NCBI RefSeq assembly: GCF_003112575.1
Contig: NZ_BEWC01000005.1
Span: forward strand, 186,001-250,000
Origin: Streptomyces ardesiacus
GTDB lineage: Bacteria > Actinomycetota > Actinomycetes > Streptomycetales > Streptomycetaceae
Reading direction: 5' to 3'
DNA length: 64,000 nt
The notes beneath the pieces are model-generated. The model saw only the letters and a program-made list of their open reading frames with translations, was not told the origin of the DNA and made no database searches. Both the position numbers and the translations under genes were made by a program. This document shows, piece after piece, positions 1 through 64,000 of this stretch; the stretch's first letter is position 1, and each line of letters starts with the position of its first letter.

Positions 1-2
1 TC

Positions 3-476
3 GTACTGCCCACCAACGGCGACAGGGCAACCATTCCCGGGTTCCAGGTACAGCCCGAGTCCTTCGCATGGTTCAGCATCGTGCTGGCCCGTACGGAAGC
101 AGCCACACTCACCGCCTTCACCGGCGGTGGCAAACCCACCGCCCGGTACCTGACCAAGGAACAAGGGCGACGGCACTTCCAGCACGACACCCATGCCAGC
201 ACGGCCAGGCTGCGAGACGCGGAGCACCGCATCCACGACATCGACTTCGTCGGCACCGATCACATCTACCGCCTCAACGGCACCCGGGTAGAAGCCTTCT
301 CCGGTCTGGAGAGAACCCTCTACACGCATCTCCACCGCGGACACGTCAACGAGTACCGTCGCCAGGTACACGGCCTGCGAGGACAGTGGCCGCCGCACAG
401 CACGGCGAAGTACTGGAACACGGTGTCGGTCCGAGCCGACGGGACAGTACTGGCTATCCGCCTCCGGGACGAGTGA
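3..476 (+). CDS. hypothetical protein, 5'-truncated by window edge
   Basis: The frame is open from base 3 to a TGA at 474-476, so the N-terminus lies left of the window; the first internal ATG/GTG codons (for example GTG 81) are probably not the start. The visible 157 residues show no membrane segment or signal peptide and no family I recognise. The middle part (ARLRDAEHRIHDIDFVG) and the His/Arg/Tyr-rich end look like an ordinary soluble protein. It lies inside the low-GC island ending at 9245 and runs in the same direction as the glycosylase cassette that follows after a 250-base gap. Function unknown; that it is coding is fairly likely from length and codon use. Confidence 0.55.
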   Translation, partial: VLPTNGDRATIPGFQVQPESFAWFSIVLARTEAATLTAFTGGGKPTARYLTKEQGRRHFQHDTHASTARLRDAEHRIHDIDFVGTDHIYRLNGTRVEAFSGLERTLYTHLHRGHVNEYRRQVHGLRGQWPPHSTAKYWNTVSVRADGTVLAIRLRDE

Positions 477-726
477 CCCAGGAGCCCGTGAAAGCTCCAG
501 ATCCGCGCCCGCCGCCTGCCGGGCGGAGGTGCACACAGCCGCGCAAGCGCTGGCGAAGAGAGTCCGTGCAGCTGAGCCGCCTCCTGATTGCGGCGACAAC
601 AGCCGAATCCGTCCGGCAGTGCCTTACGCAGAGCTTCCCGCAGATGGATCCAGCAGGAGCAGCCCACAGCAAGCAGGAGTACCAGAGTCGCCATCCTGCC
701 CGCCCATAGCCGGGCAGGATGGCTGC
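477..726. other. intergenic gap with strong hairpin
   Basis: No convincing gene in any frame: the possible translations are Pro/Ser/Arg-rich and lack the codon bias of the neighbours. The only structure seen is the perfect hairpin at 690-723, described separately. Confidence 0.5.
690..723 (+). promoter_or_regulatory. 13-bp perfect hairpin over a candidate Shine-Dalgarno site
   Basis: Arms GCCATCCTGCCCG (690-702) and CGGGCAGGATGGC (711-723) are perfectly complementary around an 8-base loop. The 3' arm contains AGGA (716-719), eight bases before the ATG at 727 that fits the start of the glycosylase gene. It can be read either as a rho-independent-like terminator of the upstream gene (no T-run follows) or as a structure that hides the ribosome binding site of the next gene. 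Confidence 0.6.
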
Positions 727-881
727 ATGACACCCACCGACCTGTCTCGCCTGCAGTTGCCACACGCGTGCCGTAGGATCTTGCCCAGCAGCGGTCAGAG
801 CGGATCGACGATCACACCATTGCCATACCTGCCCACTGGTGGAACTCCGAGGTAGCCGCCGCTCACCTGCCTGGCGCTCCC
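727..881 (+). other. probable displaced 5' end of the glycosylase gene (frameshift near 776)
   Basis: ATG 727 opens MTPTDLSRLQLPHACRR in frame 1. The main glycosylase frame is open from 777 and reads DLAQQRSERIDDHTIAIPAH before reaching GTG 882. Joining the two at 775-777 (sequence CCGTAGGATC) by adding one base gives one smooth 270-residue protein, whereas GTG 882 has no ribosome binding site. A one-base deletion, a sequencing error or a programmed shift would all explain this. The join is my inference. Confidence 0.5.
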
Positions 882-1538
882 GTGACCGGCCCAGGCACCA
901 CGCATCTCAGTCGGGGCGACCTCTTCGCGCATGCAGCCAGCCTCGATCTGGATTCGGAAGAGGAGCTGCTGCGATTCCTGTGGCGGATCCTTGCCTGGGG
1001 CAGCGGCATGAAGCTCCGCCACAACCGCAAACGCATCCGAGCTGTGGCGGATGGCCTGCCATCGGCTACGGCGGCTCTTCGCCAGGCCCTACTGGCGGCC
1101 CACGAAGATCCGGGGCAGGCTTACGAAGCTCTGCGCCCAAGAGGCCGCAACGCCATCGCACACCTGGGCCCGGCCTTCTCGACCAAGGTCCTGTATTTCG
1201 TCGGCGGCGGCGCCCTGGACCACCCGTGCTCGATCTTGGACTCCCGTGTCGCCAAGACGCTCAGAACGGCCTGCCAGTGGGACTCGCTCGGCAGCAGCGA
1301 ATGGCCGACCAGTACCTACGCCCGGTACTGCGCACTGCTGCAGCGCTGGTCCCAGGAGGAAAGTCAGCGGCTCGGGCGCCGCATCGGCGCCGATGAGATC
1401 GAGCGCTGGCTGTTCGCGCCGGATCCCGAGGATTCGGCCTCTTTGGGATCCCAGAGCAGAATCCGGCTCCCCTATCAACCCACCCGCCTGTCAGTGCCTG
1501 CCGCTACCGTCGACGGGGACAGTCCCGCTCGACCGTGA
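882..1538 (+). CDS. 8-oxoguanine DNA glycosylase OGG-fold protein, possibly 5'-frameshifted
   Basis: Frame from GTG 882 gives 218 residues. The hallmark is at residues 95-127, LGPAFSTKVLYF...ILDSRVAKTL, which aligns with the helix-hairpin-helix catalytic region of OGG1/HhH-GPD glycosylases: Lys102 sits where the Schiff-base lysine is expected and Asp120 where the catalytic aspartate is. Bacterial proteins of this type are annotated as OGG-fold proteins and would excise a modified base from DNA. The start is doubtful: coding sense continues upstream to 777 in this frame and then to ATG 727 in another. The stop overlaps the next gene's GTG by four bases (GTGA, 1535-1538), implying translational coupling. 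Base substrate cannot be read from sequence; repair and anti-phage roles are both possible. Confidence 0.72.
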   Translation: MTGPGTTHLSRGDLFAHAASLDLDSEEELLRFLWRILAWGSGMKLRHNRKRIRAVADGLPSATAALRQALLAAHEDPGQAYEALRPRGRNAIAHLGPAFSTKVLYFVGGGALDHPCSILDSRVAKTLRTACQWDSLGSSEWPTSTYARYCALLQRWSQEESQRLGRRIGADEIERWLFAPDPEDSASLGSQSRIRLPYQPTRLSVPAATVDGDSPARP

Positions 1539-2395
1539 GTGGTGAGCAAGACATGGCAAACCGAGTGGCCGAGGGCGGCGCAGACCGTTACAAGGTGGCA
1601 CGATCCTCTGAAACGCCCCGTAGGAAGCGGAGCCAGTGGCTAGCGTTTGGCCTTATGACTGATGCCGCACCCGAACGGGTGGAGCTTCTGATGTCCCTGA
1701 ACCGTCTGGAGTTACGTTTCGACTCCGCCGCATCTCTTGTCGCATCGGACGCCCACGACGATCCAGCGACGCTGGAATGGGGCTGCCGTGCCGTCCTGCC
1801 CCTGTGGGAACCGGACGACGAGGAGGCCGTGGCCGACAACGCCCGCCTCCTCGGCCCGGGCGTATCACTGGCCCAGACGTTCCAGGGCCAGCGCCAGGAG
1901 TTGACGATCCTCTCCATGTCCGGGCTCACGCTGGACCTGTGGCGCATCGGCCACACCTACGCGTCGCTGGACTCGCGCGACGCCGACTACGAACACTTCG
2001 CCCCGCTTTTCGACAAGTCCGGCGATCTCGGCCTCCACAGCGACCTGGAAGAGTGCCTGGTGAGCGGCACCCACGTCGTCATCATCGATCGGGCGCGGAT
2101 CGCGCCGGCCTGGCGTGGCCTGGGCGGCGTCGGCCGGTTGTTGATCGGTCGCATGCTCCGGTGGGTGGCCAGCCAGGCGGCGCTCGTGGCGACGCATCCG
2201 TACCCCATCGACATCCCCGTCGACGAATGGGACGACAGAACACGCGAGACACGCGAGAAGACCGTCGTCCAACGGACCTGGCAATCCTTGGGATTCGAGT
2301 CCTTCCGCGAGGACCTGTGGGTGATGCGACCGCACTTGAGTGCCCACGACGATGCCGTCGAGCGCTTGGAGGCGGCCTTCGGCCGGTACCTCTGA
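1535..2395 (+). CDS. GNAT-like hypothetical protein with TTA codon
   Basis: 286 residues from GTG 1535, which overlaps the preceding stop by four bases; ATG 1553 (residue 7) and ATG 1655 (residue 41) are alternative starts, and the first 50 residues look poorly constrained. Residues 178-212 (GTHVVIIDRARIAPAWRGLGGVGRLLI) resemble strand 4 and the acetyl-CoA loop of GNAT acetyltransferases, and WQSLGF (249-254) resembles the usual C-terminal GNAT motif. The R/Q-x-x-G-x-G/A loop is imperfect, so activity is uncertain. Leu60 is encoded by TTA (1712-1714), the codon read by the bldA tRNA in Streptomyces, which would limit expression to late growth. It is coupled to the glycosylase and followed 43 bases later by a zinc-finger gene. 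Confidence 0.7.
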   Translation: MSGEQDMANRVAEGGADRYKVARSSETPRRKRSQWLAFGLMTDAAPERVELLMSLNRLELRFDSAASLVASDAHDDPATLEWGCRAVLPLWEPDDEEAVADNARLLGPGVSLAQTFQGQRQELTILSMSGLTLDLWRIGHTYASLDSRDADYEHFAPLFDKSGDLGLHSDLEECLVSGTHVVIIDRARIAPAWRGLGGVGRLLIGRMLRWVASQAALVATHPYPIDIPVDEWDDRTRETREKTVVQRTWQSLGFESFREDLWVMRPHLSAHDDAVERLEAAFGRYL

Positions 2396-2438
2396 GCCCC
2401 CACCCGATCAGCAAACGAGAGGACGCACCGGTACCGCG

Positions 2439-2936
2439 ATGCGCGAGTTCACCAACCACAAGGCACAGCACACGCTCGGCGTTCTGCGCGCCTTCCACCT
2501 GGAGACCTTGAACTTCTCCGGAACGCATCCTGAGGCGACGCTGGCTGACTTCGAGCGCCACTTGCGTCAGCGGGTCGACGCCATGGAGGCGGAACTGGAG
2601 GCAGGTGAGCAAGCAGCCCAGGCGGCCATCGTCACCAAGCCGCTGTCCGGCCCCCTCGCCGATCCCGAACGCCAGCAAGCGTTCCGTCACCTACAAGACT
2701 CGAGGGCACCGGCGACAGGGCCCGAGAGGGAAGCCTGGTGGAAGGAGCGCAGGGCGGTGCTCGACGAGATCAGGGCGCAGGGGCTGGCGGAGGCCCTTGA
2801 CTGGGACTGCCGTGCCTGCGGCGCCCCGGTTGGGATCGCTTGCCGTACGGGCGGCGGAAGGCCCAGGAAGCAGTCGCACTTCCTCCGGGCCACCGACGCC
2901 GAAGCGCCCTACAACCACGCGTACGGGCTGCGCTGA
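2439..2936 (+). CDS. phage-type zinc-finger domain protein
   Basis: 165 residues from ATG 2439, preceded by GAGAGGA at 2417-2423; the frame stays open upstream but that part lacks coding character. Residues 15-125 are helical and charged (DFERHLRQRVDAMEAELEAG), and the C-terminus carries Cys124-x2-Cys127-x7-Cys135 and His147 in CRACGAPVGIACRTGGG...H, a small DNA-binding zinc finger common in Streptomyces phages and integrative elements. It probably binds DNA, perhaps as a regulator of the element. It closes the plus-strand cassette of glycosylase and GNAT-like genes and converges on the XRE-ImmA gene, 186 bases away, with no terminator that I can identify between them. Confidence 0.72.
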   Translation: MREFTNHKAQHTLGVLRAFHLETLNFSGTHPEATLADFERHLRQRVDAMEAELEAGEQAAQAAIVTKPLSGPLADPERQQAFRHLQDSRAPATGPEREAWWKERRAVLDEIRAQGLAEALDWDCRACGAPVGIACRTGGGRPRKQSHFLRATDAEAPYNHAYGLR

Positions 2937-3122
2937 AAGCCGGGTCTGAGGTCGGGACGATAGACGGCGTCTCGGCCTTCCGACTTCCCAGGTCGTAGGA
3001 GCGAAAACCCTGCGGCAGAGCGGCGGTCCACAGATCCTGACCCGCGCCCTTCGGCAATGGGACTGGCAGGCCAGCTGGCAGCCGCTGGGGGTGCGGCGCA
3101 AGTCCCTTCCCCCAGCGGCTCG

Positions 3123-4289
3123 TCAGACAAGTTTCAGCACAGGGCGGCTGTCCGGCATCCCTAGCAGCTCGCGCACCCTCGCCGGCTTCCAAGCAAGTTC
3201 CGCGGCAAGCGCGCGGATCGTCAGTCCGGTGTCCTGTTCCGCCAGCTCAAATGCCTTGCGAAGCATCACCGGCTGTTCCCCGGGGTATCCGCGGACCGAT
3301 TCCGGGGCGAAGCCCGGCTGCCCGCTGAGACCCCGAAGTCGCTGGTACGCGCGGCTGATCGTCGCGTCTGAGACGAGCCCGAGTTCCCGGTACCGGTAGA
3401 TGAGCGAACTCACCGACACGCCCCAGGTCTGGGACAGGCCGGCCAGCTGTGCCAGGTCCACCCGCCGCGACAGCAGAGGAAGGATCGATTTCTGAGGGGT
3501 GAGGAACTCGGCGGCGAAAGCATCTGCCTCCCGCTCCAAACGGCTGTCACCAGTGGCACCTGCGTGGAGGACCAGGTGCCCAAGCTCGTGGGCCGCGCTG
3601 AAGCGATATCGGTAGACATCATCAGCGCGATTGGGTGTGAGCACGATGACAGGACGCAGTAGGCCGGAACTGGAGAAGGCGTCAACCTTGGATGCCGCCT
3701 CGTCGGCCTCTACAGGTGCCACCACGATGAGGCCGTGCGACTCCATCCGGCGCGCCAGATGGCGCACCGGTCCGTCACCCAGTCTCCAGTGGCGCCGGAG
3801 CGCTCGCGCAGCACCCACGGGATCGTCAGGTAGGTCGATCCCGGGATACACCTCGCCACCCGTGAAGCCCGGAAGGTTCACGGGTGGAAGCTGCACCCGC
3901 TTCTCGAGGGCATGAGTGAGCTCCCATACCTGTTCGACGAAGCCGAGGGCTCGCTCGCGCTGGGCCCCAGAGGTGGAACGCAAAGCCCGGAAGTGCGCCA
4001 TGGAGGTATCGACCTTGCCCATCGGCCGGCCGGCGACGAAGAACTGAATCGGCACGTCCAACACTTCAGCGAGCCGAGGGATCAGTTCAGGGCGAGGGCG
4101 GCTGGTGCCTGCCTCGTACTGACCTACAGCAGCTGCCGACACACCAATGCCGTCCGCGACCTCACGCTTCGTGAGCCCGGCGAGACGTCGCGCCTGTGTC
4201 AGTCGGGGTGCGTGGAAGCCGTCCCAGACCGCTCTCGGCGACGTACCGCCCAGGCTCGTCCCTGGAAGTAGTGGTTGCTCAATCTTCAT
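3123..4289 (-). CDS. XRE-family HTH protein fused to ImmA/IrrE metallopeptidase
   Basis: 388 residues. Residues 28-83 form an XRE/Cro helix-turn-helix (LTKREVADGIGVSAAAVGQY), followed by an M78/ImmA-IrrE peptidase with zinc motif HELGH at 234-238 and the downstream glutamate in EREADAFAAEFL (Glu254). Such proteins typically repress their own operon and cleave a regulator or partner under stress, as ImmA does for ImmR and IrrE for DdrO; COG2856-type proteins also act as the antitoxin half of some toxin-antitoxin modules. The first 11 bases overlap the end of the upstream 267-residue gene (4279-4289), so the two are co-translated. The C-terminal 100 residues contain further predicted helices. 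Confidence 0.9.
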   Translation of the reverse strand: MKIEQPLLPGTSLGGTSPRAVWDGFHAPRLTQARRLAGLTKREVADGIGVSAAAVGQYEAGTSRPRPELIPRLAEVLDVPIQFFVAGRPMGKVDTSMAHFRALRSTSGAQRERALGFVEQVWELTHALEKRVQLPPVNLPGFTGGEVYPGIDLPDDPVGAARALRRHWRLGDGPVRHLARRMESHGLIVVAPVEADEAASKVDAFSSSGLLRPVIVLTPNRADDVYRYRFSAAHELGHLVLHAGATGDSRLEREADAFAAEFLTPQKSILPLLSRRVDLAQLAGLSQTWGVSVSSLIYRYRELGLVSDATISRAYQRLRGLSGQPGFAPESVRGYPGEQPVMLRKAFELAEQDTGLTIRALAAELAWKPARVRELLGMPDSRPVLKLV

Positions 4290-5082
4290 TGCCCTCAGCA
4301 GCGCTCACGAACGCGTCGTACTCGATCTCGCTCTGCGGCGGAGTTCCCGTGGCACGGGCCGCCTCACTGCGCGTGGAAAGCGCCACCTCGGGAAGATCAC
4401 CAGAGGCGAAGTTATCCCCTGTACGCTGATCCGGCACGGCGTAGAGACGGCTCTCGGTGCCGGCCGTGAGGAGAGACTTCTCGGTCACCCACTGAAGGTT
4501 TCCGGCCTCGTCCAGGAGATTAGCCTGTCCCCACCAGGCTCGTTGCAGGCCACTCATGTTCATCTCGTACGGGATGAGGACCAGGCTGAGGCGCGGGTCC
4601 CGCTCAGCCAGATCAGCCAGGGATCGTCGGAGAACCAGCTCCTCGCCCTCCACCTTCAACAACGGATCGGCGACCCAGCGTGGCGTCGGCGCGTCAGTGA
4701 GCGCGAACAGCTCCCGCATCACGCGCGACAGCTTCTTCGGCCACTTGTCACCCGGCTCGAAGCCGTCGACCGACTCCACGCGGTAGGGACAGAGGAGGGT
4801 GTTGTGCACCAGCACGAGTTCGTAGAAGGTGCCCGGCTTGATCAGCTCAGTGCCCGGGATGCCGAGGTCAAGCACATGCTCGGCGATCCGGTCGTACTGA
4901 TTGGTCATGCGAGCCGCTCCCGCGGCGAACTTGTGCTTGGACCGACCGGCCACATGTGACTCGAGCATCGCCGACTCGGTATCGAGAAGCCCCATCTGGA
5001 TCGCCAGTCGCAGACCGGCGACATCTTCCCCAAAGCGAGCACTGGCCCAGGCCGGCATCGGCCCGTCGACGTTCGCGTCCAC
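4279..5082 (-). CDS. hypothetical protein paired with XRE-ImmA protease
   Basis: 267 residues from GTG 5082, preceded by GGAG with a six-base spacer. No family recognised, no signal peptide or transmembrane segment. The protein is Leu/Glu-rich and soluble (FGEDVAGLRLAIQMGLLDTE, then KPGTFYELVLVHNTLLCPYR and LADLAERDPRLSLVLIPYEM), and ends in an acidic tail EIEYDAFVSAAEGNED. It is the first gene of a two-gene operon, overlapping the XRE-ImmA gene by 11 bases. By analogy with toxin/XRE-peptidase pairs it may be the effector or substrate controlled by the protease; this is inference from position only. Confidence 0.75.
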   Translation of the reverse strand: MDANVDGPMPAWASARFGEDVAGLRLAIQMGLLDTESAMLESHVAGRSKHKFAAGAARMTNQYDRIAEHVLDLGIPGTELIKPGTFYELVLVHNTLLCPYRVESVDGFEPGDKWPKKLSRVMRELFALTDAPTPRWVADPLLKVEGEELVLRRSLADLAERDPRLSLVLIPYEMNMSGLQRAWWGQANLLDEAGNLQWVTEKSLLTAGTESRLYAVPDQRTGDNFASGDLPEVALSTRSEAARATGTPPQSEIEYDAFVSAAEGNED

Positions 5083-5738
5083 GCATCACTCCGATCCACG
5101 ACAGCTTGCGTTACTCCGAGGATGCTACCGCACGAACTTTAGTTGATCTAGATTTTCTTGCATCTCTGCTACTTCTCACCGATCTCCCAGTGGCAAGTTG
5201 CCGCACCGATCGCCTGCGATCGCGCAAGTCGTGCCTCCCCCGCCGTGTGGGGCAGGAAGGAGCTGGCGCACCAATCGCGCCGAGCTCGTAGCCGAGGGTG
5301 GCCGCGGTAGCGGGCCTGCCGCCCAGCCTCATGTCGTCTTCTCGGCGGAGAGCCGCCATCAACGGGTGCACCCGCAATGCCTGGTTCGGAGGAAGCGACA
5401 CCGAGCCCAAGCAGGACAGTAAGGGTCGACTCAGGATGCGGCGCGTGAGGGAACGACTCTGCGTGGAGAACCTGGGGGAGGCCGCTGCCGAGAACGTCGC
5501 CTTGGAGATGAGCCCGTCGGCGAGGGCAACAATCCGGACGCATTCGATGCCCTGACCGCTGGCGGCATCCCACCCAAGTCCTTCGTGGACTTTCCCCTTA
5601 CTCTCGACCTGGAGACCGCTCGTCAGGGGACGATCGTGCACCAGTAAACCGAATCCGGCAGGCCGTGCGCGGAGGAACAGACGATCTCCTGGACATAGGC
5701 CGTAGCGAGCCCAGGGCTCCTCGGCTGCGGGTTTGGTG
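5083..5738. other. gap without a supportable gene
   Basis: Several overlapping frames are open on both strands (for example minus 5169-5573) but none has a start with a ribosome binding site, a recognisable domain or consistent codon bias. A minus-strand stretch around 5400-5650 has moderate coding character and could be a decayed gene. Apart from the palindromes at 5135-5153 I see nothing definite. Confidence 0.4.
5135..5153. promoter_or_regulatory. AT-rich palindromes upstream of the XRE-ImmA operon
   Basis: AACT-TT-AGTT (5135-5144) and the palindrome ATCTAGAT (5146-5153) form an unusually AT-rich patch about 50 bases before the GTG at 5082. A self-binding XRE regulator is the likely reader; they could also be promoter elements. 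Confidence 0.35.
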
Positions 5739-6173
5739 TCAGCGCACGGAGCGGAGGTAGCGCTGCACGGTTCGCCTGGAGCAACCAAGCGCTTGCGCGA
5801 TGTCGTTGACTCTCCATCCGTCTCGGCCCAGACGGATGACCGTGTGAGCACGGTCCGGCAAGGGCGTTGCCCCATTGGGAAGCCGGAGCCTTGCCGCGAT
5901 GCGGTCGCGGTCTGCCGGGCCGAGGCCGCCGTACCAACCGTGACGGGTTTCCGGGTCCTCCGCGCGCAACGCGAGGGCGAGGCACTCCAAGCGCCCCCCG
6001 CAGCCAACGCATACGGCCAAGGGGCCCTCGGCGGGCCGCTCCCCGTCCTCCGGATGATAGAGATTCACGTCCTCGTCCCTGCATGCCGCAGGGACTGGGT
6101 TCCGGTGCTGAGGCGATTGGATCAGATCGCGAAGCTCCTGTTCGCGGCCGACGAGAAAGTGCAGGCTGTCCAT
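5739..6173 (-). CDS. WhiB-like Fe-S regulator with C-terminal helix-turn-helix
   Basis: 144 residues from ATG 6173, which has GGAG six bases upstream; the frame continues further 5' but without coding character. Cys31, Cys55, Cys58 and Cys64 (C-x23-C-x2-C-x5-C) are the four [4Fe-4S] ligands of the Wbl family, and GWYGG at 79-83 is the usual G[V/I/W]WGG turn. The C-terminal 35 residues differ from the basic tail of classical WhiB proteins: DGWRVNDIAQALGCSRRTVQ looks like a complete helix-turn-helix of the resolvase or HTH-23 type. Wbl proteins act with RNA polymerase sigma as transcription factors. Inside an island it may regulate element genes. Confidence 0.85.
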   Translation of the reverse strand: MDSLHFLVGREQELRDLIQSPQHRNPVPAACRDEDVNLYHPEDGERPAEGPLAVCVGCGGRLECLALALRAEDPETRHGWYGGLGPADRDRIAARLRLPNGATPLPDRAHTVIRLGRDGWRVNDIAQALGCSRRTVQRYLRSVR

Positions 6174-6467
6174 CGGGGGCTCCAGCCCGTGGCCATGTCC
6201 GGTCCACAGTGAATAGCCAGGGTGAGCTGGGAACTGCCCGGCGCACCCACTTGATGTCTTCCGGGTCACGCCCGGTGTGACGGCAAGCGGCAGCGGATTG
6301 CGGTTTCGGCCCCGAGGTGTACCGGCTTCCCAAGCTAAAGCCCGGAAAGCCGGCGTTGCCGCCCTCGCCCTGGTCGGGTGGGTGGGCCTCACCGTTCATC
6401 CGCGTCGCGGCTCCCGGCGCGCGGCCGGGTTTCTATGCCTATCCGGAGAACTCCGGGGGCGAGCGAT

Positions 6468-8486
6468 TCAAACGACCTCGTCCTGAGGCGGCGAATCTTC
6501 ATCGGTCGACTGACCGTCGAACTCGTCGTCCGATTCCTCGGCTTCCTCGTCGTCACGGTCCGCATCGAGGTCGTACGGGTCCTCGGCGATAATCCCGTGT
6601 CGCTGGACACTCCGCTGTTGCCAGACAGGCAGCTTGAATAGGACGTCCTGCAGGACGTTCCGCCACGCCTCACAGTCGGCTCGGTCGGCGCCCAGCGAAT
6701 CGACAGCACGGGTCCCATCGTCGGACCTGACCGCCTCCACGACCTTGACCGCACCCTCGACCGCCTGGATCGAAGTGGCCAGGTCATGCAGAGCATTCCC
6801 GAGAATCTCAGCCGCGTTCCGAGGAGCCGGTGTGGGTGATGGACCTTCGCCGGCGGGTGGGAAGGTTCGGCGGAGGTCCGCGTCGGTGACGAGGATGTCG
6901 CGGCCGTCGTCGTTCTGAGTGACCCGTCCTGTCTCGTCCACCTTGCGGGTCCTGCGCCCCGCCGCAGAGTCGAGGAGCGTCTGCTTCAGCTGGTGCACAC
7001 CGTGCTGGGTACTGCGCATACGGTCGATGACCTCGCCTGGGTGCCGCCGATCGGGTTGATCGTTGTTGCTTGAGCCACGGTCACCCGTGAGCTGGCCGTT
7101 GATCACCAGGGGATAGGCACTGCGGGCCGCGAGTTCCCGGGTTGCCGCGCCTGGCTCCCCCTTTGTCACCTCCTCAAGTGCGGCTTGGGCCAGCTCCTCC
7201 GTCCCACGGAAAGTGGCCTCCCAGTCCTTGGCCAGCTCACCCGGGAAGGCCGACTTCAGGTACTTCCGCATCCGTTCCCGCCTGCGGGAGTCCTCTTCCG
7301 AAACCGAGCGCATGACCAGAGAGGAAGCTACGTCGAGTAGCAGCTTGGTGGTGATGTTCTTGCGGGTGCTCTGTCCGGTGATGGCGACCCGCACAGCAGC
7401 GTGGATCGTCTGATTACGCTCGGCGAAGAGCCGGACAATTGCCGCCGCCCGGACGGACGGGTCGTCGTTGAATCCGGCCGCCATCGCCTGGTCGGGGGTC
7501 AGGGCACCGCGTAGCCAGTCGGCCTTGGCAGGAGTGATCAGTTTCCGTCGTTCGATCTCGTCCACCACTGCGTCGGCGAGGGCCTCGTTCTCTGCGGCTT
7601 CACCCCACGGCTTCGGGGAGTCGACGTGCCGAAGTGCGACCAACGACTTCACCGCGACTCCGAAGTCAGCGGTGGTGCCGTCATGCGGCTCGAAACCGAC
7701 CAGCAGAAGCGCCGGAAGCCGTTCGCAACGCACGGTGACCGCCACCTCGGGGTCAACCTGTGCCGGGTCGCCTGCGGTCGTGATCGCCGCGTTGAGCTTG
7801 CGGATGTGGGAACGCAGCTTCGCCGTGTCCCGGAGGTACGGAACGTCGGCGGACCTGAGGTCGAGCAGGTCGTGGGCGCACGTCACTCGGCTCGACCCCT
7901 CGACCGTGACCGGAACCGTTACCCCGGGTGTGCTGTCCTCGTGTTGAAAAGCCGTCGCGGCCAGCCACACCTCTGTCATCACTCCCTGGTGACGGAGGGA
8001 CTCGCGCCAATCGTTGTGGTCAAGCACGTACTCTTTGGCCAGTTGTGCCGCCCACGCTAGGTGTTCCTGGTTCGCGAGCCTCTGCACGAGTTCCGGGCGA
8101 CTCCCTGACGCCGCGACGGGCTCGGCCATCGGACGGAAGCGCGTGCTCTCGCCAGTGCCGATCAGGTTCGAGGCCGGGTGCCGGCGCGACGGACCGATCC
8201 GCGGGTTTCGCGGGTCTGGGATGATATACCGCGCCCATACGTCAGCCCGGATGGCGAGGATCACGCCGCCGGGCACCCGCAGCCGCTCTGGGGACTCTGC
8301 CGCTCGGCGGGCAGCAGAGGGGTCGACGACAGCCTGCGCGAGGGCCAATGCGGCGGGCTCGCCCATGGTGAAGTGCTCGATGAGTTTGTCGGCAAGCTTC
8401 CGTGCTGCGGTCGCCAATGCAGGCAGGGGCAGCGCTTCGACAGGGCGGGGCAGTACGGTCTCGCCCGCGCCGGATGATGGCTCCAT
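6468..8486 (-). CDS. large ParB-like domain protein with acidic tail
   Basis: 672 residues from ATG 8486 (GGAG nine bases upstream); ATG 8519 and TTG 8552 are longer alternatives. Residues 85-100 read YIIPDPRNPR and residues 160-210 read WRESLRHQGVM...VTVEGSSRVTCAHDLLDL, which resemble the NPR and GERR boxes of ParB/sulfiredoxin-fold or DGQHR-type domains. The middle is helical with no recognised family. The last 40 residues are almost all Asp/Glu/Ser (DADRDDEEAEESDDEFDG), as in DNA-mimic or charge-tailed proteins. No HTH of chromosomal ParB is apparent and no parA neighbour exists in the window, so plasmid partition is not assured. It could be a DNA-processing protein of the element. Confidence 0.65.
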   Translation of the reverse strand: MEPSSGAGETVLPRPVEALPLPALATAARKLADKLIEHFTMGEPAALALAQAVVDPSAARRAAESPERLRVPGGVILAIRADVWARYIIPDPRNPRIGPSRRHPASNLIGTGESTRFRPMAEPVAASGSRPELVQRLANQEHLAWAAQLAKEYVLDHNDWRESLRHQGVMTEVWLAATAFQHEDSTPGVTVPVTVEGSSRVTCAHDLLDLRSADVPYLRDTAKLRSHIRKLNAAITTAGDPAQVDPEVAVTVRCERLPALLLVGFEPHDGTTADFGVAVKSLVALRHVDSPKPWGEAAENEALADAVVDEIERRKLITPAKADWLRGALTPDQAMAAGFNDDPSVRAAAIVRLFAERNQTIHAAVRVAITGQSTRKNITTKLLLDVASSLVMRSVSEEDSRRRERMRKYLKSAFPGELAKDWEATFRGTEELAQAALEEVTKGEPGAATRELAARSAYPLVINGQLTGDRGSSNNDQPDRRHPGEVIDRMRSTQHGVHQLKQTLLDSAAGRRTRKVDETGRVTQNDDGRDILVTDADLRRTFPPAGEGPSPTPAPRNAAEILGNALHDLATSIQAVEGAVKVVEAVRSDDGTRAVDSLGADRADCEAWRNVLQDVLFKLPVWQQRSVQRHGIIAEDPYDLDADRDDEEAEESDDEFDGQSTDEDSPPQDEVV

Positions 8487-9203
8487 CAGGTGTTCTCCGA
8501 TCTTCGTCCCGGGGTCCATCCAGGCACGCACCTGGACGCCGTGGTCGTCCAAGGAGATCGGTCACGCTGTTTCCCGTTCTCCCCCTCAGCTCGCCCGGGC
8601 AAGACCCGATGTGTCCGAGACGGCATCAGCACGCTCGACCGCACTTCCGAGACGTACCGGCTTCGACTGCCGGCGTTGCCGCCCACCGCCCACATGGCGA
8701 AGGTGAGGAGCTTGAGCCCGCTGATGTGACTGCCCAAAAAACGCTAGCAGCAGGGGTGACACCCCCTCAGAATTTCTCGTTTCCATACCGGTTGGGCGCA
8801 CAATTGTGGTAGGTGGTTTTCGCGGGAACAGGGCTTCTTTGCCGCGGCTCATGACGACAGCGAGGTCCCACCGAGTGGTGTGGTCTTGCGGATCCCGCCG
8901 GCCCGGATGCCCTGTAGCCGATCGGCGCGGCCGAGCGACCATGGCAGCTTTGTGAGCCGGCCAGAGCGGCGCCCTCAATGGTGATCTGAGCCAGTTGGTC
9001 GAGTGCCATGGCGCCAAGTCTTCGTGTGAGCTGATACGGCGGGTCAGACGGACTCGGCGGCCGTTGGCTGATGCCCCGCTGGGAGCCACCTGGGAGCCGA
9101 CCCGCTCCCCGAGCCTCTTCAAGACCACCCGAGACCACCGCACCCTAACGCCCTGACCAGGAAAAACAGCAAACAAGCCGGTGTCGATCACGCCCGAACC
9201 TCA
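8487..9203. other. island edge, no supportable gene
   Basis: Long minus-strand frames exist (8586-9191, 8767-9138) but they overlap each other and show no domain, no clear start and mixed codon bias. An integrase gene is often next to such an attachment site; I find no tyrosine- or serine-recombinase motif here. The piece may be decayed element sequence. Confidence 0.45.
8735..8765 (-). terminator. candidate terminator, minus strand
   Basis: On the minus strand GGGG-TGTCA-CCCC (8753-8765) is followed, after about 12 bases, by six T residues (8735-8740). It would end a transcript coming from 8800-9200, although no gene can be supported there. Confidence 0.35.
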
Positions 9204-9245
9204 TTCGGGACGAAGAGGTCGTGGGTTCAAATCCCGCCACCCCGA
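9204..9245 (+). other. tRNA-Pro(CGG) 3' fragment: attachment site at island end
   Basis: The 42 bases match the 3' part of a proline tRNA: anticodon loop TTCGGGA (9204-9210, anticodon CGG), stem CGAAG, variable loop AGGTC, T arm GTGGG-TTCAAAT-CCCGC (9221-9237), acceptor strand CACCCCG and discriminator A (9245). The bases before 9204 cannot pair as the 5' anticodon stem, so the tRNA is not complete. This is what is left at the far end of an element inserted at a tRNA 3' end; pSAM2-like elements are known to use tRNA-Pro. The intact tRNA should be left of the window. Confidence 0.85.
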
Positions 9246-9263
9246 CAGAGACAGCAGGTCAAG

Positions 9264-9296
9264 GGCCTGATCCTCAGTGAGGATCGGGTCCTTTCT
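9264..9296 (+). terminator. terminator following the tRNA-Pro fragment
   Basis: GATCCTC-AGT-GAGGATC (9269-9285), extended by partial G/C pairing and followed by CCTTTCTGTGT. It looks like the original chromosomal tRNA-Pro terminator, retained to the right of the attachment site. Confidence 0.65.
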
Positions 9297-9358
9297 GTGT
9301 CTCCGGGTATTCTCCGTCGGCCAAAGGGACCACCAGCCGACGGAGAGCGGGGAGAGAT

Positions 9359-9991
9359 GTGACCCTTCGACGGCAGCTCAGGAAGCTCTTGCGCGAGGTG
9401 GGAGAGGGCGGTCGGACCGGCAGGGGCCCAGGGTCGCCGGGCGCACCGGGGGCGTCCTTCACGACCGAGGTCCCGTGGCCGTCGTTGTGGAAGTTCGCGC
9501 AGTTCGCCTACGTCGCCGAGCAGTATGGATACCGCTACTCGGGCCTGGACCCGGAGCTGCGGGATTCCGATACCCCGTTCTTCGTCTTCCGGGCGCTGCC
9601 GGACGCGCGTGAGCGGGCCGCGGTGACGAGGGCGCGGTTTCCCGGCGCCCTCGCAGGTGGCCGGCTGCCGGGTATGCGGGCCTGGCCCGTGCCCGTGCTG
9701 ACGTTGCCGGAGGCACGGGGCGAGGTGAGGCTGTTGCACGCCCGGATCGCCTTCGACTACTTCGGTGCGCTGGGGCGGCAGCGTCTGCGTCCGTGGCTCG
9801 TCGGGATTCCGGTGGTACTGCTGTTCTTTCTGCTGGTGAACGGCGAACTGCACGTGAGAGGACTGACTGTCGCGGCCGGTGCCGCCGCGGCGCTGTTCCT
9901 GGTTCTGGCCGCTTCCCGGATCTTCGTGCGGCGTCGCCTGGCGACACACCAGCGGCTGCTCGAGCGGTCTGGTGTCCGTTGGCCCCCGTGA
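9359..9991 (+). CDS. two-TM membrane protein, unknown function
   Basis: 210 residues from GTG 9359 with GGGGAGAG just upstream. A Gly-rich N-terminus (20-35) precedes a soluble region of about 100 residues (WKFAQFAYVAEQYGYRYSG), then two hydrophobic helices at about 145-161 and 168-188 and a basic end. No family recognised. It is the first chromosomal gene after the attachment site and is followed in the same direction by a SLATT-like two-TM protein, so the pair may work together in the membrane. Confidence 0.7.
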   Translation: MTLRRQLRKLLREVGEGGRTGRGPGSPGAPGASFTTEVPWPSLWKFAQFAYVAEQYGYRYSGLDPELRDSDTPFFVFRALPDARERAAVTRARFPGALAGGRLPGMRAWPVPVLTLPEARGEVRLLHARIAFDYFGALGRQRLRPWLVGIPVVLLFFLLVNGELHVRGLTVAAGAAAALFLVLAASRIFVRRRLATHQRLLERSGVRWPP

Positions 9992-10093
9992 CCGGGACCT
10001 GAGGTGGTGGATGCTGCCGCGGCTAGGATCCGGGGCCTGAGGCGGCGGACCGGTGAGGAGCAACAAGCGGGCGAGCAGCAGAAGTTCACCGGT

Positions 10094-10609
10094 ATGCGGC
10101 CGATGGAACCGCCCCCGGCCGGCGCGGACGCCCTCGGAGTGACCACCCACTACCTGCATCACTTCCGCAAGGAATACACGCGCACACGCGAGCTGATGAA
10201 GAAGAAGGCCCGGCGGACCACCGTGGGCATCGCAGCCCTCAACGGGCTCATCGCCGTGCTCGGTGTGGCGGTCGCAGCCTGGCGGGACTACGCCGCCTGG
10301 CTCGGGTTGGCGAGCACGGCCGTGGCCGGCGTCGTCAGTGTGCTCTCGGCGTGGAGCGGCCTCATGCGCCACCACGAACTGTGGCAGCAGCGGAGCCTGA
10401 TACTCGCCGAACTCCAGCGCATCATAAGGAATGTGGAGCGTCGGGAGGCCTCGGGCGACGACCGGCAGGTCATCGCGCGGGAAGCGATGGAACTGCTCGA
10501 CACGACGCTGAGCCAGGACGCCGGCAACTGGGGCAGTCTGAGCCGGACACCCCTGGCCGCAGTCCAGTACCAGCCCTTCCAGCCGCCCGGCGAGCGTGCG
10601 CCGGAATGA
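10094..10609 (+). CDS. SLATT/DUF4231-like two-TM protein
   Basis: 171 residues from ATG 10094; GTG 10004 or 10007 would add about 30 poorly conserved residues and the choice is uncertain. The pattern HHFRKEYTRTRELMKKKAR, two adjacent hydrophobic helices (43-63 and 67-87), then HHELWQQRSLILAELQRII matches the DUF4231/SLATT group. SLATT domains were described in genome surveys as membrane effectors next to nucleotide-second-messenger (SMODS) or SLOG genes. No such synthase is visible here; the only partner is the upstream two-TM protein. Confidence 0.75.
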   Translation: MRPMEPPPAGADALGVTTHYLHHFRKEYTRTRELMKKKARRTTVGIAALNGLIAVLGVAVAAWRDYAAWLGLASTAVAGVVSVLSAWSGLMRHHELWQQRSLILAELQRIIRNVERREASGDDRQVIAREAMELLDTTLSQDAGNWGSLSRTPLAAVQYQPFQPPGERAPE

Positions 10610-10827
10610 CACCGGCCCACCGTTGCGCCTCCGAGTGGACGAGGCGGGTGAGGCGCGTCCGCGGCACTCCGTCACCTCATCAGTCTCGTCGTGACGCCGG
10701 ACACGGAGGGCGGCACGGCGTAAGAGAGGCGTCAGGGAGTGGAACGGAGTGAAGGTGTCCGGGCCGGCAGGGCCTAAGGTGTCCCGGGTTGCCGGAAGGA
10801 CTGGCCTGGGCAGACAGGGAGGCGGCC

Positions 10828-11316
10828 GTGGGTGCTGCGCGGACGAGCAGGACGCCGTTGCCGGGGATAGGGGTGCGCTACGACCTGGTCACCCGCGAAC
10901 GGCGGCGGCTGTCGGTGGTCGCGGAGCGGGACGGGGTGCGGACGCTGAGCGCGTACCGCAAGAACGGTCCCGACGACGACCCCGCGCTGTCGGTACGGCT
11001 GGACGCCCAGGAGGCGGCCCTGGTCGTCGACGCGCTCAGGCCCGCCCACCACAGCCCGAGTCTGCTGTCGACGACCGAGCTGGGCCTGGTCGCCGAGCGC
11101 GTCGGGCTTTCGGCGTCGTCGTACTGGAACGGGCGCCTGCTGGGCGACACCTGCACCCGGACCGAGACCGGTGTGTCCATCGTCGCGGTGCTGCGGCGGA
11201 CCGAGGCGCTGCCGTCGCCGGGGCCGGACTTCCGGCTGGCCGGGGGTGACACGCTGATCGTGATCGGTACACGGGAGGGCGTCGACGCGGCCGCGGAGAT
11301 CCTCGGGCGGGAGTGA
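10828..11316 (+). CDS. cation:proton antiporter regulatory subunit (TrkA-C, KhtT-like)
   Basis: 162 residues from GTG 10828, preceded by GGGAGG at 10817-10822; an upstream in-frame TTG lacks support. It begins RTPLPGIGVRYDL and GRRLSVV-type strands, as KhtT does, and ends in a TrkA-C domain (FRLAGGDTLIVIGTREGVD). KhtT-type subunits sit on the cytoplasmic face of the KhtU antiporter and gate K+/H+ exchange in response to pH or ligands such as c-di-AMP. The antiporter gene is convergent and ends only 33 bases away, which supports the pairing although they are not in one operon. Confidence 0.85.
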   Translation: MGAARTSRTPLPGIGVRYDLVTRERRRLSVVAERDGVRTLSAYRKNGPDDDPALSVRLDAQEAALVVDALRPAHHSPSLLSTTELGLVAERVGLSASSYWNGRLLGDTCTRTETGVSIVAVLRRTEALPSPGPDFRLAGGDTLIVIGTREGVDAAAEILGRE

Positions 11317-11349
11317 GGCACCGGCCCGCAGCCCTGCCGGCCGCCGCGG

Positions 11350-12576
11350 TCATGCGTTGGCGTGCGTCGACTCCGGGGTCGTGGGCTCGGGTGCCGTCGC
11401 GTCCCGCGCGGCCGCCGTCCCGCCGGGGCCGCGGGTGAGGCGGCGGGCGAAGGGCTCGGTGAAGCGGGCCGTGAGGGGGCCGAGGACGACGAGGATGAGC
11501 ACGTACGCCGTCGCCAGCGGGCCGAGGCGGGGTTCGACGCCCACCGCGAGCCCGGCGATGACGATCGAGAACTCGCCCCGCGCCACCAGTGTGCCGCCCG
11601 CCCTCCAGCGGCCACCGCCCCGCAGACCGGCGCGGTGCGCGGCGTACCAGCCGGTCGCGACCTTGGTGAGGGCGGTGACGGCGGCAAGGATCAGGGCCGG
11701 GACGAGGACCGGCGGGATGTCGGCCGGGTTGGTGGACAGGCCGAAGAAGACGAAGAAGACGGCGGCGAACAGGTCCCGCAGCGGGGTGAGGAGGCTGCTG
11801 GCGCCCTCGGCGACCTCGCCGGACAGGGCGATGCCGACGAGGAAGGCGCCGACCGCGGCGGAGACCTGGAGTTCCTGCGCGAGGCCCGCCACGACGAGGG
11901 TGAGGCCGAGGACCACCAGCAGGAGGGTTTCCGCGCTGTCGGAGGAGACCGCGCGGCTGATCAGCCGGCCGTGGCGCAGGGCGAGGTAGAGGACGGCGCC
12001 GACGGTGCCCAGGGAGATCAGCAGCGTGACCGCTCCGCCGGCCAGGCTGACACCGGCGAGCAGGGCCGTGAGGATCGGCAGGTAGACGGCCATGGCGAGG
12101 TCCTCGATGACGAGGACGCCGAGGATGACCGGGGTCTCGCGGTTGCCGAGCCGGCCCAGGTCGCCGAGGACCTTGGCGATCACCCCGGAGGAGGAGATCC
12201 AGGTGACGCCCGCGAGCGCGACGGCGGCCACCGGGCCCCAGCCGAGGATCAGTGCCGCCACGGCGCCGGGTACGGCGTTCAGTACGAAGTCGACGGCGCC
12301 GGAGGGGTATTGGGTCTTGAGGTTGGTGACCAGTTCGGAGGCGCTGTACTCCAGGCCGAGCAGGAGCAGCAGCAGGATGACGCCGATCTCCGCGCCCGTG
12401 GCGGTGAACTCCTCGCTGGCCTGCAGGGGCAGGATGCCGCCGTGGCCGAAGGCGAGGCCGGCCAGCAGGTAGAGGGGGATGGGCGAGAAGCCCATGCGGC
12501 CGGCGATGCGGCCGAGGATCCCGAGAGCGAGGATGATCGCTCCCAGTTCGATGAGCACGGCGGTCGTGTTGTGCAC
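11350..12576 (-). CDS. CPA2-family cation:proton antiporter (KhtU-like)
   Basis: 408 residues from GTG 12576 (GGAGGGA ten bases upstream). About 12 membrane helices; LGILGRIAGRMGFSPIPLYLLAGLAFG at the start and the helix-5 region with VIEDLAMAVYLPILTALLAG are typical of KefB/KhtU Na+/H+ or K+/H+ exchangers, including the acidic pair ED. It has no C-terminal RCK domain, in line with use of the separate TrkA-C subunit encoded at 10828-11316. It moves K+ (or Na+) out in exchange for protons at the cytoplasmic membrane. Confidence 0.88.
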   Translation of the reverse strand: MHNTTAVLIELGAIILALGILGRIAGRMGFSPIPLYLLAGLAFGHGGILPLQASEEFTATGAEIGVILLLLLLGLEYSASELVTNLKTQYPSGAVDFVLNAVPGAVAALILGWGPVAAVALAGVTWISSSGVIAKVLGDLGRLGNRETPVILGVLVIEDLAMAVYLPILTALLAGVSLAGGAVTLLISLGTVGAVLYLALRHGRLISRAVSSDSAETLLLVVLGLTLVVAGLAQELQVSAAVGAFLVGIALSGEVAEGASSLLTPLRDLFAAVFFVFFGLSTNPADIPPVLVPALILAAVTALTKVATGWYAAHRAGLRGGGRWRAGGTLVARGEFSIVIAGLAVGVEPRLGPLATAYVLILVVLGPLTARFTEPFARRLTRGPGGTAAARDATAPEPTTPESTHANA

Positions 12577-13039
12577 GGGCGGATGTCCCTCCGGGGCGGG
12601 TCGGTGGCGGGGGGCGTGCGGGGTCTGCGGCGCGAGAGGCGAGTGCGGTGCGTGGGCGCGGGTGCGGTTGTGGTGCGGGGCGGAGGCGGTGCGGGTGGTC
12701 CGGTGGCGGTGCGGGGTGGTGCGCTGCCCGGCGGTGCGGGTTCCTTCCCCAGTGCCTGAACGGTCTGGGGGGACCTCCACCGCCCACCCGTGCCGTCCCG
12801 GCGGCACGACTGCCCGCGGCTACGCAGCCTTGTGACGTGCCTCGGCTGCAGAGGGCGCGGCGAGGGGCGTCAGAATTCGGGGACGCTGTCTCGGGCCGCG
12901 TTGTCGATGCGTGCGGTGCGCACGGCTCCCGTGGGGCCGGCGGGAATGACGGTCGGGGTCGCTCGGTGCATCGCGCGTACCCCCCGTCTCCTCGAACTGC
13001 CGCACGGTCACGGCTCGGTAAAGAAGTTTACCGCATCAC
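12577..13039. other. promoter-side gap upstream of the KhtU-like gene
   Basis: Codirectional minus-strand genes flank it. The sequence is very GC-rich, with GGTGCGG-type short repeats at 12600-12740, and shows no convincing gene. I looked for a c-di-AMP (ydaO) riboswitch, which would suit a K+ transporter, and could not recognise one. Confidence 0.5.
13016..13033 (-). terminator. 7-bp hairpin downstream of the K+/H+ antiporter gene
   Basis: CGGTAAA-GAAG-TTTACCG is a perfect inverted repeat starting seven bases past the stop of 13040-14584. No T-run follows, so it may be a terminator or an operator. Confidence 0.45.
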
Positions 13040-14584
13040 TTATTGGGCATTCTGGCGCTTTCTCGGGTGAACCGGGAGCAAATTCTCCGACTCCGGAGCA
13101 CCGGGCTCGCCCAGCCAGCGGGCCAGTCTGCCGCGGCGGCCGACGGCGCGCAGGCGGCGTTCGGCGGCCTCGCGGACCTGGGGCGCGGTGATGAGCAGCA
13201 GTTCGTCACCGGCGCGCAGCACGGTCTCCCGGTCGGGTACGAGGGTGGCGCCGTCGCGCACGACCAGGCTGACCACCGTCGGGTGCGGCAGCCGCAGTTC
13301 GGCGACGGTGACGCCGTGCAGCTTCGAGCCCGGCGGTACGGACACGGTGAGCAGGTCGGCGTCCAGCAGGTCGAGCGGGGCGGACTCGACCTGGAGCTCG
13401 CGCAGCGTGTCCGGACGGGTCACGCCCGTCCACCGGGCGACCGCGGGCAGCGTGGGCCCCTGGAGCAGGGTGAACAGGACGACGAGCACGAACACGATGT
13501 TCAGGGCGTCGCGCGCACCGGTCACTCCGGCCACGACGGGGAAGGTCGTGAGCACGATGGGGACCGCGCCGCGCAGACCGGCCCAGGAGATGAAGACCTG
13601 CTCGCGCCAGGGCACCCGGAAGGGCAGCAGGCACAGGAGGACCGACACGGGCCGGGCGACCAGGAGCAGGACCAGGCCGACGACCAGGGCCGGGAGGATC
13701 GCCGAGGGCAGTTCGGTCGGGTCGACGAGCAGGCCGAGCATGACGAACAGGCCGATCTGGGCCAGCCAGCCGACGCCCTCGGAGAAGGAGCGGGTGGCCG
13801 CGCGGTGGGGCAGCTTGGCGTTGCCGAGGACCAGACCGGACAGGTAGGCGGCGATGATGCCGCTGGCGCCCAGCGCTCCGGCGGCGGCGAAGGCGATGAC
13901 GCCGAAGCCGACCGTGGCCAGCGGGTACAGACCGGTCGCGGGCAGGGCGATGTGCCGCAGCGCCGCGACGCCCAGGCGGCCGATCACCACGCCCAGGACG
14001 CCGCCGACCACGAGCTGGAAGAGCAGGTTGCCCACGACGGGCAGCGGGCCGGGCAGGCCGGCGGTGGTGGAGAAGAGCAGGACCAGGATGATGGTCGGCG
14101 CGTCGTTGAAGCCGGACTCGGCCTCCACCAGCACGCTCACCTTCTGCGGCAGCGGCAGGGCGCGCAGGACGGAGAAGACGGCGGCGGCGTCGGTGGAGGA
14201 GACGATCGCGCCGATCAGCAGGGCCAGCCGCCAGTCGATCCCCAGCAGCCAGTGCGCGCCCGCCGCGGTCACCACGACGGAGATCGCCACGCCCACCGTG
14301 GCCAGCACCCCGGCGGGGGCGAGCAGCCGCCGTACGTCGCTCCACTGCGTGGTCAGGCCGCCCTCGACCAGGATGAGCGCGAGGGCGGCGGCGCCCAGCG
14401 CCTGGGCCAGTTGGGCGTCGTCGAACCGCAGGCCGAGGCCGTCCTCGCCCGCGACGAGGCCGACGCACAGGAACAGCAGCAGGCTGGGCAGGCCGATGCG
14501 GTGGGCGGCGCGGGCGGCGGCGATGCTCGCCAGCAGCACCGTGCCGCCGATCAGCAGCATGACGTACAGCTCGGACAGGGTCAT
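13040..14584 (-). CDS. potassium/proton antiporter with C-terminal TrkA-C domain
   Basis: 514 residues from ATG 14584. Residues 1-390 hold about 12 membrane helices of the CPA1 family, with SSTDAAAVFSVLRALPLP and EAESGFNDAPTIILVLL as the ion-exchange helices (Asp pair conserved). Residues 400-490 form a TrkA-C domain (LPHPTVVSLVVRDGATLVPD ...GDELLLI). The layout is that of NhaP2/CvrA K+/H+ exchangers, which here would help set turgor and pH together with the KhtU/KhtT pair nearby. A DUF3040 gene lies 72 bases upstream on the same strand. Confidence 0.9.
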   Translation of the reverse strand: MTLSELYVMLLIGGTVLLASIAAARAAHRIGLPSLLLFLCVGLVAGEDGLGLRFDDAQLAQALGAAALALILVEGGLTTQWSDVRRLLAPAGVLATVGVAISVVVTAAGAHWLLGIDWRLALLIGAIVSSTDAAAVFSVLRALPLPQKVSVLVEAESGFNDAPTIILVLLFSTTAGLPGPLPVVGNLLFQLVVGGVLGVVIGRLGVAALRHIALPATGLYPLATVGFGVIAFAAAGALGASGIIAAYLSGLVLGNAKLPHRAATRSFSEGVGWLAQIGLFVMLGLLVDPTELPSAILPALVVGLVLLLVARPVSVLLCLLPFRVPWREQVFISWAGLRGAVPIVLTTFPVVAGVTGARDALNIVFVLVVLFTLLQGPTLPAVARWTGVTRPDTLRELQVESAPLDLLDADLLTVSVPPGSKLHGVTVAELRLPHPTVVSLVVRDGATLVPDRETVLRAGDELLLITAPQVREAAERRLRAVGRRGRLARWLGEPGAPESENLLPVHPRKRQNAQ

Positions 14585-14656
14585 CGGACGGGCTCCGTGC
14601 CGTACGCGCCCGCGCCCGGGGTCACCTCCGCCTCGGCCGCGCTGCCCCCGCCGGGG

Positions 14657-14947
14657 TCAGGACCCGGACGGCGGGCACCGTCTCGCGCGGACGCGTCGGT
14701 GCGGGTCGAACAGTTCACCGGCGACGCCGGCGAAGACGAGCCCGGCGGCGATGAGCAGCCCGTGGGCCATGAAGACGCCCGTGGCCAGCGCGCCGAGCGC
14801 GAGGCAGAGCAGCAGCCAGGCCCGGTGGTACCGGTACTCGCGCGGGCGCAGGGGGCGGCCGTCGGTGAAGGACCGGACGAACTCGGGGTCCTCGCGGTGC
14901 AGCCGGGTCTCGATCTCGGTGAGTCTGCGGTCGTCGGACAGGGACAT
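14657..14947 (-). CDS. DUF3040 family membrane protein
   Basis: 96 residues from ATG 14947 with GGAGGAGG upstream. The N-terminus MSLSDDRRLTEIETRLHREDPEF is the DUF3040 signature, followed by two hydrophobic helices (about 43-60 and 62-80) and a short basic tail. DUF3040 proteins are small actinobacterial membrane proteins without a defined role. Same strand as, and probably cotranscribed with, the K+/H+ antiporter gene. Confidence 0.85.
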   Translation of the reverse strand: MSLSDDRRLTEIETRLHREDPEFVRSFTDGRPLRPREYRYHRAWLLLCLALGALATGVFMAHGLLIAAGLVFAGVAGELFDPHRRVRARRCPPSGS

Positions 14948-15190
14948 GAGGTCCTCCTCCCGCCGCGGGGCCCTGCGAAGGCGACGCGGTCAGCGGGGCG
15001 GGCCATGTGCTCTCCTTGCGGTGCTGGTCGTCCCGGTCACACCGGGACGAGGCCGCCGGGTAAGGGGAGTGGCCTCCAGGCTCGCCCGTACGGGGCCGTC
15101 CGGGCCATACGGGGCGGCACCCAAATACCGCAGCGTGCAACCTGTAGGAAACGCGGGCGCCCCGCGGGGCCTACCGGAAGGACCCGGCTC

Positions 15191-15436
15191 GTGATCGTTT
15201 TCGGCACCAAGGGCTACCTCTACCAGCTCGCGATGCTGTCGCTGGTGTGCGGCCGGTGCGGCAATCCCGCCGCGCACGCGCTCAGGAAGCGCGTCAGGAA
15301 GTTCACGCTCTTCTTCGTGCCGCTGTTCCCCGTCTCCACCACGTACGCGACGCAGTGCACCTTCTGCGGCGCCGAGCAGCGGGTGACCCCGGAACAGGCC
15401 CGGCGGCTCCAGGCGCAGGAGGCCGGCGGAGGCTAG
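15191..15436 (+). CDS. zinc-ribbon domain protein
   Basis: 81 residues from GTG 15191 (GGAAGGA upstream). It starts MIVFGTKGYLYQLAMLSLVC and has Cys-x2-Cys pairs (CGRC and CTFC) separated by a basic/hydrophobic stretch, KRVRKFTLFFVPLFPVS. Such zinc-ribbon_15 proteins are common in Streptomyces and probably membrane-associated; the function is unknown. It stands alone between the DUF3040 and PucR genes. Confidence 0.82.
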   Translation: MIVFGTKGYLYQLAMLSLVCGRCGNPAAHALRKRVRKFTLFFVPLFPVSTTYATQCTFCGAEQRVTPEQARRLQAQEAGGG

Positions 15437-15538
15437 CGGCTGACCCCTGCCGCGCGCGTTGCCGGTTTCCGGCAGTGTTGACTACCCTCTCGTTGCCGGA
15501 CTCCGCGCACGGGGCGTGAACGGCAGGGGAGGCACGGG

Positions 15539-16621
15539 GTGACGGACCTGCAGACGGACCAGCGGGAGACGTACCTGACCGGGTACGCCGAGATCCTGGC
15601 GGGGGTCGCCGACACGGGGCGCCGGCTGACCCGGGACGAGCTGGAGGAGCGGCGGCTCTTCGGTGAGCAGGCCGCGGAGGCGGGACACAGCCTGCGCAGC
15701 CTCGTACGGCTGCATCTGGACGCCACGCGCGCGTCCTGGCCCGGCGGCGGCCCGACGGGGTCGGGTTCCGACGTCGCCGCGAGCGTGCTCGCCGCCGTCG
15801 CGCAGGCCGTCGACGCCTTCGCCGAGGGGTACGAGCGCGCCCAGCGGCTCGCCGTGCGCCAGGAGGAGGCCGCGCGGCGGGAGTTCATCGACGACCTGCT
15901 CTACGGGCGCAGCGACCTGGGCCGCCTCGCCGAGCGGGCCGAGCGGTTCGGGCTCGTCCTCTCCCGCGCGCACGCCGTCGCGGTGGCCGAGGGCCCCGAC
16001 GCGTACGACGACACCGCACCGGTCACCCGGATCGTGGAGACCGCGCTCAACTCCCGCTTCGGCGACCGGCGTGTCCTGATCACCACCAAGAACGGTCAGT
16101 TGATCTGCATCGCCCCCGGCGACCAGGACGACGTCCTGGCCTTCTTCGCCAAGCAGGCCTACGCCGCCACGGACGGCAGCCGCGTCGCGATCGGGCGCCC
16201 CCAGAGCGGTGCGGGCGGCGTGGTGCACAGCTACGAGGAGGCGCTCAGCACCCTCGAACTCGCCGAGCGGCTGGGCCTGGACGAGCCCGTGGTGCGCGCC
16301 GCCGACATGCTCGTCTACCCGGTCCTCGCCCGGGACCGGCAGGCGATGGCCGACCTGGTGCTCAGTGTGCTGGGTCCACTGCGCGAGGCCCGCGGCGGCG
16401 CCGAACCGCTGCTGCGGACCCTGGAGGTGTACTTCGACGCCGGCTGCACCGCCGCCGAGGCCGCCCGGCGGCTCTCGCTCAGTGTGCGGGCTCTCACCTA
16501 CCGGCTGGACCGCATCCACCAGCTCACCGGGGCGGACGCCTCCGACCCGGTGCACCGCTACACGCTGCAGACCGCGGTCATCGGCGCCCGGCTGCTGGGC
16601 TGGCCCGCGCAGGAGATCTAG
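15539..16621 (+). CDS. PucR/CdaR-family transcriptional regulator
   Basis: 360 residues from GTG 15539. An N-terminal helical region (ETYLTGYAEILAG, EEAARREFIDDLLYGR) precedes a GGDEF-like middle region (RVAIGRPQSGAGGVVHSYEEAL, about 220-250) and a C-terminal PucR helix-turn-helix (LRTLEVYFDAGCTAAEAARRLSL then LTYRLDRIHQLTG). These are activators responding to small molecules, for example in purine or sugar-acid metabolism. A TTGACT at about 15478 could be part of its promoter. No metabolic partner is adjacent, so the ligand is unknown. Confidence 0.87.
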   Translation: MTDLQTDQRETYLTGYAEILAGVADTGRRLTRDELEERRLFGEQAAEAGHSLRSLVRLHLDATRASWPGGGPTGSGSDVAASVLAAVAQAVDAFAEGYERAQRLAVRQEEAARREFIDDLLYGRSDLGRLAERAERFGLVLSRAHAVAVAEGPDAYDDTAPVTRIVETALNSRFGDRRVLITTKNGQLICIAPGDQDDVLAFFAKQAYAATDGSRVAIGRPQSGAGGVVHSYEEALSTLELAERLGLDEPVVRAADMLVYPVLARDRQAMADLVLSVLGPLREARGGAEPLLRTLEVYFDAGCTAAEAARRLSLSVRALTYRLDRIHQLTGADASDPVHRYTLQTAVIGARLLGWPAQEI

Positions 16622-16819
16622 CCCCCGCCCCACCCCCCGCGGGGCCGGCCCGGCACTCACCGAAGACCAGCGACGCGACGGGCGGCACGCCCCCGCGGCA
16701 CCCCCCGTGCCGCCGTGCCTCCCCCGGCCCGCCCGTCACTGTGCTTCGGTGAGACCGATCGTCACACGGGGCTCCGCCACGCGTCACTGCCGCGTTCCGG
16801 CAACCTTCGGGCGTCTTCC

Positions 16820-18880
16820 ATGCCGTCCTCGATCTCTTCCGGCGAGCCCGGAACCGCGGCGGGTACCGGTACTGTCCTTCCTCAAATGGGGACTCATACG
16901 GGGAGCGTTCCGAACCAGGTTCCGCAGGGCGACGGCTACGCGCACATGGTGGTGTGCGGCGACGACGGGCTGGCGCACCGCCTGGCCGCCGAACTGCGCG
17001 GCGTCTACCGCGAGCAGGTCACCCTCGTCGTCCCGCCCTCCGGGCGCCGGGTGCGTCAGCCGGTGGTCGGCCGGGCCCGCGCGGCGTCGGCGGCACTGCT
17101 CGACATGGTCAACGCGGCCGTCAACCGCTCGGGCAACGGCGACCAGGGCGGCGCCGACCGTGAGCTGGAGGCCACCGAGCCGACCGAGGACGTGCTCGCG
17201 GACGCCGGGGTCGAACGGGCCACCGCGCTGGCCCTCGTGTACGACGACGACGAGACCAACATCCGCGCCGCGCTGACCGCCCGCCGGCTCAACCCCCGTC
17301 TGCGACTGGTCCTGCGTCTGTACAACCGGCGTCTGGGCCAGCACATCGAGGAACTCCTCGACCAGAGCGCCGCGTTGGCGACCCGGGACGGTTCCGGCTC
17401 CGGTCCCGGCGGCGATCCCGACGCCGGGGCCTGGTCCGGGTCCGGGTCCGGGTCCACGACGGTGCTGTCCGACGCCGACACCGCCGCGCCCGCGCTGGCG
17501 GCCACCGCCCTGGTCGGCACCAGCAAGATCGTCGACACGGACGGCATCCTGCTGCGCGCCGTCGAACGGCACCCGCCCGCGCCCGGCGAGGTGGCCGACC
17601 CGGGACTGTGCACCCTCGCGCTGCTCTCCGCGACCAGCAACGACCCCGCCGGCACGGACGGTTCGGAGGACAGCGGCGAGCAGGGACCCCAACTCCTGCC
17701 CGACGCCGCGGCGGTGGAGGCCGCCACCGGGCGCGGGACCGTGGTCCTGGAACAGGTGTCGTACTCCGGGCCGCCGCTGCCCGCCGGGCGGGCCGGTGTG
17801 CCCGCCTTCGGCGAGCTGTTCTCGCGCCGGCTGCGGTGGTCCCTGGCAGGTCTGGCGGCGTGCGTGGTGGCGCTCGCGGTGGCGCTGATGGTGGTCACCG
17901 GCGACCATCCGCTGCACGCCACGTACGTGACGCTGCTCGACCTCTTCTCCATCAACGAGCCCGCGCACAACGACGACGTCGGGCGCCAGATCCTCCAGCT
18001 TCTCTCCGGCTTCGTCGGACTGCTGCTGCTGCCGGTCCTGCTGGCGGCCGTGCTGGAGGCCCTCGGCACCTTCCGCACCGCGTCCTCCCTGCGCAAGCCG
18101 CCGCGCGGGCTGGGCGGGCACGTCGTCCTGCTGGGACTCGGCAAGATCGGCACGCGCGTCCTGACCCGGCTGCGGGAGATGGACATCCCCGTGGTGTGCG
18201 TCGAGGCCGACCCCGAGGCACGCGGGATGGCGACGGCGCGGCGGCTGCGGGTGCCGGTGGTGCTCGGGGACGTCACCCAGGAAGGCGTCCTGGAGGCCGC
18301 GAAGATCCACCGGGCGCACTCGCTGCTCGCACTGACCAGTGTGGACACGACCAACCTGGAGGCGGTGCTGTACGCGCGTTCCGTACGGTCGCGGCTGCGG
18401 GTGGTGCTGCGGCTGTACGACGACGACTTCGCGACCGCCGTGTACCGGACCCTGCGTGCCGCGCACCCCCGGGCGCTGACCCGGAGCCGGAGCGTGACGC
18501 ACCTGGCGGCACCGTCCTTCGCCGGGGCGATGATGGGCCGCCAGATCCTGGGAGCGATCCCTGTCGAGCGGCGGGTGCTGCTGTTCGCGGCGGTGGAGGT
18601 GGCGGGGCATCCGCAGCTGGAGGGGAAGACGGTGGGGGAGGCGTTTCGGGCGGGGGCCTGGCGGGTGCTGGCGCTCGAGGTGGCCGACGGTGCGTCTGGT
18701 GGGGGACGTGCGGGGAGCGGTGGGTCGGTGGGGAGCAGTGGGTCGGTGGGGTCTCGGTTGGTGTGGGAGTTGCCCGACACGTATGTCCTCCGGGGGGTGG
18801 ACCGGGTGGTGCTGGCGGCTACGCGGAGGGGGTTGGCGGAGCTGCTGGGGCGGCGGGCGCGGCACGGGTCGGGCGTGTAG
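16820..18880 (+). CDS. double-RCK (TrkA-N) ion-channel-like protein
   Basis: 686 residues from ATG 16820; ATG 16886 is an alternative and neither has a strong ribosome binding site. Layout: an N-terminal NAD-binding-like domain (YAHMVVCGDDGLAHRLAAEL, 65-200), a Gly/Ser-rich linker, two membrane helices around 330-430 (LAGLAACVVALAVALMVVTG and GFVGLLLLPVLLAAVLEAL) and a second RCK domain with GLGKIGTRVL, ending in a TrkA-C-like part interrupted by a GSGGSVGSSGSVGS stretch. The arrangement resembles CASTOR/POLLUX-type or prokaryotic RCK-gated channels. A pore signature is not obvious, so channel function is inference. Confidence 0.8.
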   Translation: MPSSISSGEPGTAAGTGTVLPQMGTHTGSVPNQVPQGDGYAHMVVCGDDGLAHRLAAELRGVYREQVTLVVPPSGRRVRQPVVGRARAASAALLDMVNAAVNRSGNGDQGGADRELEATEPTEDVLADAGVERATALALVYDDDETNIRAALTARRLNPRLRLVLRLYNRRLGQHIEELLDQSAALATRDGSGSGPGGDPDAGAWSGSGSGSTTVLSDADTAAPALAATALVGTSKIVDTDGILLRAVERHPPAPGEVADPGLCTLALLSATSNDPAGTDGSEDSGEQGPQLLPDAAAVEAATGRGTVVLEQVSYSGPPLPAGRAGVPAFGELFSRRLRWSLAGLAACVVALAVALMVVTGDHPLHATYVTLLDLFSINEPAHNDDVGRQILQLLSGFVGLLLLPVLLAAVLEALGTFRTASSLRKPPRGLGGHVVLLGLGKIGTRVLTRLREMDIPVVCVEADPEARGMATARRLRVPVVLGDVTQEGVLEAAKIHRAHSLLALTSVDTTNLEAVLYARSVRSRLRVVLRLYDDDFATAVYRTLRAAHPRALTRSRSVTHLAAPSFAGAMMGRQILGAIPVERRVLLFAAVEVAGHPQLEGKTVGEAFRAGAWRVLALEVADGASGGGRAGSGGSVGSSGSVGSRLVWELPDTYVLRGVDRVVLAATRRGLAELLGRRARHGSGV

Positions 18881-18923
18881 GGGCGCTGCCCCTACGACCC
18901 CGCCAGGGGGCTCCGCCCCCTGG
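18877..18923. terminator. two tandem GC hairpins between convergent genes
   Basis: GTAGGGGC-GCT-GCCCCTAC (18877-18895, overlapping the upstream stop codon) and CCAGGGGGC-TCC-GCCCCCTGG (18903-18923). The second is a familiar Streptomyces intergenic motif. It lies between convergent genes and can serve both directions. Confidence 0.65.
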
Positions 18924-19129
18924 ACCCCCGGCCCATGCCCACCCACCACCCGACTCGGTCGGCCGAGAAACCACCCCGAAGACCGGCTCGGCCCCCGAGA
19001 AGGCGCCCCAACCCGACTCGGGGCCAAGTAGCACCCCTGGCCCCGGCTCAGGCGCCCATGCGGCGCGCCCGGGGCCGGGCCCGGCGCCCGAGGGACGGGG
19101 CACGGAGTGGGGGCCGGGGGGCGGGAGGG

Positions 19130-21007
19130 CTAGTTCTGGGGGAGGTGTCTGCTGGCGAAGTCCAGTTCCAGGGCGACCTGTTTGATGCGTTCGTCGACGA
19201 CCAGGGAACCGTGGCCCGCGTCGTAGCGGTAGACCTCGTGGACGGCGCCCCTGGCCTTCAGGCGGTCCACGTAGTTCTCCACCTGGCGGATCGGGCAGCG
19301 GGGGTCGTTGACGCCGGCGGAGATGTACACCGGGGCCTTGACGTCGTCGACGTAGGTCAGCGGGGAGGACGCCTCGAAGCGCTCGGGGACCTCCTCGGGG
19401 GTGCCGCCCAGCAGGGTGCGGTCGAGGGCCTTGAGGCCCTCCATCTCGTCGTGGTACGCCGTGACGTAGTCCGCGACCGGCACGGCCGCGATGCCGAGCG
19501 TCCACGCCTCGGGCTGGGTGCCGATGCCGAGCAGCGTGAGGTAACCGCCCCAGGAGCCGCCGGTGAGGATCAGGCGCTCGGGGTCCGCGAGGCCCGAGGT
19601 CACCGCCCATTCGCGGACCGCGGCGATGTCCTCCAGCTCGATGAGGCCCACCCGGTGCTTGAGGGCGTCGGTCCAGGCGCGGCCGTACCCGGTGGAGCCC
19701 CGGTAGTTGACGCGGACCACCGCGTACCCGTGGTCCACCCAGGCGGCCGGGCCCGCGGCGAAGGCGTCGCTGTCGTGCCAGGTCGGGCCGCCGTGGATGT
19801 CGAAGACCGTCGGGAGCGGACCGGCCGCCCCCGCCGGCTTCTGGACCAAGGCGTGGATGCGGCCTCCGGGCCCGTCCACCCACACGTCCTCCACCGGGAC
19901 CGAGCCCGGCGACTTCAGGCCGGGCGGGTCCAGGACGACGCGCCCGGTGGTGGAGCGGACCGCCGACGGCTCGGCGGCCGAGGACCACAGGTACTCCACG
20001 GTCCCGTCGGGACGGGCCGTGGCCCCGGAGACGGTGCCCGCGGGGGTGTCGATCCGGGTCAGCTCGCGCTCGGCGAAGTCGTAGTGGAACAGCTCGCTGC
20101 GGGCCTCGAAGCCGTGCACGATCAGCAGGCCGGAGCCGTCCGGATACCACTCGGCGCTGACGTCGCCGGGCAGCTCCAGGGCGAGGTCGGTCTGCTCGCC
20201 CGTCGCCACGTCCCACACCAGGGGCTCCCAGCGGCCCCGGCGCTGGTGGCCGATGAGCAGGCGGGTGTCGCCGTCGACCGGCGCGAAGCCCAGGACCTCC
20301 AGGCCCAGCTCCTTCCGGCCGCCCTCGGTGTCGTCCAGCTCGGCGACCTTGCTGCCGTCGCGGCGCAGGACGCGCAGCGCCGAGTGCATCGCGTCGCCGT
20401 GCTCGGTGTGCTCGATCGCGATCAGGGAGCCGTCGTGGGAGAGGTCGCCGACGCCCGCCGACTCGCGGTGCCGGTAGATCTCCGCCGGGGGCTCGCCCGC
20501 GTGCGCGAGGTGGATGGTCGTACCGTCCTCGTCCGTCGAGCGGCCGATCACCGCCGTGCGCCCGTCCCGGCCGAGGGCGAGGCCCGCCGGGTAGGAGGGG
20601 TCCAGGCCGGGCACGGCCGGCTCGTCCGCGCCGCCCGCGAAGGGCTGGCGCCGCCAGACGCCGAACTCGTCGCCGTCCTTGTCGTCGAACCACCAGATCC
20701 ACTCGCCGTCGGGCGCGAGCACGCCGTCCGTCGTGCCGTTGGGCCGGTCCGTGACCTGGCGCTGCTCGCCGCTCGCGCGGTCCCAGGCGTACAGCTCGTA
20801 CGTCCCCGTCGCGTTCGACACGAACAGGGAGCGGTCCGGGGCGTCCTCGGCCCAGTCGGGCAGCGACACCCTCGGCGCCCGGAACCGCTTCTCCCAGTCG
20901 GGCATCTGCCCGTCCCGCCCGCGCCGCCCGTCCGCGGCCCGCTCGTCCCCGTCCACGTCCACGGCCGCGTCCACGTCCGGCGGAACGGGCTTGTTGCTCT
21001 CAGTCAT
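19130..21007 (-). CDS. S9 family prolyl-oligopeptidase-like peptidase
   Basis: 625 residues from ATG 21007. Residues 50-380 have the beta-propeller character of S9 enzymes, and the alpha/beta-hydrolase domain holds the triad Ser485 (GGSWGGY), Asp568 (GVNDPRCP) and His599 (DAGHGS), plus the oxyanion HGGP at 405-408. There is no signal peptide, so it is cytoplasmic, cleaving short peptides. Length fits acylaminoacyl-peptidase/DPP-like members. It diverges from the SURF1 gene, with candidate DnaA boxes between them. Confidence 0.92.
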   Translation of the reverse strand: MTESNKPVPPDVDAAVDVDGDERAADGRRGRDGQMPDWEKRFRAPRVSLPDWAEDAPDRSLFVSNATGTYELYAWDRASGEQRQVTDRPNGTTDGVLAPDGEWIWWFDDKDGDEFGVWRRQPFAGGADEPAVPGLDPSYPAGLALGRDGRTAVIGRSTDEDGTTIHLAHAGEPPAEIYRHRESAGVGDLSHDGSLIAIEHTEHGDAMHSALRVLRRDGSKVAELDDTEGGRKELGLEVLGFAPVDGDTRLLIGHQRRGRWEPLVWDVATGEQTDLALELPGDVSAEWYPDGSGLLIVHGFEARSELFHYDFAERELTRIDTPAGTVSGATARPDGTVEYLWSSAAEPSAVRSTTGRVVLDPPGLKSPGSVPVEDVWVDGPGGRIHALVQKPAGAAGPLPTVFDIHGGPTWHDSDAFAAGPAAWVDHGYAVVRVNYRGSTGYGRAWTDALKHRVGLIELEDIAAVREWAVTSGLADPERLILTGGSWGGYLTLLGIGTQPEAWTLGIAAVPVADYVTAYHDEMEGLKALDRTLLGGTPEEVPERFEASSPLTYVDDVKAPVYISAGVNDPRCPIRQVENYVDRLKARGAVHEVYRYDAGHGSLVVDERIKQVALELDFASRHLPQN

Positions 21008-21058
21008 GGCCCCATACTGCCCCGACCGGGCGACACCGCGCAGAAGAGATCCCCAGCC

Positions 21059-21106
21059 TGTGGACAACCTCCTCCGCCCGCCCGTCTTCCCCCCACGTTT
21101 TCCACA
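21059..21106. promoter_or_regulatory. two DnaA-box-like sites in inverted orientation
   Basis: TGTGGACAA (21059-21067) is the reverse complement of TTGTCCACA, the Streptomyces DnaA-box consensus; TTTTCCACA (21098-21106) differs at one base. They also form the inverted repeat CTGTGGA...TCCACAG. Position between divergent starts suggests a regulatory role or DnaA titration. Confidence 0.45.
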
Positions 21107-21150
21107 GCCCCGCTGCGGGGCCGCGCGGCACGCACCGTACCGTGGTAGGC

Positions 21151-22023
21151 GTGTACCGGTTTCTGCTGACGCCCCGATGGTGGGGGATCAACGTCTTCGT
21201 CGTCCTGGCCATCCCCTTCTGCATCTTCATGGGTTCCTGGCAGCTCGGCCGGTTCGAGGACCGGGTGCAGGACCACGAGACCGCCACCACCCAGCAGGAG
21301 TCCGGCCGCCGGGAGGCGGCGCGCCCGCTGACCGAGCTGCTGCCCGTGGACAAGGCGACGGTCGGCAAGCAGGCCACCGTCACCGGCCGGTACGACGATC
21401 AGTTCCTGGTCCCCGAGCGGAAGCTGGACGACCGCACGGGCTTCTACGTCCTGACCCTCCTGCGCACCGACGGCGGCGAGGCGCTGCCCGTCGTGCGCGG
21501 CTGGCTGCCCGGCGAGCCCGACCCGGCCAGGGCCCCGGCCCCGCCCGCCGGCCAGGTCACCGTCACCGGATCGCTCCAGGCCGCCGAGTCCCCCGGCAGC
21601 AACGGCGTCAGCGGGCGCTCGGGATGGCCCGACGGGCAGACCGGCTCGATCAGCGCGGCGACCCTGCTGAACCTGGTGCCGTACGACGTGTACGACGCGT
21701 GGGTCACGCTGAACGAGGGCGACTCCGGGATGCGGGCCGTACCGGTGAGCGCGCCCCAGAACACGGGCCTCGACCTGAAGGCCTTCCAGAACCTCGGCTA
21801 CACCGCCGAGTGGTTCGCCTTCGTCGGCTTCGTGATCTTCATGTGGTTCCGGCTGCTGCGCCGCGAGCTCGAACTCGCCCGCGACGCGGAGCTGGGCCTG
21901 GCCCCCGAGGACGAGCAGCCGGACGAGCGGCGGGACGGGGAGAACGGGCAGAACGGGCAGAACGGGGAGAACGGCGGGAGCGGGGACAAGGCCGACGGGG
22001 CCAAGGCAGGTCTCGTCTCCTGA
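21151..22023 (+). CDS. SURF1 family cytochrome oxidase assembly protein
   Basis: 290 residues from GTG 21151 (YRFLLTPRWWG, the usual actinobacterial beginning); GTG 21142 is an alternative. One membrane helix at 10-30 (INVFVVLAIPFCIFMGSWQL) and one near 215-235 (WFAFVGFVIFMWFRLLRREL) flank the extracytoplasmic SURF1 domain with VTGRYDDQFLVPER and VVRGWLPG. SURF1 proteins help assemble aa3-type cytochrome c oxidase at the membrane. The C-terminus carries a low-complexity Gly-Gln-Asn-Gly-Glu stretch likely to be disordered. Confidence 0.9.
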   Translation: MYRFLLTPRWWGINVFVVLAIPFCIFMGSWQLGRFEDRVQDHETATTQQESGRREAARPLTELLPVDKATVGKQATVTGRYDDQFLVPERKLDDRTGFYVLTLLRTDGGEALPVVRGWLPGEPDPARAPAPPAGQVTVTGSLQAAESPGSNGVSGRSGWPDGQTGSISAATLLNLVPYDVYDAWVTLNEGDSGMRAVPVSAPQNTGLDLKAFQNLGYTAEWFAFVGFVIFMWFRLLRRELELARDAELGLAPEDEQPDERRDGENGQNGQNGENGGSGDKADGAKAGLVS

Positions 22024-22032
22024 CCCCCGGGG

Positions 22033-23247
22033 CTAGGCCACCGAGTCCGCCAGCAGCCCCGTCCAGTACACGGTCCCGGTACACGCGTTGGACACCGTGG
22101 CCGTCGCGGAACCGGAGCCGCCCTCGGGGGTGTACGTCACCGACACGCTTCCCTCGGCCGGGCCGTCCGCGGTGACCAGCTGGGGCGCGGGCCCCGCCTC
22201 GCCGCCGCCCCCCGCGGCGCCGCCGCCCGAAGCGGCCGTGTCGTCGGTGGGCGAAGGGGCGGGCGTGGGTCCGCCGGTGCCGCCGCCCGTGGGCCCGCCG
22301 GTCGTGGGACAGGTCTCCGAGGGCACCCAAGCGAACCGCACCTCGTACGCGGCGCCCGCGGCCAGGGTCAGCGAGGGCGCCTCCAGCGACGGGTCGGGCA
22401 GCCCGGCCGCGGCGTCCCCGGCGGCGTGCCGGGCGGTGCCGACCCGGCCGGCGTCCGCGGCGCCCAGCGAGGCGGTGACCACGCTGCCCGGGCCCGTGAC
22501 CGTACAGGCGCCCGAGGAGACGTTGGTGACCCGGAAGGAGCCGTAGACCACGCCCGTGGAGTCGGGGGCCGCGCTGCCGGCGACGGCCGGGTCGAGCGAG
22601 CCCGGCGCGCAGGCGGGCACGTCGGCGGGGCTGCTGGCGCTGGGGACGTCCGTGGGGGACGAGCCCGTCGCGGCGCCGCTCTTCTCGCCGCCCGGCGTCT
22701 CCTTGGGACCGGCCTTGTCCTTGCCCTCCGGGGCGTTGCCGGAACCGGCGACGCCGCTCTGGCCGCCGGCCGGGTCCTTGCCCTGGGAGGCGCCGCCCTG
22801 GGCCTGAGAGGCGTTGCCGGCGACGGACGGGTCGGCTCCCGCGCCGGTGGAGCGGGAGACGTGCACGAGGGCCGGGACCGCCGTGCCGAGGAAGAGGACG
22901 GCGGCGGCCGCGCCGACGGCGGCCTGGCGCCTGCGGGCCCGCCGGGCGGGCACGGCACGCCGCAGGTGCTCCAGGGTGCCCTCGCTCGGCTCGATCTCGC
23001 CGACCGCCCGCCGCATCATCGCGCGCAGGGCGGCGGCCTCGTCGGTGGCCGGCCCGTCGGGTCCCCCGGCGTGGGGGTCCTGCTCGGCGGGGCCGTGGTT
23101 CACAGTTCCGTTCCCAGCGTGTGTCTGTTCCTGCTGCTCCCGCCCGTCCGGACCGGCGGGCGCGTCGTGCCCCTGGGGGGCTTCGTGTCCCCCGGCGGCA
23201 TCGTGTCCCTCGTGGCCGTCCGGGCGTGCGTCGTTGCCGTCGCTCAT
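22033..23247 (-). CDS. membrane-anchored Ser/Gly-rich partner of sigma factor
   Basis: 404 residues from ATG 23247, overlapping the sigma-factor stop by four bases (ATGA). The first 70 residues are His/Gly/Asp-rich and cytoplasmic, 70-105 are helical, one membrane helix lies at 109-130 (AAVGAAAAVLFLGTAVPALV), and the outer part has a Ser/Pro/Gly linker (140-220) followed by beta-rich repeats with paired cysteines (CAPGSLD...CTVTGPG, CPTT, VSNACTGTV). The coupling to a SigE-family sigma gene suggests an anti-sigma or sensory role, but no classical zinc anti-sigma (ZAS) motif is present. Confidence 0.82.
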   Translation of the reverse strand: MSDGNDARPDGHEGHDAAGGHEAPQGHDAPAGPDGREQQEQTHAGNGTVNHGPAEQDPHAGGPDGPATDEAAALRAMMRRAVGEIEPSEGTLEHLRRAVPARRARRRQAAVGAAAAVLFLGTAVPALVHVSRSTGAGADPSVAGNASQAQGGASQGKDPAGGQSGVAGSGNAPEGKDKAGPKETPGGEKSGAATGSSPTDVPSASSPADVPACAPGSLDPAVAGSAAPDSTGVVYGSFRVTNVSSGACTVTGPGSVVTASLGAADAGRVGTARHAAGDAAAGLPDPSLEAPSLTLAAGAAYEVRFAWVPSETCPTTGGPTGGGTGGPTPAPSPTDDTAASGGGAAGGGGEAGPAPQLVTADGPAEGSVSVTYTPEGGSGSATATVSNACTGTVYWTGLLADSVA

Positions 23248-23816
23248 GCCGGTGCCTCCATGGCCACCCTGAGCGCCGCGATCCCGCGCGAGCCGTACGC
23301 CTTGACCGAGCCCAGGGATATGCCGAGCGTCTCGGCGACCTGGGCCTCCGTCATGTCGGCGAAGTAGCGCAGGACCAGGACCTCGCGCTGCCGGCGCTGC
23401 AGTCCCTTCATCGCCTTGATCAGGGAGTCCCGTTCCAACTGGTCGTAGGCGCCCTCCTCCGCGCTCGCCATGTCCGGCATCGGCTTGGACAGGAGCTTGA
23501 GGCCGAGGATGCGGCGGCGCAGCGCCGAGCGGGAGAGGTTGACGACCGTCTGGCGCAGGTACGCCAAGGTCTTCTCCGGGTCCCGGACGCGTTTGCGCGC
23601 CGAGTGGACGCGGATGAAGGCCTCCTGGACCACGTCCTCGCAGGAGGCGGTGTCGTCGAGGAGGAGGGCGGCGAGGCCGAGCAGCGAGCGGTAGTGCGCC
23701 CGGTAGGTCTCGGTGAGGTGGTCGACGGTGGTGCCCGCCGCGACCTCCTCGGCGCCGTCGCGCTCGTTCGTCATGCGGGCCGGCCGCGCTGCGGGCATGG
23801 GCGCGATCACCGGCAT
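23244..23816 (-). CDS. SigE-family RNA polymerase ECF sigma factor
   Basis: 190 residues from ATG 23816 (MPVIAPMPAARPAR, a start I recall from related proteins); ATG 23774 and GTG 23924 are alternatives, none with a good ribosome binding site. Region 2 lies at about 35-80 (YRSLLGLAALLLDD...CEDVVQEAFIRVH) and region 4 at 138-183 (LQRRQREVLVLRY...TEAQVAETLGISLGSVKAYGSRG). It directs RNA polymerase to an unknown regulon. The downstream gene, overlapping by four bases, encodes a membrane-anchored partner that may control it. Confidence 0.9.
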   Translation of the reverse strand: MPVIAPMPAARPARMTNERDGAEEVAAGTTVDHLTETYRAHYRSLLGLAALLLDDTASCEDVVQEAFIRVHSARKRVRDPEKTLAYLRQTVVNLSRSALRRRILGLKLLSKPMPDMASAEEGAYDQLERDSLIKAMKGLQRRQREVLVLRYFADMTEAQVAETLGISLGSVKAYGSRGIAALRVAMEAPA

Positions 23817-24334
23817 GCCACCGGCCGGACCGGCCACACGGGGACGGACGGGCCGGGCGGGCGGGACGGGCGGGCGCAGCGCCGCTCCCCGTACCCCTGC
23901 GGTGAATTCGAGAACCTCTGCCACGCCAGTTGGACACGTCCACCCCCGTGAGGGTTGTACGTGCCGGACGTCACGTTCCCGCGCGCGCCGGTCCACCGCC
24001 CGGACAGTCTCCCGGGCAGCCACCCGCCTGACGGTGCGTCATAGGCCCTCATCGTCCGCTCTTCCCCTATGTCCCGTGTGAACGGGCGTCCCCACGCCCG
24101 TCCCCGGCGTCCCCACGCCGGACCACGCGCCCCCGCGCCCCGAAGGGGCGACCGCAAAGACGCTCCCCGCCGCTCGCGCGGTTGCGGAGGGCGGGGAGGA
24201 AATCCTCTGACGGCACGGGTGCCGGGTACAAGTAGTCCGGACCAACTTCCGGATCACATCTCGTCCAGGGATCCTACAAACGAAACCCACAACGGCCAGG
24301 GCTTTTGCCCCAACGATCCATAGGTGACCGTCGG
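23817..24334. other. gap upstream of the sigma factor gene
   Basis: Between the end of asd and the sigma start, both minus strand. It holds the hairpin at 24163-24198 and presumably the sigma promoter; the 23817-23924 part could be translated if GTG 23924 is the true start. No separate gene seen. Confidence 0.5.
24163..24198. terminator. 9-bp hairpin downstream of asd
   Basis: CTCCCCGCC (24163-24171) and GGCGGGGAG (24190-24198) pair perfectly around an 18-base loop, about 135 bases beyond the asd stop. It probably ends the ask-asd transcript; no T-run. Confidence 0.5.
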
Positions 24335-25419
24335 TCAGGCGAACTCGGCCGCCACCAGTTCCGCGATCTGAGCGGTGTTCAGCGCGGCGCCCTTGCGCAG
24401 GTTGTCCCCGCAGACGAAGAGTTCGAGCGCGGTCGGGTCGTCCAGGGCCCGGCGCACCCGGCCCACCCAGGTCGGGTCGGTGCCGACCACGTCGGCGGGC
24501 GTGGGGAACTCCCCCGCGGCCGGGTCGTCGAACAGCACGACGCCGGGCGCGGTGGCCAGGATCTCCCGGGCGCCCTCGACGCTGACGTCACCCTCGAAGC
24601 GGGCGTGCACGGTCAGGGAGTGCGTGGTCACGACGGGGACCCGTACGCAGGTCACGGCGACCGGCAGGTGCGGCAGCCCGAGGATCTTGCGGGACTCGTC
24701 CCGCACCTTCATCTCCTCCGAGGACCAGCCGTCCTCCCGCAGGGACCCGGCCCACGGTACGACGTTCAGCGCGACCGGCTCCGGGAACGGCCCGGTGTCG
24801 TCGCCGACGGCCCGCCGCAGGTCGCCGGGGTGGGTCCCCAGCTCGGTCCCGGCCACCAGCGACATCTGCCGGCGCAGCGTCTCCACGCCGTCCCGCCCGG
24901 CCCCGCTGACCGCCTGGTACGAGGAGACGACCAGCTCGCGCAGCCCGAACTCGGCGTGCAGCGCGCCCAGCGCCACGATCATGGACAGCGTCGTGCAGTT
25001 CGGGTTGGCGACGATCCCGCGCGGCCGCATCCGCACCGCGTGCGGATTGACCTCGGGCACGACGAGCGGCACGTCCGGGTCCATCCGGAACGCGCCCGAG
25101 TTGTCGACGACCACCGCGCCCTTGGCGGCGGCGAGGGGCGCCCACTGGGCGGCGACCTCGTCGGGCACGTCGAACATCGCGACGTCGACGCCGTCGAAGG
25201 CCTCTTCGGACAGTGCGACGACCTCGGCCTCCTCCCCGCGCACGGCCAGCTTGCGGCCGGCCGAGCGCGGGGAGGCGATCAGGCGGATGTCGCCCCAGAC
25301 GTCCGCGTGCTGGGACAGGATCTGGAGCATGACCGAGCCGACGGCACCGGTGGCGCCCACGACGGCGAGCGTGGGCCTGCCGGTACGGCCGTCCCGGCCA
25401 CGGTCCTGCGTGCCGGACA

Positions 25420-25420
<1 letters not shown>
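24335..25420 (-). CDS. asd: aspartate-semialdehyde dehydrogenase
   Basis: 361 residues from ATG 25420; the start shares one base with the ask stop (TGATG). NADP-binding GATGAVG at 22-28, catalytic Cys142 in ANPNCTT, and the downstream active-site region [14 protein letters not shown] are those of Asd. It reduces aspartyl phosphate to aspartate semialdehyde, the branch point for lysine, diaminopimelate, threonine and methionine. In Streptomyces this also feeds ectoine and some antibiotics. Cotranscribed with aspartokinase. Confidence 0.96.
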
Positions 25421-26697
<1,277 letters not shown>

Positions 26698-26998
26698 GTG
26701 CGCTCCTCGCTCAATCCGTCTCTTTCCGCACGTACGTATATGTACTGCGGTCGGCTCATTTTACCGAGCGTCCGGATTTCCCCCCTGCGGTATCGCATGG
26801 TGAGACCCGGGTACTCGCTCAGGCTGGCTCATGCCCAGGGGGAGGCGGGTCACTCGGGAAAGTGCGGTGTGTCACACGTTCACAAGTGCCTTCCCGCCAC
26901 GGGGAAAGGCGACTTGGTTGAACGTGCAACCCTTGGGCCCGGTGGTGAGTCTGAGGGCTGTGGCGCGCGGTGCGCCACGTCCGAGGAGGATCACCGCC
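26698..26998. other. divergent intergenic region, ask / FG-GAP protein
   Basis: Holds the inverted repeat at 26726-26750 near ask and the GGAGGA (26985-26990) that fixes the TTG start of the plus-strand secreted-protein gene. Promoters must lie here; no clear -35/-10 pair could be assigned and no gene seen. Confidence 0.5.
26726..26750. promoter_or_regulatory. inverted repeat upstream of ask
   Basis: CCGCA-c-GTAC-GTATAT-GTAC-TGCGG: nine paired bases with a single bulged C and an AT-rich centre, 29-53 bases before the ask start. Candidate operator or leader hairpin for the ask-asd operon. Confidence 0.4.
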
Positions 26999-29185
26999 TT
27001 GTCTCACGCACGCCCGTGGCGCGGACGACTCGCCGTCGCCGCTTCCGTCGTTCTCGCCACCGCCGTCGGCGCCGGGCTTCCGGCGCTTCCGGCCGCGGCG
27101 GCTCCGCCGGCCCGCCCGGCGGCCGTGACCGCCGCACCCGCCTTCCCCGTCGGCCACAAGATCGTGGCGGCGACCGCCTCCGGGTACCTGACCTGGGACA
27201 ACATGAAGAACGACCGTGCCTGGGTCCGGGCCTCGGACGGCGCGGTGACCGATCTGGCGGACGGTCCCGCCCTGCAGGCCACCGGATACGGCGACCTCGC
27301 GGCCGTACTCCCCCGGCGCGACACGGCCGAAATGCGGGACCTGGCCACCGGACACAAGGTCTTCGAGGTCTCCCTCCTGCCCACCGCCGGGCTCGACTAC
27401 GCGGGAGCGGCGGGCCGGGCCCTGTTCGTCACGGACCGGAGCACTCCCGCGGAGACCGTCCTGGTCATGCACACCAAGGACGGCGGGCGGGTCCCGGTCA
27501 CCGGCCTCCCGGCCGACGCGGGGATCCTCAGGGTCTCGGCGGGCACGCCGACGCACGGCCTGGTCACGTACACCAGCGGCGGCAAGAAGTACTGGGGGCT
27601 GATCGACCTGGCCACCGGCGCCGTGACGGAGACCGGCCTGCGGGACGAGTCTTCGGGCAACGGCGACATCGCCGTCTCCACGGAGTACGTCGCGTGGGTC
27701 GAATACCGCTCGGAAGGGCCCCGCATCGTGGTCCGCACGCGCGCCACGGGCGAGGACCAGACCGTCGCCCTCGTGCGCGGAGCGACGGTCCGCGACATCG
27801 AGGTGGGCCTCCAGGGCGACCACCTGGTCTACGGCGACCCCGGCGGGCTCACCGACCCCTACACGAGCTCCCTGCACCCGCTGACCGCCCGCGACCTGAA
27901 GACCGGGGCCACCACGAGGCTGCTGGACCACCTCACCTCCGCCGCGACCTCCCCCGACGGCGTCCTCCACGTGCGCGGCGGCACCGTCGCCCAGGGCGAG
28001 GGCCTCTACCGCATCACCTCCGATGCCGACGGCACCCCGGTCGCGGCCATGGTCGCGAGCACCGGCGAACCGACCAAGCTCACGCTCGTCGGCCACAACG
28101 TCCCCCCGGTGATCGACCTCGACCGCGACGGCGGCCGGGTCAAGCTGCGCTGGACGCTGTCGCGGGACAACGCGGAACTGCGGGTGACGCTGCGCCACAA
28201 GAACACCGGGAAGACCGCGCAGGCGGTCTTCTACGGGCCCGAGCCGACGGACTTCACCTTCGACTGGCGGGGCGACGTCGAGCACGGGACGGCCGACGCG
28301 CCCAACGGCGACTACACGTGGGAGATCTCGGCCCTCCCGCGCAACGGCATCGGCCCGGCCCTGACCGCCTCCGGCTCCTTCAAGGCCGCCCGCGAGGCCG
28401 CGCCGCACGACTACACGGACAACGGCAGCCCGGACCTCCTGGCCCGCGACCCGTCGGGCCGCCTGTGGCTCACCGACTCGCACTTCCTCCCGCTGGACGG
28501 CCAACTGACCCGGGCCTCGGAACGCACACTCGTCGGCGGCGGCTGGAACGCCTACGACCGCATCGAGGCGGCCGGCAACCTCGGCGGCGCCGCCCACGGG
28601 GACCTGGTCGCCCGCGACAAGACCGGCGTCCTCTGGCTCTACCTGAGCAAGGGCGACGGCACCTTCGCCACCCGCAGCCGCATCGGCGGCGGCTGGAACA
28701 CCTACGACAAGATCACCGCGGGCAGCGACCTCACCAACGACGGGCGGGCCGACCTCCTGGCCACCGACAAGAGCGGCGTCCTGTGGCTCTACAAGGGCAC
28801 CGGCGACTGGCGGGCCCCCTTCGCCGCCCGCACCCGGGTCGGCGGCGGCTGGGGCGTCTACAACGACCTGACCGCCACGGGCGACATCGGCGGCGCCGCC
28901 ACGGGTGACCTGGTCGCCCGCGACAAGGCGGGCGTCCTGTGGCTCTACCTCGGCAAGGGCGACGGCACCTTCGCGCCCCGCACGCGGATCGGCGGCGGCT
29001 GGAACACCTACCAGCATCTCGTCGGCATCGGTGACGCCAACCACGACGGACGCCCCGACCTGTACGCCTACGGCCCCGAGTACACGTACTACTACCCCGG
29101 CACCGGCGACTGGCGCGCGCCCTTCGCCGGCCGGAAGGCCGACGCCGTCCTCGACACGTACCCGGACCACACGGCCGTTTCCTGA
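26999..29185 (+). CDS. secreted FG-GAP/VCBS repeat protein
   Basis: 728 residues from TTG 26999, chosen for the GGAGGA eight bases upstream. A Sec signal peptide (RGRLAVAASVVLATAVGAGLPAL..AAAA) is followed by a WD/propeller-like region (45-330), an Ig-like segment around 345-460 with LRVTLRHKNTGKT, and four FG-GAP-like repeats from 475 on (GGGWNTYDKITAGSDLTNDGRADLLA, DKSGVLWLYKGTGD) that form a second propeller. Such extracellular proteins are widespread in Streptomyces and have no known enzyme activity. A bidirectional hairpin follows the stop. Confidence 0.87.
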   Translation: MSHARPWRGRLAVAASVVLATAVGAGLPALPAAAAPPARPAAVTAAPAFPVGHKIVAATASGYLTWDNMKNDRAWVRASDGAVTDLADGPALQATGYGDLAAVLPRRDTAEMRDLATGHKVFEVSLLPTAGLDYAGAAGRALFVTDRSTPAETVLVMHTKDGGRVPVTGLPADAGILRVSAGTPTHGLVTYTSGGKKYWGLIDLATGAVTETGLRDESSGNGDIAVSTEYVAWVEYRSEGPRIVVRTRATGEDQTVALVRGATVRDIEVGLQGDHLVYGDPGGLTDPYTSSLHPLTARDLKTGATTRLLDHLTSAATSPDGVLHVRGGTVAQGEGLYRITSDADGTPVAAMVASTGEPTKLTLVGHNVPPVIDLDRDGGRVKLRWTLSRDNAELRVTLRHKNTGKTAQAVFYGPEPTDFTFDWRGDVEHGTADAPNGDYTWEISALPRNGIGPALTASGSFKAAREAAPHDYTDNGSPDLLARDPSGRLWLTDSHFLPLDGQLTRASERTLVGGGWNAYDRIEAAGNLGGAAHGDLVARDKTGVLWLYLSKGDGTFATRSRIGGGWNTYDKITAGSDLTNDGRADLLATDKSGVLWLYKGTGDWRAPFAARTRVGGGWGVYNDLTATGDIGGAATGDLVARDKAGVLWLYLGKGDGTFAPRTRIGGGWNTYQHLVGIGDANHDGRPDLYAYGPEYTYYYPGTGDWRAPFAGRKADAVLDTYPDHTAVS

Positions 29186-29195
29186 CCGCGGAGAA

Positions 29196-29217
29196 GCCCG
29201 GGGCTCAGGCCCCGGGC
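29196..29217. terminator. bidirectional hairpin between convergent genes
   Basis: GCCCGGGGC (29196-29204) and GCCCCGGGC (29209-29217) pair perfectly; the four-base loop contains the stop codon of the minus-strand DUF397 gene. Confidence 0.65.
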
Positions 29218-29390
29218 CGCACTGCGGCGATGAACGCCGACCAGGCCGGGGCGGAGAGGCGGAGTTCGGGGCCGGCCGGGGCGGTCTTGGAGTCGCGGAT
29301 GTGGATGGCGGGGGCGAAGGCCACCTCTACACAGGCTCCGCCTTCGTTGTCGCTGTAGCTGGACCTGATCCACGTCGGCTGGTCACTCAC
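29205..29390 (-). CDS. DUF397 domain protein
   Basis: 61 residues. WIRSSYSDNEGGACVEVAF and IHIRDSKTAPAGPELRLSAPAWSAFI are the DUF397 hallmarks. These small proteins pair with Scr1-type helix-turn-helix regulators (as in the WhiJ and AbaA-like systems), and recent work treats related pairs as regulator/antagonist or toxin-antitoxin-like. Its start overlaps the end of the regulator gene by eight bases, so the two are translated together. Confidence 0.92.
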   Translation of the reverse strand: MSDQPTWIRSSYSDNEGGACVEVAFAPAIHIRDSKTAPAGPELRLSAPAWSAFIAAVRPGA

Positions 29391-30180
29391 GACGATCCAC
29401 CATCTCCTCGATGAAGCGGGCCGACTCAGCGGGGCTGAGGGCCTGCGCGCGGATCATGCTAAGCCGCTCCGACACGCGGCTGACAACCCCTGGGTCGGCT
29501 GAGAGTTCACTCGCGAAAGGGCCTTCAGTAAAGGCGAAGCGCTCATGGTCTTGGGATTCCAGCAGCACCATCGGCCCCATGATCGCGTCGCTGATGACCC
29601 GCTCGAACGGCAACACCTGCAGAACGACATTCCTGGGCACCGACGCCTCCAGAAGTCGGTTCAACTGCTCAGCATCCACCATGGGGTTGCGCAGAACCGC
29701 CTCGTACAGCACGAAACTCAAGGACACCGGGGGCCGCCGTCCAGTGAGAATGGCCTGCCGCTCCATGCGCGCGGCAACACGGTCGTCCACTGTGCTTTGT
29801 TCCAACGGCGGGTGCCGATTCTCGATCAGCGTCCGCGCGTAGCCCTCCGTCTGCAACAGCCCGGGAACGAGCGTGACCTCGTACCACCCGAGGCCAATCG
29901 CCTCCCTCTCTCGCTCCATGAAGTCCTGCGCCCGCGCCGGGAACTTCTCCCGCTGGAGATAGTCCTTGGCGGCACTGAGCAACCCTTGCGCCCGGCACAA
30001 CTCGTCGGCGACATCCAGAACGCGCGCCGTGGGCATCCGTACGCCCTGCTCCATCGACTTGATCGTGTCCGGGGAGTAGTTGGCCGCCTCGGCCAGTTGC
30101 TCCCTGGTCACGTTGGCCCTGGTGCGCCAGCGTTTCATCTGGTTGCCGCTGTAGCGCCAGGCGACGGGTGGTTGGGACAC
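29383..30180 (-). CDS. Scr1-type HTH regulator with DUF5753 domain
   Basis: 265 residues from GTG 30180, chosen because GGAGGT lies seven bases upstream. An XRE helix-turn-helix is at 13-65 (VTREQLAEAANYSPDTIKSMEQG) and the DUF5753 effector domain follows at about 80-255 (REREAIGLGWYEVTLVPGLL, then LPFERVISDAIMGPMVLLE). Streptomyces have many such paralogues, several controlling development or antibiotics with a DUF397 partner, as here. The gene diverges from the 131-residue gene at 30265. Confidence 0.92.
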   Translation of the reverse strand: MSQPPVAWRYSGNQMKRWRTRANVTREQLAEAANYSPDTIKSMEQGVRMPTARVLDVADELCRAQGLLSAAKDYLQREKFPARAQDFMEREREAIGLGWYEVTLVPGLLQTEGYARTLIENRHPPLEQSTVDDRVAARMERQAILTGRRPPVSLSFVLYEAVLRNPMVDAEQLNRLLEASVPRNVVLQVLPFERVISDAIMGPMVLLESQDHERFAFTEGPFASELSADPGVVSRVSERLSMIRAQALSPAESARFIEEMVDRRE

Positions 30181-30264
30181 AGTGCACACCTCCGACCGAT
30201 ACACCCCGGCGTGTATCCCCTCAGTCGCTACCGAGCGTAGCCGCTCGGACGGCACCGTGTGACC

Positions 30265-30660
30265 ATGACGGAAACACCGCACCGCCCTTCCTGGGTCCCG
30301 GCCGCCGGGCACCAACTGCGCCTCGCCGGCGTGCACTTCGACGCCGTACGGGTCGACGGCATCCGTGGCGAACTGGTCGCCGACTGGCTCGTCGAGGCCA
30401 CGGACGACGACGCGGGGCCCATCGTGTGCGAGGGGAGCGGGGGACGGTGGGTGTACTTCCTGCTGGCGCCCGGGGAGGTGGCGGCGCGGGAGTGGCCGCT
30501 GGGCGTGCAGCGGCTCGGGGGCGGGCGGGGGACGCGCACCGTCACCTACGTCGGCGTCCCGGCGCTGGAGGGAAACACCTGGCCGCTGCGCTGGTACAGC
30601 GTGCCGACGGTCACCGCGCCGTACGTGTGCCCGGTGCGGCTGCGGGCCGCGCTGGCATGA
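30265..30660 (+). CDS. hypothetical protein
   Basis: 131 residues from ATG 30265 (GTG 30259 is possible). MTETPHRPSWVPAAGHQLRLAGVHFDAVRVDG, then IVCEGSGGRWVYFLLAPGEV and a C-terminus WYSVPTVTAPYVCPVRLR. The look is that of the N-terminal piece of bifunctional primase/polymerase-like proteins found as stand-alone genes in Streptomyces, but the catalytic acids cannot be identified, so I leave the function open. Divergent from the Scr1-type regulator with 84 bases between, so they may share a control region. Confidence 0.7.
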   Translation: MTETPHRPSWVPAAGHQLRLAGVHFDAVRVDGIRGELVADWLVEATDDDAGPIVCEGSGGRWVYFLLAPGEVAAREWPLGVQRLGGGRGTRTVTYVGVPALEGNTWPLRWYSVPTVTAPYVCPVRLRAALA

Positions 30661-30750
30661 TGCGCGGCGGGGCGAGAAGGAGCGGGTCCGCTACGGGCGG
30701 GGGGGCCGGGGCCCTGCGCGGAGCGCGGTGAGCCCGCCGGACGGACCGCG

Positions 30751-31410
30751 TCACGTGACCGGGCGCAGCCCCAGCGGGCCCGCGATCTCCCGCACCATGA
30801 CGTGACCGGCCTCCGTCTCCAGGGCGTCGTCGCCGAGGTCCTGGTCGGTGTCGAGGCCGTCCAGCTCCTCCAGGGGCTGGTTCAGGCGGACGTGGGCGAC
30901 GACCGACTGGAGGGCGCGCAGGGTCGCGGAGGCGGTGGAGCCCCAGTTGGAGAAGTAGGAGAACTGCCACCACCACAGCGCCTCCGTGGTGCGGCCGGCC
31001 TTGTAGTGGACCATGCCGTGGCGCAGGTCGGTGATGACGTCGGTGAGGTCGTCGGAGATACGGGCCGGGACCGGGGCCCTGCGCGGCTCGTAGGGGTCGA
31101 AGACCTCGGAGTAGACGTCGATCGGGTCGAGGATGCGGGCCAGGTTCTCGCGGAGCTGGTCCACGTCCTGCTCCGGGCCGGGGTCGGGCTCGTAGCGCTC
31201 GTCGGGGACGATGTCCTCGTGGGCGCCCAGGCGGCCCCCGGCCAGCATGAGCTGGGAGACCTCCAGGAGGAGGAAGGGGACGGCCGAGTCGGGCTCGTCG
31301 CCCTTCGCCACCTCGGTGACGGCGACCAGGAAGCTCTCGATCTGGTCGGCGATCTGGACCGCGAAGTCGTCCGGGTTCTGGTCGGTCGCGTGCAGCGTGG
31401 CGTCAGACAT
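30751..31410 (-). CDS. DUF5063 domain protein
   Basis: 219 residues. An acidic N-terminus ([19 protein letters not shown]) and the core [39 protein letters not shown] match DUF5063. The function is unknown; the gene is constantly placed behind recR in Streptomyces. The ATG overlaps the recR stop by eight bases (31403-31410), so it is the third gene of a ybaB-recR-DUF5063 operon and may have a DNA-repair-related role by association. Confidence 0.88.
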
Positions 31411-32002
31411 CTAGGAGTCGTCTCCCCTCGAAGGCACGGCCGAGGGTCACCTCGTCCGCGTACTCCAGGTCGCCGCCCACCGGGAGGCCGCTGGCCAGGC
31501 GGGTGACCTTGAGGCCCATGGGCTTGATCATGCGGGCGAGGTACGTGGCCGTGGCCTCGCCCTCCAGATTCGGGTCCGTGGCCAGGATCAGCTCCGTGAC
31601 GGTGCCGTCCGCCAGGCGGGCCAGCAGCTCACGGATGCGGAGGTCGTCGGGGCCGACCCCGTCGATCGGGCTGATCGCGCCCCCGAGCACGTGGTAGCGC
31701 CCGCGGAACTCGCGGGTGCGCTCGATGGCGACGACGTCCTTCGGCTCCTCCACCACGCAGATGACGGAAGGGTCGCGCCGGGTGTCGCGGCAGATGGCGC
31801 ACTGCTCCTCCTGCGCGACGTTCCCGCAGGTCGCGCAGAAGCGGACCTTGGCCTTCACTTCCATGAGGGCCTGGGCGAGCCGCCGTACGTCGGCCGGCTC
31901 GGCCTGCAGGACGTGGAAGGCGATCCGCTGCGCGCTCTTGGGACCGACGCCGGGCAGCCGCCCGAGTTCGTCGATGAGGTCCTGGACCACGCCTTCGTAC
32001 AA
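31403..32002 (-). CDS. recR: recombination mediator RecR
   Basis: 199 residues from TTG 32002. Helix-hairpin-helix [14 protein letters not shown] at 16-29, zinc finger Cys56-x2-Cys59...Cys68-x2-Cys71, then the Toprim domain beginning [13 protein letters not shown]. RecR, with RecO and in part RecF, loads RecA on SSB-coated single-stranded gaps. Length and domains are normal. It sits between ybaB and the DUF5063 gene in one operon, as in many bacteria. Confidence 0.97.
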
Positions 32003-32100
32003 CGGACTGCCGTCCTTCCTGAGGTTCGTGCACTACGTACGGTAGATGGCTTCGGGCGGTCTGAGGAAGGCGAACCGGGAAAGGGCCGGTTCCGCCCGGC

Positions 32101-32445
32101 TCAGAACGGCAGGCCGGGGATGCCGCTGCCGCCGCCCAGACCCTGGGCGAGCGGGCCGAGCTTCTGCTGCTGGAGGTTCTGCGCGTTCTCGTTGGCCGCC
32201 TGGACGGCGGCGACGACCAGGTCGGCGAGGGTCTCGGTGTCCTCGGGGTCCACCGCCTTCGGGTCGATCACGAGGCCGCGCAGCTCGCCGGAGCCGGTGA
32301 CCGTGGCCTTCACCAGGCCGCCGCCCGCCTGGCCGTCGACCTCGGTCCGGGCCAGTTCCTCCTGGGCCTTCGCCAGGTCCTGCTGCATCTTCTGGGCCTG
32401 CTGCAGCAACTGCTGCATGTTGGGCTGGCCACCACCGGGGATCAC
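32101..32445 (-). CDS. YbaB/EbfC nucleoid-associated protein
   Basis: 114 residues from GTG 32445. The start [21 protein letters not shown] and the core [21 protein letters not shown] are typical of the YbaB/EbfC DNA-binding family, which forms a homodimer with a tweezer shape. The Gly-rich tail ([13 protein letters not shown]) is the usual actinobacterial one. First gene of the operon with recR, 98 bases downstream. Confidence 0.95.
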
Positions 32446-32715
32446 GTTCAGCTCCCATCACGTCCGGTCACGACGGTTTTGCCGTTCGGCACGAGCCTAC
32501 GTGGTCCGGGCGGCCCTCGCCCCAGCACTCTTTCGAGTGATAACGCCGTGGCCCTATACCTGATCAACGCCCTCTTCCGGGCGGAAAAGCGGCGGAACCC
32601 GGCCCTTCGCCACCCGTTGGGCGGTAGGAAGGGTTGCGGCGCAGGGGTCCGGCGTATGAGTCCGCGTGGACGGCGAGCGGTACGGCGAGCAGTGGCGAGC
32701 AGTAGGGAGTGCCGG

Positions 32716-33474
32716 GTGGGTCAGCCGGAGATGCAGCCCGAGGGGCCGCCGCAGCGCGGGCGGAACGGCGAGGGGGCGGCCGGAATGCGGCCGGGCGACC
32801 TGACCGGGCGGGCGTTTCCCCTCGGGGACTGGGCCCTGCCCGCCGAGCGGCTGGACGAGCTGTACCGGTGGGTGGAGCGGGGCGCGCTGGACACGGCGGC
32901 CTGGTATCTCGCGGACCGGGTGTGGAAGCGGCGCGGAGCCGTGCTGCTGCGGGGCGGGGCCGCGGTGGGTGCCGTCGCCGGGGCGGCGCTGCCGCTGCTC
33001 GACCTGTCCGGGGCGCTGGGCGGGGTCGCGCGCTGGGGGTATCTGGCGCTGCTGTGGGCGGTGGCGTGCGTGGCCGGTGACCGGTACTTCGGGGTCACGT
33101 CCGGCTGGATGCGGGACGTGGCCACGGCGCAGGCGGTGCAGCGCCGGCTGCAGACGCTGCAGTTCGACTGGGCGTCGGAGAGCGTGCGGGAGGTGCTGGG
33201 TCCGGCCGAGGGGACGGCGAGCGAGGCCGCGGAGCGGTGCCTGCTGGTGCTGCGGCGGTTCTCCGAGGACGTGACGGAGCTGGTGCGGGCGGAGACGGCC
33301 GACTGGATGCTGAGCTTCCGGACGGGACCGGCGCCCCTGGGCCCGCACGGCGCGGCGGCGGCCGACGGGCCCCGTGCGGAGGGCGGGGGTCCGGGCACCG
33401 GGCGGTTCACCGTCCCGCCGCAGAACGGCACCCGTCCGAACATGCCCCGCCAGCGCCCGCCGGAGCCCCGGTGA
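32716..33474 (+). CDS. SLATT domain-containing membrane protein
   Basis: 252 residues from GTG 32716 with GGGAG upstream. Residues 50-75 (LDELYRWVERGALDTAAWYL) precede two hydrophobic helices (about 80-101 and 107-125), then a coiled region with Arg/Glu (TAQAVQRRLQTLQFDWAS, AAERCLLVLRRFSEDVTELV). This is the SLATT two-TM layout; the last 45 residues are Pro/Gly-rich. SLATT proteins are predicted effectors of nucleotide-signalling conflict systems, but this copy sits in a conserved core neighbourhood next to a Ser/Thr kinase, so a housekeeping membrane role is possible. Confidence 0.8.
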   Translation: MGQPEMQPEGPPQRGRNGEGAAGMRPGDLTGRAFPLGDWALPAERLDELYRWVERGALDTAAWYLADRVWKRRGAVLLRGGAAVGAVAGAALPLLDLSGALGGVARWGYLALLWAVACVAGDRYFGVTSGWMRDVATAQAVQRRLQTLQFDWASESVREVLGPAEGTASEAAERCLLVLRRFSEDVTELVRAETADWMLSFRTGPAPLGPHGAAAADGPRAEGGGPGTGRFTVPPQNGTRPNMPRQRPPEPR

Positions 33475-33513
33475 CCTCCCGGCGGCGGGTGCGCGTCCCT
33501 CACCGGCGGGTGT

Positions 33514-35670
33514 TCACCGGCGGGTGTAGACGAGGGACTCTCCCGTGTCGTCGTTGGTGCGCTGGAGGCTGCCGTCCGGCAGCAGGGTGACCGTGGAGGA
33601 CCCGCCCGGGGCACAGCTCGCGGGCGGCCCCGTCCTGACCTCGGACGGGCCGAGCCGCAGCGGGCCGCCGGCGCCCGGCTCGGCGGCGAGGGAGGCGTCG
33701 AAGACGCAGTGGTAGGTGCCGGTGGCCGTCGGTCCGTCCGCCACGAGGGTCATCACCGTGTCGCCGACCCCGCCCCGGGCGATGGTCAGGCTCCGGGGGT
33801 GCGTACCCGAGGCGTTGTCGATGGAGGCCGCCCACTCGCCCACGTACGCGGCCGGGACCGTGCCCTCGTCGGCCGCAGCGGTCGAACCGGCCGACGGGCC
33901 GGGTGAGCCCGAGCCGGGGTCCTCGGGTGCGCCGGTGGTCTGTCCGGGGGTGGGGTCGCCGCCCGCGCGGTGGTCGCCGTCGCCGCTCATCAGGGCGTAG
34001 ACCGCGCCGCCCGCGCCCAGCGCGACCACCAGGGCGACGACGATCAGCAGCACGGTGGAACGGGCGCTGCGCGGCGGTTCGTACGGGCCGTACGGCTGCG
34101 GCGGCCCCTGGGGCGGGGTCGGACCGAGACTCCCGCCGTACGGGTGCTGATACCCGGAGTACGCCGCGTCCGGCCCCGGGACGGACGCGTGGGCGTGGGC
34201 GGCCGACGGGGGCACCGGCGGGCTCTGGCCGGCGACCAGGGTGGGGAGGTGGTCCAGCGGGGCACCACCGCTCCCGGGCTCCCGCGGCGGCGGACCCCCC
34301 GGCACCGGACCGTCCCCGGGAACGGCACCCCCGTCCCCGGGGCCCGCGTCACGGGGGCCGACGCCATGGGCCACCCCACCACCGGTCCCGGCACTGCCGG
34401 GCACCGCACCGCCGGCACCCACGCCACCGGGCACTCCACCGCCGAACCCCGCACCACCGGGTGCCCCGCCACCCGGCACCGCACCACCGAACCCCGCACC
34501 ACCGGATGCCCCGCCACCCGGCACCGCACCACCGAACCCCGCACCACCGGATGCCCCGCCACCCGGCACCGCACCACCGAACCCCGCACCACCGGATGCC
34601 CCGCCACCCGGCACCGCACCACCGAACCCCGCACCACCGGATGCCACCCCGCCGGGCACTCCCGCACCCGGCACCGCACCCCCCGCCCCGGCGGCCCCCG
34701 GCAGCCCAGCGCCTCCCGGTGCCCCGGGGGCGTCGTCGGGCTCAGGAGCTTCGGGGTTCTCCGTGTCGAGGAGGCGGACCGCGTGGCGGCCGAGCTGGGC
34801 CACCAGGGCGCCGGGCAGCCACGGGTCGCGGGAGCGGCCGTGGGTGACCGTGTCCTGCGCGCCGGTGCGCTCCAGGAGTTCGGCGAGGCCCGGCCGCGCG
34901 GCGGGGTCCTTCCGCAGGCAGTCGCGGACCAGGTCGGCGATGCCCTCGGGCACGCCCTCCAGGTCGGGCTCCTCCTGCGCGATGCGGAACATCAGCGCGT
35001 GCACGCCGCTGGTCGCCGTACCGAAGGGCAGCTTGCCCGTGGCGGCGTAGGTGAGGACCGAGCCGAGGCAGAAGACGTCGCACGCGGGCGTGACGCGGTC
35101 GCCCCGCACCTGCTCGGGCGCCATGAAGCCCGGCGAGCCCACGAGCGCGCCGGTGCGGGTGACACCGCCGTCGGTCACCGTCTCCAGGGCGCGCGCGATG
35201 CCGAAGTCGATGACGCGGGGGCCGTCGATGGTGACCAGGACGTTGGAGGGCTTGAGGTCCCGGTGGACGATCCCGGCGGCGTGGATGTCCTGGAGGGCGT
35301 GGGCGAGACCGGCCGCCAGCGTGCGCACCGACCGCTCCGGCAGCGCGCCGTGGTCGTGCCCGACGACCTGCTGGAGGCTCGGCCCCGCGACGTACCCGGT
35401 CGCGACCCACGGCACCGCGGCCTCGGTGTCCGCGTCCAGTACGGGCGCCGTCCAGTACCCGCCGACCCGCCGGGCGGACTCGACCTCCTGCCGGAAGCGC
35501 TCGCGGAACTCCTCCAGCGCGGCCAGTTCCTCGCGCACCAGCTTCACGGCGACGGTGCGCCCGCGGTCCGAGCGGGCCAGGTAGACGTGGCCCATGCCGC
35601 CCGCCCCCAGCCGCCCCAGCAGCCGATAGGCCCCGATGCGCTGCGGGTCCCCGCCCCCGAGTTTCCGCAT
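33514..35670 (-). CDS. transmembrane Ser/Thr protein kinase with 15-residue repeats
   Basis: 718 residues from ATG 35670. Kinase domain 12-270: glycine loop GRLGAGGMGHVY, Lys43 (AVK), Glu62, HRDLKPSN (Asp138), DFG at 155-157. From about residue 325 a linker contains a Gly/Ala/Pro tandem repeat of 15 residues (GGAVPGGGASGGAGF), encoded by near-identical 45-bp DNA units, then Pro-rich PPQGPPQPYGPY. One membrane helix (STVLLIVVALVVALGAGGAV) leads to an outer domain of about 130 residues with VGEWAASIDN...SLTIARGGVGD. It is PknB-like in plan but without PASTA repeats. Ligand unknown. Confidence 0.92.
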   Translation of the reverse strand: MRKLGGGDPQRIGAYRLLGRLGAGGMGHVYLARSDRGRTVAVKLVREELAALEEFRERFRQEVESARRVGGYWTAPVLDADTEAAVPWVATGYVAGPSLQQVVGHDHGALPERSVRTLAAGLAHALQDIHAAGIVHRDLKPSNVLVTIDGPRVIDFGIARALETVTDGGVTRTGALVGSPGFMAPEQVRGDRVTPACDVFCLGSVLTYAATGKLPFGTATSGVHALMFRIAQEEPDLEGVPEGIADLVRDCLRKDPAARPGLAELLERTGAQDTVTHGRSRDPWLPGALVAQLGRHAVRLLDTENPEAPEPDDAPGAPGGAGLPGAAGAGGAVPGAGVPGGVASGGAGFGGAVPGGGASGGAGFGGAVPGGGASGGAGFGGAVPGGGASGGAGFGGAVPGGGAPGGAGFGGGVPGGVGAGGAVPGSAGTGGGVAHGVGPRDAGPGDGGAVPGDGPVPGGPPPREPGSGGAPLDHLPTLVAGQSPPVPPSAAHAHASVPGPDAAYSGYQHPYGGSLGPTPPQGPPQPYGPYEPPRSARSTVLLIVVALVVALGAGGAVYALMSGDGDHRAGGDPTPGQTTGAPEDPGSGSPGPSAGSTAAADEGTVPAAYVGEWAASIDNASGTHPRSLTIARGGVGDTVMTLVADGPTATGTYHCVFDASLAAEPGAGGPLRLGPSEVRTGPPASCAPGGSSTVTLLPDGSLQRTNDDTGESLVYTRR
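34442..34666. repeat. 45-bp tandem repeat inside the kinase gene
   Basis: Units begin at 34442, 34487, 34532, 34577 and 34622, exactly 45 bases apart and almost identical, so copy number is in frame and free to change. They encode the Gly/Ala-rich linker between kinase and membrane. Confidence 0.9.
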
Positions 35671-35862
35671 GCGGCGCCGCCTTCCCCCCGAACGTGAGCA
35701 ACAGGGCGAGGATAGTGCGGGGCCGGGCGCCCGCGGCGCGGGCTTCGTCCACGGTTCCGTAACGGAGCGCCCGCGGGCGTCGACAACCTGTCGTGGAAAG
35801 CTCCCGACCGCAGACAGGACGCCGATTCCGTTTCCGCATCGCGGACATCTACCCTCGGCCGC

Positions 35863-37218
35863 ATGACCCCTCAGCCCTCCCCCCAGACCGGCGCCGCCGT
35901 GAAGGCCGCGGACCGCGCGCACGTCTTCCACTCCTGGTCAGCGCAAGAGCTGATCGACCCGCTCGCCGTCGCCGGCGCCGAGGGGTCGTACTTCTGGGAC
36001 TACGACGGCAGGCGCTACCTCGACTTCTCCAGCGGGCTCGTCTACACGAACATCGGCTACCAGCACCCCAAGGTCGTCGCCGCGATCCAGGAGCAGGCGG
36101 CGAGGATGACGACGTTCGCCCCCGCGTTCGCCGTCGAGGCGCGCTCGGAGGCGGCCCGGCTGATCGCCGAGCGGACGCCCGGTGACCTGGACAAGATCTT
36201 CTTCACCAACGCCGGAGCCGACGCCGTCGAGCACGCCCTGCGCATGGCCCGGCTGCACACCGGACGCCCCAAGGTGCTCTCCGCGTACCGCTCGTACCAC
36301 GGCGGCACCCAGCAGGCGGTCAACCTCACCGGTGACCCGCGCCGCTGGGCCTCCGACAGCGGCACGGCCGGCGTCGTGCACTTCTGGGCGCCGTTCCTGT
36401 ACCGCTCGCGCTTCTACGCCGAGACGGAGGAGCAGGAGTGCGCCCGGGCGCTGGAGCACCTGGAGACGACGATCGCCTTCGAGGGTCCGGGGACGATCGC
36501 CGCGATCGTCCTGGAGACGATCCCGGGCACAGCGGGGATCATGACGCCGCCGGCCGGGTACCTCGCCGGGGTGCGCGAGCTCTGCGACAAGCACGGCATC
36601 GTGTTCGTGCTCGACGAGGTCATGGCCGGGTTCGGGCGGACGGGTACGTGGTTCGCGGCCGACCTGTACGACGTCGTGCCGGACCTGATGACCTTCGCCA
36701 AGGGCGTGAACTCGGGCTACGTGCCCCTCGGCGGCGTCGCGATCTCCGGCGAGATCGCCGCGACCTTCGCCGAGCGGCCCTACCCCGGCGGACTGACCTA
36801 CTCCGGACACCCGCTGGCCTGCGCCGCCGCCGTCGCCACGATCAACGTCATGGCGGAGGAGGGCGTCGTCGAGCACGCGGCGCGGCTCGGTGCCGAGGTC
36901 GTCGGACCGGCGCTGCGGGAGCTGGCCGAGCGCCACCCGAGCGTGGGCGAGGTGCGCGGCACCGGCATGTTCTGGGCGCTGGAGCTGGTGAAGGACCGGG
37001 AGACGCGCGAACCGCTGGTGCCGTACAACGCGACCGGGCAGGCGGCCACGCCGATGTCCGCGTTCGCCGCCTCCGCCAAGGCCCACGGGCTGTGGCCGTT
37101 CGTGAACATGAACCGCACCCACGTGGTCCCGCCGTGCAACATCACCGAGGCGGAGCTGAAGGAGGGCCTCGCCGCCCTGGACACGGCACTGTCCGTGGCG
37201 GACGAGTACACAGAGTAG
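35863..37218 (+). CDS. class III PLP-dependent aminotransferase
   Basis: 451 residues from ATG 35863. Fold-type I with Asp251 (VFVLDEVMAGFGRTG) for the pyridine nitrogen and Lys280 (TFAKGVNSGY) for PLP. The omega/aspartate aminotransferase family includes beta-alanine, GABA and taurine-pyruvate aminotransferases; the substrate cannot be told. Followed by a GntR regulator with an inverted repeat between, so it may be part of a catabolic unit controlled by it. A kinase gene diverges upstream. Confidence 0.9.
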   Translation: MTPQPSPQTGAAVKAADRAHVFHSWSAQELIDPLAVAGAEGSYFWDYDGRRYLDFSSGLVYTNIGYQHPKVVAAIQEQAARMTTFAPAFAVEARSEAARLIAERTPGDLDKIFFTNAGADAVEHALRMARLHTGRPKVLSAYRSYHGGTQQAVNLTGDPRRWASDSGTAGVVHFWAPFLYRSRFYAETEEQECARALEHLETTIAFEGPGTIAAIVLETIPGTAGIMTPPAGYLAGVRELCDKHGIVFVLDEVMAGFGRTGTWFAADLYDVVPDLMTFAKGVNSGYVPLGGVAISGEIAATFAERPYPGGLTYSGHPLACAAAVATINVMAEEGVVEHAARLGAEVVGPALRELAERHPSVGEVRGTGMFWALELVKDRETREPLVPYNATGQAATPMSAFAASAKAHGLWPFVNMNRTHVVPPCNITEAELKEGLAALDTALSVADEYTE

Positions 37219-37253
37219 GCGGAAGGGGCCGAGGGGTCCGAGCGCGTAGGGTT

Positions 37254-37290
37254 GCGTGCTCGTACGCGGTAGACATGTGTACGAGCACGC
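37254..37290. promoter_or_regulatory. 12-bp perfect inverted repeat before the GntR gene
   Basis: GCGTGCTCGTAC (37254-37265) and GTACGAGCACGC (37279-37290), 13-base spacer, between the aminotransferase stop and the GntR start. The inner GTAC matches the core of FadR/GntR operators; it could also be a terminator of the aminotransferase transcript. Confidence 0.55.
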
Positions 37291-37343
37291 CCCCGGACGA
37301 CGCCTTGCGCGACGCCCCGCACGCGACGAGGAGACGCCCGCCC

Positions 37344-38036
37344 ATGCCCGGCCCCCGCGGTACCGGTGCCGTCACGCGCAGCACCCTGCGGCAGCAGATC
37401 GCCGACGCGCTCCGCGACGAGGTGCTGGCGGGGCGCCTCCAGCCGGGGCAGGAGTTCACGGTCAAGGAGATCGCCGAGCAGTACGGGGTGTCGGCGACGC
37501 CCGTGCGCGAGGCCCTGGTCGACCTGTCGGCGCAGGGGCTCCTCGACGCCGACCACCACCGCGGCTTCCGCGTCCACGAGTACTCGGTCGACGACTTCCG
37601 CGGCATGATCGAGGCCCGCAGCCTGGTGACCGACGGGATGTTCCTCGCCCTCGCCGCCGACCTCCCGGACCCGGGCGATCCGCGCGTCGCCGTCGCCCTC
37701 GCCGGGGTGCGCAGGCGCGGCGAGGAGGCCCAGCGCGCCGCCGCGGCCGGGGACCTGACCGTCCTGATCGGCTACGACCTGCGCTACTGGCGCGAGCTGG
37801 CCGCCCTCTTCGGCAACCCCTACCTCTCCGACTTCCTGCACCGGCTGCGCGTGCAGAGCTGGGTGTGCACGGTGCAGCACCTGCGCCGGCTCGGCGAACT
37901 GCGCGGCGCGCTGTGGTCCGGGCACACCGAACTGGTCGACGCCCTCGCCCACCGCGACGTCCCCGGCGCACGCGCGCTCGTCGACGCGTACAACACCCAC
38001 TCGCTGCGCCTCGTCGAGGGGCTCACGGGCGGATGA
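37344..38036 (+). CDS. GntR family transcriptional regulator (FCD type)
   Basis: 230 residues from ATG 37344 (GAGGAG upstream). Winged helix at 13-75 (LRDEVLAGRLQPGQEFTVKE, SATPVREALVDLSAQGLLD) and an all-helical FCD-type effector domain after residue 80 (DDFRGMIEARSLVTDGMFL, HTELVDALAHRDVPGARALV). Most such proteins are repressors released by an organic acid. The adjacent upstream aminotransferase gene and the 12-bp inverted repeat at 37254-37290 are the obvious target. A clear hairpin ends the gene. Confidence 0.9.
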   Translation: MPGPRGTGAVTRSTLRQQIADALRDEVLAGRLQPGQEFTVKEIAEQYGVSATPVREALVDLSAQGLLDADHHRGFRVHEYSVDDFRGMIEARSLVTDGMFLALAADLPDPGDPRVAVALAGVRRRGEEAQRAAAAGDLTVLIGYDLRYWRELAALFGNPYLSDFLHRLRVQSWVCTVQHLRRLGELRGALWSGHTELVDALAHRDVPGARALVDAYNTHSLRLVEGLTGG

Positions 38037-38040
38037 CCAA

Positions 38041-38064
38041 GGCCGGACGTGTCGTGGTCCGGCC
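38041..38064 (+). terminator. hairpin after the GntR gene
   Basis: GGCCGGAC (38041-38048), 8-base loop, GTCCGGCC (38057-38064), starting five bases past the stop codon; no T-run, as usual in Streptomyces. Confidence 0.7.
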
Positions 38065-38152
38065 CCAGATGGGTAAGGGACCTGCACGCAACGCGCCCCG
38101 GCGCACACCGACTACGCTGCCCTGACCACCGTGCTGTGTGAGGAGCCCTCTT

Positions 38153-38803
38153 TTGGCCTGTGACCTGTGGCTGGTACCGCTCGTCGACGTCTTGTGCCAC
38201 ACGCCGGACAACCCGTTCGCCGAGGAACTCGCGCAGTACGACAAGGTGCTGGCCGAGGCCGGGCTGCCGCCGGTGCCGGTGTACCAGTACATGCCGGGCC
38301 TGTCCGGCGAGGTCGCCCCGGTGGCCGGTTTCGACTACGACGCGCTGCACTTCCTGCGCCGGGCGCACCTCCTCCAGCTGTGCGGTCTGCCGGTGACCCC
38401 GGTGGACGAACTCGGCGGTGACTACGAGCAGTTGCTGGAGATGTTCGAGTCGACGGCCCAGCAGTCCCACCTCGTGTGGCACTACGACCACGCGGGCGCC
38501 TACGTCCCGGTCGACTTCCCGCACCCGCTCGCCGACGACGAACTCCTCGCGGGCGGCGGCCCCCTGGGCTCCTCGCACAGCCTGCTGCGGGAGCTGGAGG
38601 CCGTCGCCCCGGCCCTCGGCATCGACCCGGCCAACCCCCCGGCCCCGCCGCAGCCGCCGCTCGCCCCGACGGAGCTGGAGGAACCGGCCGTGCCCGGGCC
38701 GTACGACACCAGCCCGTTCGCCCGGGAGCGCCACGTGTGGCTGGGCCTGCACGCGGCGGCGACCCGGAGCCTGGCGCAGGGGTCGATGATCGTCTTCAGC
38801 TGA
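38153..38803 (+). CDS. hypothetical protein
   Basis: 216 residues from TTG 38153, chosen for AGGAG eight bases upstream. It begins MACDLWLVPLVDVLCHTPDNPF and contains LSGEVAPVAGFDYDALHFLRRAHLL, EQLLEMFESTAQQSHLVWHYDHAG and a Pro-rich segment near 165-185. No domain is known to me and there is no membrane segment. The acidic, aromatic composition suggests a soluble protein. Stands alone after the GntR gene; function unknown. Confidence 0.78.
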   Translation: MACDLWLVPLVDVLCHTPDNPFAEELAQYDKVLAEAGLPPVPVYQYMPGLSGEVAPVAGFDYDALHFLRRAHLLQLCGLPVTPVDELGGDYEQLLEMFESTAQQSHLVWHYDHAGAYVPVDFPHPLADDELLAGGGPLGSSHSLLRELEAVAPALGIDPANPPAPPQPPLAPTELEEPAVPGPYDTSPFARERHVWLGLHAAATRSLAQGSMIVFS

Positions 38804-38841
38804 CGGGGGCGGGAGAATCCCGGGAGGCCGCCGCCCGCGCC

Positions 38842-39042
38842 TCACGACACCAGCGTGATGCCCGGCGGCCACAGCACCCCGGCGGCCAGCAGCAGCGCCG
38901 GTCCCAGGTGGACCGGGCACACCCGCAGCGGTGCCCGCAGATGCCGGGCGACCTCGAAGCGGACCGGGTCGCCGCAGTCGGCGGGTCCGTTCTCGCCGCC
39001 GTACGGGCCTCGGCAGCGGGCGGTGCTGTAGCGGTCGGTCAT
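38842..39042 (-). CDS. small hypothetical protein with paired cysteines
   Basis: 66 residues from ATG 39042. MTDRYSTARCRGPYGGENGPADCGDPVRFEVARHL, then VCPVHLGPALLLAAGVLW. Three cysteines (Cys10, Cys23, Cys42) plus a CPVH motif suggest a small zinc-bound fold. No strong ribosome binding site, so existence is likely but not certain. Confidence 0.55.
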   Translation of the reverse strand: MTDRYSTARCRGPYGGENGPADCGDPVRFEVARHLRAPLRVCPVHLGPALLLAAGVLWPPGITLVS

Positions 39043-39101
39043 GGCCCCGATCCGACACCACCGGGCCCGCGGACGCCCGGTGGAGGGGGCCGAACGCAGG
39101 G

Positions 39102-39593
39102 CTACAGGACGGTGTCGGCGTCCTCCAGGCCGATGCACTTGCGCTCCTGCGGGAGCCACTTCACGGCGGCGTCCAGGGTGGCGAGGATGCCGCCCACCTC
39201 CTCGCGCGGACCGGAGTAGGTGAACTCCACGGCCGGTGAGCGGCCGTAGGTGCGCAGAACGCTCACGCCGTCGCGCTTGAGCCGGGCCTCGTCCAGGACC
39301 CAGTCGACGCCGTCCGCGGTGACGCAGAGGTTGACGTTCGGCTGCAGTTCCTCGGCGCCGCAGCGGAAGACGGCCTTCTGGCCGCCCCAGGACGCCACCC
39401 CGTTGCCCAGGGCCCAGTCGCGCGAGGCGCCGGGTATGCCGTCGGGGAGGCGGGAGATCACCTGGTCGCACTTGGGGTCACCGGCGTGCGGGGCCGCGGA
39501 GACGCGGTGGCCGTCCACGTAGAAGGCACCGCCGGTCACGGCGACGGCGGCCACCGCCAGCCAGATCCACGTCCGGGTGGTGGGCTTCCGCAT
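39102..39593 (-). CDS. DUF3515 family secreted or membrane protein
   Basis: 163 residues from ATG 39593. A signal anchor at 7-25 (RTWIWLAVAAVAVTGGAFYV) precedes the DUF3515 core: KCDQVISRLPDGIPG, ASWGGQKAVFRCGAEE, VTADGVDWVLDE. Proteins of this family face the outside and are found in most actinobacteria without a known role. Same strand as purA (which ends upstream by 184 bases) but not clearly cotranscribed. Confidence 0.85.
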   Translation of the reverse strand: MRKPTTRTWIWLAVAAVAVTGGAFYVDGHRVSAAPHAGDPKCDQVISRLPDGIPGASRDWALGNGVASWGGQKAVFRCGAEELQPNVNLCVTADGVDWVLDEARLKRDGVSVLRTYGRSPAVEFTYSGPREEVGGILATLDAAVKWLPQERKCIGLEDADTVL

Positions 39594-39777
39594 GTCCGCT
39601 CGCTCCGTGCTGTCCGTGCTGTCCGTGCTCGACTTGTGCTGTCCGGTTCTGTCCGGGTGCCGGAAGGCCGTGCGGCGCTGCGGCTCCGGCCAGCGTAACC
39701 GCCGTCCCCGCGCCGACGGCCGGGGCCCCGTGCGGGGTCCCGGCCGTCGGTGTGCGTGCGCGGTGCGCGGGCGGCTC

Positions 39778-41061
39778 CTACAGGAACGAGTTGATCTCGA
39801 TCGTCTCGTCCCGGCCCGGGCCGACGCCGATCGCGGAGATCGGGGCGCCGGACATCTCCTCCAGCGCCTTGACGTACGCCTGGGCGTTCTTCGGCAGGTC
39901 GGAGAAGGACTTCGCCTTGGTGATGTCCTCGCTCCAGCCGGGCAGCGTCTCGTAGACCGGCTTCGCGTGGTGGAAGTCGGACTGCGAGTACGGCAGCTCC
40001 TCGACGCGCTTGCCGTCGATCTCGTAGGCCACGCAGACCGGGATCTGCTCCCAGCCGGTGAGGACGTCGAGCTTGGTGAGGAAGAAGTCGGTGAGGCCGT
40101 TGACGCGGGTGGCGTAGCGGGCGATCACCGCGTCGAACCAGCCGCAGCGCCGGTCGCGGCCGGTGGTGACGCCGCGCTCGCCGCCGATGCGGCGCAGGGC
40201 CTCGCCGTCCTCGTCGAACAGCTCGGTCGGGAAGGGGCCGGCGCCGACACGGGTCGTGTACGCCTTGAGGATGCCGATGACCCGGCTGATCTTCGTCGGG
40301 CCCACGCCGGCGCCGGTGCAGGCACCGCCCGCGGTCGGGTTCGACGAGGTGACGAAGGGGTAGGTGCCGTGGTCGATGTCGAGCAGCGTGCCCTGGCCGC
40401 CCTCGAAGAGGACCACCTTGTCGTCGTCGAGGGCCTGGTTGAGGACCAGGACGGTGTCGGCGACGTACGGGGCGAGCTTGTCCGCGTAGCCCAGCAGCTC
40501 CTCGACGACCTGGCCGGTGGCGATGGCGCGGCGGTTGTAGAGCTTGGTGAGCATCTGGTTCTTGACGTCGAGCGCCGCCTCGACCTTCTGGGTGAGGATC
40601 GACTCGTCGTAGAGGTCCTGGACCCGGATGCCCACGCGGTTGATCTTGTCGGCGTAGGTCGGGCCGATGCCGCGCCCGGTGGTGCCGATCTTGCGCTTGC
40701 CGAGGAAGCGTTCCGTCACCTTGTCGACGGTGACGTTGTACGGCGTGATGATGTGAGCGTTGCCGCTGATCAGGAGCTTGGACGTGTCGACGCCACGCTC
40801 GTTCAGCCCGCTCAGCTCGGAGAACAGGACCGACGGGTCGACGACGACACCGTTGCCGATGACCGGCGTGCAGCCGGGGGAGAGGATCCCGGAAGGGAGC
40901 AGGTGGAGGGCGTACTTCTGGTCGCCCACGACTACCGTGTGGCCGGCGTTGTTGCCGCCCTGGTAGCGCACCACGTAGTCGACGGAACCACCGAGCAGGT
41001 CCGTCGCCTTTCCCTTGCCTTCGTCACCCCACTGAGCACCGAGCAGCACAAGTGCGGGCAC
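39778..41061 (-). CDS. purA: adenylosuccinate synthase
   Basis: 427 residues from GTG 41061 (GGAAGGGG upstream). GTP-binding [11 protein letters not shown] at 8-18 with catalytic Asp13, [10 protein letters not shown] (His41), the IMP loop [13 protein letters not shown] and the C-terminal guanine motif [19 protein letters not shown]. It joins IMP and aspartate to adenylosuccinate with GTP, the first committed step to AMP. Length and motifs are normal. Divergent from the diacylglycerol-kinase-like gene. Confidence 0.97.
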
Positions 41062-41185
41062 GCGCGTACACCCCTTCCGGGCGGGGCATGTCCATGGTCG
41101 AGGGCGTATGCGACGGGTTTCCGCCACGTACACCGCGACCGTCGTTGGCCGCCAACCGTCGGACCGGGTGCCCCGGAATAGACGA

Positions 41186-41213
41186 AGCCCCTGGCGCAAC
41201 AGCGCAAGGGGCT
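41186..41213. terminator. hairpin in the purA/DGK-like divergent region
   Basis: AGCCCCT-g-GCGC-AACA-GCGC-a-AGGGGCT with one internal mismatch. It lies just before the plus-strand gene at 41247 and 125-150 bases upstream of purA, so it is more likely a leader structure or an insulator than an end of a gene. Confidence 0.45.
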
Positions 41214-41246
41214 CTTGCACAAAGATGCTACCCGAGGAAGCGAGGC

Positions 41247-42143
41247 ATGGCCGAGGTGGCGACTTCCGCGAGCTCTTCCGCGAACCCTTCCGCGAGGTCC
41301 GACCAGCTCCTGGTGGTCGTCGATCCGGCCGCCCGGCGGCTGGACGGGGAATCCGTCCGGATCGCCAAGGACGTGCTCAGCGCGGGTGCGTCGCACACGA
41401 AGGTGTGTCTGCCGGACGGCCCGGAGGAGTTCGCGCGGGCGCTGCGGCGGCGCGGCTCGCGGCGTCCGGTGGTGGTCGGCGACGACGCCGCGCTGCTGCG
41501 GGCCGTGGCCCTGCTGCACCGGCAGCGGGAGCTGGCGACCTGCGCGCTGTCGGTGGTGCCGGTGGGCCCCGCGCTCGGCCTCGCCCGGTCCCTGGGGCTG
41601 CCGACGGGGGCGGTGGCGGCGGCGCGGGCCGTCCTCGACGGCGCGGAACGGCGCCTGGACCTGCTCGTCGACGACAGCGACGGGGTGGTGCTGGGGGCGG
41701 TGCGCATCCCACCGGTCCCGCTCCCCGCGCCGGCGCGGGAGGACGGGGACGTCGGCCCGGGGCCGCTGCGCCCCTGGCTGCGCGGCTGCCAGTCGCTCGT
41801 CCGGACGCTGGCGTCCTCGCGTCCGGCCCGCACCGCCGCGGCACCGGGCACCGCCGGTCCGGCCCGGCTGCGGGTGGAGGTCGACGGGGTGACGCTGGTG
41901 GACCTCGACCAGCCGGTGGAGGCGGTGACGGTGACGCCGGGCGGCGGAGGGGTCGCCGCGGTGGAGGTGCGCCCGCTGCCGGCGGGCGCGCAGGCGTCCG
42001 GGCTGACGGCGAGCGGACGGACGGTGACCGTGTCGGGGGCCCACTTCCGCTACCGGGCCGACGCGGTGGTGTGCGGTCCGGTGGGGACGCGGACGTGGGT
42101 GGCCCGCGAGGGGGCGTGGGGGCTGATGCTGCCGGCGGGGTAG
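41247..42143 (+). CDS. diacylglycerol kinase family protein
   Basis: 298 residues from ATG 41247 (GAGGAAGCGAGG upstream). The body resembles the lipid-kinase catalytic fold: [19 protein letters not shown], a [16 protein letters not shown] region in place of the usual GGDGT loop, and beta-strand-rich C-terminus ([17 protein letters not shown]). The canonical GGDGT is not intact (GDDAA), so it may be catalytically weak or act on another lipid. The last codons are duplicated in a tandem 27-bp repeat. Confidence 0.78.
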
Positions 42144-42180
42144 GGCCCGTCGTTGCTGCCGGCGGGGTAGGGCCCGTCGT
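42127..42180. repeat. perfect 27-bp tandem duplication across a stop codon
   Basis: The 27 bases 42127-42153 are repeated exactly at 42154-42180; the unit includes the last codons and the TAG of the diacylglycerol-kinase-like gene. A recent local duplication. Confidence 0.9.
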
Positions 42181-42186
42181 CGGGGT

Positions 42187-42708
42187 TCACCCCCGCCCGA
42201 ACCGCTCCTGCCGGTGCTCGCGCCAGCGTTCCATCATCGCCGCGATCTCCCCGTCGACGAACTCGAAGAAGGCGAGCGTCTCGGCCATGCGCCGGCCCGC
42301 CGGGGTGTCCTCGCCGAGGCTGGCGACGCCCTCGCGCAGGGCGTCCTCCCAGCGCTTGAGGACGGCCTCGCGGCTGGTGAGCGCCTCGTACCACTGGTTG
42401 CTGTGCACCCGGTAGCGCTCCCGGCGCGAGCCGGGTTCGCGCTCGCGCGCGACCATGTGCTGCTGGGAGAGGTAGCGCACGGCGCCGGAGACGGCGGCCG
42501 GGCTGACCCGGAGGTTCTCGCCGAGTTCCGCCGAGGTCAGCGAGCCCGAGTCGGAGGCCAGCAGCGCGGCGAAGACCCGGGCCGGCATGCGCTGCATCCC
42601 GGCCTCGACGAGCTGGGCCGCGAAACCCTCGACGAACTTCGACACCGCCTCGGGGTCGCGTCCCGGCCCCGCCGCGTCCGCCGCCGCTCCCGCTGGTTCC
42701 TTCGTCAT
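42187..42708 (-). CDS. GbsR/MarR family transcriptional regulator
   Basis: 173 residues from ATG 42708. Winged helix at about 45-110 (MQRMPARVFAALLASDSGSLTSAEL, VSPAAVSGAVRYLSQQHMVARE), with a helical dimer tail (RMAETLAFFEFVDGEIAAMMERW). The layout is GbsR-like; many such genes regulate an adjacent ABC exporter. Here it diverges from an ABC ATPase/permease pair, with two short palindromes in the 88 bases between. Confidence 0.9.
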   Translation of the reverse strand: MTKEPAGAAADAAGPGRDPEAVSKFVEGFAAQLVEAGMQRMPARVFAALLASDSGSLTSAELGENLRVSPAAVSGAVRYLSQQHMVAREREPGSRRERYRVHSNQWYEALTSREAVLKRWEDALREGVASLGEDTPAGRRMAETLAFFEFVDGEIAAMMERWREHRQERFGRG

Positions 42709-42757
42709 CCGTCGATCATCCCTCACCCGGCGGCACTCATCATCCTGACGTTTCCTT

Positions 42758-42790
42758 AACTTCACAAGTTTCTGAAAGAAGCGTACTTTC
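42758..42790. promoter_or_regulatory. palindromes in the regulator/ABC exporter gap
   Basis: AACTT-CAC-AAGTT (42758-42770) and GAAAG-AAGCGTA-CTTTC (42774-42790). AT-rich for the region and just before the ABC ATG at 42797; probable operator for the divergent MarR-like protein. Confidence 0.5.
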
Positions 42791-42796
42791 CGAAAC

Positions 42797-43714
42797 ATGA
42801 CGAAGGCAATCAGCGTCTCCGGACTGCACAAGTCGTTCGGACGCACGCATGCGCTGGACGGACTCGACCTGGAGGTCGAGACCGGCGAGGTCCACGGGTT
42901 CCTCGGCCCCAACGGAGCCGGCAAGTCCACCACGATCCGGGTCCTGCTCGGCCTGCTGCGCGCCGACGCCGGCGCCGCACAGGTGCTCGGCCGCGACCCG
43001 TGGGCGGACGCGGTGGAGGCGCACCGCCGGATCGCGTACGTCCCCGGCGACGTGACGCTGTGGCGCAACCTCTCCGGCGGCGAGGTCATCGACCTCTACG
43101 GCCGGCTGCGCGGCGGACTGGACAGCCGGCGGCGCGCGGAGCTGGTCGAGCGCTTCGAACTCGACCCGACCAGGAAGGGCCGCACCTACTCCAAGGGCAA
43201 CCGGCAGAAGGTCGCCCTGGTGGCCGCCTTCGCCTCCGACGTCGACCTGCTGATCCTCGACGAACCCACCTCCGGACTCGACCCGCTGATGGAGGAGGTC
43301 TTCCGGCGCTGCGTGGAGGAGGAGCGCGAGCGCGGCCGGACGGTGCTGCTCTCCTCCCACATCCTCAGCGAGGTCGAGGAGCTGTGCGACCGGGTCAGCA
43401 TCATCCGCAAGGGCCGCACCGTCGAGACCGGCTCGCTCGCCGACCTGCGCCACCTGACCCGGACCAGCGTCACCGCCGAACTCGCGGGCCCCCCGAACGG
43501 CCTCGCCGGCCTGCCGGGCGTCCACCACCTCGACGTCCGGGGCCACCGGGTCCGGCTCCAGGTCGACACCGGCCGGCTGGACGGCGTGCTCAGGGCGCTG
43601 GGCGAGACGGGCGTGCGCTCGCTGACGTCGACGCCGCCGACGCTGGAGGAGCTGTTCCTGCGGCACTACCAGGCCGACGCGGCGGGAACCGGGGCGGAGG
43701 CGACGGCACGATGA
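42797..43714 (+). CDS. ABC transporter ATP-binding protein (ABC-2 exporter)
   Basis: 305 residues. Walker [11 protein letters not shown] at 37-46, Walker [16 protein letters not shown], switch His in [16 protein letters not shown]; the signature is YSKGNRQK rather than LSGGQ, as usual in DrrA-like and other ABC-2 ATPases. The C-terminal 80 residues ([10 protein letters not shown] ... [13 protein letters not shown]) are the DrrA-like extension. It powers the permease encoded next, whose ATG overlaps its stop (ATGA). Export of a drug or lipid is expected. Confidence 0.94.
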
Positions 43715-45357
43715 CCACCACCGGCACCACCACCGGCTCCTCCGCCACCGCCGCCACCGGCTCCGCCACCGCCGGCACCGGCACGCTGCTCCGCTTCGCC
43801 CTGCGCCGCGACCGCGTCCTGGTCCCCGTCTGGGTCGCGGTGAACGCCCTGATGGTGCTGTCCATGCCGGGCACCCTCCGGGGCCTGTACGGCACCGCCG
43901 CCGAACGCGCCGGTCTGATGCGGCAGATGGAGACCAACTCCTCGCTGCGGGCGCTGGTCGGCCCGGTCTTCGGCGACAGCCTCGGCGCGCTCACCGCCTG
44001 GCGCGTCGGCGTGTACGCCGGTGCGCTGGCCGCCGTGACGAGCCTGCTGATCGTCGTACGGCACACCCGCGACGAGGAGGAGAGCGGGCGGCAGGAGGTC
44101 GTCGCCTCCGGGATGGTCGGCCGCCGGGCCCCGCTGACGGCGGCACTGCTCGCGGCGGCGGTCGCCAACGCCGCCCTGGCCCTGCTGGTCGCCGCCGGAC
44201 TCGCCGGGCAGGGGGTGGCGGGCGCCCTGGCCCTCGGGCTCGGGATCGCGGGCGTCGGGATGCTCTTCGCGACCACGGCGGCGATCGTCGCCCAGCTCAC
44301 CGAGAGCGCGCGCCTGGCCCGGGGGCTCACGGCGGCCGTGCTGGGCGGGGCCTTCGTCCTGCGTGCCGCGGGCGACTCGGCGGCGGGCGGGGACACCTCC
44401 CGGGCTGTCGGCTCCGGGGGAGGCTCGTCGGTCCTGACGTGGGTCTCGCCGCTCGGCTGGCTGGAGAACCTGCGGGCCTTCGCCGGTGAGCGGTGGTGGG
44501 TCCTGCTGCTGCTCGCGGGCGCGACGGCGGCGCAGGCGGCCGTCGCCTACGCGCTGGCCGGACGCCGGGACCTCGGCATGAGCTTCCTGCCCACCCGCCC
44601 GGGACCGGCCGCCGGACGCCTGCGTACGGCCGGTGCGCTGGCCTGGCGCCTGCAGCGCGGCAGCGTCCTCGGCTGGAGCACCGGCTTCCTCCTCGCCGGG
44701 CTCGTCTACGGCGGGATGACCGAGGGCGCGGCCGGACTGGTCGGGGACAACGAGCGGGCCCGGGAGATCATCGAACGGATGGGCGGGCAGGCCGGACTCA
44801 CCGACGCGTTCGTGTCGGCGATGATCGGCATGCTCGGGCTGGTCGCCGCGCTGTACGTCGTCGCGTCGGTGCTGCGGATGGGCGGCGAGGAGACCTCCGG
44901 GCGCGCGGAACCGGTGCTCGCGGGCGCGGTGGGACGGCTGCGGTGGGCCGCGGGCCACCTGGTGATCGCCTTCGGCGGTGCGGCGCTGATCATGCTGCTC
45001 GCCGGGCTCGGCTTCGCGGCCGGGTACGGGCACGACCTCGGGCCGATCCTGGGCGCGTGCCTGGTGCATCTGCCCGCGGTGTGGGTGGTCGGCGGCGCGG
45101 CGGTCCTGCTGCACGGGCTGCTGCCCCGGGCGGCGGTGGCCGCGTGGGGCCTCGCGGGCGCGGTCCTGCTGCTCGGCTGGGTCGGACCGGCGCTGGACGT
45201 GCCGCGGGCCGTCCTGGACCTGTCGCCGTACGGGCACCTGCCGAAGCTGCCCGGCGGGGGGATGAGCTGGCCGCCGGTGCTGACGCTGCTCCTGGTCGCG
45301 GGGGCCCTGGTCGGGCTGGGGCTCGCGGGGCTGCGGCGGCGGGATCTGGCGGCCTGA
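43711..45357 (+). CDS. ABC-2 exporter permease
   Basis: 548 residues from ATG 43711, in ATGA overlap with the ATPase gene. A Thr/Ala-rich N-terminus, then about 12 hydrophobic helices in two sets of six, a fused double form of the ABC-2 permease ([19 protein letters not shown] early, [19 protein letters not shown] at the second half). The fusion explains the lack of a second permease gene. Regulation probably by the divergent GbsR-like protein. Substrate unknown. Confidence 0.92.
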
Positions 45358-45396
45358 GGTGAAACCGGCGGTGCGGCCGGGAGCGTCGGGACAGGT

Positions 45397-45672
45397 ATGA
45401 GTCGGGATGCGGTGACGGGTGGTGGCTGTGCGGTCTCGTTGATCGGGGCGGTGGGTGCGGTGGTCGTGTGGTGGCAGACCTCCCGGACCCAACGGCACCT
45501 CGGCAACGAGTTCGAGAACAACGGTCAGGACTTCGGCGCCGTCCTCACCGAGCTGCCGTTGGTCTTCCTCGCCGGGGCCGTCGTACCGGCCGTGGTCTGG
45601 GGACTCGGGGCGTGGCTGCTGGGACGGCGCCGGCGGTCGCGGGCGGCCGGGGTGTCAGAGTTCCACGCGTAG
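45397..45672 (+). CDS. small two-TM membrane protein
   Basis: 91 residues from ATG 45397. Hydrophobic helices at about 9-26 (GCAVSLIGAVGAVVVWW) and 50-73 (LPLVFLAGAVVPAVVWGLGAWL), with a basic end RRRRSRAAG. The last 18 bases overlap the convergent P450 gene. Unknown function, possibly an accessory of the ABC exporter 40 bases upstream. Confidence 0.6.
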   Translation: MSRDAVTGGGCAVSLIGAVGAVVVWWQTSRTQRHLGNEFENNGQDFGAVLTELPLVFLAGAVVPAVVWGLGAWLLGRRRRSRAAGVSEFHA

Positions 45673-46893
45673 CCCGGTCAGTCCGCGCATCACGAAGTTC
45701 GGCCTGCGCTCCGGTTCCGCCGCCAGGCGCAGCGTGGGGGCCCGCTCCAGCAGGGCCGTCATGGACGCCGCGAGTTCGATGCGGGCCAGCGGGGCGCCGA
45801 TGCAGTAGTGGATGCCGGCGCTGAAGGAGATGTGCGGGTTGTCCCGGCGGGTGAGGTCGAGGCGTTCCGGGTCGGTGAAGACCGCCGGGTCGTGGTTGGC
45901 GGAGCCGAACAGCAGCGCCACCTCGGCACCGCGCGGGAGCGTCGTCCCGTCGATCTCGATCTCGTCCAGGACCCAGCGTTCGAAGAGCTGCAGCGGGGTG
46001 TCGTAGCGCATCAGCTCCTCCACGGCCGAGTGGACGAGGGAGTGGTCGGCGCGCAGGGCGGCCAGGTGGCCGGGGTGGCGGAAGAGGGCCAGCCAGCCGT
46101 TGGCCGTGGCGTTCACCGTGGCCTCGTGACCGGCGTTCAGGAGCAGGACGCAGGTGGAGATCATCTCCTGCTCGGTGAGACGGTCGTCGTCCTCGTCGTG
46201 CGCCGCGATCAGGCCCGAGATCAGGTCGTCGCCGGGGTCCTTGCGGCGGGCGGCGATCAGGGTGCGCAGGTACTCCGAGAAGTCGAGGGACGCCCGGACC
46301 GCCTTCGCCGCCGTCTCCGCGGAGGGGTTCAGCTCGTACATCCCGCAGATCTCCGCCGACCAGGGGCGCAGGGGCGCGCGGTCGGACTCCGGGATGCCCA
46401 GCATCTCGGCGATCACGGCGACCGGCAGCGGCTCGGCCACGTCCGTCAGCAGGTCGCCGCCGCCCGCCGCCACCAGCCGGGAGACCAGGTCGTCGGCCAG
46501 TGCGCGCACGTACGGCCGCAGCCGTTCCACCGTGCGCGGCGTGAACGCCTTCGACACCAGGCGCCGGATACGGGTGTGGTCCGGCGGCTCCAGGTCGAGC
46601 ATGCCGTGGTCGTTCAGCGTGTGGAAGGGCTCGTGCTCCGGCGGGGGCGGGGTGCGCCCGAACTCCTCGTGCGTGAAACGGTGCTGGTAGGTCCGGCCGA
46701 GGCGGCGGTCGCGCAGCAGCGCCGAGACGTCCGCGTGGTGCGGGACCAGCCACTGGTCGCTCGGCTCGTAGTAGAGCACGCGTCCGCGTGCCCGCAGCTC
46801 GGCGAAGGCGGGGTACGGGTCGGCGACGAACGCCGGGTCCCACGGGTCGAACGCGAGGCCGGACGCCCGGGATTCATCGGATGCAGCCGTCAT
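45655..46893 (-). CDS. cytochrome P450
   Basis: 412 residues from ATG 46893. I-helix AGHEAT (254-259) with the oxygen-activating acid/Thr pair, Glu293-x2-Arg296 of the K helix, and the haem loop FSAGIHYCIGAPLARIE with Cys364. The sequence resembles bacterial CYP107-type hydroxylases. No ferredoxin gene lies beside it, so electron donors come from elsewhere. Not in a biosynthetic cluster here; substrate unknown. Confidence 0.95.
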   Translation of the reverse strand: MTAASDESRASGLAFDPWDPAFVADPYPAFAELRARGRVLYYEPSDQWLVPHHADVSALLRDRRLGRTYQHRFTHEEFGRTPPPPEHEPFHTLNDHGMLDLEPPDHTRIRRLVSKAFTPRTVERLRPYVRALADDLVSRLVAAGGGDLLTDVAEPLPVAVIAEMLGIPESDRAPLRPWSAEICGMYELNPSAETAAKAVRASLDFSEYLRTLIAARRKDPGDDLISGLIAAHDEDDDRLTEQEMISTCVLLLNAGHEATVNATANGWLALFRHPGHLAALRADHSLVHSAVEELMRYDTPLQLFERWVLDEIEIDGTTLPRGAEVALLFGSANHDPAVFTDPERLDLTRRDNPHISFSAGIHYCIGAPLARIELAASMTALLERAPTLRLAAEPERRPNFVMRGLTGLRVEL

Positions 46894-47077
46894 GCACGGA
46901 CGATAGGGAACGACGGCCCCTCCACGGAAGAGGAAGGGCACGTCAGCGCCGCGCTGACGGGTGGGCGACGGTCCGGGATTCCCGCGGGCCGGTCGACCGG
47001 CCGCCGGCGCACCGGCCAGGCCGGTGAGAAGCCCCACCTGAGCCGGGCCCACGTCCCCTCCCGCATAGCCTGAGGCC

Positions 47078-47638
47078 ATGGACAGCACGTCGTCTGAGGC
47101 GATGAAGGACATCCGAACGGTGTTCGAATCCGTGATCGCCGACGGATTGCGCCGGGAGTCGGTGGAGGGAGCGACCGACGCGGAGATCGACACGGCGCTG
47201 GCAGCGCAGGGGGTGGCTGACGCCCCGTCGGCGGTGCGCGAGGTCCTGCGCCTCGTCGGAAGGTCTCCCGGACTGTGGCTGGCGGGCAGCGGTTTCGGCG
47301 TGCGGGCGATGACCTCCGCCATGAAGGCGCACGCGCTCGCGACGCTTGACGCGCTGCCGGGCCACGGCATCCGTGATCCCGCCTCGGCTCTCGTTCTGGT
47401 GGAGCACCAGGCGTACGCGTACCACCTGATCGACGGTGCGGATCTCGGGCAGCCCGATCCGCCGGTCTGGCTGGTCACCGAAGGAGAGACAGCGGTCGCG
47501 GACGCCGCCTGGCCCAGCACCGCCCAGTGGTTCCGCTGGGCGGCACCGGACATGTCGCGGTTCCGGGAAAGGCTGGAGGTGCTCCGCGAGACGGGCGAGC
47601 GGCGCCTGCCGGCCTGGGCCGAGGACATGCGCCTCTGA
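47078..47638 (+). CDS. hypothetical protein (possible SUKH-like fold)
   Basis: 186 residues from ATG 47078. Regions DAEIDTALAAQGVADAPSAV and AYAYHLIDGADLGQPDPPVW, then WPSTAQWFRWAAPDM, have the pattern of SMI1/KNR4 (SUKH) proteins: helices, then a strand with a proline-tryptophan and a final aromatic helix. That family includes contact-toxin immunity proteins. The match is only by eye and no toxin is adjacent. Followed by GC-rich tandem repeats. Confidence 0.65.
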   Translation: MDSTSSEAMKDIRTVFESVIADGLRRESVEGATDAEIDTALAAQGVADAPSAVREVLRLVGRSPGLWLAGSGFGVRAMTSAMKAHALATLDALPGHGIRDPASALVLVEHQAYAYHLIDGADLGQPDPPVWLVTEGETAVADAAWPSTAQWFRWAAPDMSRFRERLEVLRETGERRLPAWAEDMRL

Positions 47639-47735
47639 CCGACCGGCGGATCATGACCGGAGCCACGGCGCCGGCAGCGGTCGCGGTCGGAGCCGGTGGG
47701 CCCGCCGCCCGCGCTGCCCTTGCGGCGGCGGTCGC

Positions 47736-47826
47736 GCCGGGAGCCGGGGACCGGACACGCCGGGAGCCCGGACCCGGCACGCCGGGAGCCGGGGGCCGGA
47801 CGCGCCGGGAGCCGGGGGCCGGACGC
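47736..47826. repeat. four 22-23-bp GC-rich tandem repeats
   Basis: GCCGGGAGCCGGGGGCCGGAC-type units at 47736, 47759, 47781 and 47804, units 3 and 4 identical, plus a partial fifth. They lie at the 3' end of a minus-strand regulator gene. Confidence 0.8.
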
Positions 47827-47838
47827 GCCGGACGGCGC

Positions 47839-48522
47839 CTAGCCCGGGGTCACCAGGCGGGCCTCGTAGGCGAAGACGGCCGCCTGGGTACGGTCGCGCA
47901 GGCCCAGCTTCACCAGGATGCGGCTGACGTGCGTCTTGATCGTCGACTCGGCGACCACCAGGCGCTCGGCGATCTCCGAGTTGGACAGGCCCTGCGCGAT
48001 CAGGACCAGGACCTCCGTCTCGCGCTCGGTCAGGTCGCCGTACGCCGCCTGCGCCGAGGGCATCAGCCGCGGGGTGTCGGACAGCCTGGAGAACTCCGTG
48101 ATCAGACGCCGGGTCACCGACGGGGCGAGAAGGGCCTCGCCGGACGCCACCACCCGGACGCCGTCCGCGAGCCGCCGGGCCGAGGCGTCCTTGAGGAGGA
48201 AGCCGGACGCGCCCGCGCGGAGCGCCTGGTACACGTACTCGTCGAGGTCGAAGGTGGTGAGGACCAGCACCTTCGACGTGCCGTCCGCCGCGACGATCTC
48301 CCGCGTCGCCTCGATGCCGTTCACCTCGGGCATGCGGATGTCCATCAGCACGACGTCCGGGGACAGCTCGCGGACCTTGGCCACCGCCTCCCGGCCGTTG
48401 ACCGCCTCACCGACGACCTCGATGTCCGGCATCGCGTTCAACAGGACCGAGAAGCCCTCGCGCACCATCATCTGGTCGTCGGCGATCAGGACGCGGATCG
48501 TGCCGTCGGCGCGGTCGGTCAT
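47839..48522 (-). CDS. NarL/FixJ response regulator (system 1)
   Basis: 227 residues from ATG 48522. Receiver with acidic pair Asp15-Asp16 and phospho-acceptor Asp61 (VVLMDIRMP), Thr and Lys switch residues in VLTTFDLDEY and LLKDAS; LuxR-type helix-turn-helix from about 160 (LTERETEVLVLIAQGLSNSEIAERL, then TIKTHVSRILVKLGLRDR). The partner histidine kinase gene is just upstream and overlaps by four bases (ATGA). A paralogous pair follows at 49960-52055, so the two systems come from a duplication. Confidence 0.95.
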   Translation of the reverse strand: MTDRADGTIRVLIADDQMMVREGFSVLLNAMPDIEVVGEAVNGREAVAKVRELSPDVVLMDIRMPEVNGIEATREIVAADGTSKVLVLTTFDLDEYVYQALRAGASGFLLKDASARRLADGVRVVASGEALLAPSVTRRLITEFSRLSDTPRLMPSAQAAYGDLTERETEVLVLIAQGLSNSEIAERLVVAESTIKTHVSRILVKLGLRDRTQAAVFAYEARLVTPG

Positions 48523-49865
48523 GCCTCGTCCTCGCTCCGGTCGGCGGCGACCGGCAGGAACACCGCCACCTCGTACCCTCCGTCGTCCGTCGGGCCCGCC
48601 GTCATCTCGCCGTTCAGCATCGAGACGCGCTCGCGCATGCCGGTGATGCCGTGACCGGCGCCGGGCGACGGTTTGACCAGGGTGTTCCGCGGGACGGCGG
48701 TGTTGACCACACGCAGGCCCAGGCCCCCCAGGACGTAGGAGACCTCGACGCGGGCCGTCGCCCCGGGCGCGTGGCGCAGGCTGTTGCTGAGGGCCTCCTG
48801 CACGATCCGGTACGCCGACAGCTCCACGCCGGGCGGCAGCTCGCGCACCGCACCGGTCACCGCCTTGTCCACGGCCAGGCCCGCCTCCCGCACATTGGCG
48901 AGCAGGGCGTCCAGGTCGGCCAGGGTCGGCTGCGGGGCGTCCGGGGCCTCGTAGTCCTCGGCGCGGACGACGCCCAGGACGCGGCGCAGCTCGGTGAGGG
49001 CCGCCACCGCGTTCTCCCTGATGGTGGCGAAGGCACGCTCCAGCTCCTCCGGCGGATTCTCCACCCGGTAGGGCGCGGCCTCCGCCTGGATGGCGACCAC
49101 CGACATGTGGTGGGCGACGACGTCGTGCAGCTCGCGGGCGATGGTGGTGCGCTCCTCGAGCAGGGTGCGGCGGGACCGCTCGTGCGCGGTCACCGTCAGC
49201 TGGGCGGTCACCTCCCGCCGGGCGGTCTGCCGTATGTGCCACAGGCAGACCACGAGCAGGGCGAACGCGGACGTCACCAGCATCGGCCCGCCGTTCGTGG
49301 AGTAGTACGTCCCGCCGAAGAAGGCGTCCGCGAGGAAGGAGTACACCGCGGTCAGGACCCACATCCAGACGGCGGTGCGGGGCCGGGTGCGCAGCGCCAC
49401 GACGACCATCACCGCGAGGTGGCAGACGAACGCGCCGGGCATCCAGGGCCAGTCCCATCCGTCGCCGTTGACGAAGGCGACGAGTGGGGTGGCGGCGAGG
49501 GACATCCAGAACGCGCCGACCGGCCGGACCAGCGTCGCGAGCACCGGGAGGGCGCACAGGACGCCGGACAGCAGGGCCGGCAGGTCACCGCCGGGCAGGC
49601 TGCCCCCCACCGAGCCGACGACCAGGGCGATGAACGCGATCGCCCCCACCACCGCGTGCGGGAGGTAGCGCGCGTCCGACCGCAGCCGGCCGGGCAGCCG
49701 GCGGACGAACGGACCGTCCGTGTGCCGGGGCGGCAGGCGGTCGTAGGCGAAGGGGTCGTGGAACAGGTCCTGGCGCAGCCCCCGCAGGGAGGTCCGGGCC
49801 AGCCGGTACTCCTGGCTGCGGGCCCCGCCCTCGTGCTGCTGGTGAGTCGTCTCGGTCACGCTCAC
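48519..49865 (-). CDS. DesK/NarX-type sensor histidine kinase (system 1)
   Basis: 448 residues from GTG 49865 (GTG 49859 possible). A cytoplasmic start of 65 residues, then about five to six membrane helices at 68-210, HisKA_3 dimer domain with phospho-acceptor His247 in ARELHDVVAHHMS, and an ATPase domain ending GAGHGITGMRERVSML. The sensing part has no outer loop of any size, so it probably reads membrane state. Overlaps its response regulator by four bases. Paralogue of the kinase at 50643-52055. Confidence 0.93.
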   Translation of the reverse strand: MSVTETTHQQHEGGARSQEYRLARTSLRGLRQDLFHDPFAYDRLPPRHTDGPFVRRLPGRLRSDARYLPHAVVGAIAFIALVVGSVGGSLPGGDLPALLSGVLCALPVLATLVRPVGAFWMSLAATPLVAFVNGDGWDWPWMPGAFVCHLAVMVVVALRTRPRTAVWMWVLTAVYSFLADAFFGGTYYSTNGGPMLVTSAFALLVVCLWHIRQTARREVTAQLTVTAHERSRRTLLEERTTIARELHDVVAHHMSVVAIQAEAAPYRVENPPEELERAFATIRENAVAALTELRRVLGVVRAEDYEAPDAPQPTLADLDALLANVREAGLAVDKAVTGAVRELPPGVELSAYRIVQEALSNSLRHAPGATARVEVSYVLGGLGLRVVNTAVPRNTLVKPSPGAGHGITGMRERVSMLNGEMTAGPTDDGGYEVAVFLPVAADRSEDEA

Positions 49866-49959
49866 ACGGTAGGCCGACCGGAAGTGGCCGGTCGTCCCCG
49901 TGGAGAGGGGTTCTCCGGCGTCCCTCTCAAGTACTACGCGGGCCACGACGCACCGGTCC

Positions 49960-50646
49960 TCAGTACCCCGCGGGGCGCACCAGCCCCGACTCGTAGGCGA
50001 ACACCGCCGCCTGGGTGCGGTCCCTGAGGCCCAGCTTCACCAGGATCCTGCCCACATGGGTCTTCACCGTCTGCTCGGCCACCACCAGACGCTGGGCGAT
50101 CTCCGCGTTCGACAGGCCCTGGGCGATGAGAGCCAGCACCTCCGTCTCCCGCTCGGTCAGCTCGCCGACGCGGGCCTTCAACGGGGCGCGCGGGCGGTCG
50201 TCCAGCCGGGAGAACTCCGCGATGAGCCGCCGCGTGATCCCCGGGGCGAGCAGGGCGTCACCGGCGGCCACCACGCGCACCGCCTCGGCCAGTTGGTCGG
50301 CGGAGGCGTCCTTCAGCAGGAACCCGGAGGCCCCGGCCCGCAGGGCCTCGTACACGTACTCGTCGAGGTCGAAGGTGGTCAGCACCAGCACCCGGATCTC
50401 CGGGGTGGCCCCGGTGATGCGCCGGGTGGCCTCGATACCGCCCAGCTCCGGCATCCGGATGTCCATCAGGACCACCTCCGGCGCCAGCTCGGCGACCTTG
50501 GCCACGGCGTCCAGACCGTCCACCGCCTGCCCGATCACCTCGATGTCGGGCTGGGTGTTGAGCAGCACGGTGAAACCCTGCCGGACCATCTGCTGGTCGT
50601 CGGCGATCAGCACGCGGATCACGCGGCCGTTGCTGCTGGTCGTCAT
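49960..50646 (-). CDS. NarL/FixJ response regulator (system 2)
   Basis: 228 residues from ATG 50646. Receiver with Asp16-Asp17 and phospho-acceptor Asp62 (VVLMDIRMP), LuxR-type helix-turn-helix (LTERETEVLALIAQGLSNAEIAQRL, TVKTHVGRILVKLGL). More than half its residues are shared with the system 1 regulator, by eye. Overlaps the kinase gene by four bases. Last gene of an operon DUF1023 hydrolase - acyltransferase - kinase - regulator. Confidence 0.95.
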   Translation of the reverse strand: MTTSSNGRVIRVLIADDQQMVRQGFTVLLNTQPDIEVIGQAVDGLDAVAKVAELAPEVVLMDIRMPELGGIEATRRITGATPEIRVLVLTTFDLDEYVYEALRAGASGFLLKDASADQLAEAVRVVAAGDALLAPGITRRLIAEFSRLDDRPRAPLKARVGELTERETEVLALIAQGLSNAEIAQRLVVAEQTVKTHVGRILVKLGLRDRTQAAVFAYESGLVRPAGY

Positions 50647-52055
50647 GGGGAGTCGTCCTCGGTGGAAGGGGCGGTGGGAGAGGCCGTGGGAGAGGCGGTG
50701 GGAGAGGCGGTGGCGGGGGCGGTGGGCAGGTCGGGGCCGTCGGACGGCAGGAACGCCGCCACCTGGTAGCCGCCGCCCGGCATCGGATGGGCCGTCAGCA
50801 TGCCGTCGAGCATCGCCACCCGCTCCCGCATGCCGAGCAGCCCGTGCCCGGCCCCCTGCGAGGGCGCGGGCGCGCGCTTCGGCCGGGTGTTGGAGACGTC
50901 CACGCGCAGTCCGATCGGAAGGTGGGTGAGGTGGACCCGGGCGCTCGCGCCCGGTGCGTGCCGCAGCACGTTGCTGAGCGCCTCCTGCACGATCCGGTAG
51001 GCCGACAGCTCCACGCCGGGCGGCAGTGGTCTGCGCGTCCCGCTGCTGCCCGTGGTGACGGTCAGGCCGGCGGCCCGGATGTTGTCCACCAGCGCGTCGA
51101 GCCGGTCGAGGGTGGGCTGCGGGGCGTGCGGGGCGGCCTCGCCCCCCTCCGGTGCGTCCAGCGCGTCCGGGTGCTCGGCGCGCAGCACGCCCAGCACCCG
51201 GCGCAGCTCGGTGAGCGCCTCCAGCGCGTTCTGCCGGATGCCGGCGAGGTTCTCCTTCAGCTCGTCCGAAGGGTTCTCGACGAGGAGGGGGGCGACCTGG
51301 GCCTGGATGGAGATCACCGACATGTGGTGCGCCACCACGTCGTGCAGCTCGCGCGCGATGCGGCCGCGCTCCTCCAGCAGGGTCCGCCGGGCCCGCTCCT
51401 CGGCGGTGAGCGAGGTCTGCTGGGCGAGTTGGGTGCGGGCCTCTCTGCGGCCCCGCAAGGCGATGCCGAGGACGACGACGACCGTGAACAGGATGACGGC
51501 GAGCTGCCCCGTCGGCTGGTAGCCCACCGCGCCCACCACGCCCTGCACCAGGTAGGTGGTGAGCGCGCTCAGGGCCAGCGCCTCCAGCGCCACGCGGGTA
51601 GGCGCCCGCAGGGCGAGCAGCAGCAGGACGAACATGTGGCCGATGAGCCCGGCCGCCGTCCAGGGCCAGGTGAACGCGTCGCCGCCCGTCTCCATCGCGG
51701 CCCGCACGGCGAAGGCCCCCACCAGCATGGCCGCCGTCGACAGCCACCAGGCCGCAACCGGCCGCCAGAGGGCGAACGCCGTCGCACCGGCCTGGGCGCA
51801 GGCGATCACGAAGCCGAAGCCCGGATCGATCCCGCCGTTGTCCCCGAGCTGGGCGGTGTCGCCCAGCAGCACCCCGAACGCCACCAGGTACACCAGCCCG
51901 TGCGGGAACCAGCGCAGCCACACCGACGGCGGCAGCGGGTCGGCCCGCCAGGTCCACAGGTCGTCGCGGAGCACGCGCAGCCCGCGCCCGGCCCGGGCCC
52001 GTGACCGGTCCCACTGCCGTCTCCCCCATCGCGTCACGGGCTCCACCCTAGACAT
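50643..52055 (-). CDS. DesK/NarX-type sensor histidine kinase (system 2)
   Basis: 470 residues from ATG 52055. Helices at about 50-200, HisKA_3 domain with His238 (ARELHDVVAHHMS), ATPase domain ending GAGHGLLGMRERVAMLDG, and a C-terminal tail of Ala-Ser-Pro-Thr repeats (ATASPTASPTASPT), probably disordered. The first eight bases overlap the acyltransferase gene, and the end overlaps the regulator. Compared with system 1 it is 22 residues longer. Confidence 0.93.
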   Translation of the reverse strand: MSRVEPVTRWGRRQWDRSRARAGRGLRVLRDDLWTWRADPLPPSVWLRWFPHGLVYLVAFGVLLGDTAQLGDNGGIDPGFGFVIACAQAGATAFALWRPVAAWWLSTAAMLVGAFAVRAAMETGGDAFTWPWTAAGLIGHMFVLLLLALRAPTRVALEALALSALTTYLVQGVVGAVGYQPTGQLAVILFTVVVVLGIALRGRREARTQLAQQTSLTAEERARRTLLEERGRIARELHDVVAHHMSVISIQAQVAPLLVENPSDELKENLAGIRQNALEALTELRRVLGVLRAEHPDALDAPEGGEAAPHAPQPTLDRLDALVDNIRAAGLTVTTGSSGTRRPLPPGVELSAYRIVQEALSNVLRHAPGASARVHLTHLPIGLRVDVSNTRPKRAPAPSQGAGHGLLGMRERVAMLDGMLTAHPMPGGGYQVAAFLPSDGPDLPTAPATASPTASPTASPTAPSTEDDSP

Positions 52056-53253
52056 GGCGTGCTCCCGCCGCGGTCGCCCGGCGCCGCGGGCGGTGGACCC
52101 GGACGACCCGGGCGCGGCGCCGGACTCCCCCGTGCTCGCAGGAGCGGAAGGTGGCCCAGCAGCCCGCCAGGACCAGGGCGAACACCGGCAGCCACAGGAG
52201 CCGCGCCGCGACCCAGTCCAGGCCGTCGGGGAGCGTGTGGAGGCCGGGCAGACGGCCCGCGAGGAGACCGGTGGCCGTGGTCGCCATCAGTGCCGTCTGG
52301 TGCCAGAGGAAGACCGTCATCGCGGAGAGGTTGACCAGCGCGACCCCGGCCCAGGCCACGGGACGCCGCATCGCGCGGCGCAGCCGCTCACGCAGGAGCA
52401 GGGCGAGCCCGCACTGGGCCAGGCCGAAGGTGACGGCGGCCAGGGTCGGCGGGTTGAGGTTCGACACGGGCGCCCCGGGGACACCGACCATCGACGCCGG
52501 GTAGCCCGCCCAGGCGACGAGCGCCGCGGTGGCCGCCGCGCCGCCGGCCAGCAGGAACCAGCCGGCGCGGCGCCGGTCCAGTTCGCCGCGGGTCCAGGCG
52601 GCGCCGAGGGTGTAGGGGACCAGCCAGCCGGCCGCGAGGTTGACCCAGCCGAGCCAGGACGGGGCGCCGAGTCCGAAGCGCAGCAGGTCTGTGTGGAGGA
52701 CGACGACCAGCGGCCAGAGCGGGTGCAGCCGGGTCAGCAACGGCGTCGCCGCGGTCAGCGCGGCGAAGACCAGCAGGAACCACATCGGGGACAGCGCCAG
52801 CTTCACCAGCGTGTGGACGGTCACGAAGTCCGCGCCGGTCAGCAGGAGCAGAGCGGCCGTCACCGTCCACAGGCCGAGGACGGCCAGGACCGGCCGGAAG
52901 AGCCGGGACAGCCGGGCACCCAGCCACCGGCCGTAGGACTCCCCGCGAGCGCGGGCCGACGCGTATCCACGCGTGGCGACATGCCCGCCGACCAGGAAGA
53001 ACACGGCGAGGGTCTGGAAGACCCAGGAGACGGGGGCCATCCGGGGCATGCCCTGGAGCGGGCTGGCCGCGTGCAGGCCGGTGCCGTCGGCGACCAGGGC
53101 CGTCACCAGCCAGTGCCCGAGTACCACTCCGAGGATGGCGACGGCGCGCAGGGCGTCCACGGCACGGTCCCGCTCGGCGGGTGTGGCGGCGTCGACGCGG
53201 GCGGCGGCGGCACGCAGCGCGCCGCGCGGGAGCGCGGGGGCCGGGTCAGCCAT
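52048..53253 (-). CDS. membrane acyltransferase family 3 protein
   Basis: 401 residues. VDALRAVAILGVVLGHWLVTA (about 33-53) with the conserved Arg and His of acyltransferase 3 (OafA-like) proteins, and about ten hydrophobic helices. Such enzymes move acyl groups onto extracytoplasmic sugars, peptides or lipids. Overlaps by eight bases both the upstream hydrolase gene and the downstream kinase gene; the tight overlap implies a shared pathway, perhaps membrane or envelope modification sensed by the kinase. Confidence 0.88.
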   Translation of the reverse strand: MADPAPALPRGALRAAAARVDAATPAERDRAVDALRAVAILGVVLGHWLVTALVADGTGLHAASPLQGMPRMAPVSWVFQTLAVFFLVGGHVATRGYASARARGESYGRWLGARLSRLFRPVLAVLGLWTVTAALLLLTGADFVTVHTLVKLALSPMWFLLVFAALTAATPLLTRLHPLWPLVVVLHTDLLRFGLGAPSWLGWVNLAAGWLVPYTLGAAWTRGELDRRRAGWFLLAGGAAATAALVAWAGYPASMVGVPGAPVSNLNPPTLAAVTFGLAQCGLALLLRERLRRAMRRPVAWAGVALVNLSAMTVFLWHQTALMATTATGLLAGRLPGLHTLPDGLDWVAARLLWLPVFALVLAGCWATFRSCEHGGVRRRARVVRVHRPRRRATAAGARHV

Positions 53254-54235
53254 GGGTCACCTCCGTGGTCTGGCCCAGGACGATCCGGGCCAGGTTCGTC
53301 AGGGAGCGGGAGCCGGTGTCGAAGTAGTCGCTGTGGCCGCCGTCGCCTGCGTCGAAGACCCGGGCGCCGAAGTCCGGGGAGACCGGGTCGGTGCCGAAGC
53401 CGACGGTGGTGCCGAACAGGCCGACGCCGACGTGCGGAACGTGCTCCACCCAGTCGTCGGCGCCCCGCCCCGCCCATATCCGGGCCTCGGTGTGCAGGCC
53501 GGCGGCGGTGTCCGAGCCGGTGCCGGGGCTGCCGACCAGGGCGATGTCGGAGACGGCCAGGCCGTGGGCGGCGCGGGCGCAGACCACCGAGCCGTAGGAG
53601 TGGCACAGGAGGGAGAGGTGCGTGTCGGGGCCGGTGACGCGGCGCAGGTCGGCGACCAGGTCGCGCAGCCCGGGGGCGGCCCCGTCGGCGCGGTCGGTCG
53701 TGACGACGGTGGTGCTGACGGTGCCCGGTGTCGCGTAGCCCAGCCAGGCCACGACGGCGGTGCGCGTCCCCGCGGGGGCCTCGGCGACGAGCTGCCGGTG
53801 CAGGGCGAGGGCGGCGGCGCGAAACCGGCCGTAGGTGTCGATGCCGGTGTCGGAGCCCGGGACCAGCACGGCGACGCGGTCGGCGCGCGCCAGGTCGCCG
53901 AGGACCTCGGTGACCAGCCCCGCGCCCCGGCCGTCGAAGGCGAGGAGACGGCGGGACCGGTCGGCCAGCGAACGGTCCGCCGCCGCGCGGTCGTGGTCGC
54001 CGTGGTCGGCGGCCATCCGGGCGGCCCGCTCCGCGTTGGCCCGGTTGGCGGCGTAGGCCTCCTCCAGCGTGGCCGCCGTCGGTGCCGCGAGCACGGCGGG
54101 GGCCGGGGCGGGGATCTGGGGCCGCGCGGCGCCGGACAGGGGAAACACCACGGCGCCGGTGATGAGTGCGGCGCAACCGGCGCGGCGCCATCGGCCCACC
54201 CGTCGCCGCCAACGTACCGTCGTCCCCGGCCTCAT
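53246..54235 (-). CDS. DUF1023 alpha/beta-hydrolase, secreted or anchored
   Basis: 329 residues from ATG 54235. N-terminal signal helix (CAALITGAVVFPLSG, about 20-36), helical segment with AYAANRANAERAARM, then the DUF1023 hydrolase: GDLARADRVAVLVPGSDTG, nucleophile Ser in LLCHSYGSVVCARA, and a final GHSDYFDTGS His. Family members are extracytoplasmic esterase/lipase-like proteins of actinobacteria. It is first in the operon with the acyltransferase and two-component system 2. Confidence 0.9.
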   Translation of the reverse strand: MRPGTTVRWRRRVGRWRRAGCAALITGAVVFPLSGAARPQIPAPAPAVLAAPTAATLEEAYAANRANAERAARMAADHGDHDRAAADRSLADRSRRLLAFDGRGAGLVTEVLGDLARADRVAVLVPGSDTGIDTYGRFRAAALALHRQLVAEAPAGTRTAVVAWLGYATPGTVSTTVVTTDRADGAAPGLRDLVADLRRVTGPDTHLSLLCHSYGSVVCARAAHGLAVSDIALVGSPGTGSDTAAGLHTEARIWAGRGADDWVEHVPHVGVGLFGTTVGFGTDPVSPDFGARVFDAGDGGHSDYFDTGSRSLTNLARIVLGQTTEVTHG

Positions 54236-54589
54236 GGCCTCTCCCCTCCGGCGCGGCCGCCCATCGGACGCGTCTGCAGGGGAAGTTATGAATCGGGCCG
54301 GGTAACCCGCGTCCCGCCAGGGAACTCACCTGGCGAGTAGCTCTCAGGTATTACGGGTACGACGGGCACCACCGCCCGGCCGACGGCCACATGCCTGTCC
54401 GTCGGCCCGCCTGCCCGTGGGACCGCCTGCCCGCCTGCCCGTAGGACCGCCTGCCCGAAGGACCGCAGGACCGTCCGCCCATCGGCCCGCCGCCCGTAGG
54501 ACGACCCGCCGACCCGCCGACCCATCGGCCCATCAACCCGTCGGCCCATCAATCCGTCGGCCCGTCGACCCGTCGGCCGACCGCGCGGC
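54236..54589. other. low-complexity gap, no gene
   Basis: Contains many degenerate copies of short words such as GCCCGTAGGACC, GACCCGCCGACC and CCCATCGGCCC between 54410 and 54585, repeated in tandem. The open frames here are by-products of this repetition. No gene, and no standard hairpin that I can pick out. Confidence 0.65.
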
Positions 54590-55495
54590 TCACCAGGCCA
54601 GCTGCGCGATCTCCTCCGCCACCACCGCGCACGCGTCCGCCGCCGGGTCGATCAGCGGGTAGTGGCCGACGTCCTCCAGCAGCGTCACCCCCACCACCTC
54701 CCCGGCCTTGGCCGCCGCGTCGGCGTACGCCTCGGCGACCGCCTGGGGGACGTCCACGTCGGCGCGGCCCTGCACGAGGGTCGTCGCGATGCCGGTGGGG
54801 AGCAGCAGAGCGGGGTCGGCATACGGCCGCCGCTCGGCGAACAGCTCGCCGCCCCCGAGCAGTTGGCGCGCCGCCCCGCCGCACACGCCGAGCTTGTCGG
54901 CGACCTCGAAGTCGGCGATCGGCGCGAGGGCGACCACGCCCCGCAGGGGCGCCGGGCGGCCGGTGCGCCACGGGGCGTCGGCGGGCAGCAGGTGCCGGGC
55001 GGCGGCCCACAGCGCGAGGTGGCCGCCGGCGGAGTGGCCGGTGAGCACCATGCGACGGGCGTCGGCCCGCGGCAGGTGGTGCCGGACCAGTTCCGGGAGC
55101 GCGTCCAGCGCGGCGGCCACGTCGTCGAACGTGTCGGGCCAGCGCCCAGCGACAGGATCCCCGGAGTCCGTCGCGGCACCGGCCCCCTCCGCCCCGCGCC
55201 GGTACTCCACACTGGCCACGGCGAAGCCCCGCCGGGCCAGGAAACCGGCGAACGGGCTGATGTGACGCCGGTCGTACGGAGCGCGCCACGAGCCTCCGTG
55301 CAGGACCACCACGACGGGAGCGGCCTCGCCCGGACCCGCGCCGTCGCGTGGCGCGTAGAAGTCGATCACCTGGTCGGGGTGGTCGCCGTAACCGGCGGTG
55401 GAGTCGGGCTCGACCGCCGGGTGGGAGAAGGCCGACTTCTCCTCCGCCGCGTCCCTCGCGGCAGCGGTGCCCGGTTCTGCGGCGGCGTCCGGCAT
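54590..55495 (-). CDS. kynB: alpha/beta-hydrolase, candidate kynurenine formamidase
   Basis: 301 residues from ATG 55495 (GAGAGG six bases upstream; TTG 55501 also possible). HGGSW oxyanion motif at 66-70, nucleophile Ser155 in GHSAGGH, acid in GRADVDVP and His in DVGHYPLID: an AFMID-like formamidase/esterase. It follows kynureninase (166-base gap) and tryptophan dioxygenase on the same strand, and supplies the missing middle step: N-formylkynurenine to kynurenine. The gene triplet is known in S. coelicolor for conversion of tryptophan to anthranilate. The symbol is by function, not by kynB family. Confidence 0.82.
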   Translation of the reverse strand: MPDAAAEPGTAAARDAAEEKSAFSHPAVEPDSTAGYGDHPDQVIDFYAPRDGAGPGEAAPVVVVLHGGSWRAPYDRRHISPFAGFLARRGFAVASVEYRRGAEGAGAATDSGDPVAGRWPDTFDDVAAALDALPELVRHHLPRADARRMVLTGHSAGGHLALWAAARHLLPADAPWRTGRPAPLRGVVALAPIADFEVADKLGVCGGAARQLLGGGELFAERRPYADPALLLPTGIATTLVQGRADVDVPQAVAEAYADAAAKAGEVVGVTLLEDVGHYPLIDPAADACAVVAEEIAQLAW

Positions 55496-55661
55496 GCTCA
55501 ACCTCTCAGCGACGAAACCATGTTGGCGGACCGGGGGAAGGAAATCGGCCGTCGGCGGGACGTTATCAGGCCGGTGACGTGCGCGGACACGGGGATGTGA
55601 CGCTGGGTGAGGGCCGGAACGGCTCGTCCGGCCCCCACCCGCGGCTCGCCGGGGCCGCGGT

Positions 55662-56987
55662 TCAGCCGGCCAGCGTCCGCGCCAGCACCCGCGCCGCCCG
55701 CTCCACGTCCGCGAAGCCGACGTACAGCGGGGTGAAGCCGAAGCGCAGCACGTCGGGGGCGCGGTAGTCGCCGACCACCCCGCGCTCGATCAGCCGCTTC
55801 ATCACCTCGCCGGCGTCGTCGCAGCGCAGCGCGACCTGGCTGCCCCGCTCGGCGTGCGCCGCCGGGGTCACGGACTCCACGCGGCCGTCCGGGACGTAGG
55901 CCCCGACGCAGCGCAGGAAGAAGTCCGTCAGCGCCAGCGACTTGGCCCGCACCGCCGCCACCGAGACCCCCTCCTCGTCCCACACGTCCAGTGCCGCCTC
56001 CAGGGCGAGCAGGGAGAGGATGTCCGGCGTGCCGACCCGGCCCCGCACCGCGCCGGAGGCCGGGGCGTAGTCGGAGCGCATGCCGAACGGCTCGGCGTGC
56101 GAGTTCCAGCCCGGCAGCGGGGAGTCGAAGCGATGCTGGAGGTCGCGGCGCACGTACAGGTAGGCGGGCGAACCGGGGCCGCCGTTGAGGTACTTGTAGG
56201 TGCAGCCGACCGCCAGGTCCACGCGGTGCTCGTCCAGCCCGACCGGCAGCGCGCCCGCGCTGTGGCACAGGTCCCAGACGATGTACGCCCCCGCCTGGTG
56301 CGCCGCGGCCGTGAGCGCAGGCAGGTCGTGCAGCCGGCCCGTGCGGTAGTCGACGTGGTTGAGCAGCACGGCCGCGGTACGGCCGCCCCGGTCCGCCAGC
56401 ACCGACGGCACCTCGGCCGGGGTCACCGGACGCAGGGTGCAGCCCGTCATCCGGGCGGCCGACTCGGCGATGTACCCGTCCGTGGGGAAGGTGGTGGCGT
56501 CGACGAGGATCTCGTCCCGGACCGGACCGGGACCGCCGGGCCCGCCTGTCCCATCGGTCCAGCCTGCCCCATCGGTCCCGCCTGTCCCGCCGGTCCCGCC
56601 TGTCCCGCCGGTCCCGACGGGCCCGCCCTCACCGTCCTCCCGCGCCATGCGCACCGCGGCGACGAGCGCCTTGAAGACGTTGACGCTGGTCGAGTCGCCG
56701 ACGACGACCTGTCCGGCCGCCGCGCCGACCAGCGGGGCGATCCGGTCGCCGATCCGCTCGGGGGCGGTCCACCAGCCGCTCTCCTCCCAGGACCGGATGC
56801 GCAGCTCGCCCCACTGGCGCCGTACGACGTCCGCCACGCGCGCGGGGACGTGCGCGGGAAGGGCGCCCAGTGAGTTGCCGTCGAGGTAGGTCACGTCGTC
56901 CAGGACGAACCGCTCGCGCACCGCCGCCAGCGCGTCGGCGGCGTCCAGTCGTTCCGCCTCGCCCGCGAGGCCCGTCGGCTCAGACAT
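55662..56987 (-). CDS. kynU: kynureninase
   Basis: 441 residues from ATG 56987. PLP lysine Lys265 in VGCTYKYLNGGPGSPAYLYV, Asp239 in VWDLCHSAGALPV. It splits kynurenine into anthranilate and alanine. Residues 119-156 form a Gly/Thr/Pro-rich insertion (GTGGTGGTGG ...) encoded by simple repeats (about 56520-56635) that the usual enzyme lacks; it should loop out between two strands. The gene overlaps tryptophan 2,3-dioxygenase by eight bases. Confidence 0.94.
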   Translation of the reverse strand: MSEPTGLAGEAERLDAADALAAVRERFVLDDVTYLDGNSLGALPAHVPARVADVVRRQWGELRIRSWEESGWWTAPERIGDRIAPLVGAAAGQVVVGDSTSVNVFKALVAAVRMAREDGEGGPVGTGGTGGTGGTGGTDGAGWTDGTGGPGGPGPVRDEILVDATTFPTDGYIAESAARMTGCTLRPVTPAEVPSVLADRGGRTAAVLLNHVDYRTGRLHDLPALTAAAHQAGAYIVWDLCHSAGALPVGLDEHRVDLAVGCTYKYLNGGPGSPAYLYVRRDLQHRFDSPLPGWNSHAEPFGMRSDYAPASGAVRGRVGTPDILSLLALEAALDVWDEEGVSVAAVRAKSLALTDFFLRCVGAYVPDGRVESVTPAAHAERGSQVALRCDDAGEVMKRLIERGVVGDYRAPDVLRFGFTPLYVGFADVERAARVLARTLAG

Positions 56988-57795
56988 ACGACCGCGCCGT
57001 CCACAGCTCGGGGAACACGTTGCCCCGGGCCCGCTTCTCCAGCCAGGCCACGCCCGCGGAACCGCCCGTGCCGGTCTTGGCGCCCATCGCGCGGCGGGTG
57101 GCGACCAGGTGGTCGTTGCGCCAGCGCCACACCAGCTCGGCGACGTCGGTGAGGGCCTCGCCGAGGCGGGCCAGCTCGCCGTTCTGGTCGCCGGAGTAGA
57201 CCGCGGTCCAGGCGGCCTCCACCTCGGGGGACGCCTCGTACTTCTGGGTGACGTCGCGCCGGAGCACGGCGTCCGGGATGTCGTACCCGCGCCGGGCCAG
57301 CAGCCGGACCACCTCGTCGTACAGGCTCGGCTCGTGCAGCGCCTTCTCCAGTTCCGCGTGGACGCGGGGGGCGCCGCGGTGCGGGACGAGCATGGACGCG
57401 GACTTGTCGCCGAGCAGGAACTCCAGGCGGCGGTACATCGCCGACTGGAAGCCGGAGCCCTCGCCGAGGGCGGACCGGTAGGAGTTGAACTGGGCGGGGG
57501 TGAGCTGCCCCAGGGGAGTCCACGAGGCGTTGAGCGCCTCCAGCTCCCGCACGGAGCGCTTGAGCGCGTCGGTCGCCACCGGGACCCGGTCCTCGCGCAG
57601 GGCGCGGGCGGCGGTCTCCCACTCGTGGACGATGACGGTGAACCACAGCTCCATGACCTGGGTCGTGACCAGGAAGACCATCTCTCCGGGGTCGTCGGAG
57701 AGGGTGTGCTGGAGGTGGGTGAGCACGTCCGCCTTGACGTAGTCCTCGTACGGCGTGCTGCCCTCGAAGTCGAGATTCGGGGCGTCGTGGGACAT
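56980..57795 (-). CDS. kynA: tryptophan 2,3-dioxygenase
   Basis: 271 residues from ATG 57795. TDO motifs: YEDYVKADVL, GFQSAMYRRLEFLLG (115-129), haem-ligand His229 in RWRNDHLVATRR and the substrate loop GTGGSAGV (242-249). At the active-site position where most TDOs have His-Gln, this protein has Thr45-Gln46. It opens tryptophan to N-formylkynurenine with O2 and haem. First gene of the operon; overlaps kynureninase by eight bases. Confidence 0.95.
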   Translation of the reverse strand: MSHDAPNLDFEGSTPYEDYVKADVLTHLQHTLSDDPGEMVFLVTTQVMELWFTVIVHEWETAARALREDRVPVATDALKRSVRELEALNASWTPLGQLTPAQFNSYRSALGEGSGFQSAMYRRLEFLLGDKSASMLVPHRGAPRVHAELEKALHEPSLYDEVVRLLARRGYDIPDAVLRRDVTQKYEASPEVEAAWTAVYSGDQNGELARLGEALTDVAELVWRWRNDHLVATRRAMGAKTGTGGSAGVAWLEKRARGNVFPELWTARSYV

Positions 57796-57900
57796 CGCTG
57801 TCTCCTGATGTGCACTTCGGGTAGCGGTCCGCCCTGCCGTTACCGGCACGGGGCCCCGGTCCCCAACGGCATCCTCCGCAATCGTCGCAGGAAACCGCAA

Positions 57901-57927
57901 GGCCCGCCCGCGCACGGCGGACGGGCC
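57901..57927 (-). terminator. imperfect hairpin between DUF3151 gene and kyn operon
   Basis: GGCCCG (57901-57906) pairs with CGGGCC (57922-57927) with extra inner G/C pairs, just past the DUF3151 stop. Likely ends that transcript before the kyn operon promoter. Confidence 0.45.
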
Positions 57928-57940
57928 GGAAACACGCGGG

Positions 57941-58354
57941 TCAGCCCAGCACCTCGGCCGCGCTGGGCGAGGAGTCCTTCAGGAACTCGCTGCAGCGCTC
58001 GTACTCCTCCTTCTCGCCGATCGCCTGGGCGGCGCGGGCGAGGGCGTGCAGGGCGCGCAGGAAGCCGCGGTTCGGCTCGTGCTCCCAGGGCACCGGGCCG
58101 TGGCCCTTCCAGCCGCTGCGGCGCAGGGCGTCGAGGCCGCGGTGGTAGCCCGTACGGGCGTACGCGTACGACTCCACGACGCTGCCGCGCTCGAACGCCT
58201 CGTCGGCCAGCCGGGCCCAGGCGAGCGAGGACGTCGGGTACTTCGCGGCGACGTCGGCGGGGGAGGTGCCGCCCGCCAGCAGCTCGCGCGGCCCGGGGTC
58301 GTCGGGGAGGTGGGTCGGGGGCGGTCCCCCGAGAAGGTTCTCGTGAATGGCCAT
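57941..58354 (-). CDS. DUF3151 domain protein
   Basis: 137 residues from ATG 58354. MAIHENLLGGPPPTHLP, then KYPTSSLAWARLADEAFERG and GWKGHGPVPWEHEPNRGFLRAL are DUF3151 hallmarks; two TPR-like helix pairs appear in the middle. Conserved in actinobacteria, always near fba and purine genes, function unknown. Confidence 0.92.
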   Translation of the reverse strand: MAIHENLLGGPPPTHLPDDPGPRELLAGGTSPADVAAKYPTSSLAWARLADEAFERGSVVESYAYARTGYHRGLDALRRSGWKGHGPVPWEHEPNRGFLRALHALARAAQAIGEKEEYERCSEFLKDSSPSAAEVLG

Positions 58355-58469
58355 GGGACAAGTCTGCGGCATGGGCCGGGGGCGGCCGGACGGGTCCCGC
58401 CGGTGCGACGGGGCGCGTTCCCGGGGGGCGCGTTGTCGGCTGGGGAGGCGTGGTCGGCTGCGGGTGCGT

Positions 58470-58634
58470 TGCGGCTGGTCGCGCAGTTCCCCGCGGCTGC
58501 TTTGCGACCGCGGGTGCGCTGTGGCTGGACGCGCAGTTCCCCGCGCCCCTTGGAGGCATGAACCCGGTCGTCGGCTCACACGGCACTCCGCGTCTGGTCG
58601 CGCAGGTCTTCGCGCCCGTTGGGCGCGGGCGTGG
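58470..58634. repeat. GCGCAGTTCCCCGCG-type dispersed repeats
   Basis: Two good copies (near 58479 and 58531) and a third degenerate copy (58597) of the unit GGTCGCGCAGTTCCCCGCG, a common Streptomyces intergenic motif. They follow the stop of the DHA2 gene. No gene in 58355-58634. Confidence 0.6.
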
Positions 58635-60089
58635 CTAGGCGGTGTGCTCTCCCTCCAGGGGTGGCACCGTCACCGAGCCGTGCGTGCGGCACTCGGGCCG
58701 GGCGCAGTCCGGGGCCGGGCGGCGCACCGTCGTGAAGGCGATCACGGAGCCCGCGACCAGGACACCGGCGCAGATCAGCATCGCCGGTCCGAACGCGTCG
58801 TCGAACGCCCGGGGCGACCGGTAGGCCTCCTCCCCCATGCCGGTGAGCAGCGGCAGTGCGGCGACCGCGACGAGCCCCGCCGCACGGGCCGCCGCGTTGT
58901 TGATGCCGCTGGCGAGCCCGGCGCGCGCGGTGTCCACGGCGGCCAGCACGCTCGCCGTCAGCGGCGCGACCAGCGTGACCATGCCGAGGCCGAGCACCAC
59001 CAGGGCGGGCAGCACGTCGGCCACGTAGGAGGCGCCCGGGCCGACCCGCAGCATCAGCACCATCCCGGCGGCGCACAGCAGCGGGCCGACGGTCAGCTGG
59101 AGGCGCGGCCCGAGGTGCTCGGCGAGTGCGCCCGAGCGGGCGGAGAGCAGCAGCATCAGGACGGTGGTCGGCAGCAGGGCCGTACCCGCGGCCAGCGCGG
59201 ACCAGCCGACGACGACCTGGAGCTGGAGCGCGGCGAGGAAGAAGAAGCCGCCGAAGGCCGCGTACACGCACAGGGTGACCACGTTGACCGACGTGAACTG
59301 GCGGGAGGAGAAGACGTCCAGCGGCATCATCGGGTCCTTTCCGCGCCGCTCGACGAGGACGAAGGCCACGGCGGCCACCGCTCCGGCCACCGCGCTGACC
59401 GCCACCGCCCAGGACGCCGTACGGGCCTCGATCAGCGCGTACGTGAGCAGCGCCAGGGCCGCCGCGCACAGGGCGGCGCCGAGCACGTCGAAGCGCGTGT
59501 GGGCGCGCTCGTCCGAGGACTCCGGTACGTGCCGCAGCGCGATCGGGGCGCACAGCAGCGCCAGCGGGACGTTGAGCAGGAAGACCCAGCGCCAGCCCGC
59601 GCCGTCCACGAGCCAGCCCCCGAGGAATGGCCCCACGGCCGCGCCGACGCCCCCGAACCCCGACCACAGGCCCACCGCCCGGCCTCGGTCGTCGGCGTGG
59701 AAGGAGGCCTGGATGAGGGCGAGCGAACCGGGCGTGAGCAGCGCGCCACCGACACCCTGGAGGGCGCGGGCGGTGACCAGCACACCGGCGTTCGGGGCGA
59801 GGCCGCACAGCAGGGACGCGGCGGCGAACCACAGCACGCCGAGGACGAAGATGCGGCGGCGGCCGAACCGGTCGCCGAGGGCGCCGCCGAGGAGGATCAG
59901 CCCGGCCAGCGTGACCATGTAGGCGTTGACGGTCCACTGCAGGGCGGCGAGGTCGGCGCCGAGGTCGCGGCCGATGTGGGGCAGCGCGACGTTGACGACG
60001 GTCGAGTCCAGCAGCGCCATGCTGGAGCCGAGGACGGTGGTCAGCAGGATCCACTTGCCCTGCGACGAGGCCAGCCGGACATCGGGCAT
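58635..60089 (-). CDS. DHA2-family MFS drug/proton antiporter
   Basis: 484 residues from ATG 60089. About 14 membrane helices; LDSTVVNVALPHIGRDLGA (motif D1), LGGALGDRFGRRRIF (motif A) and GSLALIQASF with GVGGALLTPG (motif C) are the EmrB/QacA signatures. It exports drugs or metabolites with proton influx. The last 30 residues (CARPECRTHGSVTVPPLEG) hold two Cys and a His and are cytoplasmic. Starts 17 bases past the terminator of fba. Confidence 0.93.
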   Translation of the reverse strand: MPDVRLASSQGKWILLTTVLGSSMALLDSTVVNVALPHIGRDLGADLAALQWTVNAYMVTLAGLILLGGALGDRFGRRRIFVLGVLWFAAASLLCGLAPNAGVLVTARALQGVGGALLTPGSLALIQASFHADDRGRAVGLWSGFGGVGAAVGPFLGGWLVDGAGWRWVFLLNVPLALLCAPIALRHVPESSDERAHTRFDVLGAALCAAALALLTYALIEARTASWAVAVSAVAGAVAAVAFVLVERRGKDPMMPLDVFSSRQFTSVNVVTLCVYAAFGGFFFLAALQLQVVVGWSALAAGTALLPTTVLMLLLSARSGALAEHLGPRLQLTVGPLLCAAGMVLMLRVGPGASYVADVLPALVVLGLGMVTLVAPLTASVLAAVDTARAGLASGINNAAARAAGLVAVAALPLLTGMGEEAYRSPRAFDDAFGPAMLICAGVLVAGSVIAFTTVRRPAPDCARPECRTHGSVTVPPLEGEHTA

Positions 60090-60105
60090 GTCCCCAGGTA
60101 TACAG

Positions 60106-60134
60106 CGAGCCCGGCGCGGAGGGCGCCGGGCTCG
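60106..60134 (-). terminator. 12-bp perfect hairpin after fba
   Basis: CGAGCCCGGCGC (60106-60117), five-base loop, GCGCCGGGCTCG (60123-60134), about 27 bases past the fba stop and before the transporter start. Confidence 0.8.
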
Positions 60135-60160
60135 TGCGTACGGTCGTGTCGACCCGGGTG

Positions 60161-61192
<1,032 letters not shown>

Positions 61193-61337
61193 CTGTCCGC
61201 TCCTTGTATGTGCGGGTGGGCGTGTTGGTGCTTATGGCCCTGACCTAGGACTGGGGGGCGACGTCATCGTCGGCCCCATCCTTCCAGACCGGACGGGAAT
61301 ACCCGAGTGGACCCCGGCCCCGTCTCGGCCCCTGGTC

Positions 61338-61886
61338 TCAGTCCAGGCCCAGCTCGTCCTTGTCGTAGGCGTACAGGTACGGCACGCCGGCGCCGTCCTG
61401 GATCTTCTCGCCGGCCCCGGTCGCCCGGTCGACGATCGTCACGACGGCGACCACCTCGGCACCGGCCTCGCGCACGGCCTCGACGGCGGCGAGCGGGGTG
61501 CCGCCGGTGGTGGAGGTGTCCTCGACGACCAGGACGCGGCGGCCCTTGATGTCGGGACCCTCGACGCGCCGCTGCATGCCGTGGGTCTTGGCGGTCTTGC
61601 GGACCACGAACGCGTCCAGCGTGCGGCCGCGCGCCGCGGCGGCGTGCAGCATGGCCCCGGCGACCGGGTCGGCGCCCAGCGTCATCCCGCCCACCGCGTC
61701 GTACTCGAGGTCGGCGGTCAGGTCGAGCAGCACCTGCCCGACCAGCGGCGCGGCCTCGCCGTCCAGGGTGATGCGGCGCAGGTCGACGTAGTAGTCGGCC
61801 TCCAGGCCCGAGGAGAGGGTCACCTTGCCGTGCACCACGGCCTTGTCCTTGATCTGCTGCAGCAGCGCGCCGCGTACGTCCGTCAT
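61338..61886 (-). CDS. pyrE: orotate phosphoribosyltransferase
   Basis: 182 residues from ATG 61886. PRPP motif VVEDTSTTGGT (120-130), substrate loop KTAKTHGMQRRVEG (97-110) and beginning KVTLSSGLEADYYVDLR are PyrE hallmarks. It makes orotidine 5'-phosphate in pyrimidine synthesis. Upstream the aldose epimerase gene ends 10 bases before it, so the two are likely cotranscribed. Confidence 0.96.
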   Translation of the reverse strand: MTDVRGALLQQIKDKAVVHGKVTLSSGLEADYYVDLRRITLDGEAAPLVGQVLLDLTADLEYDAVGGMTLGADPVAGAMLHAAAARGRTLDAFVVRKTAKTHGMQRRVEGPDIKGRRVLVVEDTSTTGGTPLAAVEAVREAGAEVVAVVTIVDRATGAGEKIQDGAGVPYLYAYDKDELGLD

Positions 61887-61896
61887 GTACGCCAGC

Positions 61897-62694
61897 TTAA
61901 AGGCGGCGCCAGGCCCAGGTGGCCGTGGCCTCCAGCGGCTCCAGGGGCGTGACCAGGCGCGGGAGGGTGTTGAGGCCGTTGGGCGGCCCGGTCTGCGGCT
62001 CCACGCAGACGGCGGCCTCCTGCTCGTCGTAGACCACGACCCACTGCTCCGGGCTGGTCACCCTCAGCTCCAGCCGCCCCGGCCAGGTCAGCGTGACGTC
62101 GACGCCGTCGGGCATGCCGAAGCAGTCGTCCCAGGGGCCCGGCTTCGGTTCGACGCGGTTGCCGGTGGGCAGGTGGTCGTCGCCGCGCTCCTCCTGCCAG
62201 GCCGGGTCGAAGGCGATCTCGGCGCCCGCGCCGCTCCCGCCGTCGAGGGTCCGGTTGAACCAGGGGTGCCAGCCGATCTGCGCCGGGAAGGACGACTCGT
62301 ACGTCTCCACGGACATCGTCAGCGTCAGCGCGTCCTCGGCGAGGGCGATCACCTGGGTGACGCGGCCGGTGTAGGGCCAGGGGTCGACGAGGTCGTAGGT
62401 GAGCACGGCCTCGTTCCCGCTGACGCGGGCGGTGCGCCAGGCGGCGTCGCGGACGGTGCCGTGGATGGCGTGCGGCGGGGAGTTCAGGGGCATCTGGTGG
62501 ACCACGGCGCCGTCGCTGAAACGCCCGTCGCGGATGCGTCCGCACCAGGGGACCATCGGGAAGCACCCGTACCGCTCGCCCTGGCGGAGCAGCTCCGTAC
62601 CACCGACCCGGAGCCCGCCGATCCGTCCGCCGTTCCCCGGCAGCACGGTCGCCTCCGCGTCACCCGCGGTCAGCGTGATGGGTTCGTTGCTCAC
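61897..62694 (-). CDS. aldose 1-epimerase family protein
   Basis: 265 residues from GTG 62694. Catalytic His in PPHAIHGTVRDAAW, WHPWFNR (second His), EPQTGPPNGLNTL (Glu, near the end) are aldose-epimerase/GalM-like motifs. It interconverts alpha and beta anomers of sugars or acts as glucose-6-phosphate 1-epimerase (YeaD-like). No signal peptide. Probably first gene of an operon with pyrE. Confidence 0.9.
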   Translation of the reverse strand: MSNEPITLTAGDAEATVLPGNGGRIGGLRVGGTELLRQGERYGCFPMVPWCGRIRDGRFSDGAVVHQMPLNSPPHAIHGTVRDAAWRTARVSGNEAVLTYDLVDPWPYTGRVTQVIALAEDALTLTMSVETYESSFPAQIGWHPWFNRTLDGGSGAGAEIAFDPAWQEERGDDHLPTGNRVEPKPGPWDDCFGMPDGVDVTLTWPGRLELRVTSPEQWVVVYDEQEAAVCVEPQTGPPNGLNTLPRLVTPLEPLEATATWAWRRL

Positions 62695-62860
62695 GCGACG
62701 ACCCTACTGGGCCGACGGGGCCCGCCCCAGCCGGCCCGCGACCGGGACGGGCTCCGGGTGGGGCCCGTGGTGGGCGCGCGGGCGGGCCCCCGTGGCGGGC
62801 GCGCGGGTGCGGCCCCGTGGCGGGCCCGTGGCGACTCGCGGGGCAGGGCGACCGCGTGGG

Positions 62861-63742
62861 TCAGCGGCGTTTGCGCAGGGCGCGGCTCACCACGATCGCC
62901 GAGGCGACGACCAGGGCGGCCGCCGGGGCGGCCCAGCGGAGCGGGGCGCCGACCGCGCTCGGCTGCGGGGCGGGGACGGGGGCGTACCGGCCGCGCGGCG
63001 GGGCGTGGTCCACCTCCTCGGCGCTGCGGCCGATCATCGTGCGACGGGCGTGCGCGGCCTCGGCGGGGGGCTGGACGACCGGCTCGTCGGCGGCGTACGG
63101 CCCGTCGGTCGTGTCCTCCTCGGCCTCGTCGGCCGCGGTGCCCTCATCGGTGGCGGTGTCCTCGTCGGTCGCGGCGTCCTCGCCCGTGTCCATCAGGGAG
63201 GGCGGGGGGACCTCCGTGTCGAAGACGGAGGTGTGGTGCGGCTCCTGCTCCGGGCCCTGCTGGGGTTCCGGTTCCTGCTGGGGTTCCCGTTCCTGCTGGG
63301 GTTCCGGTTCCGGGGGTGTCTGCGCCGCCGTGCCCAGGTTCTCCGCGAACCGGGTCAGCAGCCGGGTCACGGCCGACCCGACCGACTCCTCCGGCAGCTC
63401 CGTGACCCGGCCGTCCGCGGTGGCCGTGCCGGTGAAGGCGAGGGTGGCGCCGCCGTCGGCATCCTGCGCGCTGAGGGTCAGCGCGAGCGTGACCGTGCCG
63501 GTGCCGCGCGACTCCGTGGCCTCGCCCTCGACGGCGTACGTGCCGTCCCCGCGCGCGGACAGACGCAGCGAGCCCCGGTAGGTGATGGAGTGACTGCCGA
63601 TGCGCACCTTCAGCCGGCCCGCGACGGGCTCGGCACCGGCGTCCTGCTGGAGCCCGGGAACCGCACGGGCGACCCGGACGGGGTCGGCCAGCACGTCCCT
63701 GAGCCGCTCGGCCGGAACCGGAACGAACACCTCATGCTCCAT
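62861..63742 (-). CDS. SRPBCC (CoxG-like) membrane protein
   Basis: 293 residues from ATG 63742. Residues 1-140 form the SRPBCC/CoxG lipid-binding-like fold (MEHEVFVPVPAERLRDVLADP, then GRLKVRIGSHSITYRGSL). A Pro-Glu-Gln repeat (PEPEPQQEREPQQEPEPQQG) and an acidic Asp/Glu/Thr linker follow; a membrane helix at about 270-287 (LRWAAPAAALVVASAIVVS) and a basic end anchor it. The repeats are encoded by simple DNA repeats near 63240-63320. Function unknown. Confidence 0.85.
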   Translation of the reverse strand: MEHEVFVPVPAERLRDVLADPVRVARAVPGLQQDAGAEPVAGRLKVRIGSHSITYRGSLRLSARGDGTYAVEGEATESRGTGTVTLALTLSAQDADGGATLAFTGTATADGRVTELPEESVGSAVTRLLTRFAENLGTAAQTPPEPEPQQEREPQQEPEPQQGPEQEPHHTSVFDTEVPPPSLMDTGEDAATDEDTATDEGTAADEAEEDTTDGPYAADEPVVQPPAEAAHARRTMIGRSAEEVDHAPPRGRYAPVPAPQPSAVGAPLRWAAPAAALVVASAIVVSRALRKRR

Positions 63743-63794
63743 GTCACGGCACCCTACCCAGCGGGCGCCCGGCGCACCCCCCGTCGGGGCAAAC

Positions 63795-64000
63795 TCACCC
63801 GCCGCCCGCGCCGCCCGGCGTCACCAGTCCCGTCTCGTACGCCACGACCACCGCCTGGGCCCTGCTGGTCAGGCCCAGCTTGGACATGGTGCGGTTGAGG
63901 TGGGTCTTCACGGTGGCCTCGCTGATGAACAGGCGGTCCGCGGCCTCGGCGTTGCTCAGACCGCGGGCCACCAGCTCCAGGACCTCGGCCTCGCGGCCGG
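63795..64000 (-). CDS. NarL/LuxR-type response regulator, 5' part outside window
   Basis: The frame is open from the right window edge to a TGA at 63795-63797. The 68 visible residues read [20 protein letters not shown]... [15 protein letters not shown]... [14 protein letters not shown], a LuxR helix-turn-helix as in NarL-type regulators, similar to the end of the two regulators at 47839 and 49960 but distinct. The receiver domain lies beyond the window. Confidence 0.88.

Follow-up and report, generated by a model that had tools for sequence, protein, structure and literature searches.

A giant ParB/sulfiredoxin-fold protein in a Streptomyces tRNA-Pro island: family, partner genes and a possible part in defence or inter-element conflict

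ParB/sulfiredoxin (Srx) domains carried by mobile elements are described, in the parts of the literature on which we draw, as NTPase or DNase modules of conflict systems, with Osa, GmrS and DndB as examples (PMC5512222, PMC4619093, PMC10853773). Osa of plasmid pSa is presented there as a ParB/Srx ATPase and DNase that acts in conflict between plasmids (PMC5512222, PMC4619093). The excerpted text of a survey of orphan ParB-CTPase fold proteins reports that 17 of 28 purified proteins bound no NTP, and that those which did bind a nucleotide lost this ability when the GxxR arginine was replaced (PMC12704722). SNIPE is a GIY-YIG nuclease, in the excerpted account of which ParB serves merely as a marker (PMC13190303). 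Our search of the open-licence literature returned no published account of the protein family considered below or of a pair formed by a ParB-fold protein and a GIY-YIG protein.

The protein that we compare with these systems is encoded in a stretch of 64,000 nucleotides of Streptomyces ardesiacus DNA, referred to here as the window. The open reading frame of 672 residues which a first-pass annotation of this DNA had placed at 6468-8486 is present exactly there, encoded on the minus strand; the opposite strand is interrupted by many stops. The ORF listing also offers an alternative start at TTG 8552, which would give 694 residues; we favour ATG 8486 because the frame of relatives shifts just upstream of it, because it is common to close relatives and because GGAG stands 8 nt before it. 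Two conserved boxes were expected within residues 85-210 and both are found inside this range. Box I, NPR, covers residues 94-96 (8199..8207, minus strand), and box II, corresponding to the GxxR phosphate motif, covers residues 196-200 (7887..7901, minus strand) and actually reads EGSSR, not the GERR-like box that had been announced.

To characterize the fold, the whole protein (hereafter, the giant) was modelled with AlphaFold2 from a 30-row alignment (pLDDT 83.9), and residues 60-300 (7587..8309, minus strand) were also modelled alone (pLDDT 85.9). When the latter model was compared with known structures by VIA-align, 385 chains were aligned, and the 18 that reached Z>=2 belong to 12 PDB entries, all of which are ParB, KorB, Noc, Spo0J or sulfiredoxin. 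The best match was Myxococcus xanthus ParB-CTPgammaS, with Z 7.2 over 93 residues at 2.9 A, followed by Caulobacter crescentus ParB (6.7), KorB (6.0), Noc (5.5) and Srx (5.0). The full-length model returned mostly long-helix matches from the PDB, together with one ParB chain (Caulobacter ParB, Z 5.5). It should be considered that all Z scores for residues 60-300 stay under 8, that Foldseek gave no match at E<=0.001 for either the full model or residues 60-300, that the full model found nothing among viral structures at E<=0.001, and that a search of PDB sequences with the giant returned a single match at E 0.48. Alignment to ParB by hhalign pairs EGSSR with GERR, with E 2e-4 for one comparison and a probability of 47%. 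Since the Z scores are below 8 and Foldseek was not significant, the case for the fold rests on three points: every structure that reaches Z>=2 belongs to this superfamily, the two boxes follow each other as in ParB, and EGSSR pairs with GERR. The first-pass annotation had named fold prediction as the test on which its proposal of a ParB/sulfiredoxin-type domain should stand or fall, and this prediction gave only ParB/Srx-type matches at Z>=2. That residues 60-300 carry the nucleotide-pocket fold of ParB and sulfiredoxin is thus well supported by the model.

Conservation within the family is concentrated on few positions. N94, R96 and R200 are invariant in a 19-row alignment, and R96, N158, R200 and G496 remain invariant in the 30- and 32-row alignments, where identity falls to 18%. 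Of 32 rows, 28 contain [DE]Gx[STC]R; the remaining four (L003, L061, L040 and L063) form one branch and keep only the arginine.

The protein had been described at first pass as not a standard partition protein, and as one with no parA beside it; both statements hold. PF02195 gave no match at the giant gene at E<=1 in 10 of 10 genomes, in each of which ordinary ParB was found elsewhere, and it matched none of the 19 family members to which it was applied, so that a canonical ParB was rejected as a candidate. ENxxR, the third box of ParB, occurs in 0 of 32 rows. None of the eight neighbouring ORFs of the window that were scanned with Pfam encodes ParA; the Mesorhizobium member of the family (L002) has a ParA gene 5.5 kb away. 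The giant therefore resembles ParB, KorB and Noc in its domain fold, in the order of its NPR and GxxR boxes and in its best structural matches, and differs from them in escaping PF02195, in lacking ENxxR and a parA in the window, in its long unassigned helical part and in its length of 672 residues. As a separate observation, an 835-codon frame (L115, G003 C3:440769) matches PF02195 at 1.4e-6 and contains the same DGSSR motif; judged by its sequence, it could be a bridge between ParB and the giant family.

Comparison with the other members of the superfamily gives a similar picture of partial likeness. GmrSD and SspE, in which a DUF262 ParB-like NTPase is joined to an HNH nuclease, have in common with the giant the combination of a ParB-type domain with a nuclease and a D-G-x-x-R motif; the giant, however, is without DUF262 and DUF1524, its motif reads DGSSR or EGSSR instead of DGQQR, and its putative nuclease is a separate GIY-YIG-like protein. 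Membership of GmrS/DUF262 was rejected, as no DUF262 profile match was obtained and the DGQQR motif is missing. DndB/DGQHR proteins likewise belong to the ParB/Srx superfamily and have a DGxxR-type motif, but membership was rejected here as well, as no Pfam or NCBIfam profile matched and the motif is EGSSR or DGSSR, not DGQHR; no Dnd protein was found among the window neighbours scanned. The orphan proteins of the survey, as its excerpted text describes them, resemble the giant in being likewise orphan, linked to mobile elements and fused to lineage-specific parts (PMC12704722). According to the same text PF02195 was the search profile of the survey; this profile fails to detect the giant family, which adds to the ParB-CTPase fold a branch that such a survey would miss. 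More generally, the giant gave nothing above cut-off in Pfam, with two sub-cut-off matches at chance level, and was unmatched in PADLOC, NCBIfam and PHROGs; giants from four other branches were also unmatched in PADLOC. The giant belongs to a family that has no profile in the libraries searched.

Beyond the two boxes, the protein was said to be without a recognised family and to finish in a strongly acidic end, and this description was borne out. Residues 275-630 (6597..7664, minus strand), a region of about 350 residues which is helical according to DSSP of the model, are without a recognised family, and a structure search over them returned long-helix matches only; no fold is assigned to this region, nor with it any counterpart of the HTH and C-terminal dimerisation domains of canonical ParB. 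The tail, residues 633-672 (6471..6590, minus strand), is predicted to be disordered, and Asp and Glu make up 20 of the last 40 residues of the protein as compared to 86 of the first 630. This tail is mostly confined to the window's branch and its nearest kin.

Our family set comprises 42 distinct proteins, each with an uninterrupted reading frame, mainly from Streptomyces but also including Mycobacterium and a Mesorhizobium plasmid. Repeat entries of one gene, L011 (cut by a contig end), G768 (broken), G1114 (split), partial matches and same-genus profile matches for which no locus was returned were excluded. In a single-sequence search, relatives were found in 14 of 246 same-genus genomes, while a search of the phylum gave 2 of 396 genomes, the second being a weak partial match; a profile search reached 51 of 392 same-genus genomes, with many of the weaker matches partial, and 10 of 394 genomes of the class, in 4 of 137 genera. 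The window's own genome is included in each of these four counts. Relatives lie at 11 loci of named genomes, among them a copy of Mycobacterium kyorinense that is 66% identical. A relative with 44% identity is carried, next to an integrase and a relaxase, by a Mesorhizobium plasmid that has transfer genes. A distant relative occurs on a Streptomyces linear plasmid. Separately, an 8.1-Mb contig (G151 C1; L027, L028, L040) was seen to carry two identical distant giants, one near each end at a distance of 22 kb, placed as in terminal inverted repeats, and three adjoining gene clusters are common to these copies and the plasmid locus L003. A phage origin was rejected, as 50,697 phage records contained no match at E<=1; viral contigs, scanned three times at a depth that reaches close relatives only, contained no relative either.

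The window's copy lies on an island of 40 kb whose ends are marked by a tRNA-Pro sequence. The 42-bp 3' end of tRNA-Pro(CGG) at window 9204..9245 (plus strand; contig 195204-195245) recurs without mismatch at contig 155052-155093, the opposite end of the island 40 kb away, where the intact tRNA-Pro stands, and we consider it the att site. The giant starts 0.7 kb inside one island end. GC content is about 66% in window 1-10000 and 70-77% beyond. The island carries a tyrosine recombinase, with PF14659 above its cut-off and PF00589 just below, as well as a DUF317 (SPDY) gene. One further island gene, itself recognised as a relaxase in neither of two profile scans, one of them with PF03432, is labelled relaxase-like because it clusters with a G213 gene that this profile recognises.

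The same address was found for some relatives but not for most. We checked 28 further genome handles for the tRNA-Pro repeat, of which G633 and G730 share coordinates and seem to be one strain. Exact tRNA-Pro copies enclose the giant in G631, G632, G213 and G640, and a single copy lies 1.1 kb (G218) and 3.4 kb (G637) from it, so that 6 of 28 place the giant in or beside a tRNA-Pro island. In G742 a copy is found on the same contig as the giant, 21 kb away; the remaining handles have no tRNA-Pro link or have their copies on other contigs. It therefore follows from this check that tRNA-Pro is a recurrent but not the sole address. Fixed chromosomal neighbours are common to L010 and L014 and, likewise, to L038 and L039. 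Relaxase linkage is not general, as PF03432 was matched within 30 kb of the giant solely in G213 and G058 among 16 genomes, and an integrase was near the giant in some genomes, though not in general, among the matches listed, in a scan below whose limit G000's own island integrase scored. We also considered the giant as a sharp-ended mobile unit, since a shared block of 3.5 kb seemed to stop at window 5733; this was rejected. As L004, L005, L007 and L012 share sequence beyond this point, the apparent edge reflects a break within the copy of the window, and the other end is the tRNA-Pro att. A degenerate tRNA-Pro 3' end, with 8 of 42 positions mismatched, was observed at L004 12909-12950 and L012 9508-9549, just past the giant and its WhiB-HTH neighbour (see below), as if these two genes had once been a separate insert in both loci.

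Defence-related genes surround several of the copies. An HTH and M78-protease protein at 3123..4289 (minus strand) resembles RmrA, the antitoxin of RosmerTA (PADLOC RmrA 1.1e-89, with PF06114 and PF01381). It is overlapped by an ORF of 267 residues at 4279..5082 (minus strand) without a match in four libraries, which is a candidate toxin and possibly a new one of the RmrT type. The excerpted source on RosmerTA states that the system has antiphage activity and that its toxins are diverse (PMC10440598). PADLOC, which was run on chosen and not random neighbours at nine loci, identified DruE- and DrmMI-like genes in L004, type I R-M parts beside the giant in L005, L007, L032 and L033, and Wadjet JetD/JetC/JetB at L012 9665-16511, directly beyond the giant module and the degenerate tRNA-Pro end. 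L037 contains a type I methyltransferase fragment, and L006 gave a weak match only. The tRNA-Pro island site of Streptomyces is thus marked as one at which RosmerTA-, Druantia-, type I R-M- and Wadjet-like genes are seen. Of 22 genomes, 6 have an N6-methyltransferase (PF02384) at most 10 kb from the giant, whereas uniform placement would predict 0.18 (P 2e-8, or roughly P 8e-4 if the six are treated as three lineages). As this test had no control gene, part of the excess may reflect a general crowding of accessory genes.

The genes adjoining the giant are the second source of evidence on function. At 14 of 42 loci, which include deep branches, the giant is followed on the same strand by a small GIY-YIG-like ORF, the domain of which starts between -70 and +140 nt relative to the giant's stop; in L003 and L061 the two ORFs overlap by 4 nt. 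Alignment of the partners shows Y, YxG, R, H, W and E to be invariant in 7 of 7 copies. When six partners were scanned with PF01541, three gave E 0.017, 0.081 and 0.24 and three gave no match, and a seventh partner gave 1.9e-4 with 22.1 bits as compared to a cut-off of 22.6, so that all partners scanned remain below the Pfam cut-off. Alignment of the partner by hhalign to eight GIY-YIG domains from these genomes, seven of which we take to be UvrC-like by their length and likeness, gave 81%. A profile search of the PDB with the partner did not return GIY-YIG structures. In a six-frame PF01541 scan of 11 genomes we obtained 12 strong matches, one per genome plus one, and 6 weak matches, of which 5 adjoin the giant and one lies elsewhere. 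The GIY-YIG-like partner is present in 10 of these 11 genomes, and the profile detected it in 5 of them. Giants with this partner are found in four separate branches of a 32-row tree which has several long branches and an unsure deep order, and the pairing looks old for this reason. A gene pair of a ParB-fold and a GIY-YIG-like protein is also a concrete operon whose possible role in defence against phages or plasmids can be put to the test.

In the window's branch the GIY-YIG-like nuclease gene is lacking, and a WhiB-like protein of about 144 residues with a helix-turn-helix is found instead at 5739..6173 (minus strand; PF02467 9.8e-9, PF13384 2.1e-9), passing PF02467 with 36.1 bits as compared to a cut-off of 23.6. 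Such a gene lies downstream at 10 of 42 loci (the window, L004, L005, L007, L010, L012, L013 from Mycobacterium, L014, L031 and L093 from another family), and a WhiB protein lies upstream of the giant in L034. None was found after the giant in L006, L008 or L009. DUF3800 is encoded upstream of the giant in L071 (1e-8), L098 (9e-7) and, weakly, L096 (0.005); it was also suspected by eye at L038 and L039, where Pfam did not confirm it. Downstream flanks are short (0.2-1.5 kb) in 19 of 42 loci, and absences in these mean little.

Taken together, we propose that the giant is an NTP-switched ParB-fold sensor or loader whose partners are exchangeable and which serves in defence or in conflict between elements, a reading to which we assign a probability of roughly 0.5. 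We arrive at it because the GxxR arginine is kept in all aligned members, because a nuclease-like partner occurs in deep branches, because part of the family is carried on elements and because defence genes are among the neighbours. Of the three roles suggested at first pass, a conflict or nuclease setting is likely, given the GIY-YIG-like partner in relatives and the defence neighbours, the DndB/DGQHR membership put forward with the DNA-modification sensor is not supported, as no profile matched, and no finding points to anti-restriction in particular. According to the proposed mechanism, the ParB-fold domain would bind NTP and work as a switch or sensor on DNA, and in most deep branches the giant would license or position its partner nuclease against incoming DNA, whether of a phage, a plasmid or a competing element. 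The window's branch would have lost the nuclease gene and gained the WhiB/HTH regulator in its place; here the giant might act by its own ParB-type activity, as is reported for Osa, or control the defence genes of the island. With a WhiB-like regulator where the nuclease would be expected, the odds for the window's copy shift towards regulation. A narrower version can be proposed tentatively, being plausible but rather less than probable: a two-gene anti-invader system in which an NTP-gated ParB-fold sensor loads on incoming DNA without ParA and directs an exchangeable partner, ancestrally GIY-YIG and elsewhere DUF3800, with one branch having swapped its nuclease for a regulator of the WhiB type; there the sensor would control a tRNA-Pro defence island rather than cut DNA. 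The fixed chromosomal places of some members (L010/L014 and L038/L039), unlike those of roaming cargo, should be counted against defence cargo, and the 17 of 28 purified ParB-fold proteins that bound no NTP in the survey (PMC12704722) also weigh against the proposal.

The main rival to a role in defence or conflict is that the giant is a clamp or regulator of its own element, i.e., an orphan ParB-type DNA clamp or repressor resembling KorB, Noc or ParT which would bind DNA of the island, keep or regulate the element together with the WhiB-like/HTH co-regulator and have no part in killing invaders. We consider this possible, if doubtful. It is favoured by the ranking of the structural matches, with CTP-bound ParB first and KorB and Noc after it, by the WhiB-HTH partner at 10 of 42 loci and by the position of the giant, which lies 0.7 kb from an island end in the window and, in 6 of the 28 additional handles, inside or next to a tRNA-Pro island. 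It is also favoured by a long conserved untranslated leader of about 250 nt that precedes the giant (8487..8740, minus strand), the conservation of which in close relatives is about that of the coding region and which can also be aligned in Mycobacterium and in another family. Searching upstream of the window's giant for a palindromic site of the ParB type revealed just one 10-nt palindrome, however, and such a site was rejected; the GIY-YIG-like and DUF3800 partners suit a nuclease system better, and many members lie off any element recognised in this analysis. A structured RNA was also considered for the leader and rejected: although 11 pairs of the consensus fold show changes on both sides, the window's leader showed no gain in folding over shuffled sequences (z 0.17). 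The leader produced no Rfam match near the gathering score and no codon pattern.

A second alternative, which we find unlikely, is that the ParB-type pocket is itself the nuclease or NTPase, as for Osa and as proposed for GmrS, and that the giant is a one-protein weapon against rival elements with accessory partners. The Osa precedent (PMC5512222, PMC4619093, as excerpted) speaks for it, as does carriage near integrase and relaxase on the Mesorhizobium plasmid and in tRNA-Pro islands. Compared by description only, Osa and the giant are indeed alike in superfamily and in being carried on transferable elements, but they differ in size, in the extra helical region and in partner genes. Osa is a small protein, to which the giant adds about 400 residues, and a nuclease-like gene lies beside 14 of 42 giants; both points speak against this alternative. 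That the giant is cargo with an enzymatic function, metabolic or other, built on the ParB/Srx fold as in SerK or Srx, is very improbable: the superfamily does include such enzymes (PMC12704722, in its excerpted text) and Srx is among the fold matches, but the window's EGSSR motif is without the catalytic Cys of Srx, and defence genes were identified when neighbours were scanned, both in the window and at the chosen loci.

Several other genes on or near the island of the window were observed. An OGG-like DNA glycosylase (PF21790, 7e-51) is encoded on the island at window 882-1538 (plus strand). Outside the window, the same island contains caspase-like peptidase, RES-domain and sub-threshold Macro-like genes (G000 contig C5 157011-158873 and 161768-164217). 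Just outside the island end, at window 10004-10609 (plus strand), lies a gene for a SLATT-like protein with two transmembrane segments (PF18181, 6.7e-6).
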